Notes under the pieces: model-generated | Database searches by the model: none | Seen by the model: the letters and a program-made list of their open reading frames with translations, nothing else | What the model was told of the DNA's origin: nothing | Translations under genes and position numbers: made by a program | Origin: Stigmatella ashevillena | GTDB lineage: Bacteria > Myxococcota > Myxococcia > Myxococcales > Myxococcaceae | Length of the DNA stretch: 64,000 nucleotides | Direction of reading: 5' to 3' | Assembly: GCF_028368975.1 (NCBI RefSeq) | Contig: NZ_JAQNDM010000002.1 | Coordinates: 5,202,425-5,266,424, forward strand | Shown: positions 1 through 64,000 of the stretch, piece after piece | Layout of the letters: each line of letters starts with the position of its first letter | Position numbering within the stretch: position 1 is the first letter of the stretch

Positions 1-100
1 GGCGGCAACGTTCGCTGGTAACCCATTCGTCCGCCACGGGACGATTGGTGGCGGGGTGGATTGCCACCTCGCCTTCTCATGAAAATCTTGGCCAGCAGCC

Positions 101-958
101 ATGAAGCATCCTTGCCTGCTTGCTCTCTGTTCTCTGTTGGGGTTGGGGCTCTCTGCCTGCGGCGGTGACTCCATCCCGGACCCTGGCCTGCGCACCGACG
201 ATGCCCAGACGGTGGATCCGAATCGCCTCCTCGTCACCCTCCGAGGCAAGGCCGAGCTCTTCCCCGAGGCCGCCCAGCGGTTGGCCGCCCAGGGACAGCC
301 TCTGCCCTCGCTGGAAGGCCTCTCGTTGGTCATCGAAGAGCCCTTGCGCGCGGGGGTGAATGATCCGGCGGCCTCCTTCGGCACGGGCGTCTGCGCTGAA
401 GATGGGACGTTCTCCATCACCGACGTGCCGGTGAAGGACATCCACACCAGCCTCGCCGCGAGCCTGGAGCACCCCGGGCTGGCGCACACCTCCACCATCG
501 TCTTCGACACGGCCTTCACCGGCTCACGGCCGCGCACGGACATCACCGGCGCCCAGGCGTGGGCGCTTCCCCTGTCCTTCCAGGACGCCCTCACCCAGTC
601 GGTGGGCGAGGAGGCCATTGGGGCGCACACCGAGGGCCGGGCCCGGAGCCTCCTGGACGCCGGCTTCATCCTGGGCCGCGTCGTGGATGCCCAGGGACGG
701 CCTGTCGCGGGTGCCCGCGTCCAGATCGAACCCGGAGAGCTCGCCGACCGCCTCTACTACCCCTCCGACGATTTCACCCGGGCGGACCAGGACGGCACCC
801 ACGGCCATGGCCTCTTCCTCTATGTGCACTCGGGGCTGGGCGCCGAAGCGTTCCAACTCGCCGTCCATGGATCCGAGGCCTACACCTGGCGCAACGCGGG
901 GGCCATGCCGCACAGGGGTTTGGTGCTTACCCTTCACCCGGGCGACAGGGCGCCCTGA
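101..958 (+). CDS. Lipoprotein with carboxypeptidase-regulatory-like fold
   Basis: Secreted lipoprotein of 285 residues. The N-terminus is a short type II signal peptide with a lipobox ending in LSAC at about residue 20, so the mature protein should be lipid-anchored. The C-terminal half contains GFILGRVVDAQGRPVAGARV, which is the start of a CarboxypepD-reg/Cna-B-like beta-sandwich. No catalytic motif is visible. It stands alone upstream of a sensor kinase, separated by about 125 bases. The start is the ATG just before KHPCLL, which gives the best signal peptide. Role unknown; possibly an envelope structural or adhesive protein. Confidence 0.75.
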   Translation: MKHPCLLALCSLLGLGLSACGGDSIPDPGLRTDDAQTVDPNRLLVTLRGKAELFPEAAQRLAAQGQPLPSLEGLSLVIEEPLRAGVNDPAASFGTGVCAEDGTFSITDVPVKDIHTSLAASLEHPGLAHTSTIVFDTAFTGSRPRTDITGAQAWALPLSFQDALTQSVGEEAIGAHTEGRARSLLDAGFILGRVVDAQGRPVAGARVQIEPGELADRLYYPSDDFTRADQDGTHGHGLFLYVHSGLGAEAFQLAVHGSEAYTWRNAGAMPHRGLVLTLHPGDRAP

Positions 959-1083
959 GCCGTTTCGCATCCTCCACTCCGTCGCTCCTTTCCCGGAAAA
1001 AAGGTCTCCGGCGCTTGACGCTTTCCGTCAGGAGCGTGATGGTTAACCCCTAGAGGGCGCTGCATTCCTGGGGGGGATGCGCC

Positions 1084-3066
1084 ATGTCCGCCGAGTCCAG
1101 TTCTCGCGACGTTCGCATCATCCAAAGCCTTGTGTGGGCCGCATCCCTGGGCGTTGCCCTGTTGGGTCTTCCCGTGCTGTTGGGGCACTCCTGGGCCGCG
1201 CTGTCCGCGGCTCCAAGCTTGAGTGTCCGGGAAGCGCACACCGCCCTGGGCCTTCTCTTCGGAGGGCTGGCCCTGGGCCTGCTCTCCCCGAAAGCCACCG
1301 GACGCCTGCGCTGGACGCTGGGCATGTGCTGCGCGGGGGCCTTGTTTCTCATCGGCGCCGCCACCCTCGTCCATCACTTCAGTGGCCTGGAGCTCCCCGT
1401 TCCCCCGCCTCCCTTTCGCTGGGAGCACTGGACCCCCGGGACGCCTCCGGATGCGTCCGCTGCGGGCACCGCCTTCTGCTTCATGCTGATTGGCAGCGCG
1501 CTGCTCCTGCTGGGGCGGTGCACCGAGCTGTCCGCGCGGTGGGCGGATCTCTTCGTCATCCCCGCGCTCATCACCACCCTGCTGGCCTTCAATGGCTACT
1601 TCCATGACGCGCTCCTGCTGCTGCCCCCCCACTTCCTGCAGCAGACGGGCATGGGGCTGCCCGCCTCGGCCGCGCTGCTGCTGCTGTGCGTGGGACTGCT
1701 GTGCGCCAGGCCGGATCAGGGACTGATGGTCCACATCACCCAAAACACCCTCGGTGGGTTTCTCGCCCGCCGCCTCGTTCCCGTCACCCTGCTGGGGCCT
1801 CCCCTGTTTGGCGCGCTGCTCAAGGTGCTCGACACCTACGGGTACCTGGACACCTCGATGAAGATTCCCCTCTTCGCCACGGTGGCCAGCGTGAGCGGCG
1901 TGGGGCTCGTGCTCCTGTCCACCACCACCTTGGATCGCATCGACACCGAGCGCCACCGGGCCAGCGCCCGGGCGGACCACGAGCGCAGCCTGCTGCGCAC
2001 CGTCGTGGACAACGCCCCCGTGGGCATCCTCTTCGTGGACGCCCAGACCCAGGAAGTGCAAGCCAACTCCGCGTTCCAGTCCCTCGTGGGCCACCCGCTG
2101 CTTCCCGGAGGGGGCCAGCGGCAGTTTCTCGGCCACCTGCGCCACCCGGATGGCCGGCCCGTGCTCGCCGAGGAGTTCCCCACGTTCCGCGGGCTGGAGG
2201 GCCAGGCGGTCTCCCCCGAGGAGTACGTCATCGTCCACCCGGACCGGCAGTTTCCCGTGCTCTCCTCGGCCGCCCCCGTGCACGAGGACTCCGGCCACGT
2301 GCGCGGCGTGGTCGTCACCATCCAGGACATCACCGCCCGACGCGAGTTGGAGCGTCTGCGCGAGGAGTATGTGGGGCTCATCTCGCATGATCTGCGCAAC
2401 CCCTTGCAGCTCATCACCCTGCGGGCCAGCCTCCTGCAGCGCAAGCTCCAGGAGAAGACGCTCGCGTCCGAGGCCGCCATGGCCGAGGCCCTGCTCCAGA
2501 ACACGCAGCAGATGAGCGGCATGGTCGAGGAGCTGCTCGAAAGCTCCCGCCTGGAAGCCAAACAGGTGGAGCTGCGCCGCGAGCCCACCGACATCCTCCA
2601 TTTCCTCGAAGCGGTGCTCGACCGGGACATCGCTCCCGACGCCCGGGAACGCCTTCGCCTGGAGGTGGCGGCCCCCGTGTCCCAGGTGCTGATGGACGCG
2701 CACCGCGTGGAGCGCGTGATGGTGAACCTGCTCACCAACGCGCTCAAGTACAGCCGCCCCGCCACCCCGGTGGTGGTGCGCCTGGATCAATCCGGCCCCT
2801 CGGTGGAAATCTCGGTGAGAGACCAGGGCGCGGGCCTGTCTCCCGAGAGCGCCGCGCACCTCTTCGAGAAGTATTACCGCACCCGCGAGGGCCGGACCTC
2901 GGACGTCATGGGGCTGGGGCTGGGGCTCTACATCAGCCGGCTCATCATTGAGGCGCACGGCGGCGCCATCCGCGCGGAGAGCATCCAGGGCCAGGGCACC
3001 ACCTTCACCTTCACCCTGCCCCGGCTCTCCGGGTTCCCGGAGCAGGAACAGCGCCGGGTGTCCTGA
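1084..3066 (+). CDS. Membrane PAS sensor histidine kinase
   Basis: Two-component sensor kinase of 660 residues. The first ~285 residues are strongly hydrophobic with about seven or eight membrane segments, so the sensor is an integral membrane module. A PAS domain follows at about 300-425, beginning RTVVDNAPVGILFVD. The HisKA dimerisation helix has ISHDLRNP with the phospho-acceptor histidine at residue 435. The ATPase domain carries the N box (MVNLLTNALKYSR), the G1 box (DQGAGLSP) and the G2 box (GLGLGLYISR). The start ATG is followed directly by SAESSSRD. No response regulator is adjacent, so it is an orphan kinase. It converges with the next gene, with only 4 bases between the stops. Confidence 0.93.
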   Translation: MSAESSSRDVRIIQSLVWAASLGVALLGLPVLLGHSWAALSAAPSLSVREAHTALGLLFGGLALGLLSPKATGRLRWTLGMCCAGALFLIGAATLVHHFSGLELPVPPPPFRWEHWTPGTPPDASAAGTAFCFMLIGSALLLLGRCTELSARWADLFVIPALITTLLAFNGYFHDALLLLPPHFLQQTGMGLPASAALLLLCVGLLCARPDQGLMVHITQNTLGGFLARRLVPVTLLGPPLFGALLKVLDTYGYLDTSMKIPLFATVASVSGVGLVLLSTTTLDRIDTERHRASARADHERSLLRTVVDNAPVGILFVDAQTQEVQANSAFQSLVGHPLLPGGGQRQFLGHLRHPDGRPVLAEEFPTFRGLEGQAVSPEEYVIVHPDRQFPVLSSAAPVHEDSGHVRGVVVTIQDITARRELERLREEYVGLISHDLRNPLQLITLRASLLQRKLQEKTLASEAAMAEALLQNTQQMSGMVEELLESSRLEAKQVELRREPTDILHFLEAVLDRDIAPDARERLRLEVAAPVSQVLMDAHRVERVMVNLLTNALKYSRPATPVVVRLDQSGPSVEISVRDQGAGLSPESAAHLFEKYYRTREGRTSDVMGLGLGLYISRLIIEAHGGAIRAESIQGQGTTFTFTLPRLSGFPEQEQRRVS

Positions 3067-3070
3067 AGGC

Positions 3071-4168
3071 TCAGCGCGGGACGAACCAGCGTGGCAGCCA
3101 GTCGGGCCCCTTCGCCGTGGTCAACCGTGTCTGCCCGCTGCCATCCGCGCGCATCAGCCACAGGTCCACGTCCCCCTGCCGCTCCGCCACGAACACCAGG
3201 TGCTTTCCGTCCGGGCTCCACGCGGGCGCATCGTCCCGGCTCAGGCCGTCCGTGAGCGCCACTGGCGCGCCGCCTTCCACCGCCGCCACCCAGAGGCGGC
3301 TCTTCGCCTCCGGCAGCCGCTCCACGAAGGCCACCTTCTTGCTGTCCGGGCTCCACGCCAGCTCGCGCTCGTCGAGCTTCGTGGCCTCTCCAGACACCGC
3401 GCGCAGCGACGTCCCGTCCGGGCGCACCAGGTAGTAGCGCTCCCGGCCCTCGCGGTTGCTGATGAAGGAGAGCCACTGCCCGTCCGGGCTCCAGCGCGGC
3501 TCCCGGTCTTCCTGGTGGAAGGCGGTGATGCGGCGCTCGTCCGTGCCGTCCGCCTTCATCACGTAGATTTCCGGGTCTCCCTCCCGGCTGGAGACGAATG
3601 CCACCTCGCGCCCGTCCGGCGAGACGGCCGGCTCGAAGCAGCCCTCCTTCACCTGCGTCAGCGGCCGCTCCTCCGTGCCCGCCTTCGGCTCCAGGCGCAC
3701 CAGATCGCTGAAGCTCCGGGCATCCGACTCGGCCACCAGCCAGCGGCCGTCCGGCGACCAGCTCGGGTTGCGCGCCCGCGCCCGGGGCGCGTGGAGGGCC
3801 ACCGGCGCCCCGCCGTCCAGGGGCTGGAGGCGCAGTTGCTCCAGGTGAAACCCATTCACCATGCGCGCGGCGATGACCAGCAGCGCCTTGCCATCCGGCG
3901 AGGGCGCCGCGGGGAAGTCATCCTCCCCGGGGCTCTTCGTGAGCTGCGTCTCCTCGCCGGAGGGCTTCACCAGCCAGACATCCTTCTGGTCCGCCCGCTC
4001 GGAGATGAAGGCGATGACGCCCGGAATGGCCCGCCGCTCCCCCTCGGAGAGCGGTCCCGGGCCGGAGGCCGCGCGGCCACACGTGCCCGCGCGGCAACCC
4101 ATACCCACCAGGGCGAGCGCGGCTGCCCGCCGGGCCCACACCCACCTGTCACGCGTGTCGAAGTGCAC
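3071..4168 (-). CDS. TolB-like beta-propeller (PD40) protein, probably exported
   Basis: Beta-propeller protein built of repeated WSPDG / SPDGK blades typical of the TolB C-terminal (PD40/WD40-like) family. At least seven blades are visible, for example PSWSPDGRWL, AVSPDGREVAF and PRWSPDGQWLSF. It is probably periplasmic or lipid-anchored: a hydrophobic stretch (RRAAALALVGMGC) precedes the first blade, although the lipobox is not canonical. The reading frame extends further upstream into the amidase gene; a GTG at 4168 starts just after the amidase stop and keeps the signal-like segment, so I chose it (365 residues). A GTG at 4177 is also possible. Its position right behind the amidase gene suggests co-transcription. 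Function is not defined; it is not the Tol-Pal TolB, because no tol genes are nearby. Confidence 0.7.
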   Translation of the reverse strand: MHFDTRDRWVWARRAAALALVGMGCRAGTCGRAASGPGPLSEGERRAIPGVIAFISERADQKDVWLVKPSGEETQLTKSPGEDDFPAAPSPDGKALLVIAARMVNGFHLEQLRLQPLDGGAPVALHAPRARARNPSWSPDGRWLVAESDARSFSDLVRLEPKAGTEERPLTQVKEGCFEPAVSPDGREVAFVSSREGDPEIYVMKADGTDERRITAFHQEDREPRWSPDGQWLSFISNREGRERYYLVRPDGTSLRAVSGEATKLDERELAWSPDSKKVAFVERLPEAKSRLWVAAVEGGAPVALTDGLSRDDAPAWSPDGKHLVFVAERQGDVDLWLMRADGSGQTRLTTAKGPDWLPRWFVPR

Positions 4169-4178
4169 GCCCTTCACG

Positions 4179-5789
4179 CTAGCGGACGCGGATGGCATCC
4201 GCGATGACGACCGTGCCACTGGACGTCCAACGGCTAACCTGCACCGTGTTCCAGCCCGCCGAGAAGCCAAAGCTGCCCAGCGTGTTCCACTGGCTGCCAC
4301 CGGCCTGCTGGTTCACGTTCACCGTGCCCAGCTTCGTCCCCGCCGCGTTGAAGATGACGATCGGCGTCGAGGCAGAGCGGTTGGTGCCTGCGGTCCACCA
4401 AGCCTCGATGGACTTCGTCGCCGCGGCCGGCAGGTAGAACGAGAAGGTCGCCGTGTCGGTGACGCCCTGGATCGACGCGTAGTAGTAGTCACCGCCGTAG
4501 GAGCCGGACGTGCTGGAGGTCTTCGTCCAGTTCGCGGACGCCGAGAACTTGGCCACCGCCGCGTCGTTGTTGGCGTTGTTGGTGTCCACGATGATGTCGC
4601 CGCTGGAGCAGTAGGACTGGACCTTGCTCAAGTACGAGCTCCACGGCCAGTTCGGGCCCGGGTCCGTGCGGGTGGCGGGCTGGAGCTTGCCGTGCGCCAC
4701 GATGTGGTAGCTGTCGCGAAGGATGGTCCGGTCCCGCGAGATGTCGCAGGACAGCTTCGCCGAGGCTTCGATCTGCCCCGCGGGGAAGCTCGTCTGGCTG
4801 GCGCTGCCGCCGTGCTCGATGCCCACCGAGAAGTGGTTCACCGAGGTGCCCGTCAGCCCACAGTCCACGCTGTTGTTGAGCTTGCAGTCATAGGTGGCGC
4901 CAATGTGCCAGCCGCGCTTCTCCTCGGACACCAACTGAGAAATCTCCGAGCCGTCCTCCTTCACCACATAGTGGGCGCTGACCCCCGAGTCCGGGTTCAC
5001 CAGCCAGCTCCAGCAGCTCGCGTAGCTGCTCTCGCACGTGTGGATGATGATCATCGAGATGTCCGTGCCCGCGGGCCGCTCGCCGTAGTTGCCCGACGGG
5101 CGCCAGACGGCCGCCGCGTAGTCCGGCCCCGACTCCGCCAGGGCGCGCAGCAAGGGCATCGCGAACTTCGCCTGCACCTCGATGGGCATGATGGAGGCGG
5201 TCACCGTGCCCTGCGCGCTCTCGGCCACCACGCCCTTGCGCAGCGTGGCGAACACGTCGTTGTGCACGTACTCGGCCTGCGCGTCCGTGTGGGTGATGCC
5301 GCTGAAGCGCGCCACCGCCGGCGCCCAGTCGCCCAGGCTCGCCCGGTCCACCTTCAACGCCTCGGCATCGTCCGACAGCAGCGCCGCGCCCGCGCGGATG
5401 TTGGCCAGCACGTCCGTGCGCGCCTGCGCCTCGGACACCCCCGCCAGGGCCGCGCCGCGTGCCAGCCGCTCGCCGCGCAGCGCCATCACGCCGTAAGCCG
5501 GTGCCAGGCCCTCGAACTCGGTCAGCCCCTGCCACATCTGCCAGCGCGTCTCGGTGAAGGAGACGGCCTTGAGCAGGCTGGCCGGGACGTTGAACTCGCG
5601 GGCGGCCTGCTCGAACAGCGGATCCAACTCCCCGGGAGCCCCCGGCCGGACGGCATCACGCGCCGCGTCAGCGACGGCGTTGCTGGAAGGAGCCTGCGCG
5701 GCCTCCGGGCTGTCCGGCGTCTGAGGACCACAGGCCGCCAGGGCCAGGGCCGCGGCGGCGGCCGCGAACGGGTTGCGCATCGAGTTCAT
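4179..5789 (-). CDS. Lytic transglycosylase-like / N-acetylmuramoyl-L-alanine amidase lipoprotein
   Basis: Cell-wall hydrolase of 536 residues with three parts. A lipoprotein signal ends at LALAACGPQ. Residues about 50-190 resemble a lysozyme-like SLT domain (ASLLKAVSFTETRW, then AYGVMAL). Residues about 210-410 form an Amidase_2/PGRP domain with zinc-ligand signatures IIHTCES and IVAHGKL and the DPGPNWPW motif. The last ~110 residues form a beta-rich domain (YYYASIQGVTDTATFSFYLP) like the golvesin C-terminal carbohydrate-binding fold. The start ATG at 5789 has a GAGGAG ribosome site; an in-frame extension further upstream lacks one. Expected to cleave peptidoglycan in the periplasm or in prey or debris. 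Confidence 0.85.
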   Translation of the reverse strand: MNSMRNPFAAAAAALALAACGPQTPDSPEAAQAPSSNAVADAARDAVRPGAPGELDPLFEQAAREFNVPASLLKAVSFTETRWQMWQGLTEFEGLAPAYGVMALRGERLARGAALAGVSEAQARTDVLANIRAGAALLSDDAEALKVDRASLGDWAPAVARFSGITHTDAQAEYVHNDVFATLRKGVVAESAQGTVTASIMPIEVQAKFAMPLLRALAESGPDYAAAVWRPSGNYGERPAGTDISMIIIHTCESSYASCWSWLVNPDSGVSAHYVVKEDGSEISQLVSEEKRGWHIGATYDCKLNNSVDCGLTGTSVNHFSVGIEHGGSASQTSFPAGQIEASAKLSCDISRDRTILRDSYHIVAHGKLQPATRTDPGPNWPWSSYLSKVQSYCSSGDIIVDTNNANNDAAVAKFSASANWTKTSSTSGSYGGDYYYASIQGVTDTATFSFYLPAAATKSIEAWWTAGTNRSASTPIVIFNAAGTKLGTVNVNQQAGGSQWNTLGSFGFSAGWNTVQVSRWTSSGTVVIADAIRVR

Positions 5790-5988
5790 GAACACTCCTC
5801 GGGGGATACAGCGGTGGGGGATCTCGCTACACCGCACCCAAGTGCGGCCCCTGGACGCATCGGCCTTCGCCCATGTGTCACGGATGTCGCAACTGTACTG
5901 TTTCGATACAAGGGTGCGGTAAACAGATTTCACCTCTCTCCACGCGTGTCAATGCTCCCCCCGGGCGGGGGCTTGGTATGAGGGGCCC

Positions 5989-6726
5989 ATGCGTCTCTTC
6001 GCCATCGGCGACACCCACCTGCCCTCCACCCGGAACAAGGACATGCACCGCTTCGGGTGGGCAGAGCACCCACTGCCCCTGCAACGCGCGTGGGACGAGA
6101 AGGTCCGCCCCGAGGACATCGTCATCGTCGCAGGGGACATCTCCTGGGCAACGCGGGCCACGGAGGTGATGGAGGACTTGAAGTGGCTGGACGCGCGGCC
6201 GGGGCGCAAGGTGCTGGTGCGCGGCAACCACGACTACTGGTGGGGAGACTCGGCCTCGAAGCTGCGCAAGTTGCTGGAGCCCTTCAAGACGCTGGAGACG
6301 TTCCTGCAGAACTGCGCGGTGGTGATGGGGCCGTGGCTCATCGCCGGCACACGACTGTGGACGACCCCCGAGGCCCCGCCCATGCCCGGCGGGGAGATGG
6401 GGGACGAGCCCGTGGACCTGGGCTACGTGGAGCGGGAGACACGCCGGCTGAACGCCTCCATCGAGGACGCGCTCAAGAAGGAGAAGCAGAGCCCCACGCC
6501 CCTGCGACGGGTGGTGGCGGTGCACTTTCCTCCCGTCTACGCCAACGAGCGGCCCACCGCCTTCAGCGCCCCCATCGAGGCCTTCCAACCCAAGGTCTGT
6601 GTCTACGGCCACCTGCACGCCGCGGGCATCGCCGCGGGCTTCACCGGTGAGCGCGCTGGAGTGCGCTACGTGCTGGCCTCATGCGACGCGGCGGGCTTCT
6701 CTCCGGTGCTGCTCGACGAGGTGTGA
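5989..6726 (+). CDS. Metallophosphoesterase
   Basis: Calcineurin-like phosphoesterase of 245 residues. The metal-binding signatures are all visible: GDTHLP (the GDxH motif), VAGDISW (GDxx), VRGNHDYWW (GNHD), VVAVHFPP and VYGHLHAAG (GHxH). This set defines a dinuclear metal phosphoesterase probably located in the cytoplasm. The sequence resembles the uncharacterised YkuE-like or predicted-phosphohydrolase group, and the substrate cannot be read from sequence. It is divergent from the amidase gene across about 200 bases that must hold both promoters. Confidence 0.92.
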   Translation: MRLFAIGDTHLPSTRNKDMHRFGWAEHPLPLQRAWDEKVRPEDIVIVAGDISWATRATEVMEDLKWLDARPGRKVLVRGNHDYWWGDSASKLRKLLEPFKTLETFLQNCAVVMGPWLIAGTRLWTTPEAPPMPGGEMGDEPVDLGYVERETRRLNASIEDALKKEKQSPTPLRRVVAVHFPPVYANERPTAFSAPIEAFQPKVCVYGHLHAAGIAAGFTGERAGVRYVLASCDAAGFSPVLLDEV

Positions 6727-6803
6727 GCCCCTCCGGCTTTGCTCGCTGCACCAGGCTGGCCAGGGGTTGGCCAGAAAGGTAAGAGGGGGTCATCCTCCAA
6801 CGG

Positions 6804-8054
6804 ATGGCCATGCCCAAGAGCTCCGAGAAAGAACACATCCCGAGCCTGCGATTGACGAGCGTCCAGGTGGAGCGATTCAAGGCCGCATTCAAGCCCACAC
6901 CTGTTCCCTTGCGTCCCTTCAACCTGATCCTGGGACGAAATGGGGCTGGCAAAAGCACGTTGCTGGAGGCACTCCAGTGGGTGGATGGCACGCTCCGGCA
7001 GGACGCGCGCACTGCTTTGCAGCGGTACTTCGGCATTGCGCCCGTCGTCAATGTCCGCTCCCAGCAGACGTTCTTTCAACTCGGGCTCACCTGGAAGAGC
7101 GAAGACGAAAGCGAGCTCAACTACAAGGTCAAGGTTGTCCAGGGTCGTGATGGAGTGACCCCGTTGATTGCCCAGGAGTTCTTGAAGTCCGTACAGGGGA
7201 GAAAAAGACCCAGGACGATCATCGACACCACAGTCCCTGCGAACGCCAAGAAAGACCGGCCCGGGGTTCGCATCGTCTATCCCAGAGATTTGCGATTCAA
7301 GCGCGAGGTCAACGAGCCTGACAGGCTCGCGCTCCGGCAAGCGGGAGTCACCCCCATCTCAAACACAGGCTTCAAGGACCGCTTCGTTCTGCCAGCGCTC
7401 AGTGCGTTCTGGGAGAACGCCGTCTTCTTGAGGCTGAGTACCAGCCGACTGGCAGCAGGGTCTCCTGCGCGGCGAAAGTCCTTTGAGCCTCTCCTCGACG
7501 AAGAAGGCACCAACCTGCCAGCGCTGCTCAATGAGTTGAGCCGGGCGCAACTCGAGGATCTGGTCGTCCGCATCCAACAGGTGTTGAGCGGCATCGAGCA
7601 GGTCAAGATCTCCAAGCCCAGGGCGGGGCAACAAGAGAATGTCAACTATTCTCTCCGGGAGAGAATGCCCTACAAGGGACGCAATGGAACAGACCTTTTC
7701 GACATTCCTTCGTGGATGTTGTCAGAAGGCACACGGCGAATCACAGCCCTCTTCGCCCTGCTCGTACATGATCCCCCTCCTTCGCTTCTGTGTATCGAGG
7801 AGGTAGAGAATGGGCTCGACCCTTGGACCGTGCTGGAGGTCATCAAAGCACTTCGCTCGGCCACGGATGCAGGGACTCAGGTCATCGTGACTTCTCATTC
7901 ACCTTGGCTGATCGATCATGTGGATCTCCAAGACATCCTCCTCGTGGAGCGAGTGAAAGGGACAACAGAGTACCGGCGATTCGCAGACATGGAGGAAGCG
8001 AAACGTTTCTCCAGCGACGTTCCTCCGGGAGCGCGGTATGTCAACAGCAGGTAG
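6804..8054 (+). CDS. AAA family (OLD/SMC-like) ATPase, first gene of a two-gene module
   Basis: ABC/SMC-type ATPase of 416 residues. The Walker A motif is GRNGAGKS (44-51) after an N-terminal strand VQVERFKAAF. An ABC-like signature LSEGTRRI lies near residue 306, Walker B CIEEVENGLDP near 330, and the H-loop VTSHSPWLIDHV near 362-373. This layout is the AAA_21/AAA_15 type found in OLD, Gabija, PARIS and retron-linked ATPases. The stop overlaps the next gene by 17 bases, which implies coupled translation and a two-protein complex. Base composition is visibly AT-richer than the flanking genes, which suggests acquisition. Defence is the likeliest role from context, but this is an inference. Confidence 0.85.
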   Translation: MAMPKSSEKEHIPSLRLTSVQVERFKAAFKPTPVPLRPFNLILGRNGAGKSTLLEALQWVDGTLRQDARTALQRYFGIAPVVNVRSQQTFFQLGLTWKSEDESELNYKVKVVQGRDGVTPLIAQEFLKSVQGRKRPRTIIDTTVPANAKKDRPGVRIVYPRDLRFKREVNEPDRLALRQAGVTPISNTGFKDRFVLPALSAFWENAVFLRLSTSRLAAGSPARRKSFEPLLDEEGTNLPALLNELSRAQLEDLVVRIQQVLSGIEQVKISKPRAGQQENVNYSLRERMPYKGRNGTDLFDIPSWMLSEGTRRITALFALLVHDPPPSLLCIEEVENGLDPWTVLEVIKALRSATDAGTQVIVTSHSPWLIDHVDLQDILLVERVKGTTEYRRFADMEEAKRFSSDVPPGARYVNSR

Positions 8055-8871
8055 AGCCAAGCCGTTGAGATTGGCGCTCTTCGCCGAAGGGACGACGGAC
8101 CCGTCCCTGGACAAGCTCTGGGGCGAAGAGATTCCAAAGTTTCTGGGACTGGCTCCTTTCGACCGGGTCATCGGCTTCAGCAAGCATCACATGGTCGCGA
8201 TGAGCAAAGCGAACATGAGCTTGAAGTTCAAAACGAGTACCCTGTCCGTGGGGCTCGACGTCATCCTTGCCCAGGAGTTGCAAAAGAAAGACTTTGATTG
8301 TGCGGTTGTGGCCTGGGACCTTGTACCCGCTTGGGACAGCGGCTCAGACGCCACGGCCTGCCGCTGGCAAGACACGCTCTTGCTGTACGAAGGATTGGCA
8401 CGGAGTCAAAAGCTGCCTCCTCTCTGGCACCAACGGGCAACAGAACGCTTCCACGAATTGAAGGCACGACCCAAGCCATCGGACCGGAAGGCGTTGCCAC
8501 GGCCTGAGCCAGGAATGGTCCTCAGCGTGTGCATGGAGCCTGAGTTCGAAGGACTGCTCCTGGACGAGGCAGGGGTCAAGGCCGCGCTGGGCCTGAAGGG
8601 GAAGAAACTCCCCCGCCGGTGGCCCACCACCTGGAAACACACGCCAGCACCTCGGCCCTCCGAGACGCTGGCGAGAGCCATCGAGGCAGCCAGGAGCCTG
8701 CAGCCGCAGCCTCCTGTCTTCCGGAAGGTCCGCCAGCCCCTGCGCGAGGCAAAGCATGAATGGGGCAGGCTGCTGCTCAGCAGTGCCACCCCTGAATTTC
8801 GACGCAATATCCTGGCGCATCCGCTGGCTGAACGATTGAGGCTCTTGTTGTCGGCTGTTCCTCCTCCGTGA
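8038..8871 (+). CDS. TOPRIM/DUF4276-like partner of the AAA ATPase
   Basis: Protein of 277 residues starting inside the end of the ATPase gene. Three acidic motifs suit a TOPRIM-like or DUF4276 nuclease fold: FAEGTTD with Glu17, VVAWDLVPAWD with Asp94 and Asp100, and CMEPEFEGLL with Glu167, Glu169 and Glu171. The C-terminal third is basic. Proteins of this kind pair with AAA ATPases in several anti-phage modules, where the ATPase controls the effector. No transposase or integrase adjoins the pair. The fold assignment is by motif only; a non-nuclease role is possible. Confidence 0.65.
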   Translation: MSTAGRAKPLRLALFAEGTTDPSLDKLWGEEIPKFLGLAPFDRVIGFSKHHMVAMSKANMSLKFKTSTLSVGLDVILAQELQKKDFDCAVVAWDLVPAWDSGSDATACRWQDTLLLYEGLARSQKLPPLWHQRATERFHELKARPKPSDRKALPRPEPGMVLSVCMEPEFEGLLLDEAGVKAALGLKGKKLPRRWPTTWKHTPAPRPSETLARAIEAARSLQPQPPVFRKVRQPLREAKHEWGRLLLSSATPEFRRNILAHPLAERLRLLLSAVPPP

Positions 8872-8889
8872 GGACAGCCCGTCTGGGTC

Positions 8890-9099
8890 CTACCCGCCGT
8901 GGGTGCCGCCCTCTTCTCGCAGGGACATCGTGGTGATGATGCCAGGGGGGGTGCTGCCTCCCTCCTCCCCCACCGCCAGCGTCGTCACCGGCCGGGGCTT
9001 CTCCTTGCTCCCTTGCTCGATGGGGGCGGGCGGCCTGCCCCCGAGCCTCACCGGCAGCTCGTACTGGATGAACGATGGGCCCTTCGGGTGCCTCGGCAT
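8890..9099 (-). CDS. Graspetide (plesiocin-type) precursor peptide
   Basis: A 69-residue peptide gene with a good AGGAG ribosome site 7-8 bases before the ATG. Residues 1-38 look like a leader, including the segment FIQYELPVRLGG, a likely enzyme-recognition element. The remainder holds two copies of TTxxxxEE: TTLAVGEEGG at 39-48 and TTMSLREEGG at 56-65, each followed by Gly-Gly. TTxxxxEE is the hallmark of plesiocin-type (group 2) graspetides, in which threonines are joined to glutamates by side-chain ester bonds made by an ATP-grasp ligase. The ATP-grasp gene lies directly divergent, 114 bases away. No transporter or protease is adjacent. The reverse reading of the same DNA is a shadow. Confidence 0.85.
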   Translation of the reverse strand: MPRHPKGPSFIQYELPVRLGGRPPAPIEQGSKEKPRPVTTLAVGEEGGSTPPGIITTMSLREEGGTHGG

Positions 9100-9213
9100 G
9101 GTTCGCTCCTGGATGTGGCGGCGGGCCGCGCTTGTTGTCTCCTCGCCTCTACGGGCAAGGTGCGCCTTGCTTGCGTGGGCCGGAAGTCTCCGCCGCCCCC
9201 GGAATAAAACTCC
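9100..9213. promoter_or_regulatory. Divergent promoter region of the graspetide locus
   Basis: The 114 bases between the precursor (leftward) and the ATP-grasp ligase (rightward) must contain both promoters. The precursor side has the AGGAG ribosome site. The ligase side has only a weak GGAA about 10 bases before its ATG, so the ligase may be made at a lower level. I cannot identify convincing -35/-10 boxes. Confidence 0.4.
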
Positions 9214-10176
9214 ATGCGAATCGGCATCTTCGGCGAGGCAGAGGATCCACAGTGCCTGGCCGTGGCCCGCGAGGCGGCGGCGCTCGGCGCGGAGGCGCTC
9301 CTCTTCGACAGTGGGGCGCTCGCGGCGGGCCGGCCGCTCTCCCTGCTCGATGGGCGGATGTTCTACCTCGGCGAGCCCGTGGACGACGTGAAGGGCTTCT
9401 ACCTGCGCTCCGTGCCCTCGCCCTACGTCCCAGCGATGGAGCGGGACGACACGCTCGTGCTCTACGAGGACTGGTTCACCACCTTCGCGCAGACTCGCGA
9501 GCGGGCCGCCTACGTCCTGTCGTGGCTGCTCCAGCTCGAGCACCAGGGGGCCACGCTCGTCAACGGCCCCCACGCCGCGAGCATGCTGCAATACAAGCCC
9601 TTCCAACTTCACGTGCTGCGCTCCCTGGGCACGCGCGTGCCCCGCACACTCATCTCGAATGATCCGGCCGCCATCCGCGCCTTCCACGCCGAGGTGAAGG
9701 ACGTCATCTACAAGCCCGTGCTGGGCGGCGCGCTCACGCGGCCCCTGGACACCGAGGCGCTGGAGCGGCTCGGCACCGTGACGGCCTCGCCGGTCATCTT
9801 CCAAGAGCGCGTGCCCGGAGAGGACCTGCGGGTGATGCTCGTCGGGGAGGACATCGTCTCGTGCGTGGCCATCGAGACACCCGCGCCCCACCTCGACTTC
9901 CGGAGCGATCCGGCCTACCGCTCGGGACAAGCCACCTACCGCGAGGTGGTGCTGCCGGAGCCGGTGCGCCGCTTCTGCCGGGAAGCCGCGCGGGCGTGTG
10001 GCCTGACGCTCGCGGGGATCGACCTCAAGCACCACGGGGACCAATTCGTGTTCCTGGAGCTGAACAGCTCCCCCATCTATCTGGACGTCGAGCAGAAGCA
10101 GGGCCACGCCATCAGCCGAGCCATCGCGCGCCGCGTGGTGGAGGCGGCACGCTCTACGCCTTCGCCGGGGCCTTGA
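9214..10176 (+). CDS. ATP-grasp graspetide ligase (RimK/microviridin-ligase-like)
   Basis: ATP-grasp enzyme of 320 residues. The N-terminal ~110 residues form the pre-ATP-grasp and leader-binding part (LYEDWFTTFAQTRERAAYVLSWLL). The central part has the nucleotide-binding strands (DVIYKPVLGG, VIFQERVPGEDLRVMLVG). Metal ligands lie at Asp270 (AGIDLKHH) and Glu282/Asn284 (FLELNSSP). These features match the MvdD/MdnC/PsnB family that joins Ser/Thr side chains to Asp/Glu in a precursor peptide. The divergent 69-residue peptide with two TTxxxxEE modules is the obvious substrate. The 3' end overlaps the convergent hybrid kinase by 23 bases. Confidence 0.9.
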   Translation: MRIGIFGEAEDPQCLAVAREAAALGAEALLFDSGALAAGRPLSLLDGRMFYLGEPVDDVKGFYLRSVPSPYVPAMERDDTLVLYEDWFTTFAQTRERAAYVLSWLLQLEHQGATLVNGPHAASMLQYKPFQLHVLRSLGTRVPRTLISNDPAAIRAFHAEVKDVIYKPVLGGALTRPLDTEALERLGTVTASPVIFQERVPGEDLRVMLVGEDIVSCVAIETPAPHLDFRSDPAYRSGQATYREVVLPEPVRRFCREAARACGLTLAGIDLKHHGDQFVFLELNSSPIYLDVEQKQGHAISRAIARRVVEAARSTPSPGP

Positions 10177-13117
10177 ACTCCGGGACATCGAGGGGCAGTT
10201 CCACCGCGAAGGTCGCCCCGCCGCCTGGCGTGTCCGTCACGGAGATGGAACCGCCATGGGCCTCGACCACCTGCCGGGAGACCCACAACCCCAGGCCCAA
10301 CCCTCCGTAGTGCCTCACGGGAACAGCGCGCTCGAAACGGTTGAAGATGCGCGCGCGGTTCTCCGGCGCCACGCCGATGCCATGGTCCACCACTTCCAGG
10401 CGCGCCACCGTGCCCTGCTGCCGCAGCCGCACCTCCACGGGCTTGCCCGCGCCGTACTTGATGGCGTTCGACAGGAGGTTCTGCACGAGCTGCCCCATCC
10501 GCATCGCATCGAGCCGTCCGGGCAGGCTCGCCTCCGACTCGAGCGTGAGCGAGCACCCCTGCCGGGCCATCTCCTCGCGCAGCTGCGCGACCCCGTCGGC
10601 GACGAGCGCGGCCACGTCCACCGGCTCGGTCTTCAACTGCAACCGGCCCGTGGCCACCCGCGAGATGTCGAGCATCGTCTCGATGAGGCCCGCGAGCCGC
10701 TGCGTCTGCCTTCGCACCGAGAAGAACCGCTCCCCCACGCGCGCACGGACCTCGGGGGGAAGCACCCGCTCGAGCGCCTCGGTCTGCAGCCGCAGGGCCG
10801 CCAGCGGCGTCTTGAGCTCATGGCTCGCCACCGACAGGAAGTCGTCCCGGGCGTGGACCGCCTCCTGCAAGGTCAGCTCGCTGGCCTCCCGCACGGCGGC
10901 CTCCCGGCGAAGGCGGGCCATCTCCAGGCTGGAACGCACCCGCGCCAGCAGCTCCCGGGCGCTGAAGGGCTTCACCAGGTAGTCGTCCGCTCCCGCCTCG
11001 AGCCCCTCCACGGAGGCTTCCTCGCCCGCGCGGGCGGACAGCATGATGAAGGGCACCGCCTTCCATTCGGCCTTCGCCCTCACCTCGCGCAGCAGGCCAA
11101 AGCCTCCCAGCCGGGGCATCATCACATCCGAGAGGATGAGGTCCGGCGGCTGAGCCCGGAAGACCTCCAGGGCCTCGAGGCCGTCCTCCACGGCCTCCAC
11201 GGCGAACGAGGACTGGAGCAGTCCCACGATGTAAGCGCGCATGTCCGCGTTGTCGTCCACGACCAGCACCCGGGGCCGAGGGGACGAAGGGGCCTCCGGA
11301 CGGACCGGGCCGCGCAACCAGCCCATCGCCTCTTCTATATAAGGAGTGGCCTGCGCCTGCGTTGCCTCCTCCGTGAGCCCGGGGAGCAGGTGCTCCCGCG
11401 ACAGGTGGTCCTTGCCGAACGGCACGCGGACCGTGAAGGTGCTTCCCTGCTCCAGGGCGCTGTGCACGGAGACGCTCCCACCGTGCAGCTTGACCAGCTC
11501 TTGCACCAAGGAGAGCCCGATGCCACTGCCCTCGTGGCTGCGGGCCCGAGCGCCCTCGACCCGGTGGAAGCGCTCGAAGACATGGGGCAGCGCCTGCGCG
11601 GGAATGCCGGTACCCGTGTCCCGGACCCTCAGGACGGCCTCGGCCCCCTCCGCGCGCAAGGACACCGCGATGTTCCCCTCGAAGGTGTACTTGAGCGCGT
11701 TGGACAGCAGGTTGAAGACCACCTTCTCCCAGGCCTCCCGATCGACCCAGACCGGCTCACCCAGCGTCGCCAGCTCCACGGTGAGCACGAGCCCCGCCCG
11801 CCGCACGGCCGACTCGAAGTGGCTCACCAGCTCAGCGGTGAAGGCCGGGAGGTCCGTGGACTGGTAGGCCACCTTCGCCCGGCCCGCCTCCAACCGTGAG
11901 TAGTCGAGCAGGCTGTTGACGAGCTTGAGGAGCCGCGTCCCATTGCGCTGAACGAGCGAGAGCCGCTCCCGCTGGCGGGGAGCCAGCACCTCCTCCGTGT
12001 CCGCCAACGCATCCTCCACGGGGGCCAGCATGAGGGTGAGGGGGGTGCGAAACTCGTGGCTGACGTTGCTGAAAAAGGCCGTCTTCGCCCGGTCCAAAGC
12101 CTCCAGCTGCTCCGCGCGCTGCTTCTCTTGCTCATAGGCCCGGACCCGGGCCACATCCGCGACCACCTGCCGGGAGAGGAGCTGTAAAAACCCCCGGTAC
12201 GCCTCATCCAGCGGCAACCGAGGGCTCAGGCCCGCCACGAGGACCGCCGTGGTCTCTCCGCCTCCCTCCCAGGAGAGGGGCAGCATCAGGGCCCGCGAGA
12301 CCGGCTCTGGCCAAGGCCCCACATTCAACGGCCCGAACCGCTCGCCCACGTCCTCGAGCAGCCTCTCCGTGCCGGAGTGCACCACCTCCCCGATCGGCCA
12401 GCCGGGCTCATCCTCGAGGCTCAGCCCGACAGGAGCGGCGGTGCTCCCCGGCTCCAGGCCCGTGCAGGCCACGAGTTGGGCCCTCGGGCGCTCTGCCTTG
12501 TCCACTCGGTAGAGCAGTGAGAAGGGCAGGTCTGCAATGGACTGGGAAAGCTCGGCCTGGACGGCACGAAAAATCCCCTCCACGCTCTTCTCGGTCGCGG
12601 TGCGGATGGACAGCTCGCGCATGGCCTGGATGCGGCGCTCGGCCAGCATCTGCCGCGTCGTCTCGCCCACGATGACGACGACTCCCACGAAGCGTCCCAC
12701 CTCGTCGTGGGCCGGAACGTAGGACCAGGTGAAGAAGCACTCCTCGACGAACCCTCGCCGCTCCAGGAAGATGATCTTGTCCTGCGCGTACGAGGCCACC
12801 TTGGACGACCGGACCTGCGCCAGCATGGGACCGAGGACATTCCACGCTTCGGGCAGGACCTGCTCCGCGGGAGCGCCCATGGAGGCGGGGTGCTTGGCTC
12901 CGAAAATGGGGCGGAAAGCGTCGTTGTAGAGCAGCACGTACTCCTCGCCCCAGTAGAGCCCGATGGGATAGGGCGAGGCGAGCATCGTGCTCACCGTGGT
13001 GCGCAGAGACGGGGACCAACCCGAGACAGGCCCCAGCGACGTCTGGCCCCAGTCCATGGAGCGCATGAGCGCCCCCATCTCTCCGCCTCCCGCGAGGACT
13101 TGCTCCGCCTCATCCAT
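10154..13117 (-). CDS. Hybrid sensor kinase: PAS-GAF-HK-REC-HK
   Basis: Soluble hybrid kinase of 987 residues. The order is a PAS-like input (about 15-155), a GAF-like segment (about 170-320), a first kinase module with SHEFRTP (His354) and its ATPase domain, a receiver with DVMMP (Asp664), then a second kinase module with ASHELKTP (His766) and ATPase domain (GLGLGLWVSRQVVE). No membrane segment is visible. The start ATG at 13117 overlaps the stop of the upstream paralogue in ATGGATGA, so translation is coupled. The in-frame sequence further upstream lies inside that paralogue and is rejected. Two transmitters with a receiver between them suggest an internal phosphorelay. The output regulator is not encoded next door. 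Confidence 0.93.
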   Translation of the reverse strand: MDEAEQVLAGGGEMGALMRSMDWGQTSLGPVSGWSPSLRTTVSTMLASPYPIGLYWGEEYVLLYNDAFRPIFGAKHPASMGAPAEQVLPEAWNVLGPMLAQVRSSKVASYAQDKIIFLERRGFVEECFFTWSYVPAHDEVGRFVGVVVIVGETTRQMLAERRIQAMRELSIRTATEKSVEGIFRAVQAELSQSIADLPFSLLYRVDKAERPRAQLVACTGLEPGSTAAPVGLSLEDEPGWPIGEVVHSGTERLLEDVGERFGPLNVGPWPEPVSRALMLPLSWEGGGETTAVLVAGLSPRLPLDEAYRGFLQLLSRQVVADVARVRAYEQEKQRAEQLEALDRAKTAFFSNVSHEFRTPLTLMLAPVEDALADTEEVLAPRQRERLSLVQRNGTRLLKLVNSLLDYSRLEAGRAKVAYQSTDLPAFTAELVSHFESAVRRAGLVLTVELATLGEPVWVDREAWEKVVFNLLSNALKYTFEGNIAVSLRAEGAEAVLRVRDTGTGIPAQALPHVFERFHRVEGARARSHEGSGIGLSLVQELVKLHGGSVSVHSALEQGSTFTVRVPFGKDHLSREHLLPGLTEEATQAQATPYIEEAMGWLRGPVRPEAPSSPRPRVLVVDDNADMRAYIVGLLQSSFAVEAVEDGLEALEVFRAQPPDLILSDVMMPRLGGFGLLREVRAKAEWKAVPFIMLSARAGEEASVEGLEAGADDYLVKPFSARELLARVRSSLEMARLRREAAVREASELTLQEAVHARDDFLSVASHELKTPLAALRLQTEALERVLPPEVRARVGERFFSVRRQTQRLAGLIETMLDISRVATGRLQLKTEPVDVAALVADGVAQLREEMARQGCSLTLESEASLPGRLDAMRMGQLVQNLLSNAIKYGAGKPVEVRLRQQGTVARLEVVDHGIGVAPENRARIFNRFERAVPVRHYGGLGLGLWVSRQVVEAHGGSISVTDTPGGGATFAVELPLDVPEFKAPAKA

Positions 13118-16100
13118 GGCGGTCCCTCCGCTCCCCCCCTGCCCTCGCACCCGCCGTGAGCGGCATGCGGACCGTGAACGTGGTCCCCTCCCCCTCCACA
13201 GACCGGACCTCGACCTGACCGCCATGCGCACGCACGATGTGATCCACGATGTAGAGCCCCAGGCCCACGCTGCGCCCGATGTTGTTCGCTTCTGACTCCC
13301 CGCGCTGCATGGGCTGGAAGAGCCGCGGCAGCAGCGTCGCCGGAATCGGAGCCCCTTCGTTGTGGACCTCGAGCACCGCTTGTGCCCCCTCCTCGAATAC
13401 CCGCACCCGGACTGGCGTTCCAGGACGGCTGTAGTGGACGGCGTTGCTGATGAGGTTGGTCAAGACCTGCGCCGTCCGGTCTCCATCCCAGACTGCCTGG
13501 CCCGCGCCCCCGCGCTCCAGCTCGATGACGCGCTCGGGATGCGCGGCCTGGAGCTCGTCCACCACCTGCTGGCTCAGCGCGTGGACATCGAGCGCCTTCG
13601 GCTGGATGGGCAGCCCCCCGCCCAGCCGGGCCTGCGTGAAGTCGAGCAGATCCCGGATCATCCGGTTGGCCCGCTCCGCCGCCGTGAAGATGCGGCTGAT
13701 GGGCCTGCGCTGGCGCTCCTCCAGCTCCGTCCGGCGCAGCAGCGTCGCGGCCGACAGGGTAATGGCCGCCAGGGGATTGCGCAGATCATGGCTGACGATG
13801 CCGATGAGGTGCTGCTCGAAGTCGGCGCGCTCCTGCGCCAGCCGCTCGCGCTTCGCGCGCTCCCGCGCCAGCCGCAAGACGCCTTCCACGCGGGCCAGCA
13901 GTTCCCGCGTACTGAAGGGCTTCACGAGGTAGTCATCGGCCCCCGCCTGGAGCCCTCCCACCGTGGCCTCCTCGCCCGCGCGCGCGGACAAGAGGATGAA
14001 GGGCACGGCCGTGGTCCTCGGGTTCGCGCGGAACTCGCGCAGCAGCCCAAAGCCATCCATCCCCGGCATCATCACATCCGACAGCACGAGGTCCGGAAGG
14101 CGGGCCTCGGCCGCCGCGAGCGCCGCCGCCCCATCCGCCACCGTCTCGACGGTGAAGCGCGTCTCCAGCAGGCGCCGCACGTAGTCGCGCATGTCCGCGT
14201 TGTCGTCGGCGAGCAGGATGTGCCCCCCGGAGGCCTGGCTCCGGGCCTGGGGCAGGACCTCCGGCGCCGCCAGCACCTCCTCAGGGCTTCCCGAGAGCGG
14301 CCTCACGGTGCCCAACCACCCCGAGGCTTCATTGAGAAAGGGGGCCACCCCGGGGCTGGTCGGCGCATGGGTCCGGGGCGCGGCGAGCCGCTCGCGCGGC
14401 AGGTGGGCGGAGCCGGCCGGCAGGGTCACCGTGAAGGTGCTGCCCCGGCCCGGCGTGCTGTCGGCCCGGACGGTGCCCCCGTGCAGCCGGACCAGCTCCT
14501 GCACCAGGGACAGCCCGATGCCACTGCCCTCGTGGCTGCGGCCCCTCGCGCCTTGCACCCGGTGAAAGCGCTCGAAGATGCGGGGCAGCTCCTCAGAAGG
14601 AATGCCCGTGCCGGTGTCCCACACAGACAGCTCCACCTGAGGTGCCCGCCACCGCAGGGCCACGCCAATCTCCCCCTCGAAGGTGAACTTGAGCGCGTTG
14701 GAGACGAGGTTGAGGACAACCTTCTCCCACATCTCCGGATCCACCCAGATGGGGGCCGGCAGCGGTGGACACTCCACGACGAGGCGCAGCCCGGCCTTCA
14801 TCACGGCGGAGTCGAACGCGCTGGCGAGGCCCACGGTGAGGGCCGCGAGGTCCGTGGGCTGGTAGCTGGCCTGCACACGGCCGGCCTCCAGGCGGCTGAA
14901 GTCCAGGAGCGTGTTGACGAGCTTGAAGAGGCGCAAGCCATTGCGGTGGACCCGCTCCAGCGCCTCGCGCTCCTCGCGCTCCAGCCGGTCCGAGGCGAGC
15001 ACATCCTCGACCGGGCCGAGCATCAGCGTCAGCGGCGTGCGGAACTCGTGGCTCACGTTGCTGAAGAAGACCGTCTTCGAGCGATCCAGCTCGGCGAGCG
15101 TCTCCGCGCGGCGCTTCTCCTCCTCGTAGGCCCGCGCGTTGGCGATGGCCGTGGAGATGTGACCGGCGACGAGCCCCATGAAGCCCCGGTACCGCTCGTC
15201 GTACTCGAGACGAACGCTCAGGCCAATCAGCAGGAACCCCGCGGGGCTTCCCTCGGCCGCGCCCTCCATGGCCAGCACCATGGCATGGGTGGGCGCCCGC
15301 GGCCCCTCGACCACCAGCTCCGCCCGCAGCACTTGCGCCAGGTGCGCCACCTCGAGCGGCTGGCGCGATTGAAGGGCCCCGTGCAGCGCGCCGCCCTCCT
15401 GGAACACCTCCATGCCGAGCCGCGGCTGCGGGGAGGACGTCCCCGGCGGAAGCCCTGCCGAGGCGGCCAGGGACGCGTGCTGGCCGTCCGCATCACACAG
15501 GTAGAGGAGCGCGAAGGGCAAGTCGTGCGGGTTTTCTCCGAGCGCCTGAACCGCCCGAAGGGCCGCGTCTTCGACGCGCTTGGCCCGAAACGAGCTGGCG
15601 GCGACTTGCTGAAGGGTGTGCAGACGCCGCTCCCCGAGGACCTGGCTGCTGGTCTCCTGGGCGGTGACGAGCACGCCGCCCGGCTTCCCGAAGCCATCGG
15701 GAATGGGGCTGTACGAGAAGGTGAAGTAGGCGTCCTCGGTGAACCCCTTCCGACAGATGGTCAACAGAAAATGCTCGCCCCACTCGGCCCGGCCGGTCCG
15801 GAGGACGCCTTCGTGCAGGGGGCCCAGGACGTGCCAGATTTCCGCCCAGGTCTGCGCGGCGGACTCGCCCAAGGCTGCGGGGTGTTTGTCACCCAGAACG
15901 GGCCGATAGGCATCGTTGTAAAATTGAAGCAGACGCTCGCCCCAGCGAATCACCATGGGAAAGCGGTTGCCGAGCACCACGCCGACCAGGGCGCGCAGGG
16001 CAGGCGGCCAGGCGTCCACGGGCCCGAGTTCCGTCTTCGACCAGTCGATGGAGCGCATGAGGGCGCCCATCTCTCCGCCCCCTGCGAAGACCTCCTCGGC

Positions 16101-16118
16101 TGAGCTACCCGGGCTCAT
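13110..16118 (-). CDS. Hybrid sensor kinase paralogue: PAS-GAF-HK-REC-HK
   Basis: Hybrid kinase of 1002 residues with the same layout as its downstream neighbour. The two share the N-terminal signature GGGEMGALMRS(I/M)DW, the first transmitter SHEFRTPLTLML (His357), the receiver LSDVMMPGMDGFGLL (Asp681) and a second transmitter VSHDLRNPLAAITL (His777) ending in GLGLYIVDHIVRAHGG. The start ATG at 16118 has a strong GGAAGGAAGGTGG ribosome site. It overlaps the following gene by 8 bases, so both are probably made together and could form heterodimers. Its divergence from the partner lies mainly in the GAF-like segment and the second kinase module, which suggests different signals feeding related outputs. 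Confidence 0.93.
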   Translation of the reverse strand: MSPGSSAEEVFAGGGEMGALMRSIDWSKTELGPVDAWPPALRALVGVVLGNRFPMVIRWGERLLQFYNDAYRPVLGDKHPAALGESAAQTWAEIWHVLGPLHEGVLRTGRAEWGEHFLLTICRKGFTEDAYFTFSYSPIPDGFGKPGGVLVTAQETSSQVLGERRLHTLQQVAASSFRAKRVEDAALRAVQALGENPHDLPFALLYLCDADGQHASLAASAGLPPGTSSPQPRLGMEVFQEGGALHGALQSRQPLEVAHLAQVLRAELVVEGPRAPTHAMVLAMEGAAEGSPAGFLLIGLSVRLEYDERYRGFMGLVAGHISTAIANARAYEEEKRRAETLAELDRSKTVFFSNVSHEFRTPLTLMLGPVEDVLASDRLEREEREALERVHRNGLRLFKLVNTLLDFSRLEAGRVQASYQPTDLAALTVGLASAFDSAVMKAGLRLVVECPPLPAPIWVDPEMWEKVVLNLVSNALKFTFEGEIGVALRWRAPQVELSVWDTGTGIPSEELPRIFERFHRVQGARGRSHEGSGIGLSLVQELVRLHGGTVRADSTPGRGSTFTVTLPAGSAHLPRERLAAPRTHAPTSPGVAPFLNEASGWLGTVRPLSGSPEEVLAAPEVLPQARSQASGGHILLADDNADMRDYVRRLLETRFTVETVADGAAALAAAEARLPDLVLSDVMMPGMDGFGLLREFRANPRTTAVPFILLSARAGEEATVGGLQAGADDYLVKPFSTRELLARVEGVLRLARERAKRERLAQERADFEQHLIGIVSHDLRNPLAAITLSAATLLRRTELEERQRRPISRIFTAAERANRMIRDLLDFTQARLGGGLPIQPKALDVHALSQQVVDELQAAHPERVIELERGGAGQAVWDGDRTAQVLTNLISNAVHYSRPGTPVRVRVFEEGAQAVLEVHNEGAPIPATLLPRLFQPMQRGESEANNIGRSVGLGLYIVDHIVRAHGGQVEVRSVEGEGTTFTVRMPLTAGARAGGERRDRHG

Positions 16119-16317
16119 GCCACCTTCCTTCCCTGCTGGGCCGCGCTGGCATGCGCGCCCCGGCATACCAGGGACAATCCCCGCCAGGACCGAAAACTTC
16201 TGCCGCCGCCGGTCATCCGATGTGTTCCGAACGACTCACCCTCCCGGCAGAGCAGGCAGGCAGCCACGCACCGCGGCCATCGGCACGTGGGACCCCAGCG
16301 AGGATGAGGGAGTCCCC

Positions 16318-17016
16318 ATGAAGCGCAGCAGGGTGCTGATGAACACTCCTGCCCTCACCGGGGATGACCGCTACGCCCTGGCCATGTCGTTTGCCCTTGA
16401 TGCCGTCATCCCCGAGATGATGGAGAACTTCCAAGGCATGACCGACCCTGAGATGCTCAGGGCCTCCTTGTCTTGGACGATGACGCTCTACGCTGCACGG
16501 CCATGTGCTGGGGAAGAACGCGGCGCGCGCATTCGCCCTGCTGCTCACGGCGGCCATGGGCCAGACGGTCTCCAGTTTCTCGGCCAAGGTGCCCACGCTG
16601 GCCGACTCAGCGAAGGCCTCCGCCCTTGGCGCGGCACAGGCGGGAATCCGGCTGACAGAGGTGGCGCAGGTGGAAGCCGTGACTGTGACCGCGGGTACCA
16701 TCACCTTCGCGTTGGCACCTCATGCCGTCGCCTCCGTGGCCCAGGGCGGGCGCGGAGCAGCTTCCAGTCCGGTCGATGCAGCAGGGCCCGAGCACCATAT
16801 CGCCACAGACAAGTGGACCCATGCCACCCACAGTGGGGGTACCCGGAAGAATATCATCAGGAAGTCTTTGATCGGCTGAGCGAGGCCATGCAGGGCTGCC
16901 GCAACGTCCAGCAATGCCGAGACGCCCTGACAGGAGCACTCCAGCGGCTGGGACGCCTCTTCGCCACACCTGGGAGTAGACTCAATAAGCTGGTTACCCA
17001 AGGCTCCCCGCGCTAG
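16318..17016 (+). pseudogene. Decayed SitA-type polymorphic toxin gene
   Basis: Remnant of the same family as the intact toxin at 36043-37395. It starts with a ribosome site (GAGGGAG) and an ATG reading MKRSRVLMNTPALTGDDRYA. The frame then shifts near 16495 into HVLGKNAARAFALLLTAA, matching IGRESARALAMLLVAA in the intact copy. It continues through AKVPTLADSAKASAL and EHHIAT, then shifts back near 16840 into YHQEVFDRLSEAMQGCRNV, matching the intact YHQIVLKELSDATATCRSV. The C-terminus TPGSRLNKLVTQ matches TPGTELNQLVTR. The lipoprotein signal, the membrane-helix segment and much of the AHH-type nuclease domain are missing. The toxin is dead, yet the immunity gene 10 bases downstream is intact. 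Confidence 0.85.
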
Positions 17017-17026
17017 GAGTTTCGCC

Positions 17027-17599
17027 ATGCCAGAGCGGTATTTCAGACTGATGGATGATGTCAGCATTCCCGGGCGGTGGGAGTTGGGAGTTCCTGTGGA
17101 TCAACAGGGTCGAGAAGTGGATGACCCGTGGATGTTCAAGAATGGAGTTCCGGTATGTATCGATGGGCGTCTCAAGGTACCCATCCAGCTTCCCGGCAAA
17201 GCACTCGACTACTCCCTTGCAGGCATTGGCGTTGCTCCCATCATCCACGTCAGGGCCGCTTCGCTTCTGAAGGAACTGGCCCCCAATGATGTTCAGCTCT
17301 TCCCGGTAGACATCAACGGGCAGCCTGATCAGTTCTACATCCTGAACGCCACCCGCGTGAAGAAGTGCATCGACGACGAAGCGTCCGAGGAAGTGACCTA
17401 TTGGGCTGCCGAAGATGGGCAGCCCGAAAAGGTGGGGCAATACCAAGGCGTTCATGGCATGCGCATTGATCCGGCAAGGGTTGGCAATGCCTGGATCTTT
17501 CGCACCTGGGGGTGGACCATCGCACTCATCGTCTCAGAAGAGATCAAAGAGGCCCTGGAGCGCATCCGAGCCACAGGGGTAAAATTCAGAGAGGTGTAA
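17027..17599 (+). CDS. Imm11-like immunity protein (SitI type)
   Basis: Protein of 190 residues with an intact frame and a TAGGAG ribosome site. It aligns over its whole length with the immunity protein at 35458-36024. Shared segments are RGREVDD / QGREVDD, VHVRAAS / VHVRVAS, ELAPNDVQLFPVDI / ELAPDDVQLIPVDV, RIDPARVGNAWIFR / RIDRAKVGDARVFR, and IVSEEIKEALERIRATG / IVSGEIRDALDRMGATG. Such proteins protect myxobacterial cells against lipoprotein toxins exchanged between siblings. Its own toxin is decayed, so it may act as an orphan immunity gene against toxin from relatives. Confidence 0.8.
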   Translation: MPERYFRLMDDVSIPGRWELGVPVDQQGREVDDPWMFKNGVPVCIDGRLKVPIQLPGKALDYSLAGIGVAPIIHVRAASLLKELAPNDVQLFPVDINGQPDQFYILNATRVKKCIDDEASEEVTYWAAEDGQPEKVGQYQGVHGMRIDPARVGNAWIFRTWGWTIALIVSEEIKEALERIRATGVKFREV

Positions 17600-17716
17600 T
17601 GCAGGGCCCATGTGCCGAGGGAAAACATGTAAGATCGCGAGGGGGGAGTCCCGCTTCCAAGCAACCTCTGGCAGTCAGAAGTAGACGCGCTTCCGACCTG
17701 CCAGTAGATTCACCTG

Positions 17717-18382
17717 ATGGCCATTCCTTTCATCGTTCCTTCGATGAGTTTCAAGAGCCGTAAAGCTGCGAAGGATTACATCCGTGACAATATTCTGCAT
17801 GCCTACCCGCTGAGGGAGCGCATCGACCAGAAAAAGCATCATCAACTCCTCTCCGAAGTCTTGGAACTTCATTCCCACGCCGACGAGAAGATCGGACCCG
17901 GCATCGACCACTTCTACGTCGAGGAGACGTGGCGTCTCGACGGCAAGGAGATGGTTGGACGAGATAAGCGGGCCATCATGGTCGTGCGAAAAGACCAGAC
18001 CAATCGAGATTGGAGCTATACTCACGTGATTGATAACCCAACGCCGATGGCGAATGTGAAGAGCGCTTTGGCATCCGCGCTGGAGCCGGAGAGGGTCAGG
18101 CGACGTGACGAGGACTTCGCGTCAGGTGCTCCAATTTTTTGCGCAGTGAGCAGCAAGCTGATCCCGACGAAACAGCAAGCAGACACGCGACACCTCGACC
18201 CCACCTGGCATGTGCTCACTGAAAGATTCGTGAAGCAGCACGGTGGGTGGGAAGCCATTGAAACGCACAGCGGCAAAGATAAGATCTACGTTGGCCGAGA
18301 CGTTGAGGACACAGCGTTACGAGATGAATGGCTCCGCTACTACGCAAAGGAAGCGAGGCCGGTATACGTGAAGAATGATTAG
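17717..18382 (+). CDS. DUF3223 (DCL-like) family protein
   Basis: Protein of 221 residues. The first ~110 residues match the DUF3223/DCL pattern: FKSRKAAKDYIRDNIL, then LLSEVLELHSHADEKIGPGIDHFYVE, and a segment RAIMVVRKDQTNRDWSYTHVI. The biochemical role of this family in bacteria is not established; plant DCL is linked to rRNA processing. The remainder (about 120-221) is charged and unrecognised. It sits inside the toxin/immunity island and is AT-richer than the flanking core genes. No ribosome site is obvious; ATG at 17717 is taken because it gives the full DUF3223 domain. Confidence 0.6.
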   Translation: MAIPFIVPSMSFKSRKAAKDYIRDNILHAYPLRERIDQKKHHQLLSEVLELHSHADEKIGPGIDHFYVEETWRLDGKEMVGRDKRAIMVVRKDQTNRDWSYTHVIDNPTPMANVKSALASALEPERVRRRDEDFASGAPIFCAVSSKLIPTKQQADTRHLDPTWHVLTERFVKQHGGWEAIETHSGKDKIYVGRDVEDTALRDEWLRYYAKEARPVYVKND

Positions 18383-18411
18383 CTGGAGTTCCACACCCGC
18401 CTCACCTCTGC

Positions 18412-19615
<1,204 letters not shown>

Positions 19616-19678
19616 TCAACCCAGGTTAGCATGCGCTCTCCAGGACCGGGCCGAGCATCAGCGTCAGCGCCAGGGCCG

Positions 19679-20308
19679 TCATTCTCCCGGTGGCGCCCCC
19701 TCCTGAGGCACCATCCTCTCCGTCTGGGTCTCAAGGCGGCAGCACCACGCCTTTCCCGTACACGCCTCGATCCGATGTTCACCTTCCGTGCAAACCTCGG
19801 TGGGTCTGCAGCTCGCATCGTCAATGAGCGGAGGATAGGGCCCATCCACGTAATCCTCGGGAGCATACCGGTCCTCGGGAAGTCCTCCCGTATAGAGCAA
19901 CATCGACACATCGGCTGCTCCCGGAGACGAGCACCTCCGGACTTTTCCCCAGGGTTTGAAGGAGAGCACCTCGAACTCAGGCCATGAACCACACGAAGAG
20001 TCCCCTCTCTGCCGACCCGTCAAGCGTCCTTGAACCCTGAATCTCCCCTGCCTCCACGTATGCTCTCGCAGCCGTTCATCGGGGCGCTGAGCACCTGTGG
20101 GAAAGACGAACTCGAAAGGCCCAGACTCCGCTCGTCCAAGCTTCAACAACCGCAGGCCGCAGTCATTGTCATATTCGGCGAAGTACTCCGGTTCCGCAGG
20201 TGGCAAGGTAGACCGTCCAGGGGGTGCGCCGTTCCTGGACAACAAGTAGGCAGCAGTAACTCCCACTCCGGCCAAGAGAAAAGCCATCCCGTACGGCCAA
20301 CCCTTCAT
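19679..20308 (-). CDS. Hypothetical exported/anchored protein, cysteine-rich C-terminus
   Basis: Protein of 209 residues with one N-terminal membrane segment (YGMAFLLAGVGVTAAYLL), so it is anchored or exported. The rest is unrecognised. Cysteines cluster at DNDCGL, DSSCGSW, VRRCSS, DASCRPTEVC and EACTGKAWCC, which suggests disulfides outside the cytoplasm. Its ATG overlaps the stop of the upstream gene in ATGA, so the two are co-translated. Given the surrounding toxin and immunity genes it could be an immunity or partner protein, but nothing in the sequence proves it. Confidence 0.6.
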   Translation of the reverse strand: MKGWPYGMAFLLAGVGVTAAYLLSRNGAPPGRSTLPPAEPEYFAEYDNDCGLRLLKLGRAESGPFEFVFPTGAQRPDERLREHTWRQGRFRVQGRLTGRQRGDSSCGSWPEFEVLSFKPWGKVRRCSSPGAADVSMLLYTGGLPEDRYAPEDYVDGPYPPLIDDASCRPTEVCTEGEHRIEACTGKAWCCRLETQTERMVPQEGAPPGE

Positions 20309-21075
20309 GGAACCTGCGCTCCTGCTTTCGAGAGAAGCTCTGTCTCAATGGAAGCTTTGGAGTACTGAACCCACCGTGCTCCTGGGCTGAGAATGACCTT
20401 TCCCCCCGTCTCGTGGATCTTCTCGAAGCTCACCTTACCCTCCGCACCTTCTGCATATACCTTGAGTTTCCTTGACCATGCTTCGGCGAATGCCTTCGTA
20501 TTGCAGCCGAAGAACCTATGCGGAGACCTTGCATCTTTCTGGGCGACAAAGGAAGCCGACGAAAGCTTCTTGATATCCACCACCGTCACTATAGCACTGG
20601 AGTCAGGGGAATACGCCTCATGACTCGTGACATCATGTGTCAGCGATAGCCACAAATCTTCTCTTGCATGCCCGTAGAACCAAACCCGGCTGATCTTCTT
20701 ACCCTTCAGCCTCTGAAGATGGCTCCAGAATCCCTGAGCAGAGGAGATTCCCTCATATTTCCAGCCACGCTCCTTGGCACGAAGCCTAAGGAGCGAAAGA
20801 TAATCCGTGATACCATGCTTGAGTTTGATGACTGTGGCATGACCATATTGGGTTGGCGCTGTCTTCTTGTTTGCCAAGTCCCTTTGCCAGCGCTCGACGT
20901 ATGCGGGCTCGTAGACCAGCCAATGTACTTCCTCTGCCTTCATGTCGTGCAGAGCGGCCCCCTTGGAACTCAGTAGCGGAGATGTGACGTAGTTATCCCA
21001 GCTTTTATCGTGCAGTTCCGGATCCTTTGGATTGTAAACTCCTGGCCCTCCAGACAATATAATGAATACATTCAT
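20305..21075 (-). CDS. Unknown protein with caspase-like His/Cys signature
   Basis: Protein of 256 residues, not recognised as a named family. It begins MNVFIILSGGPGVYNPKDP without a signal peptide. Two motifs stand out: VWFYGHARED and RFFGCNTKAFAEAW. A histidine after hydrophobic residues followed by a cysteine at a strand end recalls clan CD (caspase/CHAT-like) proteases, but the spacing and context are unproven. The third of three consecutive ATGs (21075) is chosen because the GGGAGG ribosome site is then about 6 bases away. It overlaps the downstream gene by ATGA. Composition is AT-rich for this genome. Confidence 0.55.
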   Translation of the reverse strand: MNVFIILSGGPGVYNPKDPELHDKSWDNYVTSPLLSSKGAALHDMKAEEVHWLVYEPAYVERWQRDLANKKTAPTQYGHATVIKLKHGITDYLSLLRLRAKERGWKYEGISSAQGFWSHLQRLKGKKISRVWFYGHAREDLWLSLTHDVTSHEAYSPDSSAIVTVVDIKKLSSASFVAQKDARSPHRFFGCNTKAFAEAWSRKLKVYAEGAEGKVSFEKIHETGGKVILSPGARWVQYSKASIETELLSKAGAQVP

Positions 21076-21143
21076 CATCATCCCTCCCATGCACCAAAGA
21101 AGTATAGCGCCACGTCAAGGCACAGATCGAGAAGCACGAGCAC

Positions 21144-21226
21144 CTAACAACAGTCCGGATTGATGGCTCGGAAGAAGATCAGGCAGCAGCCCCTTGGCGT
21201 CGACTAAAAAACCTGACTGTTGTTAG
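21144..21226. repeat. 12-bp perfect inverted repeat
   Basis: CTAACAACAGTC (21144-21155) and GACTGTTGTTAG (21215-21226) are exact reverse complements separated by 59 bases. The wide loop argues against a simple terminator. It could be a recombination scar or a regulator site next to the kup relic. Confidence 0.6.
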
Positions 21227-21255
21227 TCGCTCCGACTGTGGGCACCACGGGGCAT

Positions 21256-21390
21256 CTACAACTCCACCTGCGTCCCCAGTTCCACCACGCGGTTGGGGGA
21301 ATCCGGAAGGACGAGGTGGCGCTGCGCGCGTTGCGGCTCATCCACGCGAAGAGCGCCTCCCGCCATTTCCCCCTCTTCCACGTCGTCAGC
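21256..21390 (-). pseudogene. Relic of the kup 3' end
   Basis: The first ~110 bases (21256-21365) repeat 22915-23025, the last ~35 codons and stop region of kup, with a one-base deletion and a few substitutions. The following ~20 bases (TTCCACGTCGTCAGCA, near 21376) match an internal part of kup around 23464. The relic is therefore a kup fragment with an internal deletion, read as LTTWKRG joined to KWREALFAWMSRNARSAT. It is not expressed as a protein. It puts a direct repeat of the kup end on the far side of the 465-residue gene. Confidence 0.85.
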
Positions 21391-21396
21391 ACCTGC

Positions 21397-22794
21397 TTAC
21401 TGCGGGTTCTCGTTCGTGTGGGACAGAGGGGGGCTATTTCGGGTCTGCTGCGCAGACTTCAGCGTGGCCAGTTGCATGCGGGCGAGGAATCCCCGGGCGG
21501 CGGACTGGAGGAGCACAGCGGCCGCCTCCTTCTCTTTCCGCATGGCCTCCTCCTGCGCCTGCGCGATTCGTTCCTTGAACAGCTCCAAGCCCACCTTGGG
21601 TTTGGAGGGGACCCCCCCCGGCACCTGGGGAGGAGGAGCGATCTGGAGCGGGTAGGTGGAGAGGTCTGGCACATGGGCCCAGCGGGCCTTGTCGATGCTC
21701 GCAGCGAGCTGGTTGAGCTTCGTGGCCAGGTTCGCGCGGAGCCACTTCCCGAACACGGTGCCGGGTGCCTCCACCTGATGCTTCGTCATCATCCAGGTGA
21801 CGATCAGGGCGATGCAGCGTTGGGTATAGCGCCAGTCGTCATGGCGGGGCTCCCCATGCTCCTTGTAGAAGTGCATGGCGTTGACCGAATCGTGGGTTTG
21901 GGGAGCCCAGAGTTCTTCACAAACGAGCGTTTTCCACGGAAGCAGGCTCTGGCTGTACAGCTCGATGGCGATGCGCGCCAGCAAGTGCCATTCGGGGTGG
22001 CGCGTGCTTTCGGCGAGGCAGGCCACCATGAACCAGTGCCGTGTGGGCCAATGCAGTCCGGGATTGAGAATGTCACACGGGTGCTCCAGGAGCTGGCTCA
22101 AGAGGGCGCGATCAGGCATCCCAGCAGCCGCGAGGATCTCCAAGTATTTAATCCCTACGAACGTATAAGGAGCCTTGGGCACCTTCGCGCCCGGCATATT
22201 CATCTTGAGGGGATCGTAGTACTTCGTGTCAGGGTCGAGCTTCACAGTCTGCTTGAGCAGGCGGTAGTCGGTGTAGACGTACCAACTGCCCCCCACGATT
22301 GGCACGAAGGTCGTGGTCAGATCCGCAGCCCCGAGCTGCTGCTTGAACTGTGCTGACGCCAGGGTGAGCAAGTCCTTCGAGAACTGCGACACGCACACCA
22401 CGCTTTGAGCAGCCTTGCAGAGCTCGTCCAATACCCAGGTGCCCCTTCCTTCGCCCTTCCTGATCTTTTCGGAAGTGGTGTGGGCCGTGTCCCACAGCGT
22501 GGGCTCCTTCGGCGCGCCGGAGGCCGTCGTAGGGGGCTTCTCCTCCTTGGGGAAGAGGTGGATGGCCACGACTTCGCCGCCCATGCGCAACGCGTTGAAC
22601 TCTAAGTACTTCGTGACCTGCTTCATCTCCTCCTCGACGCGCTGCTTTTTTTTCACTTGGACCACGACCACGCAGTCGAATTTCGTGAGCGTGTCGGAGA
22701 ACCAAGCGGGGCTCAGCTTGTGGATCGGCTCATCCCAACGCCTCTTGACTTCGTTGGCCGCGAGGCCGGTGCCGTACTCGAGGATCGCCACCAT
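21397..22794 (-). CDS. Unknown 465-residue protein with C-terminal IQ motif
   Basis: Unrecognised protein without signal peptide or clear membrane helix. The N-terminal ~200 residues have an alternating alpha/beta look (FDCVVVVQVKKK, GGEVVAIHLFP, AQSVVCVSQFSKDLL). The middle is helical and Trp/His-rich (LHWPTRHWFMVACLAE). Near the C-terminus, after a charged coiled-coil-like helix, LQSAARGFLARMQL (429-442) fits the IQ motif consensus [FILV]Qxxx[RK]Gxxx[RK]xx[FILVWY] exactly. IQ motifs bind calmodulin-like proteins in eukaryotes and are rare in bacteria. The gene lies between kup and a kup relic and is AT-richer than kup, so it was probably inserted there. Confidence 0.65.
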   Translation of the reverse strand: MVAILEYGTGLAANEVKRRWDEPIHKLSPAWFSDTLTKFDCVVVVQVKKKQRVEEEMKQVTKYLEFNALRMGGEVVAIHLFPKEEKPPTTASGAPKEPTLWDTAHTTSEKIRKGEGRGTWVLDELCKAAQSVVCVSQFSKDLLTLASAQFKQQLGAADLTTTFVPIVGGSWYVYTDYRLLKQTVKLDPDTKYYDPLKMNMPGAKVPKAPYTFVGIKYLEILAAAGMPDRALLSQLLEHPCDILNPGLHWPTRHWFMVACLAESTRHPEWHLLARIAIELYSQSLLPWKTLVCEELWAPQTHDSVNAMHFYKEHGEPRHDDWRYTQRCIALIVTWMMTKHQVEAPGTVFGKWLRANLATKLNQLAASIDKARWAHVPDLSTYPLQIAPPPQVPGGVPSKPKVGLELFKERIAQAQEEAMRKEKEAAAVLLQSAARGFLARMQLATLKSAQQTRNSPPLSHTNENPQ

Positions 22795-22914
22795 GAGGAA
22801 TGCTCCCGCGTCCCCGGTCCACGCTGCTCTTCACGAGACGCGCCCCCATGGTAGCCGAGCGCGCATGCGCGCGTCGTGTGCCCCCCCGCCGGTTTCCGCT
22901 GCGGCAGGTACTCG

Positions 22915-24837
22915 CTACAACTCCACCTGCGTACCCAGCTCCACCACGCGGTTGGGAGGAATCCGGAAGTAGGAGGTGGCGCTGCGCGCGTTGCGGCTCA
23001 TCCACGCGAAGAGCGCCTCCCGCCACATCGCCATCCCCGGCTTCTTCGAGGGAATCAGCGTCTCGCGCCCCAGGAAGAAGGACGTGCTCATCAGCTGGAA
23101 CTGCAACCCCTGCTCCCGGCCCCGCTTGAGGATGTCCGGAATGCTCGGGTTCTCCATGAAGCCGTAGCGTGCAATCACTCGCACGAAGCCCTGCTCCAAG
23201 GGCTCCACCTCCACCCGCTCCGAGGGAGGCACGTGCGGCACCTCTTCCGAGAGGATGGTCAGCAACACCACCTGCTCGTGCAACACCTTGTTGTGCTTCA
23301 AGTTGTGCAGCAGCGCCGGCGGCGTGCCCTCCGGATTGCCTGTCATGAACACCGCCGTGCCCTGCACCCGGTGGGGCGAATGGTCCCCGCTGAGACTGTC
23401 CAGCAGGCCCTTCAGCTCCATGCTCGCCTCGCGCAGCTTGGCCGCCAGGATTTCCCGCCCCCGCTTCCACGTCGTCAGCAACGTGAAGAGCATCACCGCC
23501 AGGAGCAGCGGAAACCAGCCGCCATCCGGAATCTTCACCGCGTTGGCGCAGAAGAACGACACATCCACCGCCAGAAACAACCCCACCACCGGCAGCGCCA
23601 CCCGCCGCCGCCAGCCCCACCGCTCCCGCGCCACCACGTACGCCAGCACCGTGGTGATGGTCGCCGTCCCCGCCACCGCAATGCCATACGCCGCCGCCAG
23701 CGAACTGGAGGAGCGGAAGCCCAGCACCAGAAACACCACGCCCGCCAGCAGCAGGAAGTTCAGCCCCGGCAGGTAGATCTGCCCCATCTCCTCCGCCGAG
23801 GTGTGCACCACCTCCATGCGCGGGCAGTACCCCAACTGCATCGCCTGCCGCGTCAGCGAGAAGACGCCCGAGATGAGCGCCTGCGAGGCAATCACCGCCG
23901 CCACCATGGCCAGCGCCACCAACGGGTAGAGCCCCCAGGAAGGCGCCAGCAGGTAGAACGGGTTGCGCGCCGCCTCGGGCGCCCTCAAGAGCAGCGCCCC
24001 CTGCCCCAGGTAGTTGAGCATCAGCGAGGGCAGCACCAGCGTGAACCACGCCATGCGGATGGGCTTCACGCCGAAATGGCCCATGTCCGCATAGAGCGCC
24101 TCGCCGCCCGTCACCACCAGGAACACCGAGCCCAGCACCAGGAAGCCATGCCCCCCGTTGTGCAGGAAGAAGCGCACCCCATGCACCGGCGACAGCGCCT
24201 CCAGCACCGCCAGGTTCTGCACCAGCTCCTTCACCCCCAGCACCGCCAGCGTGACGAACCACAGCGTCATCACCGGCCCGAACAGGCTCCCGATGTCCCC
24301 TGTCCCCTTGCGCTGCAACATGAAGAGCCCCAGCAGGATGACCAGGCTGATCGGCAGGAGGTAGGGCTGGAAGAGCGGCGTGGCCACGCTCAGGCCCTCC
24401 ACCGCGCTCAACACCGACATGGCCGGGGTGATGATGCCATCCCCATACAAGAGCGCCGCGCCGAACAGCCCCAGCGCCACCAGCACCGGCCGCGCCGGGT
24501 GCGGCGCCCGGATGCCTTTGGGCCGCTGGAGCACCAGCGCCATCAACGCCAGGATGCCGCCCTCGCCCCGGTTATCCGCCCGCGTCACGAACAGCAGGTA
24601 CTTCATCGAGATCAGCACGAACAGCGACCAGAAGATCAGCGACAGCACCCCCATGACGTTCGCTGGCGTCGGTTCGATGCTGTGCGGCCCGCTGAAGCAC
24701 TCTCGCAACGCGTACAGCGGACTCGTGCCGATGTCCCCGTAGACGATGCCCAGGGCCCCGAGGGCCAGCGTCGCCGTGCGTTTGAAGGTGTCCGGCCCCT
24801 CGGAGGGGGTGCCCGGCGCTGCCGTGGTCGCGTTCAC
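22915..24837 (-). CDS. kup: KUP-type potassium transporter
   Basis: Potassium uptake protein of 640 residues with about 12 membrane helices and a ~190-residue cytoplasmic tail. Family signatures are clear: GALGIVYGDIGTSPLYA at the first helix, ALLYGDGIITPAMSVLSAVEG, GGEALYADMGHFG and IPDGGWFPL. E. coli Kup is 622 residues, so the size fits. The start is taken as the GTG at 24837 (VNATTAAPG), which gives a short cytoplasmic N-terminus; the frame is open further upstream without a ribosome site. Its 3' end is duplicated about 1.7 kb downstream. Confidence 0.93.
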   Translation of the reverse strand: MNATTAAPGTPSEGPDTFKRTATLALGALGIVYGDIGTSPLYALRECFSGPHSIEPTPANVMGVLSLIFWSLFVLISMKYLLFVTRADNRGEGGILALMALVLQRPKGIRAPHPARPVLVALGLFGAALLYGDGIITPAMSVLSAVEGLSVATPLFQPYLLPISLVILLGLFMLQRKGTGDIGSLFGPVMTLWFVTLAVLGVKELVQNLAVLEALSPVHGVRFFLHNGGHGFLVLGSVFLVVTGGEALYADMGHFGVKPIRMAWFTLVLPSLMLNYLGQGALLLRAPEAARNPFYLLAPSWGLYPLVALAMVAAVIASQALISGVFSLTRQAMQLGYCPRMEVVHTSAEEMGQIYLPGLNFLLLAGVVFLVLGFRSSSSLAAAYGIAVAGTATITTVLAYVVARERWGWRRRVALPVVGLFLAVDVSFFCANAVKIPDGGWFPLLLAVMLFTLLTTWKRGREILAAKLREASMELKGLLDSLSGDHSPHRVQGTAVFMTGNPEGTPPALLHNLKHNKVLHEQVVLLTILSEEVPHVPPSERVEVEPLEQGFVRVIARYGFMENPSIPDILKRGREQGLQFQLMSTSFFLGRETLIPSKKPGMAMWREALFAWMSRNARSATSYFRIPPNRVVELGTQVEL

Positions 24838-24929
24838 ACGCCCCGCTTTAGCTGAACCCGCGCCCGGAGCAACGGTGATGACGCAATCTCCCGGGCGCAA
24901 TACAGCACCAGCGGAATCCCAGCCCTGCC

Positions 24930-25406
24930 TCAGCCCTCGGTGTTGCGGAGGAAATCGCCGGTGTGCTGGAAGCGCTCCTCGAGGAAGCGCCGCAGGCCGC
25001 CTGTCACGCCGCGTGCGTCCAGGGCCGTGCGCATGCACCGCAGCCACGCATCGCGCATGGCCGTGTCCACCGGGACGTGGCCGTGGCGCATGCGCAGGCG
25101 GGGGTGGCCGTGCCGCTCCACATAGTGCTGGGGGCCGCCGAGCCAGCCCACCAGGAACAGGCCGAAGCGCTCGCGCGTGCCCGGGTTCACCCGGCCGTTC
25201 GCATCCAGCGTGTGCAGTCGGGCAAGCACGGGCTCGTCCGCGTCCATGGCGTCATAGAACGCCGCCGCCAGCGCCATGACTTCCGCCTCGCCGCCGATGC
25301 GTTGGAAGGGGGTGTCCTCCAGCGAGGGGACCCAGTCATCATCGGCGGGGGGCGTCTTGAGTTGAGGGAGCATGGATGGTGTCAACCCTTCGAAAGAGGG
25401 GGGCAT
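24930..25406 (-). CDS. Group II truncated haemoglobin-like protein
   Basis: Globin of up to 158 residues. The core reads FQRIGGEAEVMALAAAFYDAM, then ERFGLFLVGWLGGPQHYVERHGHPRLRMRH, which is the TrbO/group II pattern (WxGGP, proximal His in the RHGHPRLRMRH segment). It binds haem and probably handles oxygen or nitric oxide. Two starts are possible: ATG 25406 and ATG 25373 (MLPQLKTPP); neither has a strong ribosome site. The first follows the exonuclease stop by 7 bases, so co-transcription is likely. Confidence 0.88.
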   Translation of the reverse strand: MPPSFEGLTPSMLPQLKTPPADDDWVPSLEDTPFQRIGGEAEVMALAAAFYDAMDADEPVLARLHTLDANGRVNPGTRERFGLFLVGWLGGPQHYVERHGHPRLRMRHGHVPVDTAMRDAWLRCMRTALDARGVTGGLRRFLEERFQHTGDFLRNTEG

Positions 25407-25413
25407 TCTCTCA

Positions 25414-26304
25414 TCAGCGGGCCGCGGTGTCCGCCCACCGTTTGGGGCGAGACTTCAGGGTGGTGACCCCCAGCCCATCGCACAGCGCCTCGAACGTGGC
25501 CCGGGGAACCCCCTTCCACGCCAGCGCCGCCAGGGACTCCTTCAGCGGCGCGTCCGTCACCAGGGTGGCGAGCCGGCGGTAGAGCAGGGCCTCCTCGCGG
25601 TGCTCGCGCAGGGTGGCCGCCAGCCGCTCCGCGCCCCGGGGGCGCACCTTCCAGTCCGCGGCCTCCGCCGGGATGGCCTCCAGGTGGCCATAGGCCGTGA
25701 GCAGCGCCGAGGCGCCCTTCTCGCCGAAGCCGGGCAGCCCGGGGATGCCATCCGCCTCGTCCCCCACCAGCGCCAGCAGATCCGGCACGCTGGCCGGGGC
25801 CACGCCGAGCTTCGCGCGCACGGCCTCCTCGTCCAGCTCCTTCTCCTGGCGCCGGTCCACCTGCACCACGTGCCGGCCCCTCACGCACTGGCCCAGGTCC
25901 TTGTCCGGGGTGAGCAGCCGCACCTGCTCCACCTGCTTCGCCCAGCGCGCCGCGGCGGTGGCCATCGCGTCATCGGCCTCGTGGTCCTTCATGGACCAGG
26001 CGGTGACGCCCAGCGCGCGCACGGCCTCCTCGGCCAAATCGAACTGCGCGTGCAACTCCGGGGGCACCCCCTCGTCGGACTTGTAGCCCGCGAAGAGCGC
26101 ATTGCGGAACGAGCGGATGGGGTTGTCGAAGGCCACGGCGAGGTGGGTCACCGCCTCGTCCTTGTCGTGCAGCAGCGCGAGCAACGAGGACATCAGCCCC
26201 ACCGTGGCCTTCACATCCCGCCCATCGGGCGCGGTGTGTCCCGGCCGGGGCGAGAAGTGGGCCCGGTACAGCTCATAGGTTCCATCCACGAGGTGCAAGC
26301 GCAT
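25414..26304 (-). CDS. 5'-3' exonuclease (PIN/FLAP-type), polymerase-independent
   Basis: Protein of 296 residues resembling the N-terminal nuclease domain of DNA polymerase I. Motifs are LVDGTYELYRAHF (first acidic strand), HEADDAMATAA, LLTPDKDLGQCV, and DLLALVGDEADGIPGLPGFGEKGASALL, which is the helix-hairpin-helix DNA-binding signature. The acidic residues form the two-metal site. There is no polymerase domain. The start ATG at 26304 follows AAGG; another in-frame ATG lies 6 codons earlier. Role: flap or primer removal and repair, by family. Confidence 0.9.
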   Translation of the reverse strand: MRLHLVDGTYELYRAHFSPRPGHTAPDGRDVKATVGLMSSLLALLHDKDEAVTHLAVAFDNPIRSFRNALFAGYKSDEGVPPELHAQFDLAEEAVRALGVTAWSMKDHEADDAMATAAARWAKQVEQVRLLTPDKDLGQCVRGRHVVQVDRRQEKELDEEAVRAKLGVAPASVPDLLALVGDEADGIPGLPGFGEKGASALLTAYGHLEAIPAEAADWKVRPRGAERLAATLREHREEALLYRRLATLVTDAPLKESLAALAWKGVPRATFEALCDGLGVTTLKSRPKRWADTAAR

Positions 26305-26440
26305 GGGGCCGACCTTGGCCATTGGCCCGGCCGGAGAGCAAGCGTCCTCGCACGAGGTGGGTTGCCAGGCCGTCTCCACGTACACACCTCATGGGCCATG
26401 GAGCGGCCCGGGGTTCCGGGCCCCCGTTCGGAGGTACACG

Positions 26441-26803
26441 ATGCGCCACACGCTTCTCGCCGCGGCCCTGGCGTTCGGGGCTTCTGCTTGTGCCACGGCC
26501 CCGGTGCGGACCGAGGCGCCCACGGCGCGCCTGGCGGAGTCGCATGCAACGCTGCGCGCGGCCCGGGATGTGGGCGCTGCCCAGGTGCCCGAGGCCGCCA
26601 CCTACCTGGCCTTCGCCCAGCAACAGGTGATTCAGGCCGAGCAGTTGATGGCCCAGGGAGAGAACGAGGCGGCGGACCTTCAGCTCCGGCAGGCAGCGGC
26701 GGATGCACGGCTGGCCTTCGCGCTGGCCCAGGCGGTGCCGCTGGAAAACGAGGCGCGTCGGCTGGCCGAACAGGCGGAGAGCCTGCGGCGGGGCCTGCGC
26801 TGA
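26441..26803 (+). CDS. DUF4398-type small lipoprotein
   Basis: Protein of 120 residues with a strong GGAGGT ribosome site. The signal peptide ends GASACATAP, a lipobox. The mature part is almost all alpha-helical, rich in Ala, Glu and Gln (AESHATLRAARDVGAAQVPEA, LQLRQAAADARLA), as in DUF4398 proteins. It is followed 18 bases later by an OmpA-type gene whose N-terminal half resembles it, so the two likely act together at the outer membrane. Confidence 0.8.
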   Translation: MRHTLLAAALAFGASACATAPVRTEAPTARLAESHATLRAARDVGAAQVPEAATYLAFAQQQVIQAEQLMAQGENEAADLQLRQAAADARLAFALAQAVPLENEARRLAEQAESLRRGLR

Positions 26804-26821
26804 GGCGAGAGGAGTCACGGC

Positions 26822-27946
26822 ATGCAGCGGTGGAAACAATGGGTGTGGGGCGTGGCGGGAGCCGCGGGGCTGGTGTCGGGGTGCGTCGCGCACGGGCCTC
26901 CTCCTCGGGAGCTGGTGGATGCACGGACGGCCTACCAGCGTGTCTCGGTGAACCCGGTGATCCGCCAGCAGAGCGCGCAGCCGCTGACGGAGGCTTGGCA
27001 CGCGCTGCTCGCGGCCGAGCGTGAGTACGACGTGTCCAAGGACTCGGCGAAGACGCGCTCGCTGGCGTACGTGGCGCTGCGCAAGGCCCAGCTCGCGGAA
27101 GCCCAGGCCAGCATCGCGGTGGCCCAGCACCAGCGGACCGTGGCCGCGCAGGCCCTGCGCCAGACACAGGAGGCGCAGCGGCGCCAATCCCAGGCCCAGC
27201 TCGACGCGGCCCAGCAGCAGCTTCTGGAGGCCCGGCGCCTCCGAGACGAAGCGGCCCAGCTCGCCGAGGCCCGGCGCCTCCAGTCTCAGACCGTCCAGCT
27301 CCAGCAAGAGGCCCAGCGCCGCCAGGAGGAGATGGATCGGCTGGCCCAGGCGCAACGACAACAGAGCGAGGCGGCCACCCAGGCGCAGCGCCTGGCCCAG
27401 GTGGAGCAGGAGCTGGAGGCGGAGCGGCGTGCGCGCTTGCAGGCCGAGACCCGGGCCTCAGAGGAACGCGAGGCCCGCGCGCAAGCCGAGGCCCAGGCCG
27501 CCACGGCCCTCGCGGGGCTCGCGCGCCAGGGCGAGCTGAAGGTGAGCGAGGACGCGCGGGGCACGGTGCTGACGCTCTCGGGCAGCGTCCTCTTCGCCTC
27601 GGGAGAGGACAACCTGTTGCCCTCCGCCCGCAACAAGCTCTCGGAAGTGGCCGATGCCCTGAAGCCCTCCCACAACCGGCTGACCATCGAAGGCCACACG
27701 GATGCCCAGGGCGCCGAGCGCTTCAACGAGGACCTCTCCTTCCGGCGGGCCGAGCGGGTGCGCGACTTCCTCGTCTCCCAGGGCGTCGCGGCCGACCGGG
27801 TCGAGGTGCGTGGCATGGGCGAGTTCCGGCCCGTGGCCAGCAACGGCACCGCCGAGGGCCGCGCCAACAACCGGCGCGTGGAAATCATCCTCCAGCGGGA
27901 CGACGCCACGGGCGTGGGAGGCAGCGGGCAGGGAGGGCCCCGCTGA
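26822..27946 (+). CDS. OmpA-family lipoprotein with long coiled coil
   Basis: Envelope protein of 374 residues. A lipoprotein signal ends GLVSGCVAHG. Residues about 30-110 are DUF4398-like, about 110-230 are a long Gln/Ala/Glu/Arg coiled coil, and about 250-360 form an OmpA-like peptidoglycan-binding domain with LTIEGHTDAQGAERFNEDLS, RAERVRDFLVSQGV and GRANNRRVEI. It should bridge outer membrane and peptidoglycan. It forms a two-gene unit with the preceding small lipoprotein. Confidence 0.9.
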   Translation: MQRWKQWVWGVAGAAGLVSGCVAHGPPPRELVDARTAYQRVSVNPVIRQQSAQPLTEAWHALLAAEREYDVSKDSAKTRSLAYVALRKAQLAEAQASIAVAQHQRTVAAQALRQTQEAQRRQSQAQLDAAQQQLLEARRLRDEAAQLAEARRLQSQTVQLQQEAQRRQEEMDRLAQAQRQQSEAATQAQRLAQVEQELEAERRARLQAETRASEEREARAQAEAQAATALAGLARQGELKVSEDARGTVLTLSGSVLFASGEDNLLPSARNKLSEVADALKPSHNRLTIEGHTDAQGAERFNEDLSFRRAERVRDFLVSQGVAADRVEVRGMGEFRPVASNGTAEGRANNRRVEIILQRDDATGVGGSGQGGPR

Positions 27947-28018
27947 ACCCCCTTACTTTCCAACATAACTGGAAATTCACGCTTTTTGCCGAATCCCTCT
28001 TCAGTTACACTCCAGGTC

Positions 28019-28663
28019 ATGGGTACGAACAGACTCGTCCTGGAGGGGCCCCGTTCCGCCTCGCGTGCCATCCCGGCACACGAGTTCAGCCCCGTCATGT
28101 TGACCACCGAGAGGCTGCACCTGTTGATGCTGCCTCCGGATGCTGCGGGCCGCGTGCTCGCCTATCACCAGGTGAACGAGAAACACCTGGGCCCCGTCTC
28201 TCCCGCGCGCCCGCCCACCTTCTTCACGTTGATGTACTGGCGGACGCGGCTGGCGCAGGACCGGGAGGACTACCGCAACGACCTGGCGCTGCGCTTCTAC
28301 CTGCTGCCGCGAGAACAACCGGAGGCCTCCGCCCCGGTGGTGGGCACCGTGAGCTTCACGAACCTCCGCCGGGGGCCGATTCAAGCCTGTGAGCTGGGGT
28401 ATGGGCTGGACTTCCGGTACGAGGGCAAGGGCCTGATGACGGAGGCCCTGCGCGCCGCGTGCGCCTACGCCTTCGAGGCCATGGGCTTGCACCGCATCCA
28501 AGCCACCCACCTGCCGGAGAACCTGCGCAGCGCGGCGGTGCTGCGCAGGCTCGGCTTCTCGGTGGAGGGCTATGCGCGGGACTTCCTGCTCATCAATGGG
28601 CGGTGGAGGGACCACGTGCTCACCTCGCTCGTGGCCCCCGCGGCCCCTCCTGCCGAGCCCTGA
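28019..28663 (+). CDS. GNAT acetyltransferase (RimJ/RimL-like)
   Basis: Acetyltransferase of 214 residues. Motifs include TTERLHLLML at the start of the domain, CELGYGLDFRYEGKGLMTEALRA (the acetyl-CoA-binding loop region), and HRIQATHLPENLRSAAVLRRLGF followed by EGYARDFLLINGRWRDH. These match the ribosomal-protein alanine acetyltransferase group; the substrate is unknown. ATG 28019 is chosen; ATG 28097 (MLTTERL) would also leave a full domain, and an upstream TTG at 27986 is less likely. The gene converges with the DUF1338 gene 4 bases away. Confidence 0.85.
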   Translation: MGTNRLVLEGPRSASRAIPAHEFSPVMLTTERLHLLMLPPDAAGRVLAYHQVNEKHLGPVSPARPPTFFTLMYWRTRLAQDREDYRNDLALRFYLLPREQPEASAPVVGTVSFTNLRRGPIQACELGYGLDFRYEGKGLMTEALRAACAYAFEAMGLHRIQATHLPENLRSAAVLRRLGFSVEGYARDFLLINGRWRDHVLTSLVAPAAPPAEP

Positions 28664-28667
28664 TGCG

Positions 28668-29420
28668 TCAGGGGGCGCGCCGGGTCATCTCGAAGAGCGC
28701 GCGCGCCTGCGGCCCCAGGAAACCATCGAACTGCGCGGAGCGCTGGGCGATCTCGAAGTAGGCATAGGGCCAGGAGCGTGAGCCCCCCTCCTGGAGGGCC
28801 ACGGTGAGCGGCGCCGCGTGGGTGGCGGTCTGCCGCAGCGCGCCCCCCCGCTCCCCTTCAATCTCCTTCTTCATCGGCACACCGGCCTCGCGCATGCGCT
28901 GCTGCCACGCCTCCACATCGTCCACCGAGCCGGTGAAGTGGTTCACCTTGCGGCCGAACGCCAGCAGCCAGGCGCCATACTGGGACTCCTTCTCCAGCTC
29001 CAGCAGCGAGGCCTCGCGCGGAGGGGGCGGGGCGGAGAACCACTCGGCCAGCGCCTCCACCGGTTCGGGCGGCGGTGGATCCTCGGGCAGTTCGGCCAGC
29101 AGCTGCCGGGCACGGGGCGAGAGCTCCTCCGCCTTGAGCTCGGAGAGAAAGACGCGGGGCAGCCCCTCGGGATGGGCCATGTAGATGGCGGCCAGGTGCG
29201 TCTCCGGGAAGGTGTACTCCCCGGCCCGCTTCCAGCCGAGCCGCTCGAAGACCCGCTCGAAGAGCGCAATGCCTCCGCCCGGCCGGGCCAGGGAGCGGAG
29301 CGCGACATGGTCATTGCGGAAGCTCCCGCCCGAGAGCTGGACGAAGGTCCGCGCGAAGGGCACTTCGGCGGCGTAGCGGTTCCACAACAACTCCAGGAGG
29401 CGCGAGGCGTCAGGGCTCAT
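28668..29420 (-). CDS. DUF1338 family (2-oxoadipate dioxygenase/decarboxylase-like)
   Basis: Protein of 250 residues matching DUF1338: FVQLSGGSFRNDHVALRSLA (the metal-binding His in NDHVALR), AAIYMAHPEGLPRVFLSEL, a central KVNHFTGSVDDVE with the second His, and PYAYFEIAQRS with the third, acidic ligand. Members with this facial triad include 2-oxoadipate (2-oxoglutarate-dependent-like) dioxygenase/decarboxylases such as HglS, although this protein is shorter. No lysine-catabolism genes are nearby. Cytoplasmic, no signal peptide. Confidence 0.8.
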   Translation of the reverse strand: MSPDASRLLELLWNRYAAEVPFARTFVQLSGGSFRNDHVALRSLARPGGGIALFERVFERLGWKRAGEYTFPETHLAAIYMAHPEGLPRVFLSELKAEELSPRARQLLAELPEDPPPPEPVEALAEWFSAPPPPREASLLELEKESQYGAWLLAFGRKVNHFTGSVDDVEAWQQRMREAGVPMKKEIEGERGGALRQTATHAAPLTVALQEGGSRSWPYAYFEIAQRSAQFDGFLGPQARALFEMTRRAP

Positions 29421-29467
29421 GGAACAGGCGTCATAGCGGGCTTGTGCCCGCCAGACGAGCCCCGTGC

Positions 29468-29932
29468 TCAGCGCCTCCGGTAGCGCACGACGGTGATGTC
29501 GAACTCCCCCGCGCCCTCCTCCAGCGCCGCGCGCACCAGCGCCAGGGCTTTCTCCTCGTTGAAGCCTCCACTGCCCGCACCGATGAGGGGAAAGGCCAAC
29601 GAGCGCCAGCCGCGCTCCCGGGCCCGCTCAAGCGCATGGGCCACCGAGTCCCGGATGGACTTCTCCGAGGCGCGCCACAGCAGGTTGATGCCCGCCACGT
29701 GGATGATGCCCTGAAAGGGCAGCGTCCCCGCCGAAGTCACCACCGCCGCGCCGAGGGGCAGGGGGCCCATGTGCGCCAGCTCCCGGAAGGGCGCAAGCCC
29801 CCCTCTGCGCTTGATGGCCCCAGACACCCCCTGGGGCACCAGCAACCACCAGGGCAGGACATTCCGGTTCCACGCGTTGACGATGGCATCCACGCGCTGA
29901 TCCAACAGGTCTCCCTCGACGACGCGAATCAT
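29468..29932 (-). CDS. Macro-domain protein
   Basis: Single macro domain of 154 residues. VVEGDLLDQRVDAIVNAWN is the first ADP-ribose-binding segment, GVSGAIKRRGG the second, and FPLIGAGSGGFNEEKALALVRAAL the phosphate-binding loop. Such proteins bind or hydrolyse ADP-ribose, O-acetyl-ADP-ribose or ADP-ribosylated targets. An insertion-like WWLLVPQ replaces the usual glycine-rich piece before GVSGAI. The ATG at 29932 has a GGAGGCG ribosome site; the open frame further upstream is not used. Confidence 0.88.
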   Translation of the reverse strand: MIRVVEGDLLDQRVDAIVNAWNRNVLPWWLLVPQGVSGAIKRRGGLAPFRELAHMGPLPLGAAVVTSAGTLPFQGIIHVAGINLLWRASEKSIRDSVAHALERARERGWRSLAFPLIGAGSGGFNEEKALALVRAALEEGAGEFDITVVRYRRR

Positions 29933-30240
29933 CCCCACGCCTCCAGCCTCTCTGGGGCCAGCGCCCGCCGCCCCGGCGCGCGTGCAACACCAAGCCCGGG
30001 CCAGCATGCCCAGAGAGGCGCTGAGAGGGAAAACAGCGACGGCGGCGCGCGGCCGGAGACCTTGGAGGGGTTTGCTTCGGGCACCGCGCGCCGCCGTGCC
30101 AGGTGCGGACTGAACGCCATCCTGCACGGGGCCTCTGACAGTGAGCTTCCCACCTACACAAGGGGCCTCAGAGGGGGGGGAGGGGGGGGCCTTGCGCATC
30201 ACCGCCCATTCCTGGCTTATTCCGCCCCGGTGAGGGACGG
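29933..30240. other. Intergenic region with long G tract
   Basis: This 308-base divergent gap separates the macro-domain gene from the small TPR gene. I see no gene in it. A nearly unbroken G run at about 30172-30189 (interrupted by one A) is prone to slippage. Promoters for both flanking genes must lie here, but I cannot point to boxes. Confidence 0.4.
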
Positions 30241-30531
30241 ATGCGCGGCCGGCAGCGACGCACTTTAGATGATCTGTTGCGCGAAGCAGACCTTCGCGAG
30301 CGCGATGGAATCTTCCTCAGGGCCACGGCCCTCTGGAAGTGGGCCCTGTGGCTCGAACCCAAACGGACCGAGCTGCATGAGCGCTTGGCCAGCACCTACG
30401 AGCGGATGGATCTCCAGATCGAAGCGCGAGAGCACCTGCGCCACGCCGCCGAGCACTACACCATCCTTGGGGACGTGGACCGGCTGGTGCGCACCCTGGA
30501 GCGCCTCCAGGTGCTCAGCGCTGGGAAGTAG
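30241..30531 (+). CDS. Small TPR-like helical protein
   Basis: Protein of 96 residues with a GAGGGACGG ribosome site. It reads as two or three antiparallel helical pairs: DGIFLRATALWKWALWLEPK, TELHERLASTYERMDLQIEAREH, and HYTILGDVDRLVRTLERLQVL. Spacing and the ALW/AxxY pattern fit TPR repeats, so it is probably a small protein-protein adaptor. No partner gene is obvious. Confidence 0.7.
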   Translation: MRGRQRRTLDDLLREADLRERDGIFLRATALWKWALWLEPKRTELHERLASTYERMDLQIEAREHLRHAAEHYTILGDVDRLVRTLERLQVLSAGK

Positions 30532-30652
30532 CCCTCCCCTGACGGCCTGCCGCCCCTCCGGCGGCTGATCCCCCTTTTCCCCTGTCTTTCCCAGGCCGAA
30601 CCGTCCTGACACCTGCGTGACAGCGGTGTTGACCCTGCGCGCCCGCCTGTGT

Positions 30653-30668
30653 TACCGACCGGTCGGTA
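30653..30668. promoter_or_regulatory. 16-bp palindromic operator, probable AibR site
   Basis: TACCGACCGGTCGGTA is a perfect palindrome 38 bases upstream of the TetR-type gene that opens the aib operon. Its form (ACCGACCGGTCGGT) is typical of TetR-family operators. By family knowledge AibR represses its own operon and responds to isovaleryl-CoA, so this is the expected binding site. Confidence 0.75.
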
Positions 30669-30706
30669 GGTCAATCCCGGCCCGGCGCTCAGAGGAAGGA
30701 CATTTC

Positions 30707-31378
30707 ATGACACCTGTGGGACGCAAACCGGACGATGGCGAGCGGTACCGGTTCATCCTGGAGACGGCGGCCCGTCTCATTTGTGAGCGCAGTTACGAAG
30801 GCACCTCCATGCAGGAGATCGCCGCAGCGTGCCGGATGACGAAGGCCGGGCTCTACCACCACATCCAGAACAAGGAGCAATTGCTCTTTGCCATCATGAA
30901 CTACGGGATGGACCTGTTCGAGGAGCAGGTCCTCGCCAAGGTGCGAGACATCACGGACCCGGTGGAGCGGCTGCGCTCCTGCATGCGGCGCAACATCGAG
31001 CTGGTGACGCGCGGGGTGAGCAAGGAAGTCATCATCATCCTGCACGAGCACGCCACGCTCACTGGCGAGGCGCGCGAGTACATCGATGGGCGCAAGAAGC
31101 GCTACGTGCGCTTCATCGAGGATGCGTTCGCCGAGGCGGTGAAGGCCGGCCGCTTCCGCCCCATGGACCCCACCATCGTGGCGTTCTCGTTCCTGGGCAT
31201 GGTGCTGTGGGTCTACAAGTGGTTCAAGCCAGACGGCCGGATGACCGAGCAGCAGATCTCCGACGGCATGGTGGATCTGTTCTTCGCCGGGCTGTCGCCG
31301 GCTGGCTCCGGGGCGTCCCCCGCATCTGCCGGGCTCGCGCTCGTGCCCCCATCGAACAAGAAGGAGGAAGCATCATGA
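30707..31378 (+). CDS. aibR: TetR regulator AibR
   Basis: TetR/AcrR repressor of 223 residues. The N-terminal helix-turn-helix reads YEGTSMQEIAAACRMTKAGLYHHIQNKEQLL, followed by an all-helical ligand domain (DPVERLRSCMRRNIELV, RKKRYVRFIEDAFAEAV). A strong AGAGGAAGG ribosome site precedes the ATG. The stop overlaps the next ATG in ATGA. The four following genes are those of alternative isovaleryl-CoA synthesis, and a 16-bp palindrome lies just upstream, which identifies it as AibR by context. Confidence 0.88.
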   Translation: MTPVGRKPDDGERYRFILETAARLICERSYEGTSMQEIAAACRMTKAGLYHHIQNKEQLLFAIMNYGMDLFEEQVLAKVRDITDPVERLRSCMRRNIELVTRGVSKEVIIILHEHATLTGEAREYIDGRKKRYVRFIEDAFAEAVKAGRFRPMDPTIVAFSFLGMVLWVYKWFKPDGRMTEQQISDGMVDLFFAGLSPAGSGASPASAGLALVPPSNKKEEAS

Positions 31379-32175
31379 GGTTCCACGGCTGGAGGCCGCT
31401 GTCCGAGGCAGTGGCTTCCATTAAAGACGGCGCATGGCTGGCCACGGGCGGCTTCATGCTCGGCCGGGCGCCCATGGCCCTGGTGCTGGAGCTGATCGCC
31501 CAGAACCGCCGGGAGCTGCGGCTCATCTCGTTGCCCAACCCCCTGCCCGCGGAGTTCCTCGTGGCCGGGGGCTGTCTGGCCCACGTGGAGCTGCCCTTCG
31601 GCGCGCTGAACCTGGAGGGCCGGGTGCGCCCCATGCCCTGCCTCAAGCGCGCCATCGAGCAGAACCGCCTGTCCTGGCGCGAGCACGATGGCTACCGCGT
31701 CGTCCAGCGGCTGCGCGCGGCGTCCATGGGGCTGCCGTTCATCCCCGCGCCGGACCTGGACGTCTCCGCGCTGGCCACGGCCGAGCCTCCGCGCACGGTG
31801 GTGGATCCGTTCACCGGCCAGACGGTCACCGTCGAGCCCGCCTTCTACCCGGACGTGGCGCTGGTGCACGCGCAGGCGGCCGACGAGCGCGGCAACCTCT
31901 ACATCGAGGACCCCACCACGGACCTGCTCGTGGCGGGCGCGGCGCGCCGGGTGATTGCCACCGCCGAGGCGCGTGTGCCCCGGCTGGAGCGCGTCACCGT
32001 GCCCGGCTTCCAGGTGGAGAGCGTCTCCCTGGCGCCGCGGGGCGCCCTGCCCACCGGCTGTCTGGGCCTGTACGCGCACGACGACGCGATGCTCGCGCAC
32101 TACCTGGAGCTGGCGGAAGCCGGCCGCGAAGCCGAGTTCCTGAGCCGCCTGCTGGACGCCCGGAGGGCCGCATGA
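31375..32175 (+). CDS. aibA: Glutaconyl-CoA decarboxylase subunit A
   Basis: Protein of 266 residues in the glutaconate CoA-transferase subunit A fold: KDGAWLATGGFMLGRAPMAL (glycine-rich CoA-binding start), RLISLPNPLPAEFLVAGG, PFIPAPDLDV, and VALVHAQAADERGNLY. With subunit B it decarboxylates 3-methylglutaconyl-CoA to dimethylacrylyl-CoA in the route from HMG-CoA to isovaleryl-CoA. ATGA overlaps with aibR before it and aibB after it mean tightly coupled synthesis. The ribosome site AAGGAGGAAG lies inside aibR. Confidence 0.9.
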   Translation: MRFHGWRPLSEAVASIKDGAWLATGGFMLGRAPMALVLELIAQNRRELRLISLPNPLPAEFLVAGGCLAHVELPFGALNLEGRVRPMPCLKRAIEQNRLSWREHDGYRVVQRLRAASMGLPFIPAPDLDVSALATAEPPRTVVDPFTGQTVTVEPAFYPDVALVHAQAADERGNLYIEDPTTDLLVAGAARRVIATAEARVPRLERVTVPGFQVESVSLAPRGALPTGCLGLYAHDDAMLAHYLELAEAGREAEFLSRLLDARRAA

Positions 32176-32912
32176 GCACCCCATCTGAAGCCACCCCCGC
32201 GGAGACCGTCGTCGCCCTGCTGGCGCGTGAAATCGAGGATGGCGCCGTCATCGCCACGGGCGTCGCCTCCCCGCTGGCCATCCTCGCCATCGCCGTGGCC
32301 CGCGCCACCCATGCGCCCCGCTTGACGTACCTGGCCTGCGTGGGCTCGCTGGATCCGGCGCTGCCCACGCTGCTGCCCTCCTCGGAGGACCTGGGCTACC
32401 TGCTCGGGCGCACGGCGGAAATCACCATCGCGGACCTGTTCGACCACGCCCGGCGCGGGCGGGTGGACACCGTCTTCTTCGGTGCCGCCGAGGTGGATGC
32501 CCGGGGCCGGACGAACATGACGGCCGCGGGCAGCCTGGAGCGCCCCCGGGTGAAGTTCCCCGGCGTGGCGGGAGCGGCCACGCTGCGGCAGTGGGTGCGC
32601 AGGCCCGTGCTGCTCGTCCCCAGGCAGTCGCGCCGCAACCTCGTGCCCGAGGTGCAGGTGGCCACCACCCAGGATCCGCGCCGCCCGGTGCGCCTCATCT
32701 CGGACCTGGGCGTCTTCGAGCTCGGCGCCGAGGGGGCCCGCCTGCATGCCCGCCACGCCTGGGCCACCGCGGCGGACATCTCCGAGCGGACCGGCTTCTC
32801 CTTCTCGGTGGCCGCCCCGCTGCCCGTCACCCCTCCGCCGGATGAGCGCACGCTGGAGGCCATCCGAACCATCGATTCTCACTGCTTCCGCGATCAGCTC
32901 GTGGGGGCCTGA
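32172..32912 (+). CDS. aibB: Glutaconyl-CoA decarboxylase subunit B
   Basis: Protein of 246 residues, CoA-transferase subunit B fold: EIEDGAVIATGVASPLAILA, LTYLACVGSLDP, and VDTVFFGAAEVDARGRTNMT. True CoA-transferases have a catalytic glutamate where this protein has Cys56 (YLACVGS). To my recollection M. xanthus AibB also has a catalytic Cys56, which turns the fold into a decarboxylase. The start overlaps aibA by ATGA. Confidence 0.9.
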   Translation: MSTPSEATPAETVVALLAREIEDGAVIATGVASPLAILAIAVARATHAPRLTYLACVGSLDPALPTLLPSSEDLGYLLGRTAEITIADLFDHARRGRVDTVFFGAAEVDARGRTNMTAAGSLERPRVKFPGVAGAATLRQWVRRPVLLVPRQSRRNLVPEVQVATTQDPRRPVRLISDLGVFELGAEGARLHARHAWATAADISERTGFSFSVAAPLPVTPPPDERTLEAIRTIDSHCFRDQLVGA

Positions 32913-32943
32913 CACCGCACCCCAACCCAGGGAGTCATCAGGA

Positions 32944-33984
32944 ATGAAGGCCGTCGTTCTTCGAGAGTTTGGCGCCGCGAGCAACCTGCGGATGGAGAGC
33001 GTCCCCATGCCCCGACCGGGCCGGGGCGAGCTGCTCGTCCGGGTGCGCGCCTGCGGGGTGTGCTACCACGACGTCATCAACCGCCGGGGCAACCTGCCGC
33101 GCACGCACGTGCCCGCCATCCTCGGCCACGAGGCCGCCGGCGAGGTGGTGGAAGTGGGGCCGGACACCCCGGGCTGGAAGGTGGGAGACCGGGTGGCCAC
33201 GCTCCAGCGCATGTCCTGCGGGGACTGCGCGCTGTGCCGCACCGGGCGCAACAGCCTGTGCCGCAAGGACAACCGCTTCTTCGGCGAGGAGCTGCCCGGC
33301 GGCTACGCGCAGTACCTCGTGGCCCCAGTGCTCGGCGTGGGCCGGGTGCCCGAGAACATGCCCTGGGAGGTGGCCGCCACCGCCTGCTGCACCACGGGCA
33401 CCGCGGTGCACACCGTGCGCACGCGCGGCCGGGTGCAGCCCGGAGAGACGGTGCTCATCACCGGCGCCAGCGGCGGCGTGGGGCTGTCGGCGGTGCAGTT
33501 GGCCAAGGCGGACGGGGCGCGCGTCATCGCCGTCACCTCCGGTGAGGCCAAGGCCCAGGCCCTGCACGAGGCCGGTGCCGCGGAGGTCATCATCTCCCGC
33601 GGGCTGGACTTCGCCGCCGAGGTGCGCAAGCGCACCGGGGGCGAGGGCGTGAACATGGCCGTGGAAATCGTCGGCAGCGCCACGTTCGACCAGACGCTCA
33701 AGTCGCTGGCCCCCGGGGGCCGCCTGGTGGTGGTGGGCAACCTGGAGTCCGGGGTGGTGAACCTCAACCCGGGCCTCGTCATCGTCAAGGAGTTGGAGAT
33801 CATCGGCGCCTACGCCACCACCCTCTCCGAGCTGGACGATGCGCTGAAGCTGACAGCCTCGGGCACGGTGCGCCCCTTCGTCTCCGAGGCGGTGCCGCTG
33901 GCCGAGGCAGGGCGGGCGCACTTCCGCCTGGAGAACCGGGAAGTGGCCGGACGCCTGGTGCTGATCCCCCCCGAGCCACAGTGA
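32944..33984 (+). CDS. aibC: Zinc-type MDR dehydrogenase AibC
   Basis: Medium-chain dehydrogenase/reductase of 346 residues. It has the zinc-site motif GHEAAGEVVEVG, the structural zinc lobe SCGDCALCRTGRNSLC (four cysteines), and the nucleotide-binding GASGGVGLSAVQLAK. In the aib pathway this enzyme reduces 3,3-dimethylacrylyl-CoA to isovaleryl-CoA, probably with NADPH. It lies 31 bases after aibB with a CAGGA ribosome site and shares the operon. Confidence 0.9.
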   Translation: MKAVVLREFGAASNLRMESVPMPRPGRGELLVRVRACGVCYHDVINRRGNLPRTHVPAILGHEAAGEVVEVGPDTPGWKVGDRVATLQRMSCGDCALCRTGRNSLCRKDNRFFGEELPGGYAQYLVAPVLGVGRVPENMPWEVAATACCTTGTAVHTVRTRGRVQPGETVLITGASGGVGLSAVQLAKADGARVIAVTSGEAKAQALHEAGAAEVIISRGLDFAAEVRKRTGGEGVNMAVEIVGSATFDQTLKSLAPGGRLVVVGNLESGVVNLNPGLVIVKELEIIGAYATTLSELDDALKLTASGTVRPFVSEAVPLAEAGRAHFRLENREVAGRLVLIPPEPQ

Positions 33985-34037
33985 ACTCAGATCAGATCGC
34001 CTCCACTGGACCGCATCTGACAGGAAGAGACCAGACC

Positions 34038-35300
34038 ATGAAGAAACAGGTTGGAATCGAAGCATTGGCCATCGCCGTTCCCCGGCGCTACGTGGACATT
34101 GAAGAGCTGGCGCGCGCCCGCGGGGTGGATCCCGCCAAGTACACCGCGGGTCTGGGCGCCAAGGAGATGGCCGTCGCGGACCCCGGCGAGGACGCGGTGG
34201 CGCTCGCGGCCACGGCGGCGGCCCGGCTGCTGCGCACCCATGCGGTGGACCCGGCCAAGCTGGGCATGCTGGTGGTGGGCACCGAGACAGGAGTGGACCA
34301 CTCCAAGCCGGTGGCCTCCCACGTCCAGGGACTGCTGAAGCTGCCCACCAGCATGCGCGTCTATGACGCCCAGCACGCCTGCTACGGCGGCACCGCGGGC
34401 CTGATGGCGGCGGTGGAGTGGATCGCCTCGGGCGCCGCGGCGGGCCGCTCGGCGCTGGTGGTGTGCTCGGACATCGCCCGGTACGGGCTGAACACGGCGG
34501 GCGAGCCCACGCAGGGCGGCGGCGCGGTGGCGCTGCTGGTCTCCGAGCAACCGGACCTGCTGGCGGTGGACGTGGGGCTCAACGGCTCGTGCAGCATGGA
34601 TGTGTATGACTTCTGGCGCCCCATCGGCCGCCGCGAGGCGGTGGTGGACGGGCACTACTCCATCAAGTGCTACACGGACGCGCTCTCGGGGGCGTACCGC
34701 AACTGGCGCGAGCGGGCACTGGCGCACGAGGTGGTGCGCTGGGGCAGCACGATGCCCGGCGAGCAGTTGGCGCGCATCCTCTACCACGTGCCCTTCTGCA
34801 AGATGGCGCGCAAGGCGCACACGCAACTGCGGCTGTGTGACATCGAGGACGCGCCCAACGCACCGCCCTCCACGCCCGAGGCGCGCGAGGAGAAGGCCAA
34901 GTCGAGCGCGAGCTACACCGCCCAGGTGGCCAGCTCGCTGGACCTGAACGCGCGCGTGGGCAACGTGTACACCGCCTCGCTGTACCTGGCGCTGGCGGGG
35001 TTGCTGAACACCGAGGGCGGCGCACTGGCGGGCCAGCGCGTGGGCCTGCTGTCCTACGGCAGCGGCTGCGCATCGGAGTTCTACTCGGGCGTGGTGGGTG
35101 ACAAGGCGGCGAAGCGCATGGCAACCACGAACGTGGAGGCGGTCATGGCCAAGCGCGAGCGCGTCTCGGTGGAGGAGTACGAGCGCATCATGCGGCTGCC
35201 GTACGAGGCCCCGGAGCCACTGTCGCCCGAGCCGGGAGAGTTCCGGCTGGCGGAGATCCGCGACCACAAGCGCCACTACATCCAGGGCGCCGCGAGCTGA
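34038..35300 (+). CDS. mvaS: HMG-CoA synthase
   Basis: 3-hydroxy-3-methylglutaryl-CoA synthase of 420 residues, thiolase fold. Catalytic residues are visible: Cys115 in QHACYGGTAGL, His250 in LYHVPFCKMARKAH, and Glu83 in VGTETGVDHSK. It condenses acetyl-CoA and acetoacetyl-CoA to HMG-CoA, the entry substrate for the aib branch as well as for mevalonate. The ATG at 34038 follows a GGAAGAG site; an earlier in-frame ATG overlaps aibC but lacks support. It ends the operon and is followed by a hairpin. Confidence 0.93.
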   Translation: MKKQVGIEALAIAVPRRYVDIEELARARGVDPAKYTAGLGAKEMAVADPGEDAVALAATAAARLLRTHAVDPAKLGMLVVGTETGVDHSKPVASHVQGLLKLPTSMRVYDAQHACYGGTAGLMAAVEWIASGAAAGRSALVVCSDIARYGLNTAGEPTQGGGAVALLVSEQPDLLAVDVGLNGSCSMDVYDFWRPIGRREAVVDGHYSIKCYTDALSGAYRNWRERALAHEVVRWGSTMPGEQLARILYHVPFCKMARKAHTQLRLCDIEDAPNAPPSTPEAREEKAKSSASYTAQVASSLDLNARVGNVYTASLYLALAGLLNTEGGALAGQRVGLLSYGSGCASEFYSGVVGDKAAKRMATTNVEAVMAKRERVSVEEYERIMRLPYEAPEPLSPEPGEFRLAEIRDHKRHYIQGAAS

Positions 35301-35309
35301 GCTCAGTCC

Positions 35310-35335
35310 AGGGGGCTCAATGACATGAGCCCCCT
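35310..35335 (+). terminator. Hairpin after mvaS
   Basis: AGGGGGCTCA and TGAGCCCCCT form a perfect 10-bp stem with a 6-base loop, 9 bases after the mvaS stop. There is no T tract after it, as is common in GC-rich genomes. It probably ends the aib-mvaS transcript. Confidence 0.75.
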
Positions 35336-35457
35336 CCACGCTCCGTCCCCCTAGCAGCGTCCCGCATCGCTTCGCGCGCAGGCTCGGCCTGGTTCGCCTG
35401 GTTCTCTCTCTGCAGGCACGCTCCACGGACCAGGTTGGCCGAGCTGTGCCCCGAACC

Positions 35458-36024
35458 TCAGACCTCCTCGAACCGCGTGCCTGTGGCGCCCATGCGATCC
35501 AAAGCGTCCCTGATCTCCCCAGAGACGATCAGCGGGACCGTCCACCCCTCGCACCGGAACACCCGAGCATCTCCTACCTTAGCCCTGTCGATCCGCATGT
35601 CGCGCACGGAGGCATACTTTCCGACCATCTCTGGAATGCCATTCTCGTGAGTCCAGAGCCGAATCCGAGATGCCTGTTCATCGATACAGCGGATGCGGCG
35701 TGTCGCCACGAGGATGAAGTACTGATCCGGTTGGCCCTCAACATCCACTGGGATCAGTTGCACATCATCCGGGGCCAGTTCTGCGAACATGGATGCGACC
35801 CGTACATGGACCACCGGCAGGCCGACGCCCGCCTCTGTGTAGTCCAGCGACTTGCCTGCGCTCTCGACCGGAATCCTCAAGCGGCCGCCAATGATGTGGA
35901 CGGGTGTTCCGCACGTAAACTGCCTGTCATCCACCTCTCGGCCCCGACTGTCCGTCAGCGTGCTGAGATCCCAGCGGTGCGGAACATTCACATCGTCGGC
36001 GAGTTCGAAGAAGCGCTTGCTCAT
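35458..36024 (-). CDS. Imm11-like immunity protein (SitI type)
   Basis: Protein of 188 residues without a signal peptide. It is the paralogue of the protein at 17027-17599 and follows the intact toxin gene by 18 bases. Shared segments are SRGREVDDRQF, VVHVRVAS, AELAPDDVQLIPVDV, GQPDQYFIL, MRIDRAKVGDARVFR, and the C-terminal IVSGEIRDALDRMGATGTRFEEV. It should bind and block the toxin of the preceding gene, protecting the producer and its clonemates. Confidence 0.82.
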   Translation of the reverse strand: MSKRFFELADDVNVPHRWDLSTLTDSRGREVDDRQFTCGTPVHIIGGRLRIPVESAGKSLDYTEAGVGLPVVHVRVASMFAELAPDDVQLIPVDVEGQPDQYFILVATRRIRCIDEQASRIRLWTHENGIPEMVGKYASVRDMRIDRAKVGDARVFRCEGWTVPLIVSGEIRDALDRMGATGTRFEEV

Positions 36025-36042
36025 GGGCTCCGTCTAGCGCGG

Positions 36043-37395
36043 TTACTGTCGGGTGACGAGTTGGTTCAGTTCCGTTCCAGGGGTGGCAATTTCCTTCGCC
36101 AGTTCTCTGAGAGCCTCCTTCAGCTTCGCACGGCACTCGACAACGCTGCGACAGGTCGCCGTTGCATCGGAGAGTTCCTTCAGGACGATCTGATGATACC
36201 GCTCGGGGTGCGGCCCGTAGTGCCCCTCCAGAGGCATCTTGTTCGCCGGGTCCTCCAGTGTCATCCCCGCTCTTGCAAAGATGCGGCGGAAGCGCGGCGT
36301 CCACTGGCCCCCGCGTGCGGTGGACTTGTCGTTGCAGATGGTGGCGATGTGGTGTCTCTCGACACAGGGGGCCTTGCCGCTACTGCCCCGTGCCGCCATC
36401 GCCACCGCGTTCGCGGGCATCGTGACGCTCACGCCCTCGGCCGTCAGCGAGATCTCCTCCACCGCCCCCAGCGCTGGCAGACGAATTCCGGCCTGCCCCT
36501 CGGCCTGCATGGCCACCTGTGCGGAGCCGGGCAGCATCGGCACCTTCGCCGCGAATTCATGCGCCGTTCGTCCAATCGCTGCTACCAGCAGCATGGCGAG
36601 CGCGCGCGCCGACTCGCGCCCGATGATCTTCCCGAAGCGCTCGCCCGCCTCGCGGATCTGCTCGAAGGTCGTGGCAGCCCTCACCACCTCCATCAGTTCG
36701 AGCCAGCCTGTCACGAGGCTACGGATCGTGTCGAAACCCACGTACAGGATCATCCCGAGGCCCACCACCGCCACCAGCGCCGGAGCCACGGGATTGAGAG
36801 CCAGAATCAACAGCATGGAGCCGAGCGTGAAGAGGGCTGCACTCATGAGCGTCCGGAACTCCACCATCTCGCCCAGCGCCTTCTTCATCTCGTCCAGCAC
36901 CGGGCTTTTGCTCAGGGCCAGCGCCCAGACATAGCGGCCTTGCATGTCCAGGTAGCGTCCACCCACCAGCGCGCCTCCGAGACAGTCCCCGTAGGAGTTG
37001 TGCACACGCTGGCACCAGACTCGGTAACGCTCCGCCACCTCCAAGTCCTCTTTCGTCAACGTCCCTTCCAGGAACTGGCCCGGATCCACTGGCACCAGCT
37101 TTCTATCCCTCGGCAGGTAGAGGTAGTGACCACTCTGGGGATCGATCTGAAACATCCGCTCCGCCGTCTGGCGCGGCGTGCCGACCCACCGGACCTCGCG
37201 CGCCAGTTGCCTCACGGCCTTCTGAAACTCCTCCTCCTCCAACACGACGGGTTCAAGGTCAGCCGCGCGAGGAATGTGGACAATGGCCCTCCCGTTGCCG
37301 TTGTCCTCCACAATGGGGGCCCTCGGGACGCCACTGCACGCCACGAGAAACACAAGGATCAGCGCGTTGAGCCTCCAGAGAACCCGCAGAATCAT
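36043..37395 (-). CDS. SitA-type polymorphic toxin lipoprotein, AHH-like nuclease domain
   Basis: Lipoprotein of 450 residues. The signal ends LVFLVACSGVPRAP (lipobox VAC). The middle has a long hydrophobic hairpin (TLGSMLLILALNPVAPALVAVVGLGMILYVG), which may help entry through membranes. The C-terminal ~110 residues hold the candidate toxin: ERHHIATICNDKSTARGG (His348/His349), then EGHYGPHPERYHQIVLKEL, an AHH/HNH-nuclease-like arrangement. SitA lipoproteins pass between myxobacterial siblings by TraA-dependent outer-membrane exchange. The Imm11-like gene directly downstream is the expected immunity partner. A decayed relative lies at 16318-17016. Confidence 0.82.
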   Translation of the reverse strand: MILRVLWRLNALILVFLVACSGVPRAPIVEDNGNGRAIVHIPRAADLEPVVLEEEEFQKAVRQLAREVRWVGTPRQTAERMFQIDPQSGHYLYLPRDRKLVPVDPGQFLEGTLTKEDLEVAERYRVWCQRVHNSYGDCLGGALVGGRYLDMQGRYVWALALSKSPVLDEMKKALGEMVEFRTLMSAALFTLGSMLLILALNPVAPALVAVVGLGMILYVGFDTIRSLVTGWLELMEVVRAATTFEQIREAGERFGKIIGRESARALAMLLVAAIGRTAHEFAAKVPMLPGSAQVAMQAEGQAGIRLPALGAVEEISLTAEGVSVTMPANAVAMAARGSSGKAPCVERHHIATICNDKSTARGGQWTPRFRRIFARAGMTLEDPANKMPLEGHYGPHPERYHQIVLKELSDATATCRSVVECRAKLKEALRELAKEIATPGTELNQLVTRQ

Positions 37396-37614
37396 GTGTC
37401 ACCCCTTCATGTGAGGAGGAGAGCAGGTTAGGGGAGCCGCCATCCGGCAGAGGAGGATATGCCGGGTGGTGTTCGCGCTAGCCCCGAGCGAGGAGAAACC
37501 GCGAACTGGATCCGGTCAGGGTCGAGAGCCTGAAAGCACCGCTCCACCACCACGGGCCAGGGTTGAGAGGCCTCTTGGACAACGCACCGCAATCAACCCG
37601 AGGCACAGGCGCCC

Positions 37615-39426
37615 TCACTTCGGCTGGACGCCCTGGGTGCACTGGCGCAAGAGCTGCTCGGCGCCGAGCCGGTTGATCAACTGAGAGACGTTCTCCGTCG
37701 AGCCCTTCTCGGCCGACTCCTCCTCCTTCGGCATGTCCAGGACGAGCCGCCGCTCCCGGGGCGCGATGGAGCCATCTGCCACCGGGAAGTCCAGCCGGGC
37801 GATCAGCTCGCAGGGCTCCGTCACGAGCCCCCCTGCGGGCGGCTTGGCCGTCTGCGCGGCGCGCAGGGACAGCGTGTACTGCTGCGTCACCTCATCCCGG
37901 CTGACCCGGGCCTCCAGCGCCACCTCGCGCCCGCCCGGACACTTCATCACGTCGGCCTGCACCGCCATCTCCCGCTGCCGGTCCACGGGGTTGCCCACGT
38001 CGTTGAGATCAAACGGGATGTCCCACCGCCAGCGGACCAGCGCCCCCGCGGGCTCGGGCACCGGCACCAGCGACGCGAACCGGGGCGTCCACTGCGGATT
38101 CGGGTTCGCCTGGAACTGGAGGTTCACCGGCGTGAAGGCCAGCGCCACCCGCTCCCCGCCCTGGGTAATGGCCAGGTCACTCGTGAGGGTGTACTGGATG
38201 GCCGGAGGACCCGAGGCGACGATGAAGCTGTTCTTCGGCATGCCCCGGACGACGAAAGTGCACTGCGGCACGCCCTGGGTGGTGTTCACCGAAGGCAGCC
38301 CCAGCACCGACGGAGGGCTCTCGTAGAGGCCCGGGCTGACACCGCTCACATCCCACCGGGCCTGGCACATCGTCGAGGGCAGCCCCGCGATGGTGAAGCG
38401 ATGCTCGTGCACCTTGCCGCTGGTGAGTCGCTCCGAGGCCTCCAGCACCGTCGGCGTGTAGATGTCGCGGAACGCCGCCTGGATGGCCTTCGGATCCTCG
38501 AGCTGCCGGAACGCGCTGCTGTCCAACGAGGGGATGAGCGTCTTGAAGCTCTCCTCGCTGTACTCGCTGCTGCCCTCGTACCGGGAGCCCGCGGTGAGGC
38601 GGCCCGACACGGACCCGGTCCCCCCGCCCACGCTCGCATCCACGGTGAGCTTCGTCCCGGTCGTCTGGGCCGCCGCGCCGAGCAGCACGGCCCCCTTGAA
38701 GGCCTTGAGCCCATAGACGGGGCTCGCCAGCAGCTCCGGCGAGCGCCGGTAGCGCTCCCACAGGAGCATCCGCGCATAGAGCGAGCGCGCCCCGCCCCCG
38801 TCCAGCATGTCCGTGAAGGGGGACTCGAAGAAGCCCGTGGCGAGGCTCGCGCGGCCTCCGGAGCTGAGCTGGGCATCGAGCGCCGACTGCACCGAGGCCA
38901 GCGGCAGCGAGACGCCTCCGCCGGAGTTGGCGCTCACGTAGGTGGCACACGACTGCCGGTAAAGGATGGCGTCAATGCCGGGCGTGTTGCGCGGAAGAAT
39001 GTCGAAGGCCAGCTCCTCCGTGGTGACGTCGCGCTCGGACAGGAGGTGCTGCTCGTTCAGCGCCCGCACCGGGGTGGCGGGCGTGGACGCATGGGCGATG
39101 TACGCCTCCATCTCCGCCTGGGTGAACGGGTAGAGGAACAGCAGCGAGGAGTGCCAGGACTGGGTGATGGGAATCACCTCCAGTTCCTGCGGGGTCATCG
39201 CGAAGTTGTTGGGCAGGAAGTTCCGGCCCTCGTAGTCCCCGGGCTTCACCTTCTCGTCCGCGGGAACGACACGGCATTGCTGGACCAGCGTCTTGAACCG
39301 GTGATTCAGGTGCTCCCCCATGGACCCTTGCACATAGGTGACCTTCCGGAAGTGCTTGTCCATGAAGCTACAGCCGCTGGCACACAGCGCGCCCAGCAGC
39401 CCCACCGCCGCGACGTATCCCCTCAA
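37615..39426 (-). CDS. Large lipoprotein of unknown function
   Basis: Protein of 603 residues with a lipoprotein signal ending ALCASGCSFMD. No known domain is recognised. Residues about 220-300 contain a glycine-rich stretch (ASVGGGTGSVSGRLTAGSRYEGSS), and later parts are beta-rich with scattered cysteines (TMCQARWDVSG, VPQCTFVVRGM, VMKCPGG). It is expected to be anchored in the outer membrane or periplasm. The gene stands alone between the toxin pair and a GNAT gene. Confidence 0.7.
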   Translation of the reverse strand: MRGYVAAVGLLGALCASGCSFMDKHFRKVTYVQGSMGEHLNHRFKTLVQQCRVVPADEKVKPGDYEGRNFLPNNFAMTPQELEVIPITQSWHSSLLFLYPFTQAEMEAYIAHASTPATPVRALNEQHLLSERDVTTEELAFDILPRNTPGIDAILYRQSCATYVSANSGGGVSLPLASVQSALDAQLSSGGRASLATGFFESPFTDMLDGGGARSLYARMLLWERYRRSPELLASPVYGLKAFKGAVLLGAAAQTTGTKLTVDASVGGGTGSVSGRLTAGSRYEGSSEYSEESFKTLIPSLDSSAFRQLEDPKAIQAAFRDIYTPTVLEASERLTSGKVHEHRFTIAGLPSTMCQARWDVSGVSPGLYESPPSVLGLPSVNTTQGVPQCTFVVRGMPKNSFIVASGPPAIQYTLTSDLAITQGGERVALAFTPVNLQFQANPNPQWTPRFASLVPVPEPAGALVRWRWDIPFDLNDVGNPVDRQREMAVQADVMKCPGGREVALEARVSRDEVTQQYTLSLRAAQTAKPPAGGLVTEPCELIARLDFPVADGSIAPRERRLVLDMPKEEESAEKGSTENVSQLINRLGAEQLLRQCTQGVQPK

Positions 39427-39477
39427 GTGGCCCTCCTCCTATCGAGATGATTCCCGTGTATCACTGAAACACAAAGG

Positions 39478-40281
39478 CTAGCGCCCCGGACTTCCAGGTG
39501 CGTACAGGCCGAAGCGCGTCGCCTCCCGGTAGCCCAGGCGCAGGTACACGGGATACCCCGACAGGGTCGCATGCAACCCTGTCCTCTCCAGGCCCCAGAG
39601 CCGCTGGGCATCCTTGAGCGCCTGACGAATGAGGGCCTCCGCGTACCCCTTGCTGCGGAACTCGGGCCGCGTGGCCACATAGGCCACATAGGCCACGTCC
39701 CCCTGTTTCACCACGGCGGCCGAGGCCACGTACTGTCCCTTCTCGTAGCCGAGGTATCCCCGGCACTCTCCCTGGAACATGGCGGGGATGGCCATGGACT
39801 GCCGGGCCGTGTCCACGGGCGCGCCGTAGGCCGCCGCATGAATGTCGGCGACGTGCCGGGAGCCTTCGGCATCGGTGATGAACCGCAGGTCCAGCGCGGG
39901 CAAGGACCGGGTGGGGGGCGCGAGGCGCTCGGTCACCATGCCAATGGACTCCATGGCCAGCGTCAGTCCGCGTCCGGCGCACACCGCGGCGGCCCGCTCG
40001 CGCACCTCCGGCGTCAGCCAATCCCACGAGATCGCGAACATCCACGCGCGCTGGCGCGGTGTGAAGTAGTGGGCCGCCTCGTCCAGGGCGTGTCCCAGGG
40101 CCGCCTCCGTCCCCCCCGAGGCTGGCTGGAACGCGATGTTCATGATGGACCAGGGCACATTGCACGCGGCGATGAGCACCTCGGGAGACCGGATGACTTC
40201 CCCCTTCGGGCAGCTGCGCGCGAAGAACTCCCAGGCCTTGTGGAACTGGACATTGGACTCGAGGACCTCATCGGTGGACAT
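39478..40281 (-). CDS. GNAT acetyltransferase
   Basis: Protein of 267 residues. The N-terminal ~125 residues are a variable domain seen in some two-domain GNAT proteins (PWSIMNIAFQ, QRAWMFAISWDWLTP). The C-terminal half is a GNAT fold with VAYVATRPEFRSKGYAEALIRQAL (acetyl-CoA loop R/KGYAE) and GLHATLSGYPVYLRLGYREATRFGLY. Substrate unknown. It is followed, 68 bases upstream on the chromosome, by the beta-glucosidase gene end. Confidence 0.85.
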   Translation of the reverse strand: MSTDEVLESNVQFHKAWEFFARSCPKGEVIRSPEVLIAACNVPWSIMNIAFQPASGGTEAALGHALDEAAHYFTPRQRAWMFAISWDWLTPEVRERAAAVCAGRGLTLAMESIGMVTERLAPPTRSLPALDLRFITDAEGSRHVADIHAAAYGAPVDTARQSMAIPAMFQGECRGYLGYEKGQYVASAAVVKQGDVAYVAYVATRPEFRSKGYAEALIRQALKDAQRLWGLERTGLHATLSGYPVYLRLGYREATRFGLYAPGSPGR

Positions 40282-40349
40282 GGCGCACTCCGATCGGACA
40301 GCCAGAGCGAGACATTACCCTTCCATCCAGCGAAAACAGGCCTGCAGGG

Positions 40350-42725
40350 TCACTCCATCATGAACTCGACATGTGCCTTTGCCTCGGAGCTGTCGCCCAC
40401 CCAGACATCATAGTGGGTGCCCGGCTCCACCCCGCGCTCCGAGCGGGAATTGAGGAATGACAGCTCATGGAAGCCCAGCGGAAACACCACCTCCCGGGCT
40501 TCCCCGGGCGCCAGCCGCACCCGCGCGAAGCCCGCGAGTTGGCGCACGGGCTGCGCGAGGCTCGCGCCCCTCACCCTCACGTAGAGTTGCGCCACCACCG
40601 TCCCCTCCACCGGGCCCGTGTTGCGCACCTCGGCTGTCACCCGGAGGGCCTCCAGGCCTTGCCGCGAGACCTCGCGGGCCTTCAGCCCTTTCGCGCTCAG
40701 CGTGGGCGCGGAAAAGCCGAAGGTGGTGTACGAGAGGCCATACCCAAACGGATAAAGCGGCGTGTTCTGCTCGTCGATGTAGCGGGAGATGTACTTGTCC
40801 GCCGTTCCCGAGGGCGGGCGCGTCAGGTCCGCGGCCCCCGCCGGGCGCCCCGTGCCGAGCGCGTTGTAATAGAGCGGCACCTGCCCCACGCTGCGCGGCA
40901 GCGACACGGGCAGGCGGGCGCTGAAGTTGACGTCTCCCCACAAGAGGTTCGCCAGGGCATTGCCGGCTTCGATTCCCGGGTACCACGCTTCCACGATGGC
41001 CTGGGCCCGCGCCTGCACTCCCTGAAGCGTGAGCGGGTGGCCGTTGAACAGGACCACGACGAGGGGCTTGCCGGTGGCCGCCAGCGCCGCGAGCAACTGC
41101 TCCTGGTTGCCGGGCAGCCCGAGCGACGTCCTCGAGGCGGCCTCCCCCGTCATGCTCCACGCCTCCTCGCCCAGGGCGGCAATCACCACGTCCGCGGAGG
41201 CCGCGGCCCGCACCGCCTCCTCGAAGCCCTGGGTGCTCCGCGAGAGGAAGTCCGTCCCCTTCGCGTAGACCAGTCCGCCCTTCAGCCGGCGCTCCAGCGC
41301 GGCCCGCAGCGTCACGTGCTCCCGGGCGTCCCCCCGGCCCGCCCAGGGCCCCATCATGTCCACGCCCGAGTCCGCCAGCGGACCGACGAGGGCCACCTTG
41401 CGGACCGCGGCGCCGAGCGGCAACACGGGGCCCTCATTCTTCAGCAGGACGATGGACTCCTCGGCCACGCGCCGGGCCAGCGCGCGCTTCTCCGGCGTGA
41501 CTTCGGTGGGCACGGCCGTCTCGTCCGCATAGGGCTTCTCGAACAACCCCAGCGCGAACTTGACACGCAGCACGCGGCGCACCGCCTCGTCCACCTGCGC
41601 CTCGCTCAGCTTCCCGGCGCGCACCAGCGCGGGAAGCTCCGGGCCATAGAGGTGCGCCTCCATGTCCATCTCGACCCCGGCCGCCAATGCCTGTCGGGCC
41701 GCCGCCGCGCCGCTCAGCGCGGTGCCATGGTTCACCAGCTCCTGGATGGCATTCCAGTCACTGACCACGAAGCCATGGAAGCCCCACTCCTTGCGGAGGA
41801 TGTCCGTGAGGAGGTACGGGTTGGCCGTGGCGGGCACCCCGTTGAGCGTGTTGAAGGACGTCATCACCGTCGCCGCCCCTGCCTCGACGGCGGCCTGGTA
41901 GGGCCGCAGATACACCTGCCGGAGGCTCACGTCCGACAGGTCCACCGCGTGGTAGTCCCGCCCCGCCTCCGCCGCGCCATAGGCGGCGAAGTGCTTCACC
42001 GAGGCCGCCACCGCGCTGGGCTCGGCCAGCGACGGCCCTTGGTAACCCCGCACATAGGCCTGCGCCAGGGCGGCCCCCAGGTACGGGTCCTCTCCCGAGC
42101 CCTCCACGATGCGGCCCCAGCGGGCATCCCGCGCGATGTCCACCATGGGCGAGAACACCCACCGGACCCCGTCCGCGGCGGCCTCCGCCCCGGCCAGACG
42201 CATGGCCTGCTCCACCAGCGCCGGGTTGAAGCTCGACGCCATCGCCAGCGGCACGGGAAAGAGCGTGCGGTGGCCGTGAATCACATCAAAGCCAAACAAC
42301 AAGGGAATCTGGAGGCGGCTCTGCTCCACCGCGATGCGCTGCAAGCGATTGGTCTCCCGCGCGCCCACGACATTCAAGAACGCGCCCACCGCGCCGGCGC
42401 GCGCCATCTCCTCGTGGCCTTCGCGCCCGGTGCCCGGCCCCGTGGGCACGCCCTGGGAGTACTGGGCGAGCTGCCCCGCCTTCTCCTCCAGCGTCATCCG
42501 CCGCAACAGCCGCTCCACCCGGCCCTCCAGCGCGGCCCCCGCCAGTTGGGCGTTGGACGGCCCCCGCGCAGAGGCCTCCACGCGCGCGGGCTCCGGCGCG
42601 GGGGGTGGCGGCAGGGGCGTGCCCGCGCAGGCGCCCAGAACGAGCGCGAGCGGCAGCCCCACACCGGACTTCGCGCTCCCGTATGCCTTTCGCCCCGGAC
42701 GACTCCCCTGGTCTGGGTCCTTCAT
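40350..42725 (-). CDS. GH3 beta-glucosidase (BglX-like), lipoprotein
   Basis: Glycoside hydrolase of 791 residues, three-domain GH3 type. The signal ends LALVLGACAGTPLP, a lipobox, so it is anchored. The catalytic (beta/alpha)8 barrel has VKHFAAYGAAEAGRDY and the nucleophile Asp323 in GFVVSDWNA. The second domain has AEESIVLLKNEGPVLPL, and the C-terminal fibronectin-III-like domain carries VTAEVRNTGPVEGTVVAQLYV. It hydrolyses terminal beta-glucosides, probably in the periplasm. ATG 42725 is chosen over one 6 codons earlier because GGGAG lies 9 bases before it. The gene is divergent from the SusC/SusD pair. Confidence 0.93.
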   Translation of the reverse strand: MKDPDQGSRPGRKAYGSAKSGVGLPLALVLGACAGTPLPPPPAPEPARVEASARGPSNAQLAGAALEGRVERLLRRMTLEEKAGQLAQYSQGVPTGPGTGREGHEEMARAGAVGAFLNVVGARETNRLQRIAVEQSRLQIPLLFGFDVIHGHRTLFPVPLAMASSFNPALVEQAMRLAGAEAAADGVRWVFSPMVDIARDARWGRIVEGSGEDPYLGAALAQAYVRGYQGPSLAEPSAVAASVKHFAAYGAAEAGRDYHAVDLSDVSLRQVYLRPYQAAVEAGAATVMTSFNTLNGVPATANPYLLTDILRKEWGFHGFVVSDWNAIQELVNHGTALSGAAAARQALAAGVEMDMEAHLYGPELPALVRAGKLSEAQVDEAVRRVLRVKFALGLFEKPYADETAVPTEVTPEKRALARRVAEESIVLLKNEGPVLPLGAAVRKVALVGPLADSGVDMMGPWAGRGDAREHVTLRAALERRLKGGLVYAKGTDFLSRSTQGFEEAVRAAASADVVIAALGEEAWSMTGEAASRTSLGLPGNQEQLLAALAATGKPLVVVLFNGHPLTLQGVQARAQAIVEAWYPGIEAGNALANLLWGDVNFSARLPVSLPRSVGQVPLYYNALGTGRPAGAADLTRPPSGTADKYISRYIDEQNTPLYPFGYGLSYTTFGFSAPTLSAKGLKAREVSRQGLEALRVTAEVRNTGPVEGTVVAQLYVRVRGASLAQPVRQLAGFARVRLAPGEAREVVFPLGFHELSFLNSRSERGVEPGTHYDVWVGDSSEAKAHVEFMME

Positions 42726-42800
42726 GTCTGGCTGCTCCCTCATGGGTAGGTCATTGGAGTTTCAATTTTCCCCGGGAAAGTCCGTTCCGGCGGACAAACT

Positions 42801-42816
42801 ATCCGTTCTAACGGAT
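42801..42816. promoter_or_regulatory. Palindrome in the divergent GH3-SusC promoter region
   Basis: ATCCGTT-CT-AACGGAT is a perfect 7-bp inverted repeat with a 2-base centre. It lies between the beta-glucosidase start and the SusC-like start, close to a second, weaker repeat (GTCCG at 42780-42784, CGGAC at 42791-42795). It is a candidate operator shared by both transcripts; the regulator is not encoded nearby. Confidence 0.5.
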
Positions 42817-42917
42817 TGACTCCGTGAGTGGTCCCCACAGACGATTCGGATCTGAACGATCCAACCCCACCGTAGGACGTTCTCCCGCAGTGACTCCGTC
42901 ACCGAGGTAACCACCGA

Positions 42918-45932
<3,015 letters not shown>

Positions 45933-45936
45933 CGCC

Positions 45937-47283
45937 ATGAGGAATTCATTGCGGAATCCATTTCTGAAGAAGCAAGTCCTCGTCACGCTGTGCGCTTCGC
46001 TGACCCTGGGGGGCTGCAGCCTCGACGTGGGAGACCTGAACAACCCCGGCCTGGATTCCATCCGGGAGACGCCCACCCCCGCGGGCGTCTTCTCGGTGGC
46101 CACGGGCCTGCTCATCGGCAACCGCGCGGGCGTCTCCGCCCAGAACGGCTACGTGGCGCAGCTGGGCATCCTCGGCCGTGAGTCGTTCACGCTGGACCCC
46201 GCGGACCCGCGCTACGTCACCGAGATGGTGCGCAGCACGCTCAATCCGGGCAGCCCCGCGTTCGGCGGCAGCAACTGGAACGCCCCCTACGCCAACATCC
46301 GCAACGCCAACACGCTGTTGACGATGCTGGACAAGGTCTCTGGGATGACAGACGCCCAGAAGGAGGCCACCCGGGGCTTCGCCAAGACGATCCAGGCCAT
46401 CGACTTCCTGGTCGCCATCAACACCCGCGACGAGAACGGGGCCCCCATCGACGTGGGGGGAGACATCACCCAGCTGGCCCCCATCGAGCCCAAGGCGGTG
46501 GTGTTCACGCACATCGCCACGCTGCTCGACGAGGCCAAGGTGCACCTGACGGCCGGGGGCACCACGTTCCCCTTCCCCCTGAGCAGCGGCTACGATGGGT
46601 TCGACACGCCGCCGGACTTCATCGCGTTCAACCGCGCGATCAAGGCCCGGGTGGAGGTGTATCGGGGCAACTTCACCTCGGCGCTGACGGCGCTGGACGA
46701 GTCCTTCCTCGATCTGGCGCAGCCGCTGGAGCTGGGCGTGTACCACACCTACAGCACGTCCTCGGGTGACGCGACCAACGCGCTCTTCAGCAACGGCAAC
46801 ATCATCGCCAACCCGCTCATCGTCACCGAGGCCGAGAACCAGCTCACTGGTGGAATCGACGACCGGGTGGCGCAAAAGATCGGCACGCTCGAGAAGGAGG
46901 TCAAATACGACGACGCCATCCGGTCCACGTATGAGTTCATCCTCTACGACTCCGCCTCGGCGCCCGTCCCGATCATCCGCAACGAGGAACTCATCCTCCT
47001 GAGGGCCGAGGCGAACATCGGCCTGGGCAACATCCCCACCGCCGCGGAGGACCTCAACTTCATCCGCGTCACCTCGGGCGGCCTCAGCGCGCGCGAGGAC
47101 ATCACCGCGGCCAACGCCCTGGACGAGCTGCTGCGGCAGAAGCGCTACTCGCTGCTGTTCGAGGGCGGTCACCGGTGGATCGACCTGCGCCGGTACAACC
47201 GGCTGGAGACCATCGCCACGCCGGACTCGGTCATCAACAGCGCGTTCCCGCTGCCCAGCCCGGAGACCGACGCCCGTAAGTAG
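45937..47283 (+). CDS. SusD/RagB-type surface lipoprotein
   Basis: Protein of 448 residues with a lipoprotein signal ending TLGGCSLDVGDL. The fold is helix-rich and TPR-like: NAPYANIRNANTLLTMLD, ATRGFAKTIQAIDFLVAI, FNRAIKARVEVYRGNFTSAL, and the C-terminal RNEELILLRAEANIGLGN and LDELLRQKRYSLLFEGGHRWIDLRRYNRL, which is the classic SusD end. It binds polysaccharide on the cell surface and hands it to the SusC-like receptor. The 4-base spacing shows co-transcription. Confidence 0.92.
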   Translation: MRNSLRNPFLKKQVLVTLCASLTLGGCSLDVGDLNNPGLDSIRETPTPAGVFSVATGLLIGNRAGVSAQNGYVAQLGILGRESFTLDPADPRYVTEMVRSTLNPGSPAFGGSNWNAPYANIRNANTLLTMLDKVSGMTDAQKEATRGFAKTIQAIDFLVAINTRDENGAPIDVGGDITQLAPIEPKAVVFTHIATLLDEAKVHLTAGGTTFPFPLSSGYDGFDTPPDFIAFNRAIKARVEVYRGNFTSALTALDESFLDLAQPLELGVYHTYSTSSGDATNALFSNGNIIANPLIVTEAENQLTGGIDDRVAQKIGTLEKEVKYDDAIRSTYEFILYDSASAPVPIIRNEELILLRAEANIGLGNIPTAAEDLNFIRVTSGGLSAREDITAANALDELLRQKRYSLLFEGGHRWIDLRRYNRLETIATPDSVINSAFPLPSPETDARK

Positions 47284-47301
47284 TTCCACGGTCTGGAAGG
47301 T

Positions 47302-47333
47302 GGGCCCGGCGTGAAGCAGACGCCGCCGGGCCC
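47302..47333 (+). terminator. Hairpin after the SusD-like gene
   Basis: GGGCCCGGCG (47302-47311) and CGCCGGGCCC (47324-47333) form a perfect 10-bp GC stem with a 12-base loop, about 18 bases after the stop codon. It is the probable end of the SusC/SusD transcript. Confidence 0.7.
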
Positions 47334-47492
47334 CTTCCCCGAAGGCGTCCTCCAGGGGACGTCCCCCATCGCCGCGAAGTCAACAGCGAGCCTTCTCTCG
47401 CGTTACGGATGACACTTCGCGGTGACGCGCTACAGTTCGGGTGGACCTCCGGCCTTCCGCAGGAGAGGTCTTCACAGGTTGGAGGTACACCC

Positions 47493-49571
47493 ATGAGTCT
47501 CAAAGGTCTTGCCCCAGCAGCCCTGCTGCTGTGGGGCGCTGCTCCCGCATTCGCGCATGTTCCCGCCCTTCCGCACACGGCCCAGTTCACCGAGGACCGG
47601 GAGCTGTGGATCACCCTGGCCACCGACTCGCTCGACGACGTCCAGGGGACGTTGAGAGGTCCTGGGATGACCGCTCCGGCGCCGACCCGCACGAAGAACG
47701 GCGTGTCGATGATGAAGGTGCGCGAGTCTCAGCTGTTCCGCATCTCCGAGCTGATGCACGAGAAGTACAAGCGCTGCGCGGGCTTCCTGGCCCACGAGAC
47801 GGAGACAGAGGCCTCCGAGGCCATGGAGAAGGCGGGCGCCCCGGAGCAGCCCCAGAAGGCCCTGGTCACCTACACCCTGGACAACGCCGACACGGCCAAC
47901 GCGCTCATCGCGGATCTCCAGGAGCCGAACCTCTACGACACCATCGTCAAGCTCTCGAGCTACACGACGCGCTACTACAAGTCGGCGACGGGCGCGGAGG
48001 CCGCCCTCTGGCTGAAGACGCACTGGGCAGGCCTCGCCGCGGGCCGGCCGGACGTGACCGTCGAGGAGTTCGTGCACACGAACTACAACCAGCGCTCCAT
48101 CATCCTGACGATTCCTGGCACCACGAACGCCAGCGAGGTGGTGGTGGTGGGCGGCCACTTGGACTCCACGGTCGGCTCGAGCGGCTCCAACCCCAGCACC
48201 CTCTCCCCCGGCGCGGATGACGACGCCTCGGGCATCGCGTCCATCACCGAGGTGATTCGCTCGGCGCTGGCCCAGAACTACCGGCCCGAGCGCACGGTGA
48301 AGTTCATCGGCTACGCGGCCGAGGAGGCGGGCCTGCTGGGCTCGCAGGACATCGCCAGGTGGCACAAGAACCAGGGCATCAACGTGGTGGGCGTGCTGCA
48401 GCTGGACATGACGAACTTCAAAGGCTCCGCCAGCTACGACGTCGGCGTCATCACCGACTACACGAACGCGGCGCAGAACACCTTCCTGCGCAGCCTCATC
48501 ACCACGTACATCCCCGCCCTCAAGATTGTCGACACCAAGTGCAACTACGGGTGCTCGGACCACGCCTCGTGGCACAACCAGGGCTTCCCGGCGTCCTTCC
48601 CGTTCGAGGCCACCTTCAACGACAGCAATGACTACATCCACACGGTGAATGACACGGTGGCGCAGAGCGGCAACAACGCGGTCCACGCGGTGAAGTTCTC
48701 CCGGGTGACGGCCGCCTATGTGGCGGAGCTGGCCAAGGGCTCGGTGAACGGCACCGAGGGAGACACCTCGCCCCCGGCCTCGGTGCTCACCTCGCCTGCC
48801 TCGGGCGCCACCTTGGTGGGCCCGGTGACCTTGACCGCCAACGCGACGGACAACGTGGCCGTGACCAAGGTGGAGTTCTACGTGGACAACGTGCTGAAGG
48901 GCTCGGACACCACCGCGCCCTACAGCTTTGTCTGGGACACGGTGTCCACCCCCAACGGCGCGCACGTGCTGTCCGCCAAGGCGTACGACACCCGGCAGAA
49001 CGTGGGCGCGAGCCCCTCGGTCTCCGTGACGGTGAACAACCCCAGCACCCTGGCGGAGTACAACCCCACGCTGAAGGTGCCCACGTGCGCCACGGTGAAC
49101 ACCAAGTGTGACTCGGGAACGCTCCTCACGGGACGTGGCACCCTCGGGCCCGAGCAGAACGCGCCCAACACCCTCCAGGGTGCATGCGCGGACCTGTCCA
49201 AGGGCACCTACCACTCGGACGAGTCGAATGACCGCATCGTCGTGTCGACGGTGGATGGCACGCCGTTTGCCACGGGCAAGGCGGTGAAGATTGAAGCCAC
49301 GGTGTGGGCCTATGCGAGCTCTCCCACCACGGACAAGTTGGACCTGTACTACGCGGCGGACGCCACCGCCCCGGTGTGGGTCTCCCTCGGCACGCTGACG
49401 CCGTCCGCCGGGCAGGCGCAGACGCTGACGAAGAACTACACGCTGCCCTCGGGGGGGGCGCTGCAAGCGGTGCGGGCGCGCTTCCGCTACGGGGGGAGCA
49501 CGAGCACCACCGCCTGTGGCAAGGGCGAGTACGACGACCACGACGACCTCGTCTTCGCCGTCACGAAGTAA
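47493..49571 (+). CDS. Secreted M28 zinc aminopeptidase with C-terminal beta domains
   Basis: Protein of 692 residues with a strong GGAGGT ribosome site and a signal peptide ending APAFAHVP. The peptidase unit (about 150-410) has the M28 metal ligands: VVGGHLDSTVG (His222), PGADDDASGIAS, GYAAEEAGLLGS, LQLDMTNF and NDYIHTVNDT. A bacterial Ig-like domain follows (about 425-520: PASGATLVGPVTLTANATDNVAV). The last ~140 residues form a proprotein-convertase-like or cysteine-paired beta domain. It is expected to be a secreted aminopeptidase for feeding on prey protein. Confidence 0.9.
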   Translation: MSLKGLAPAALLLWGAAPAFAHVPALPHTAQFTEDRELWITLATDSLDDVQGTLRGPGMTAPAPTRTKNGVSMMKVRESQLFRISELMHEKYKRCAGFLAHETETEASEAMEKAGAPEQPQKALVTYTLDNADTANALIADLQEPNLYDTIVKLSSYTTRYYKSATGAEAALWLKTHWAGLAAGRPDVTVEEFVHTNYNQRSIILTIPGTTNASEVVVVGGHLDSTVGSSGSNPSTLSPGADDDASGIASITEVIRSALAQNYRPERTVKFIGYAAEEAGLLGSQDIARWHKNQGINVVGVLQLDMTNFKGSASYDVGVITDYTNAAQNTFLRSLITTYIPALKIVDTKCNYGCSDHASWHNQGFPASFPFEATFNDSNDYIHTVNDTVAQSGNNAVHAVKFSRVTAAYVAELAKGSVNGTEGDTSPPASVLTSPASGATLVGPVTLTANATDNVAVTKVEFYVDNVLKGSDTTAPYSFVWDTVSTPNGAHVLSAKAYDTRQNVGASPSVSVTVNNPSTLAEYNPTLKVPTCATVNTKCDSGTLLTGRGTLGPEQNAPNTLQGACADLSKGTYHSDESNDRIVVSTVDGTPFATGKAVKIEATVWAYASSPTTDKLDLYYAADATAPVWVSLGTLTPSAGQAQTLTKNYTLPSGGALQAVRARFRYGGSTSTTACGKGEYDDHDDLVFAVTK

Positions 49572-49599
49572 CCCCCCCGCTGCCAGGGGGCCGGGGGTC

Positions 49600-49618
49600 G
49601 AGGGCGCTTGCCGCCCTC
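49600..49618 (+). terminator. Hairpin after the M28 peptidase
   Basis: GAGGGCG and CGCCCTC form a 7-bp stem with loop CTTGC, about 28 bases after the stop; a second C5/G5 hairpin sits just before it. Together they form a likely terminator. Confidence 0.6.
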
Positions 49619-49771
49619 CCCCCGGGGCCGGCCCAGGCCAGGGGCCTCCCATATGACTTCCGGCACATGTCCGGGCCAGAGGCGGTCTGTACAGTGAGGT
49701 TCATCGGCGGTGGCTTCCGCCGGTCTATCCCCCTCCCTCTCAATCTCCTGTCCAGGAGACGGCCATGAGTA

Positions 49772-49908
49772 AGGGTACCCGTTCACGGGCCATCGTGTTG
49801 GGTTGTCTGAGGCGTGCTTGCATCTCGGGGAGCCGCCACAGAGCAGCCGTCCGCAACTTCGGCGGTCTGTATCCCCCGCAGCCCCACGTTGCCGTGAACG
49901 GGTACCTT
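49772..49908. repeat. 17-bp inverted repeat before the RCC1 gene
   Basis: AGGGTACCCGTTCACGG (49772-49788) and the reverse complement of 49892-49908 agree at 16 of 17 positions, separated by about 103 bases. It could be the ends of a small decayed mobile element or a large regulatory hairpin. Confidence 0.6.
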
Positions 49909-49936
49909 TCTCCATACGCTCTCGCGGGGACCGCCC

Positions 49937-51052
49937 ATGCCACGTCCGGGTTCTAGAGCGCTCGCCACGGCCCCGCCCTTGGGACGTGCCGGAGCGGGCC
50001 CCCACGCCTCGCTGTGCGCAGGAGATTCTCACTCGTTGGCGGTGCACGCCGATGGCACCGTCTGGGCCTGGGGGGCCAGCGCCTCCACCCCTCGGGAAGA
50101 AGGGGCGCTCAGCCGGCGCTTCGCGCCCGTGCCGGTGCCTGGGCTGAGCGACATCGTCTCCGTGGCCGCCGGGGGGGCGCACTCCCTGGCGGTGCGCGCC
50201 GATGGCACCCTCTGGGCGTGGGGCGGCAACCCGTATGGCCAGTTGGGCGATGGCTCCACCACCTCCCGCACCTCGCCGGTGCAGGTGGCCGGGCTGATCG
50301 GGGTGCGCGCCGTGGCCACGGGCCTGGGGCATTCGCTGGCGCTGCGCGCGGATGGCACCGTCTGGGCCTGGGGGCTCAACCAGTTCGGCCAGCTCGGCGA
50401 AGGCACCACCTCCCAATGGCTCACGCCCCGGCCCATCCCCGGACTGAGCGGCGGGGTCTCCGTGGCCGCGGGGGGCTTCCACTCGCTGGTGGTGCGGGAC
50501 GATGACTCCGTCTGGGCCTGGGGCTCCAACGACTATGGCGAACTGGGCGATGGCACCACCCTGCGCCGCGCCGCGCCCCGGCCCATCCCCGGGCTGAGGA
50601 ACGTGGCTGCCGTGGCCGGTGGGTGTTACCACTCGCTGGCAGTGCACGCCGATGGCACCCTGTCGGCCTGGGGGCTCAACAGCTATGGCCAACTGGGCGA
50701 TGGCACCTTCTCCAACCGCTCCGCGCCCCGCCCCGTGCCTGGGTTGAGCGGCGTGCGCTGCGTGGCCACGAGCTTCTTCCACTCCTTGGCGCTGCGCGCG
50801 GATGGCACCGTCTGGGCCTGGGGCCTCAATGGCTATGGAGAGCAGGGCGATGGGACGGCTGCCCGCCAGTCCCCCACGCCGCGGCCGGTTCCCGGGTTGG
50901 GCGGCGTGCTCTCCGTGGCCACGGGAACCTTCCACTCGCTGGCGGTGAACACCAATGGCACCGTCTCGGCCTGGGGACACAACGGCCAGGGCCAGTTGGG
51001 CGACGGGACGGCCACCCACCGCTCCACGCCCGTCACCGTCCTGAAGCGTTGA
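49937..51052 (+). CDS. RCC1-repeat beta-propeller protein, 5' end uncertain
   Basis: Protein of 371 residues made of about seven RCC1 repeats with the pattern HSLAVxADGTVWAWGxNxYGQLGDGT. Such proteins fold as a seven-blade propeller and are usually secreted or lipid-anchored in myxobacteria. This reading frame has no signal peptide and no clear ribosome site at ATG 49937 (MPRPGSRALATAPPLG), so the first exported part seems to be missing or frameshifted. An upstream frame starting at 49765 has a good ribosome site but ends before the repeats. Binding partner unknown. Confidence 0.75.
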   Translation: MPRPGSRALATAPPLGRAGAGPHASLCAGDSHSLAVHADGTVWAWGASASTPREEGALSRRFAPVPVPGLSDIVSVAAGGAHSLAVRADGTLWAWGGNPYGQLGDGSTTSRTSPVQVAGLIGVRAVATGLGHSLALRADGTVWAWGLNQFGQLGEGTTSQWLTPRPIPGLSGGVSVAAGGFHSLVVRDDDSVWAWGSNDYGELGDGTTLRRAAPRPIPGLRNVAAVAGGCYHSLAVHADGTLSAWGLNSYGQLGDGTFSNRSAPRPVPGLSGVRCVATSFFHSLALRADGTVWAWGLNGYGEQGDGTAARQSPTPRPVPGLGGVLSVATGTFHSLAVNTNGTVSAWGHNGQGQLGDGTATHRSTPVTVLKR

Positions 51053-51226
51053 GTCAATCCCTGACGGACACGCAAGTGGGCTCCTTTCCACAGAGGGCTC
51101 GCACCCAGGACCGAAAACGCCCCCTGTCCCGTCTTGATATGAAAAGACTGGCCGTCAGCTTCATCTCTGCCTGGCATCGCATCCCTCTCCGAGGCGGCTG
51201 TTACCAGACAGGAGAAGCACGAACTC

Positions 51227-51445
51227 ATGAACCACTCCGCACTCGTGATGGGTTATTGGCTGGCGGCCGCCGTGGAACGCAACGCAACGGATGCCGCCTC
51301 TGGTGAGGAGCCACCGCCTCCGATTCCCATGAAGGAGCGGGACGCGCTTGCGCCGGACAGCATCTGCCGTGAGGGAGCCTCCTCAAACAACAACAGCCTT
51401 CCGGAAAACGGCTTGCGCCAGGCTCCACCGACCCTGCCGCAGTGA
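51227..51445 (+). CDS. Possible small protein, unknown
   Basis: Open frame of 72 codons with AGGAGAAG 13 bases before the ATG. The product (MNHSALVMGYWLAAAVERN...) has no recognised domain; the second half is Pro/Asn/Ser-rich and looks disordered. It may be real or a chance frame in GC-rich DNA. Confidence 0.3.
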   Translation: MNHSALVMGYWLAAAVERNATDAASGEEPPPPIPMKERDALAPDSICREGASSNNNSLPENGLRQAPPTLPQ

Positions 51446-51631
51446 AGCCATCGCCGGGTGGACGAGGGCGCATGGGCCCCGCCCTGAATTCCGCCTTCGG
51501 CTGCCTCCGAACAGCCCTCCTCCAGCCCTCGCCTCCATAGGAAGTACCCGGAAAAGGAGGTACCCGGAAACAGGCCTGCCCCGCTTGCCGACGGCACAGC
51601 CGGTGCACGGATACTGCCTGCCCCTCATTTG

Positions 51632-51679
51632 ACAACAAGCTAGTTGCACAACTAGGTTGTTGCACAACTAGCTTGTTGT
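51632..51679. repeat. 48-bp imperfect palindrome upstream of the RelA/SpoT-STAND operon
   Basis: ACAACAAGCTAGTTG (51632-51646) and CAACTAGCTTGTTGT (51665-51679) are perfect 15-bp reverse complements with an 18-base centre. TTGCACAACTAG also occurs twice as a direct repeat, each within a smaller palindrome TAGTTG-CA-CAACTA. It ends about 15 bases before the ATG of the first gene and just before its GGAGG ribosome site. It could be an operator for an autoregulator, a translation-control hairpin, or an element end. Confidence 0.8.
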
Positions 51680-51693
51680 GGGGCGGAGGCAGC

Positions 51694-52548
51694 ATGGCAG
51701 ACCCCTTCTTGATGTCGCGGGAGCTGGCTCCTTTCACTCGGAGTCTCGTCGACCAACACTTCACGCATTGGCGGGCGGGGAGGCCTCGGCGCTGGGAGGA
51801 ACGGCTCGACGCGGTGCGTCATTGGCTCGACGAGCAGACCCGCCCCTACGAAGCGGTGGGGCTCGCGTTGATCGCCCAGATGGGGCCCTTGCTGACGGAG
51901 ATCCAGCAAAGCCTCCCCGTCCACGAACGGAGACGCTTCCTCTATCGGATGGACGCCGACCACCTGCGCAAGAGTCCAGAGGGCATCCTGGAAAAGATGG
52001 CAAGGGAGTGGCACGAAGCGGGAGGCACGGCGCCTCCGAAGGGCTTCCACAACCTCGCGGACCTCAAGGACCTGGGCCGGTTCCGCATCGTTGCCAGCTT
52101 CCTCTCGGACGTGGAGCGACTGAGCGCGCGGCTGGAGGCCACCTATGACGCGAGCCGCGGCCGCACCCTGTCTCCGGCCCAGCAGCATCTGGCGCAGGGA
52201 TTCCGCCTCATCGACAACCGCTTCGAGGATCTCATCCACAGCCGCCCCCCTAAGCGCAAAAGCGGCGAACGGTGCCGCAAAGGGTTGTTCGCGCCACAAG
52301 AGCCGAGCCTGAGCCACTACCGCATCGAGGTGCAGATCGTCACCGCATTCCAGGAGGGCTGGGACAAAAAGGACCACCACCTCATCTACGAGCGCGTGCG
52401 CACCGGGCAAGCGCTCGACGAGCGCCACCGGGAGATGAGCTTTGCACTGAGCGAGCACCTTTTCATCGCGGACTACCTCTTCGACAACATCAAACAGTCC
52501 GCAGACACCTCGGCCCGCTCTCGTCGGGCTGCCTCTCGGAGAAGGTGA
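51694..52548 (+). CDS. RelA/SpoT-like nucleotidyltransferase domain protein
   Basis: Protein of 284 residues, soluble. The centre matches the RelA/SpoT synthetase fold: HNLADLKDLGRFRIVASFLSDVERL (Asp123, Asp126, Arg129, Arg131), then SHYRIEVQIVTAFQEGWDKKDHHLIYE with Glu212/Gln214 and His228/His229/Tyr232, which fits the E-x-Q and H-x-x-x-Y positions. The usual G-Y-R-S-x-H loop is absent and replaced by a basic insert (PPKRKSGERCRKG), so substrate choice may differ from (p)ppGpp. The ATG at 51694 has GGAGG 5 bases before it. It is the first gene of a three-gene operon with two STAND/AAA ATPases and is probably its effector. Confidence 0.8.
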   Translation: MADPFLMSRELAPFTRSLVDQHFTHWRAGRPRRWEERLDAVRHWLDEQTRPYEAVGLALIAQMGPLLTEIQQSLPVHERRRFLYRMDADHLRKSPEGILEKMAREWHEAGGTAPPKGFHNLADLKDLGRFRIVASFLSDVERLSARLEATYDASRGRTLSPAQQHLAQGFRLIDNRFEDLIHSRPPKRKSGERCRKGLFAPQEPSLSHYRIEVQIVTAFQEGWDKKDHHLIYERVRTGQALDERHREMSFALSEHLFIADYLFDNIKQSADTSARSRRAASRRR

Positions 52549-52557
52549 GCGAACACC

Positions 52558-53961
52558 ATGCGCCTGCGCCATGAAGGACTCAAAACAGGCCGTCTGCTGA
52601 CCTGTTTCCCGGATGCCAATGGGCTTCGCAACGCGAGCCTGCTGTTCCTGGTGGAGGGGGTGAGCGACATCACACCATTGCAGCGCCTGGACGATGCCCT
52701 CCGCCCGGAGATGGATGCCTCCTTGAGGTGGGCCGCAGCCGCGAGCGCCCTCGATCTCGCCCGGGTAGACCCACGGCTCGATCCAGGAAAGGTGATCCGG
52801 CTGGAGGCAGGAGAGTTCCGTGACCTCATGCCTGAGGACATCCGGGCAGTGCTCTCTCCTGGCCTCGTGCAACTTCGGCGCGGAGAGACAGCCCGTTTCC
52901 CAAGCGCCACGCGCATGGAGGGCAGCGTCGTCACCGGCCCAGACTTCCTGGAGCGAGAGGCAGAGCTGACCGCACTGCGAGAACGCGTGGAGCGCCGGGA
53001 GCACACCGTCGTTCTCGCGCCACGCCGCGCGGGAAAAACCTCCCTGTTGTACCGGCTGGCGGAAGTGCTGGGCGAACGGTTCCGGGTTGAACTCTTCGAC
53101 GGTGAAGAGCACCGCACACCCGAGGGGTTCACGGCCGCGCTTCTCTCTCGTGCATCGGGCAAGCCTCATACCTCCGCCTTGCGCGAAACGCGCGAGCAGG
53201 GCTGGGAGGTCGCGCTCCCAGTTGCAATCCGGGCACTGGCCAGGTACCGCCAGCGCCGACTGGTCCTCATCCTGGATGAGCTGGTCTTCTTTCTTGAGCA
53301 CCTGAAGAAGCGCGAGCCCGCGAAGGCCTTTCTGACGGCCCTGGATGCTGCGGTCGAGCAGGCGAAGGCAATCGTGATCATCGCGGGCTCGGCAAACCTG
53401 ATGCACTTCGCGCGAAACACCCTCCGTCTGACGCTCCCTGGCCTCTTCGGAGCGCTCTCGCCGGTCTCCCTGTCACCGCTGCCGGCGCACACGCTGGAGA
53501 TCCAGCTCCGCAGGGTGCTGTTGGGCACGGGGCTCGTCCTTGAGGCTGGCGACATGACGTGGTTCCGCGAGAATTTCGATCTGGCGATGCCATACCCAGC
53601 CCTGCGCTTCTTGAGCCACCTGGCTTCCGTGGCACGAGAGCGGAAGCTCGGGCCCGAAGCACTGGATGCGGAGCTGACCGCATACCTGCGCATCCCTGCC
53701 GTCTTCGCGGAACTGAAGTCCCAGCTCAACCACCTCGCGGAGGAGAATCCCACGCAAGCCGAACGCGTGGAGGAAGTTGTCGGCAGACTCGCGCGGGTGA
53801 ACACGTTGAAGCTGGACGACGTGAAGGCAAAGCTTGGGGGAGCCAAAAGTGCGGCCACCTTCGAATGGCTCGTGACCCACTTCCCCGTGCACTTGGAGGG
53901 ACAGGACCTGATGCTCGCCTCGCGCCTGTTCCGCCGCTATTGGCAGGAGAGCACCCGATGA
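52558..53961 (+). CDS. STAND/AAA ATPase, second gene of the operon
   Basis: Protein of 467 residues. The first ~120 residues are a separate region of unknown fold (LLFLVEGVSDITPLQRLDDAL). The NTPase starts at TGPDFLEREAELTALRERVERREHTVVL and has Walker A APRRAGKTS (154-162) and Walker B LVLILDELVFFLE (Asp240/Glu241). It fits the archaeal-ATPase/AAA_14-like clade often seen in regulatory and defence proteins. The C-terminal ~150 residues are helical, probably a winged-helix lid and sensor. It starts 9 bases after the RelA/SpoT-like gene and ends in ATGA overlap with the third gene. Confidence 0.85.
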   Translation: MRLRHEGLKTGRLLTCFPDANGLRNASLLFLVEGVSDITPLQRLDDALRPEMDASLRWAAAASALDLARVDPRLDPGKVIRLEAGEFRDLMPEDIRAVLSPGLVQLRRGETARFPSATRMEGSVVTGPDFLEREAELTALRERVERREHTVVLAPRRAGKTSLLYRLAEVLGERFRVELFDGEEHRTPEGFTAALLSRASGKPHTSALRETREQGWEVALPVAIRALARYRQRRLVLILDELVFFLEHLKKREPAKAFLTALDAAVEQAKAIVIIAGSANLMHFARNTLRLTLPGLFGALSPVSLSPLPAHTLEIQLRRVLLGTGLVLEAGDMTWFRENFDLAMPYPALRFLSHLASVARERKLGPEALDAELTAYLRIPAVFAELKSQLNHLAEENPTQAERVEEVVGRLARVNTLKLDDVKAKLGGAKSAATFEWLVTHFPVHLEGQDLMLASRLFRRYWQESTR

Positions 53962-56498
53962 ACACGGGCCCTTCTCTGTACAACCCGCGTGACACGAAGC
54001 CTGAGCAACTCGACGCACTGCTCACGGGACGTGTGGCGCTGCTGGACGAGATCCTCGACAACCTGCGCGAACAAGCCCAGGGCGTTACACGGCAACACTG
54101 GCTGCTGCGCGGCCCGCGCGGCATGGGGAAGACGCACTTGGCCGGCGTCATCCATTACCGCGTGAAGCAGGATGCCTCGCTTGGCCGTACCTACCTGCCA
54201 CTGTGGCTGGGAGAAGCAGACACCTACGAGGTCTACTCCACCGCCACCCTTCTGAAGACCATTGGCGAGCGTCTCTCGGAAGAGACGAAGGATCCGGCGC
54301 TGCTTGAACGGCTGACCGCTGTAGAGGGGGTCGGGGACGAGGAGGGTTATTTCCACGAGATGGTCGAGTTGCTCTCGACCGAGGCGGACCGGCGCGAGCG
54401 GGTGCTGCTCGTCCTCATGGAGAACTTGGATGCACTCCTGGGCAGCTTTGGCCCCAAGGACCGCAAGGAACAGACACGACAGTTGCGCTCGGTGCTGCTG
54501 CACAATCCGCGATTCCTCTTCATCAGCACCACCCCCACCTACTACCTGGACAACCCGCTCGACGATCCGAAGGAACCTCTCTACGCGCACCTGAAGGAGC
54601 GAGACCTCGACCCTCTGACCGAGGCGGAAACCGGACAGCTCCTGCGCAAGCTGGCCCAGGCTCACCCCCGTGAAGGGGCTGTGGACTCTCTCGAGGGAAA
54701 GGATGGACGCCTCCGGCTTCGCGTCATCCACCGGTTGACGGGGGGATTGCCACGGTCTCTTGTGATGGCCTTCACCGCCATCCGTGAGGCCACGGGAATT
54801 GGCTCGCTCGTGCAAGAGCTTCGCGCCCTGTTGGATGCTCAGACCGCGTACTTCGAGGCACGTCTCGCTCAACTCCCCGCCCGCGAGCGGGCCATCGTCA
54901 CGTCGATGGCCCTGGCCCCGACCAACTTGACGATGAAGGAGATCGCGGCACGCAGCCATCTTCCCGAGCGGACACTCTCGACCTTGATCAGCCGCTTGGA
55001 GAAGGAGGGACACGTCCGCACCACGTCGCGAACAGGCGGAAAAGGCAGCGTCTATGAGCTGAGCGAGGGGCTGTTCCGGCTCTGGTATCAATACCGAAAG
55101 GGACGTCCCGTCCTGGAACCGCTCGTGGAATTCCTGGCGTATTGGTACCGGGTGGAGGAATTGGAGGGGGTGGTCGCAGTGCTCCGGCAAGGAACTCAGG
55201 CCGACAGACCCGTCCGGGCGGCGGAGCTTGCCCTCCTTCAAGCCGAGGAGGCTCTGCGACGGGCCAGTTCGGAACAAGGCCAACAAGAACGAGAGCGCTT
55301 TTGGGCCGAGTGCCAGCAAGCGATTCAATCGGAACAGGCGGACATTCCGGTGGAAGCGTTGGCCAAGCGCCTCACCACACGGCTCCTCCACGCGGCTCTT
55401 CTCCTGAAGGACCCTGCTCAAGCAAACAATGGGCTTGAATCGATTCAAAAGCTTTTCCGTGAATCCTCCCTCGTGGAGGAGAAGGCTCGACCCATCGTAT
55501 TGGGCCGACTGATCGAAGCCATCATGGAGAGCACCCATGCGAGTGATTTCGAAGCATTCTCGGCCATTGCCCTCATTGTCCTGAAGCAGTACAGCCATGA
55601 TACATCGTCTACAATCTCACTCCAACTGGCGCTCGTGCGCTTGCACCTCTCCATACTGGTGATGGACAGGGATCCGCAGCGTGCGCTCGATGAACTGGAC
55701 CTCATACACGCAAGCGCACCGGAATTAAGAACCATGGCGCTGATGGGACAAGGTTTGGCGCTCTCCAAGCTGCACAAGACAGATGAGTCTATCGTGAATC
55801 TTGATGCGGCCCTCACTGCAATCCAAGCGCCCAGCGAACAGATCGTCATAGAACCGTTCGTGCTCCAAGCGATGAGCGTTCTGTCCACGCTCTATAACGA
55901 AAAGCACCAGCGCGACCAAGCCCAGCGTATCCGTAAGCAACTCATTGCCCGATTCGGTGCATGGAAAGAGGAGCCTTTCCGCTTTCAAGTTGCATCGGCC
56001 AAGGCCTCCCTCGCCCTCGGTGCCGACGTCAAGCCCACCATTCATTCCTTGGATCAATGGCTCGCTGAGTACGGCGCAATCGATGAGCCCAGGTACCAAA
56101 GCATACAGTCTCTATCCCGACTGGGCCTACACCTGCTGAGTGCACTTCAGGGCTCAGAAGCATCACAAGAGGGGATCTCGGCGTGGGTAGAATCCGTGGC
56201 GGATAAAGAATCCCATCAGGTCCAGCACCTTTTTCACTTCGCTACCTCGCTCTTCATCCTCTTTGGGCCTGAAACGGTGAAAGGCTGGCTCTCCAGGGTC
56301 TCTTCCGCTCAGCTCTCAGAGGAGACGCGTTTGCTCGTCTCGTGGCACATGATGGCAGCCGATCTGCTTCTTGCGGACGAAGAGGGCCCTCTCGCACAGC
56401 AAGTCCAAGCCCGCATACCCCCTGAGCTTCGCCCGAACGTTGAGGACCTGGTGAGGCAGGTGCGAAAGACTCGCGCGGAGTTCCTCCAGAAGGCCTGA
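53958..56498 (+). CDS. STAND ATPase with winged helix and C-terminal helical repeats
   Basis: Protein of 846 residues. Walker A is RGPRGMGKTH (51-60), Walker B LLVLMENLDALL (around Glu155), followed by a sensor-like RFLFISTTPTYYL. A winged helix lies around 310-360 (TMKEIAARSHLPERTLSTLISRL, then GSVYELSEGLFRLWYQYRKG). The remaining ~450 residues are all helical, TPR-like (ALDELDLIHASAPELRTMALM, ALSKLHKTDESIVNLDAAL), the usual ligand-sensing part of STAND proteins. The last third is AT-richer than the neighbours. The start overlaps the preceding stop (ATGA). A phage- or stress-sensing switch is the likeliest role, by analogy. Confidence 0.85.
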   Translation: MNTGPSLYNPRDTKPEQLDALLTGRVALLDEILDNLREQAQGVTRQHWLLRGPRGMGKTHLAGVIHYRVKQDASLGRTYLPLWLGEADTYEVYSTATLLKTIGERLSEETKDPALLERLTAVEGVGDEEGYFHEMVELLSTEADRRERVLLVLMENLDALLGSFGPKDRKEQTRQLRSVLLHNPRFLFISTTPTYYLDNPLDDPKEPLYAHLKERDLDPLTEAETGQLLRKLAQAHPREGAVDSLEGKDGRLRLRVIHRLTGGLPRSLVMAFTAIREATGIGSLVQELRALLDAQTAYFEARLAQLPARERAIVTSMALAPTNLTMKEIAARSHLPERTLSTLISRLEKEGHVRTTSRTGGKGSVYELSEGLFRLWYQYRKGRPVLEPLVEFLAYWYRVEELEGVVAVLRQGTQADRPVRAAELALLQAEEALRRASSEQGQQERERFWAECQQAIQSEQADIPVEALAKRLTTRLLHAALLLKDPAQANNGLESIQKLFRESSLVEEKARPIVLGRLIEAIMESTHASDFEAFSAIALIVLKQYSHDTSSTISLQLALVRLHLSILVMDRDPQRALDELDLIHASAPELRTMALMGQGLALSKLHKTDESIVNLDAALTAIQAPSEQIVIEPFVLQAMSVLSTLYNEKHQRDQAQRIRKQLIARFGAWKEEPFRFQVASAKASLALGADVKPTIHSLDQWLAEYGAIDEPRYQSIQSLSRLGLHLLSALQGSEASQEGISAWVESVADKESHQVQHLFHFATSLFILFGPETVKGWLSRVSSAQLSEETRLLVSWHMMAADLLLADEEGPLAQQVQARIPPELRPNVEDLVRQVRKTRAEFLQKA

Positions 56499-56617
56499 GC
56501 CCTCGGACGCGTGCCTGCTGTTGAGCAATCCGAATCTGTCCTCTTGCGTCCCCTCGCGCCAACCCGGATGTTCTCCAGGCCGAGCCTGCTCTTCCCCTCA
56601 AGGCCTGAATCACCCCC

Positions 56618-57700
56618 ATGGACATCCACCTCCTGAAAGAACGGGCCCTCGCCGAGGGCTCCCCCGTCATCGACTCCGAAGCCGCCACCTTTATATGGCG
56701 CGGCACCCAACGCGTTTTCGTCTCGGGAGACTTCCAGGACTGGAGCGGCGAGCCCCTGCCCCTGGAGCGGGTCGCCCCCGGCCTCTGGGCCCGGACCCTC
56801 TCCCTGCCCCATGACGCCTATGTCGAGTACGCCCTCACGGACGCCAAGGGCCGACGGCTCAAGGACCCGCTCAATCCCCTCCTCGTCGACAACGGCATTG
56901 GCGGCCGCAACCACTTCTTCTACATGCCCGGCAGCGCCCCCACCCCCCTGGGCCACCGCGCACGGGGCGTCCCCCGGGGCCGCCTCACCCGCCACCGCGT
57001 GGAGACCTCGGAGTTCGCGATCGGCTCCTCGCGCCAGGTGGTCCTCTACCAGCCCCCCGTTGCCGGCCCCTGCCCCCTGGTGGTGGTGCTCGACGGACTG
57101 GACTACCTGAAGCTGGCGAGCCTCGCCACGGTGGTGGACAACCTCATCCACGCGCAGCGCATCCGCCCCGTGGCGCTCGCCTTCGTGGCCAACGGCGGCT
57201 CCGCCCGCACCGTGGAGTACTTCTGCAGCGAGGCCACCCGCTACTTCCTCCTGCGCAAGGTGCTGCCCCTGGCCCACGAGAAGCTCCCCCTCGTGGACGA
57301 GCGCCGCCAGCCCGGCGTCCATGGGGTGCTGGGCGCCTCGCTGGGCGGCCTCATGGCGCTCTACCTGGGGCTGCGCTCCCCGGAGGTCTTCGGCCACATC
57401 CTCAGCCAGTCGGGCGCCTTCGCCCTCCCGGGAGAGGGGGACACCAACGTGTTCCCGCTCGCCCAGGTGCCTCCCGCCGCCCCCCTCCAGGTGTGGATGG
57501 ACTGCGGCGTCTTCGAGCAGCTGCGCGAGGGCAACCAGCGCATGCTCCCCGTGCTCACCCAGGCCGGGCACCGCGCCGAGTACTGGGAGTACAATGGAGG
57601 CCACAGCTACGCCGCCTGGCGCGACGATGTGTGGCGCGGCCTGGAGTGGCTCTTTCCACTTCGCTCCGTGAAAAATTCCAGACGGACTGGAGGTAGGTGA
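56618..57700 (+). CDS. Esterase with N-terminal glycogen-binding-like (E-set) domain
   Basis: Alpha/beta hydrolase of 360 residues. Residues about 20-100 form an E-set/CBM48-like domain (FIWRGTQRVFVSGDFQDWSG), as in enterochelin esterases. The hydrolase part has the nucleophile Ser241 in GASLGGLMAL and the catalytic His329 in NGGHSYAAWRDD. This is the Fes/IroD or esterase-D type. Whether the substrate is a siderophore or another ester is not visible; no siderophore genes are nearby. No signal peptide, so cytoplasmic. Confidence 0.85.
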   Translation: MDIHLLKERALAEGSPVIDSEAATFIWRGTQRVFVSGDFQDWSGEPLPLERVAPGLWARTLSLPHDAYVEYALTDAKGRRLKDPLNPLLVDNGIGGRNHFFYMPGSAPTPLGHRARGVPRGRLTRHRVETSEFAIGSSRQVVLYQPPVAGPCPLVVVLDGLDYLKLASLATVVDNLIHAQRIRPVALAFVANGGSARTVEYFCSEATRYFLLRKVLPLAHEKLPLVDERRQPGVHGVLGASLGGLMALYLGLRSPEVFGHILSQSGAFALPGEGDTNVFPLAQVPPAAPLQVWMDCGVFEQLREGNQRMLPVLTQAGHRAEYWEYNGGHSYAAWRDDVWRGLEWLFPLRSVKNSRRTGGR

Positions 57701-57778
57701 CATCCTGCGGCATGCTGGTGTGGTCAATCCCACTGCCGGTGGGAGTTGCCCGACACCGCCGTGCCGAAGAAACCGCTC

Positions 57779-60700
57779 ATGAATCAGGCCGGGAACCCTC
57801 CTCCCGGCGAACGGGAGCCCTCTCCCCTCGAAACGGCGCCCACGCTGCCGGGACGCACCACGCCCTCGGCCGTGGACGTGCCCGTCCTGCCGCTGGCCCC
57901 CATGGAGGCGGACCGCTACACGCTCACCGGGGAGCTGGCGCACGGGGGCATCGGCCGCATCCTCCGGGCCCGGGACCGGCGCCTGGACCGGCCCGTGGCC
58001 ATCAAGGAGCTGCTGTCGCCCGGCCGGGACACCGAGGCGCGCTTCATCACCGAGGCCCTCGTCACCGCCCGCCTCCAGCACCCCTCCATCGTCCCCGTCT
58101 ACGAGGCCGGGCGCTGGCCCACCGGCGAGCCCTTCTTCGCGATGAAGCTCGTCGCGGGCCGCTCGCTGGCGGACATCCTCGCCGAGAAGAAGACGTTGGA
58201 GCAGCGGCTGGCGCTGCTGCCGCACGTGCTCGCGGTGGCCGAGGCCATCGCCTATGCCCACACTGAGCGCATCATCCACCGGGACTTGAAGCCGGCCAAC
58301 GTGCTGGTGGGGGACTTCGGGGAGACGGTGGTCATCGACTGGGGGCTGGCCAAGGATCTGGGCCGCGAGGGCACCGGGCCCGAGGCGCTCCCCCTGGCGG
58401 GCGGGCCCGTGTCCCAGCAGGGGAGCCTCACCCGGCTGGGCACCGTCATCGGCACCCCGGCGTACATGCCCCCGGAGCAGGCCGCCGCCCACCCGGTGGA
58501 CGAGCGCGCCGATGTGTACGCCCTGGGCGCCATCCTCTACCACCTGCTGGCGGGCGCTCAGCCCTACGACGGAGGCTCCTCGGATGAGATCCTCGACCAG
58601 GTGGTGAAGCACCCGCCCCTGCCACTCGGCCAGCGCCAGCGCGGCATTCCCGAGGACCTGCTGACGCTGGTGGCCAAGGCCATGGCGCGTGAGCCCTCCC
58701 AGCGCTACGCCACCGCGCGCGAGCTGGCGGAGGACCTGCGGCGCTTCCAGACCGGGCAGATTGTCGGCGCGCACGTGTACTCGCTCCGGGAGCGGGCCCT
58801 GCGCTTCGTGCGCCGCTACCGCGCGGCCATGGCGGTGACGGCGGTGGCGCTGCTGCTGCTGGCCAGCGTGGGCGCGGTGAGCGTGCGGCGCATCGTCGCC
58901 GAGCGCGACCGCGCCGAGCGCAAGCAGGCGGAGGCCGAAGCAGCCCGGAGCGACGCGGAGAACACGCGGCGGCTGGCCCTGGAGCGGGCCGACGAGCTCA
59001 CCCTGCTCCACGCCCGCGCCGCCGTGGAGAAGGATCCCAACGAGGCCATCGCTTGGCTGCGGAGCCTCTCGCCCCACTTCACCAAGTGGCCCGCGGTGCG
59101 CATCCTCGCCTCGGATGCGCGCTCGCGCGGCCTCGCCACCGTGCTGCGCGGCCACACGCAGACGCTGGACGACATGGCCTTCACCCGGGACGGCCGGCGC
59201 CTCGTCTCGTCCAGCGACGACCACACCGCCCGCGTCTGGGAGCTGGAGACAGGCGAGTCCCGGGTCCTCTCCGGACACACCGATGAGGTGTGGCGGTTGG
59301 TGCTCTCACCAGATCAGCGGTTCGTCGCCACCGCCAGCAAGGACCGCACCGCGCGCCTGTGGGAGCTGGACACGGGCAAGAGCCAGGTGTTCGCGGGCCA
59401 CACGGGGCCCGTGGATGGCATCGCCCTCACGCCGGACGGACGGCACCTGCTCACCAGCAACCGGGGGGATGACCTGCTGCGCCTCTGGAATGTGGCCACC
59501 GGAGCACTGGAACGGACCTTCCCGACGGGCATGGGGGCGCTCGGCCAGCTCAAGAACTCGCCCAACGGGCGGTATGTCCTCGTCCACTCCCTGCGGCAGC
59601 CCCGCGCGCAGCTCTGGGATTTGGAGCGGGGCACCTCGCGCACGCTGGAGCACGGGGGGACGATCCGCGCCCTGGCCTTCTCTCCTCTCGGAGACACCGC
59701 CGTCACGGGGGGCGAGGACCAGACCTTGCGTCTGTGGGACGTGCGCACGGGCCAGGGCCGGGTGCTCGGCGAGAAGCTCGGCGTCCTCTACGCCGTGGCC
59801 TTCTCTCCGGACGGGAAGCAGCTGGCGGCGGGCAACGGAGACGGCCTGGTGCGGCTGTGGGAGACCGCCACCGGCCAGGGCCGGCTGCTGGGCCAGCATG
59901 AGGGGCGCGTCAACCGGCTCGCGTTCTCCCCGGATGGCCAGCGGCTCGCCTCCGGCAGCGATGACCGCACGGCCCGGGTGTGGGAGCCCAGCACCGGCCT
60001 GAGCCGGACCCTGCACGGACACACGAGCGCGGTGCACCCCATCGCGTTCACCCCGGACGGGCAGCGGCTCGCCGTGAGCGGCTATGACGGGACCGCGCGC
60101 ATCTTCACCCTGTCCACCGCCATGGACCGGGTGCTCGCCAAGGTCCCTGCCCCCCTGCACACCCTGGCCGTCTCCCGGGACGGGCGGCGCCTGGCCGCCG
60201 CGGGCACGGACGGCTCCCTGCGGCTCATCGACGCGGGCACCGGGGACATCCACCTCCTGGAGGTGCCAGATCCGGAGAACACTCGGAAAATGCCTCTGGA
60301 GTTCTCCCCCGAGGGCCGGTGGCTGGCCCTGGGAGGCCGCGCGGGAAGAATCCACCTGTGGGACGCCGCCTCGGGGCAAGCCCTGCGCACACTGGAGGGC
60401 CACCTCGCCCCACTCTCCGCGCTGGGCTTCTCCCGGAATGGCCGCCAGCTCGCCTCCGCGGACATGGGCGGCGAGGTGCGCCTGTGGGAGCTGGAATCCG
60501 GCCAGGGCCACTCACTGGGATGGCACGCGGGGGCCGTCCAGCGGCTCACCTTCTCGCCGGACGGAAGACACCTCGCCTCGGGGAGCGCGGACACCACGGT
60601 CCGCAGATGGGACCTGACCCAAGGAGGCTTTCAGGAGCTACGGGCCCATGAGGACGCGGTGGGGCCCCTGGTCTTCTCCTCGAATGGGCGGCAGCTCGTC

Positions 60701-61174
60701 AGCGGCGGCATGGACCACACGCTGCGCTTCTGGGACCTGGCGAGGGGCCAGAGCCAGCGGGTGGACATCAGTGGCAACGGCGTCCTGGAGCTGCTCCTGA
60801 CCCCCGGCGAGCGGTTGATCAGCGCGAGCCTGAAGGACAGCATGGTGCGGCGCTGGGAAGGCCGCACGGGCCAGGCCCTGCCCCCGCTGCGAGGCCACCA
60901 AGGGGACATCACCGCCCTGGCGCTCTCCCCGGATGGACGGCGGCTGGCCTCGGCGAGCGCGGACCGGATGGTGCGGCTGTGGGATCTGGAGAGCGGCGAG
61001 AGCCGGGTGCTCCGGGGGCACACCGCGCGGGTGACGGGCGTGGGCTTCCTGAACGACCAGACGCTCGTCTCGACCAGCGAGGATGGGACGGTGCGGCTCT
61101 GGCCGGACGAGCTGCCCATGAGCCCCAGGGCGCTGCGCACCTGGCTGGAGCAGACGGCGGCCACCCCGCCCTGA
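57779..61174 (+). CDS. Ser/Thr protein kinase with WD40 repeats
   Basis: Membrane protein of 1131 residues. The Hanks-type kinase domain (about 45-330) has the glycine loop LAHGGIGRILRARD, Lys76 in VAIKEL, HRDLKPANV with Asp169, DWG in place of DFG (VVIDWGLAKD), and the APE-like GTPAYMPPEQ. One membrane helix follows (AAMAVTAVALLLLASVGAV, about 350-370). The outer part holds about 14 WD40 repeats (SPDGRRLVSSSDDHTARVWEL). Such receptors are common in myxobacteria and sense protein or cell-wall signals. ATG 57779 is chosen; TTG 57746 and GTG 57761 are alternatives with poor ribosome sites. Confidence 0.93.
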   Translation: MNQAGNPPPGEREPSPLETAPTLPGRTTPSAVDVPVLPLAPMEADRYTLTGELAHGGIGRILRARDRRLDRPVAIKELLSPGRDTEARFITEALVTARLQHPSIVPVYEAGRWPTGEPFFAMKLVAGRSLADILAEKKTLEQRLALLPHVLAVAEAIAYAHTERIIHRDLKPANVLVGDFGETVVIDWGLAKDLGREGTGPEALPLAGGPVSQQGSLTRLGTVIGTPAYMPPEQAAAHPVDERADVYALGAILYHLLAGAQPYDGGSSDEILDQVVKHPPLPLGQRQRGIPEDLLTLVAKAMAREPSQRYATARELAEDLRRFQTGQIVGAHVYSLRERALRFVRRYRAAMAVTAVALLLLASVGAVSVRRIVAERDRAERKQAEAEAARSDAENTRRLALERADELTLLHARAAVEKDPNEAIAWLRSLSPHFTKWPAVRILASDARSRGLATVLRGHTQTLDDMAFTRDGRRLVSSSDDHTARVWELETGESRVLSGHTDEVWRLVLSPDQRFVATASKDRTARLWELDTGKSQVFAGHTGPVDGIALTPDGRHLLTSNRGDDLLRLWNVATGALERTFPTGMGALGQLKNSPNGRYVLVHSLRQPRAQLWDLERGTSRTLEHGGTIRALAFSPLGDTAVTGGEDQTLRLWDVRTGQGRVLGEKLGVLYAVAFSPDGKQLAAGNGDGLVRLWETATGQGRLLGQHEGRVNRLAFSPDGQRLASGSDDRTARVWEPSTGLSRTLHGHTSAVHPIAFTPDGQRLAVSGYDGTARIFTLSTAMDRVLAKVPAPLHTLAVSRDGRRLAAAGTDGSLRLIDAGTGDIHLLEVPDPENTRKMPLEFSPEGRWLALGGRAGRIHLWDAASGQALRTLEGHLAPLSALGFSRNGRQLASADMGGEVRLWELESGQGHSLGWHAGAVQRLTFSPDGRHLASGSADTTVRRWDLTQGGFQELRAHEDAVGPLVFSSNGRQLVSGGMDHTLRFWDLARGQSQRVDISGNGVLELLLTPGERLISASLKDSMVRRWEGRTGQALPPLRGHQGDITALALSPDGRRLASASADRMVRLWDLESGESRVLRGHTARVTGVGFLNDQTLVSTSEDGTVRLWPDELPMSPRALRTWLEQTAATPP

Positions 61175-61243
61175 GGGGCCTGGAGGCACGGAATGGACCG
61201 CGAAACGGTCCACTCCGCGCCCGGCCCCTCCTGGACACCGGCC

Positions 61244-64000
61244 TTACTGGCCCAGCACCCAGTGGATGGAGTTGTTCAAGAGCTTCCGGGCCACGGCGGC
61301 CGGCACCGTGGGGCCCGTGTAGGGCGTCCCGCTGATGCCATTGTAGAAGCCCACGTTGATCACCACGACCCGGCCCCCCAACGCATTGGGATTCTCATAG
61401 GCGGTGATGACGGGCCCCAGCGGAATCCCGCTGTTGGCGATGATTGCCGAGGCAAGCACCGCGGGAGGCTCGCTCGCCTTGACTTGCTTCAAGTCGATGT
61501 CGAGCGGGTATTGGAACATCGTCCCCTCGATGCCCGCGACCACCGGGTGCCCCGAGGTGGGAATGCTCACCGTGTGAAGGACGGTCGACCCGTTGCTCAG
61601 GTTCGTCAGACGCGTCATGGCCTCCCAGGCGGCCTGGGGCGCGCCGGACTGCCGGGCCCAGGTGATGTCATCTCCCGTGACGATGAGTCCCCCGCCCTGA
61701 GCGAAGAACTGGGTCAGCGTGTTGACGGTGGTGACGCTCTCGACCGGCGCGGTGAACGTCAACAAGACGATGGCGTCGTAGCCCTCCACCTGCGCGGGCG
61801 TCAGTCCTCCCGCCCCCAGCTCCAGCGTCGAGTAGGAGATCCCCAGCGCATCCAGGTACGACTTGACCAGGGCATACTCCTCGCTGCTGCCCTGCCATGA
61901 CGTGGGCTGCTGGACGAGCAGGACCTTGAAGGCGGGGCCATCGCAGATGTCCCGGTCTCCCAGCGGGTTGAGGTGCCCCTCGGCGTTGCCCGTGAGCGAG
62001 CGGGCATAGAGGCCTCCATCGAAGCTGCCGTGGGTGAAGTTCACATGGGCGTTGGGGGCCAGCAGCGTGCCCCACAAGCCGTAACCCTGAGCGTTGATGG
62101 ACGTGGCATCCACGAAGTTGAAGAGGACCCCGCGCTGATCGATGCCGCCGCTGAACGAGTGGCCCCCCGCGAGCGTGGCCGAGGCGCCCCGGATGTTGAG
62201 CACCGCCAGGGAGCCCGCGGGCGCGTCGATGGACAGCAACACGGCGCCGGTGAAGTCACTGGCATTCACGTTGAAGACATTCACATCGGGCGCGGAGCCA
62301 CTCAGCATGAGGCCTCCCCAGGACTCGCGCCGGGTGATGCCATTGGCGGACAGGCTGGCCAGCCGGGTGGACAGCGCGCGCACCTCGGCCCCCCGAGCGG
62401 CGAAGTCCACGGGAGTGCCCTGGGCGGGAGCGCCCCGGACATACGTCACGTTGCCGGCGCTGTAGGTCCCGCCATACGCGGCATCGCCCCAGACCCCACC
62501 GTGAGAGAGCGTCAAATTCCCGCCGGCCACCAGCACGGGCGCGGTGTCCGAGGACGGCAGCTTCCAGCCCACGGAGAAGTTCGTCATGGAGATGTTGCCA
62601 CCGGCCGCCACGCGGCCCTCCACATCCGTGCCCAGAGTGTAGTCCCCCGTCACGAACACGTTGTAGTCATTCAGGCGGACTTCGATGCACGCGGGCGGAG
62701 GCAGACACTCCAGGGTCACCGGCGCCGAGGTGGCGTTGTTGCCCTCGCTGCACTCCAGCTCACGCCCATGGCCCGTGCCATCGTCATCCGCCACGGCGAA
62801 GACGTCGACCGCCCCACCCGACGCGGGGTTCAGCACGATCGAGGCCACGGCCTGAGCACCCGCAGGGATTCCCGCCGCCACCGTGGCCACCCCGAGCAGG
62901 GTGCCGCCGGAGGCCGGAGCACCGGCGTAGAAGGCCACCTTGAGCCCCGCCGCCACCGGGGAAGGTCCCGCGTTGGCCACCTGGACGCTCAGCGTGAAGT
63001 CCTGCGTGGCCGCATCACACGTGCCCGTCACCTGCGAGGCCGTGAGATCCACCGGCCCGGGGCAGGAATCACACACATCGCCCAGCCCGTCGCCATCGGC
63101 ATCCGCCTGGCCCGGGTTGGGCGTGGACGGGCAGTTGTCGTTCTCGTCACAGACGCCATCGCCGTCGCCATCCGTGCACTCGTCACAGGCATCCCCGAAG
63201 CCGTCGCCATCGGAGTCCGTCTGGTCCGGGTTGGGAACGGACAGGCAGTTGTCATCCTCATCCAACACCCCATCCCCGTCGCTGTCGCTGGAGAAACCGT
63301 TGCGGCAGCACGCCACGCCACCCGTCGAGGGGTTGGAGTGCACCACGGCGAAGGTCTCGCAATAGCCCGTGTCATCGGCACTGCCCGGCAGATTGCAGGC
63401 CCAGCCCTGGCTCGCGATGCCCTGGCAGAGGTTCTCCGAGAACCGGTTGAGCGGGTTGCAGGCTCCGGACGGGATCGAGCCATAGTTGCCACAGCCAAAC
63501 ACGTCATTGGAGACATGCTCCGTCTGCAGACACCCCACCGCGCAGGTGCGCGAGGTGCACGCCGCGTCGACCCGCGTCCCGGTGGCGCACGCGCCGCAGC
63601 CGGTGCTGCTCTGACGGGTGAGGAAAAACAGCGGCGGATCGCTGGGCTTCGTCGCGCCCCCACATCCGGACACCGAGGCCCGCTGCACGTCGTTTGCGTC
63701 CAGACAGACATGCCAACCGGGCGCGCACAGGTCGGCGACGTTGCAGCCTGCACCCGAGCGGTTGCTGCCATCATCGCCCGCGCCCCGCCCACAGGCCGGG
63801 TTGCGGGTGTCCTGAGGCACCATGCCCGGACAGTCCGGGGCCTCCGCCGGAGCGAACAACGACACACCGGGAACCGTCCAGGCACCGCCACAGCCGGCGA
63901 TGTTGGGGTAGGACGCGACATCCGTGAACCCCTCCCGCTGGCCGTCCGCGCAACCATTGGCGTTCACCAGGGACGTGACGGACGCCAGGTTTCCACGCGA
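61244..64000 (-). CDS. Large secreted protein: TSP3 repeats, choice-of-anchor A domain, GATase-like end (5' end outside window)
   Basis: The frame is open to the window edge, so the N-terminus and signal lie beyond it; over 900 residues are visible. The order is a cysteine-rich part (GCGGAWTVPG, GCGACATGTRVDAACTSRTC), calcium-binding thrombospondin type 3 repeats (DSDGDGVLDEDDNCLSVPNP, DGDGDGVCDENDNCPSTPNP), a CARDB-like domain (FTLSVQVANAGPSPV), a choice-of-anchor A domain (NDYNVFVTGDYTLGTDVEGR), and an end resembling a ThuA/glutamine-amidotransferase fold (KVLLVQQPTSW, GGLIVTGDD). It is likely a surface or matrix protein. Confidence 0.8.
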   Translation of the reverse strand, partial: SRGNLASVTSLVNANGCADGQREGFTDVASYPNIAGCGGAWTVPGVSLFAPAEAPDCPGMVPQDTRNPACGRGAGDDGSNRSGAGCNVADLCAPGWHVCLDANDVQRASVSGCGGATKPSDPPLFFLTRQSSTGCGACATGTRVDAACTSRTCAVGCLQTEHVSNDVFGCGNYGSIPSGACNPLNRFSENLCQGIASQGWACNLPGSADDTGYCETFAVVHSNPSTGGVACCRNGFSSDSDGDGVLDEDDNCLSVPNPDQTDSDGDGFGDACDECTDGDGDGVCDENDNCPSTPNPGQADADGDGLGDVCDSCPGPVDLTASQVTGTCDAATQDFTLSVQVANAGPSPVAAGLKVAFYAGAPASGGTLLGVATVAAGIPAGAQAVASIVLNPASGGAVDVFAVADDDGTGHGRELECSEGNNATSAPVTLECLPPPACIEVRLNDYNVFVTGDYTLGTDVEGRVAAGGNISMTNFSVGWKLPSSDTAPVLVAGGNLTLSHGGVWGDAAYGGTYSAGNVTYVRGAPAQGTPVDFAARGAEVRALSTRLASLSANGITRRESWGGLMLSGSAPDVNVFNVNASDFTGAVLLSIDAPAGSLAVLNIRGASATLAGGHSFSGGIDQRGVLFNFVDATSINAQGYGLWGTLLAPNAHVNFTHGSFDGGLYARSLTGNAEGHLNPLGDRDICDGPAFKVLLVQQPTSWQGSSEEYALVKSYLDALGISYSTLELGAGGLTPAQVEGYDAIVLLTFTAPVESVTTVNTLTQFFAQGGGLIVTGDDITWARQSGAPQAAWEAMTRLTNLSNGSTVLHTVSIPTSGHPVVAGIEGTMFQYPLDIDLKQVKASEPPAVLASAIIANSGIPLGPVITAYENPNALGGRVVVINVGFYNGISGTPYTGPTVPAAVARKLLNNSIHWVLGQ

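Follow-up and report, generated by a model that had tools for sequence, protein, structure and literature searches.

The genome of Stigmatella ashevillena holds a locus in which a short peptide with repeated TTxxxxEE motifs is encoded next to an ATP-grasp ligase. Does this pair belong to the plesiocin-type graspetides, and what would its product do? We addressed the question in a window of 64,000 nt (GCF_028368975.1, contig NZ_JAQNDM010000002.1, positions 5,202,425-5,266,424 of the forward strand), the window being the whole stretch of DNA that was analyzed. Coordinates count from its first nucleotide, except where another locus is named. A preliminary description, made from the letters of this stretch, had taken the locus for a minimal plesiocin-type one.

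Results

The precursor gene

The precursor gene P0001 (8890..9099, minus strand; 69 aa plus stop) and the ATP-grasp graspetide synthetase gene P0002 (9214..10176, plus strand; 320 aa) are divergent and have in common an intergenic region of 114 bp between their start codons (9100..9213). Translation bears out what had been described for the peptide: exact TTxxxxEE motifs stand at residues 39-46 (core module 1, TTLAVGEE, 8962..8985, minus strand) and 56-63 (core module 2, TTMSLREE, 8911..8934, minus strand), each followed by GG, and comparison of the loops marks that of module 2 as unusual. The leader carries the motif SFIQYELP (residues 9-16; 9052..9075, minus strand), which is conserved in the precursor alignment and is presumed to be the docking site of the ligase.

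The frame of the precursor is open for 448 aa from stop to stop and reaches the antisense strand of the ligase, so the length of the ORF is no evidence of coding. Shuffling the peptide 200,000 times yielded two TTxxxxEE motifs in about 2 cases (1e-5) and one or more in 0.38%. The Shine-Dalgarno sequence AGGAG precedes the gene at 9106..9110 (minus strand); the window and all five relatives inspected have AGGAG or GGAGG just 5' of the precursor's ATG, and in the same six loci the start codons of precursor and ligase are 104-117 bp apart. The gene differs from that of the related genome G037 by 15 changes, a small number, of which 10 are synonymous and 5 non-synonymous; dN/dS is 0.16. The other two sense frames gave 0.76 and 1.74, and two antisense frames of the region gave 1.18 and 0.23, the latter frame having matching wobble positions. 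The ligases of the same two genomes differ by 37 synonymous and 21 non-synonymous changes (dN 0.031, dS 0.167). Thus, the precursor evolves as a coding gene and is constrained about as much as its ligase. A search of the PDB with the precursor returned no match. A homology search of its own genome returned the gene itself and six weak matches, the best of them (E 0.008) with an internal stop; the same search missed a known second precursor, so others are possible.

The ligase and its relation to PsnB

The ligase matches Pfam PF08443 (RimK) with 36.6 bits (cut-off 21) and NCBIfam TIGR04187 (ATP-grasp ribosomal peptide maturase) with 112 bits, below the cut-off of 350. The closest sequence of solved structure is PsnB (7drm; E 5.8e-40, 140.5 bits). 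An AlphaFold model built from 19 orthologues (pLDDT 79.3) likewise has PsnB as the best fold in the PDB (7drp; E 1.1e-25, TM 0.82/0.84, rmsd 3.6, 32% identity), followed by MdnC, AMdnB, a Chryseobacterium ligase and PruB, with RimK lower. Since the structures of PsnB and MdnC rank above RimK, a RimK-type ligase of protein tails was rejected as the best reading of the enzyme. K167, E282 and N284 are invariant in the 19 aligned ligases and K128 and D270 nearly so; we take these residues to be the ATP and metal ligands of ATP-grasp enzymes, and the window ligase is intact at the conserved positions. Both sequence features expected of a graspetide locus are in place: an ATP-grasp ligase of the MvdD/PsnB kind, scoring below the curated NCBIfam cut-offs, adjoins a precursor that has a conserved leader segment and a Thr/Ser...Glu/Asp core.

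TTxxxxEE is the core motif that defines the plesiocin group (group 2), and the window precursor has two exact copies of it. The enzyme and the leader point elsewhere. At G000 C2:4249134-4250045 (L004, L127) the same genome encodes a ligase that matches PsnB with 326.6 bits (E 1.5e-96), against 141 for the window ligase, and by this comparison the window ligase is not the PsnB orthologue. Like the window pair, that locus combines the TTxxxxEE motif with a single ligase; it differs in that its precursor has one module (TTFALAEE), the leader LFVQDL and a position downstream of the ligase on the same strand. In a ligase tree the window type is separate from five PsnB-like ligases; this was a quick tree of 38 rows with SH-aLRT support only, in which the program flagged long branches and PsnB itself is absent. 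The PsnB-like relatives compared here have leaders of the form LFV-x-D/G-L, whereas the window branch has SFIxYELP. Judged by sequence, then, the window ligase and leader form a branch that is sister to the PsnB-like ones and lies outside their group. Of the description as a plesiocin-type locus, the TTxxxxEE modules, the match to PsnB in sequence and fold and the conserved pairing of the two genes stand, but the placing of ligase and leader has to be changed accordingly.

The leader type is well kept within the branch. F10, I11, L15 and P16 are invariant in all ten aligned short precursors of the window type, and of the 24 Myxococcota precursors 21 have F[ITV]x[YF] in the leader (the exceptions are L022, L051 and L071). 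Two cyanobacterial relatives, with ligases 52 and 55% identical, combine NPFTDYxLP leaders with TTxxxxEE modules; in L078 and L085 (ligase about 37% identical) the modules are present and the window-type leader is absent. F10, L15 and G20-G21 have the spacing of double-glycine leaders; cleavage of this kind was not adopted, as G039, G041 and the Archangium forms lack the GG.

Several unusual loci were met on the way. The window's own genome has a tandem pair of further graspetide-type ATP-grasp ligases (G000 C2:4153648-4155316, L128; 32-34% identity over the C-terminal part), at which a search for T[TS]xxxx[DE]E gave nothing. In L078 (5456-6004, a Sericytochromatia MAG) TTxxxxEE alternates with LTKMIGENGE-like modules. 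L120 (2530-2916) has TTxxxxEEDGG modules together with VIKVRADDP, a sequence similar to corallotide's KxxxD repeats (PMC13097080, excerpt). The precursor beside the 55%-identical ligase (L074:4991-6025, minus strand, a Cyanobium MAG) has two TTxxxxEE modules and then a long C-terminal part with glycine-rich repeats of RTX-like type (PF00353 at 19.7 bits, E 8.5e-4, where the cut-off is 23; start codon uncertain), a sequence which suggests a graspetide routed by type I secretion.

Conservation of the gene pair

Among the matches listed for the 96 family genomes, at least 26 orthologous ligase genes (identity at least 59%) were found in at least 25 genomes; two contig pieces of G056 were counted as one gene and G040 contributes two, and the matches in G056 and G080 are partial. 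The search for TTxxxxEE in relatives, which the preliminary description had proposed, finds precursors with such modules beside 24 of the 26 listed ligases. The same description would have counted the absence of the peptide gene beside orthologous ligases against itself; a related gene or a fragment of one lies beside each of the 26. Single-Thr modules occur as well: 14 of the form xTxxxPEE adjoin an orthologous ligase in G040 C370 (L053:10461-11540, xTxxxPEEGG), and two xTxxxPEEGG modules are left next to the truncated ligase match of G080 (L079:5868-6191). Arrays of this kind would possibly give monocyclic hairpins. The pair is divergent in 24 of the 26 listed loci. In G046 the array gene is on the opposite strand, 3' of the ligase and before a second, partial ligase match; in G080 the order is disrupted. 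A second copy in G040 (C279, L021) retains a single module, and its ligase is without the nearly invariant K128 and D270; from its sequence this copy looks decayed. A plasmid search returned one distant match (35% identity over 66%).

Number of modules and loop residues

Modules were surveyed in 24 Myxococcota precursors with the pattern [TS][TS]xxxx[DE][DE], which gave 174 modules; the survey was drawn up apart from G056 (11 modules), the two single-Thr precursors, L120 and four precursors from outside Myxococcota. Counts of strict TTxxxxEE are lower in seven of the 24, and one module of the pair in G039 and in G041 starts with TS. One module is present in four Archangium-type genomes and in the G040 C279 copy, one module plus TTLAVGKE in G157, and two in the window, G037, G039, G041 and G042. 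Ten other precursors (Myxococcus/Pyxidicoccus and MAGs) have 10-18 modules and three at contig ends at least 5, 6 and 8, while the cyanobacterial relatives have 2-4. The locus is thus not the minimal form, as single modules occur in the Archangium relatives and 10-18 in others. The short forms may be reduced or the long ones expanded, the ligase tree giving weak support to the forks that decide the order of the clades. Tandem units are visible in the L048 array. We do not claim recent homogenization of array modules, because DNA identity is only slightly higher within arrays than between them (0.822 vs 0.792).

The third residue of the motif, which we take to face the protease by analogy with microviridin, is L in 60 modules, M in 55, K in 41, Q in 8, A in 4, R in 3 and E in 3, so that L, M and K together make up 156 of 174. 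K is mixed with L/M only in the long arrays of relatives. In the two window modules the residue is L and M; both are hydrophobic, and two specificities are therefore not indicated, which leaves the earlier suggestion that the two hairpins inhibit different proteases weak. The commonest loop is LAVG, that of module 1 (47 of 174), and GG directly follows 148 modules. The loop of module 2, MSLR, occurs twice among the 174, in the window and G037; elsewhere in the two-module clade module 2 has MGLA, MALG or MAVG. At the sixth position of the motif, 167 of 174 modules have G and window module 2 has R. Because of this unusual loop, module 2 may be a poorer substrate of the ligase and be cyclized poorly.

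Genomic neighborhood

The surroundings were compared for 21 of the 26 listed loci (the window and 16 others with about 19-20 kb, four on shorter contigs). The ligase and precursor are the only component common to all 21; other shared families are confined to one clade or to related ones. In the window's clade a metallophosphoesterase lies near the pair (six loci). The preliminary description had seen no transporter or protease nearby, and this agrees with the annotation: neither a peptidase nor a peptide exporter is among the seven annotated genes of the window and 20 annotated neighbors in the loci of five relatives, which include one K+ transporter, LysR regulators and sensor kinases. Four C39 peptidase matches exist in the genome, none within the window, and the shared export route that had been considered for the product is possible but unsupported. 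An NHLM-type transporter, frequent though not obligatory in group 2, is absent from the annotated neighbors of the window-type pair; it is likewise absent from nine neighbors of the PsnB-like locus of the same genome, so the lack of an exporter is in itself no distinguishing trait of the window branch.

Two histidine kinases lie downstream of the pair. No functional link to them is claimed, as counterparts beside the pair are found only in G037. Other sensor kinases, at varying positions, occur in the flanks of seven further loci of the 21 (clades g1, g8 and g19; three annotated, the others by similarity), and kinases are very numerous in myxobacteria. On the other flank, at 6804-8871 (plus strand), an AAA_21 ATPase gene (PADLOC HEC-01A-like, E 2.9e-40) overlaps a partner without Pfam match; nothing similar was found in the 20 relatives' loci compared, and this is possibly an inserted defense cassette. 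Farther away, an ORF at 15955-17016 (plus strand) has a weak match to an AHH nuclease domain (23.2 bits, cut-off 22.3).

Discussion

We read the pair as a graspetide locus that, by analogy with characterized systems, should form two bicyclic Thr-Glu ester hairpins, and assign to this a probability of about 0.8. As in PsnB and plesiocin, the ligase would bind the SFIQYELP segment of the leader and use ATP to phosphorylate the side chains of the Glu residues in every TTxxxxEE module; attack by the two Thr hydroxyls would then close two nested omega-esters in each module, with the loss of at most four waters in all (-72 Da), and with ring formation and connectivity modeled on the same pair. The product would be a bivalent hairpin peptide, which by the example of characterized graspetides most likely inhibits serine proteases of hydrophobic specificity, and action as a protease inhibitor is to us a reasonably probable function. 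As no dedicated exporter or protease was seen nearby, the product may have an intracellular or self-protective role or may leave the cell through an exporter encoded elsewhere. Some observations speak against this reading: the ligase is about a third identical to PsnB and outside the PsnB-like clade, ligases of the branch were found in 25 of 96 family genomes among the matches listed, module 2 has R where 167 of 174 have G, and the system seems dispensable in G040 C279, where a module and conserved ligase residues were lost. Moreover, the group 2 graspetide Gra-5, which is without one donor/acceptor set, gave one water loss on expression (PMC9576775, excerpt).

The nearest known system is plesiocin (PsnA2-PsnB), which has in common with the window pair the tandem TTxxxxEE modules, the single ATP-grasp ligase and the ligase fold (7drm-7drp). 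Its four repeats carry two esters each (PMC12291112, excerpt), whereas the window branch has 1, 2 or 10-18 modules, a ligase about 32% identical to PsnB and, at its annotated neighbors, none of the NHLM-type transporters that group 2 often has (PMC13097080, excerpt). Microviridins are more distant: MdnC shares the ATP-grasp fold (5ig9) at 20-23% identity, and the three-core AMdnA-AMdnC system has multi-core precursors (PMC5934393, excerpt) as the window peptide does, but microviridins have a different core motif and a PFFARFL leader (PMC7823629, excerpt). Clusters of 'microviridin' type that are described as conserved in Archangium, Cystobacter and Sorangium (PMC12766979, excerpt) may or may not be members of the window branch. 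A survey of 2026 extends graspetides to 43 groups; its group 35 consists of synthetase and precursor alone, the precursors often being long with repeating motifs (PMC13097080, excerpt). Two-gene architecture and long repeat precursors fit the window branch by description, and the branch may be this uncharacterized group, which is a guess. No description of the branch was found among the literature matches listed, nor is it mentioned in the available part of PMC8939145. What is new is thus a separate branch of graspetide ligases and leaders, which may already carry a group number.

Would the same locus be explained as well without an inhibitor? The hairpins could be made and the peptide, its leader kept and with no export, could serve as an intracellular binding or structural peptide, the long Pro/Gly-rich arrays being cross-linked, possibly fibrous proteins. 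The absence of an exporter or peptidase among the annotated neighbors and the Pro/Gly linkers in relatives' arrays of 10-18 modules are in line with this, and corallotide, a large repeat graspetide of Corallococcus, is collagen-like and prone to aggregation (PMC13097080, excerpt). However, the third motif residues are concentrated on L, M and K, as expected of residues that determine protease specificity. Plesiocin, which shares the motif, inhibits serine proteases potently, and the more strongly the more modules it has (PMC13097080, excerpt), and all graspetides characterized so far are protease inhibitors (PMC8939145, excerpt). We regard such a role, binding or structural, as unlikely, if worth keeping in view.

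Still less probable is a locus in decay: an ancestral long array would have shrunk to the forms with one or two modules, and the window copy would yield hardly any product or none. Long arrays prevail among the other Myxococcota relatives, and in the tree of ligases the short forms fall inside that set; the G040 C279 copy and the variation of module 2 in the two-module clade would fit too. Against it stand the low dN/dS of the precursor, the intact window ligase and the identity of MSLR in the window and G037, and with weakly supported forks and 2-4 modules in cyanobacteria the loss itself is not proven. We rejected the reading of the precursor as a chance ORF antisense to the upstream region of the ligase, with an enzyme whose substrate is something else, for instance a RimK-type protein tail. 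The long open frame and the RimK-like Pfam name are what it has in its favor, and it becomes hardly credible in view of the shuffle odds of the exact motifs, the Shine-Dalgarno site, the dN/dS, the related gene beside orthologues and the first ranks of PsnB and MdnC among solved enzymes.

The predicted graspetide pair remains our preferred reading. What microviridins and plesiocin do in nature, and which native targets they have, is described as elusive (PMC9826346, excerpt). We tentatively suggest, as a view with less than even odds, a separate graspetide branch that has a leader code of its own and lacks dedicated export. The number of hairpins (1, 2 or 10-18) would evolve in it as in multi-headed protease inhibitors, and chains that mix K and L/M loops would be multi-specific inhibitor arrays working within the cell or against the producer's own proteases. 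The branch forms a natural series in which one family of enzymes works on 1, 2 or 10-18 hairpins with differing loop residues, and such a series in a two-gene system would let module number and specificity be tested directly.
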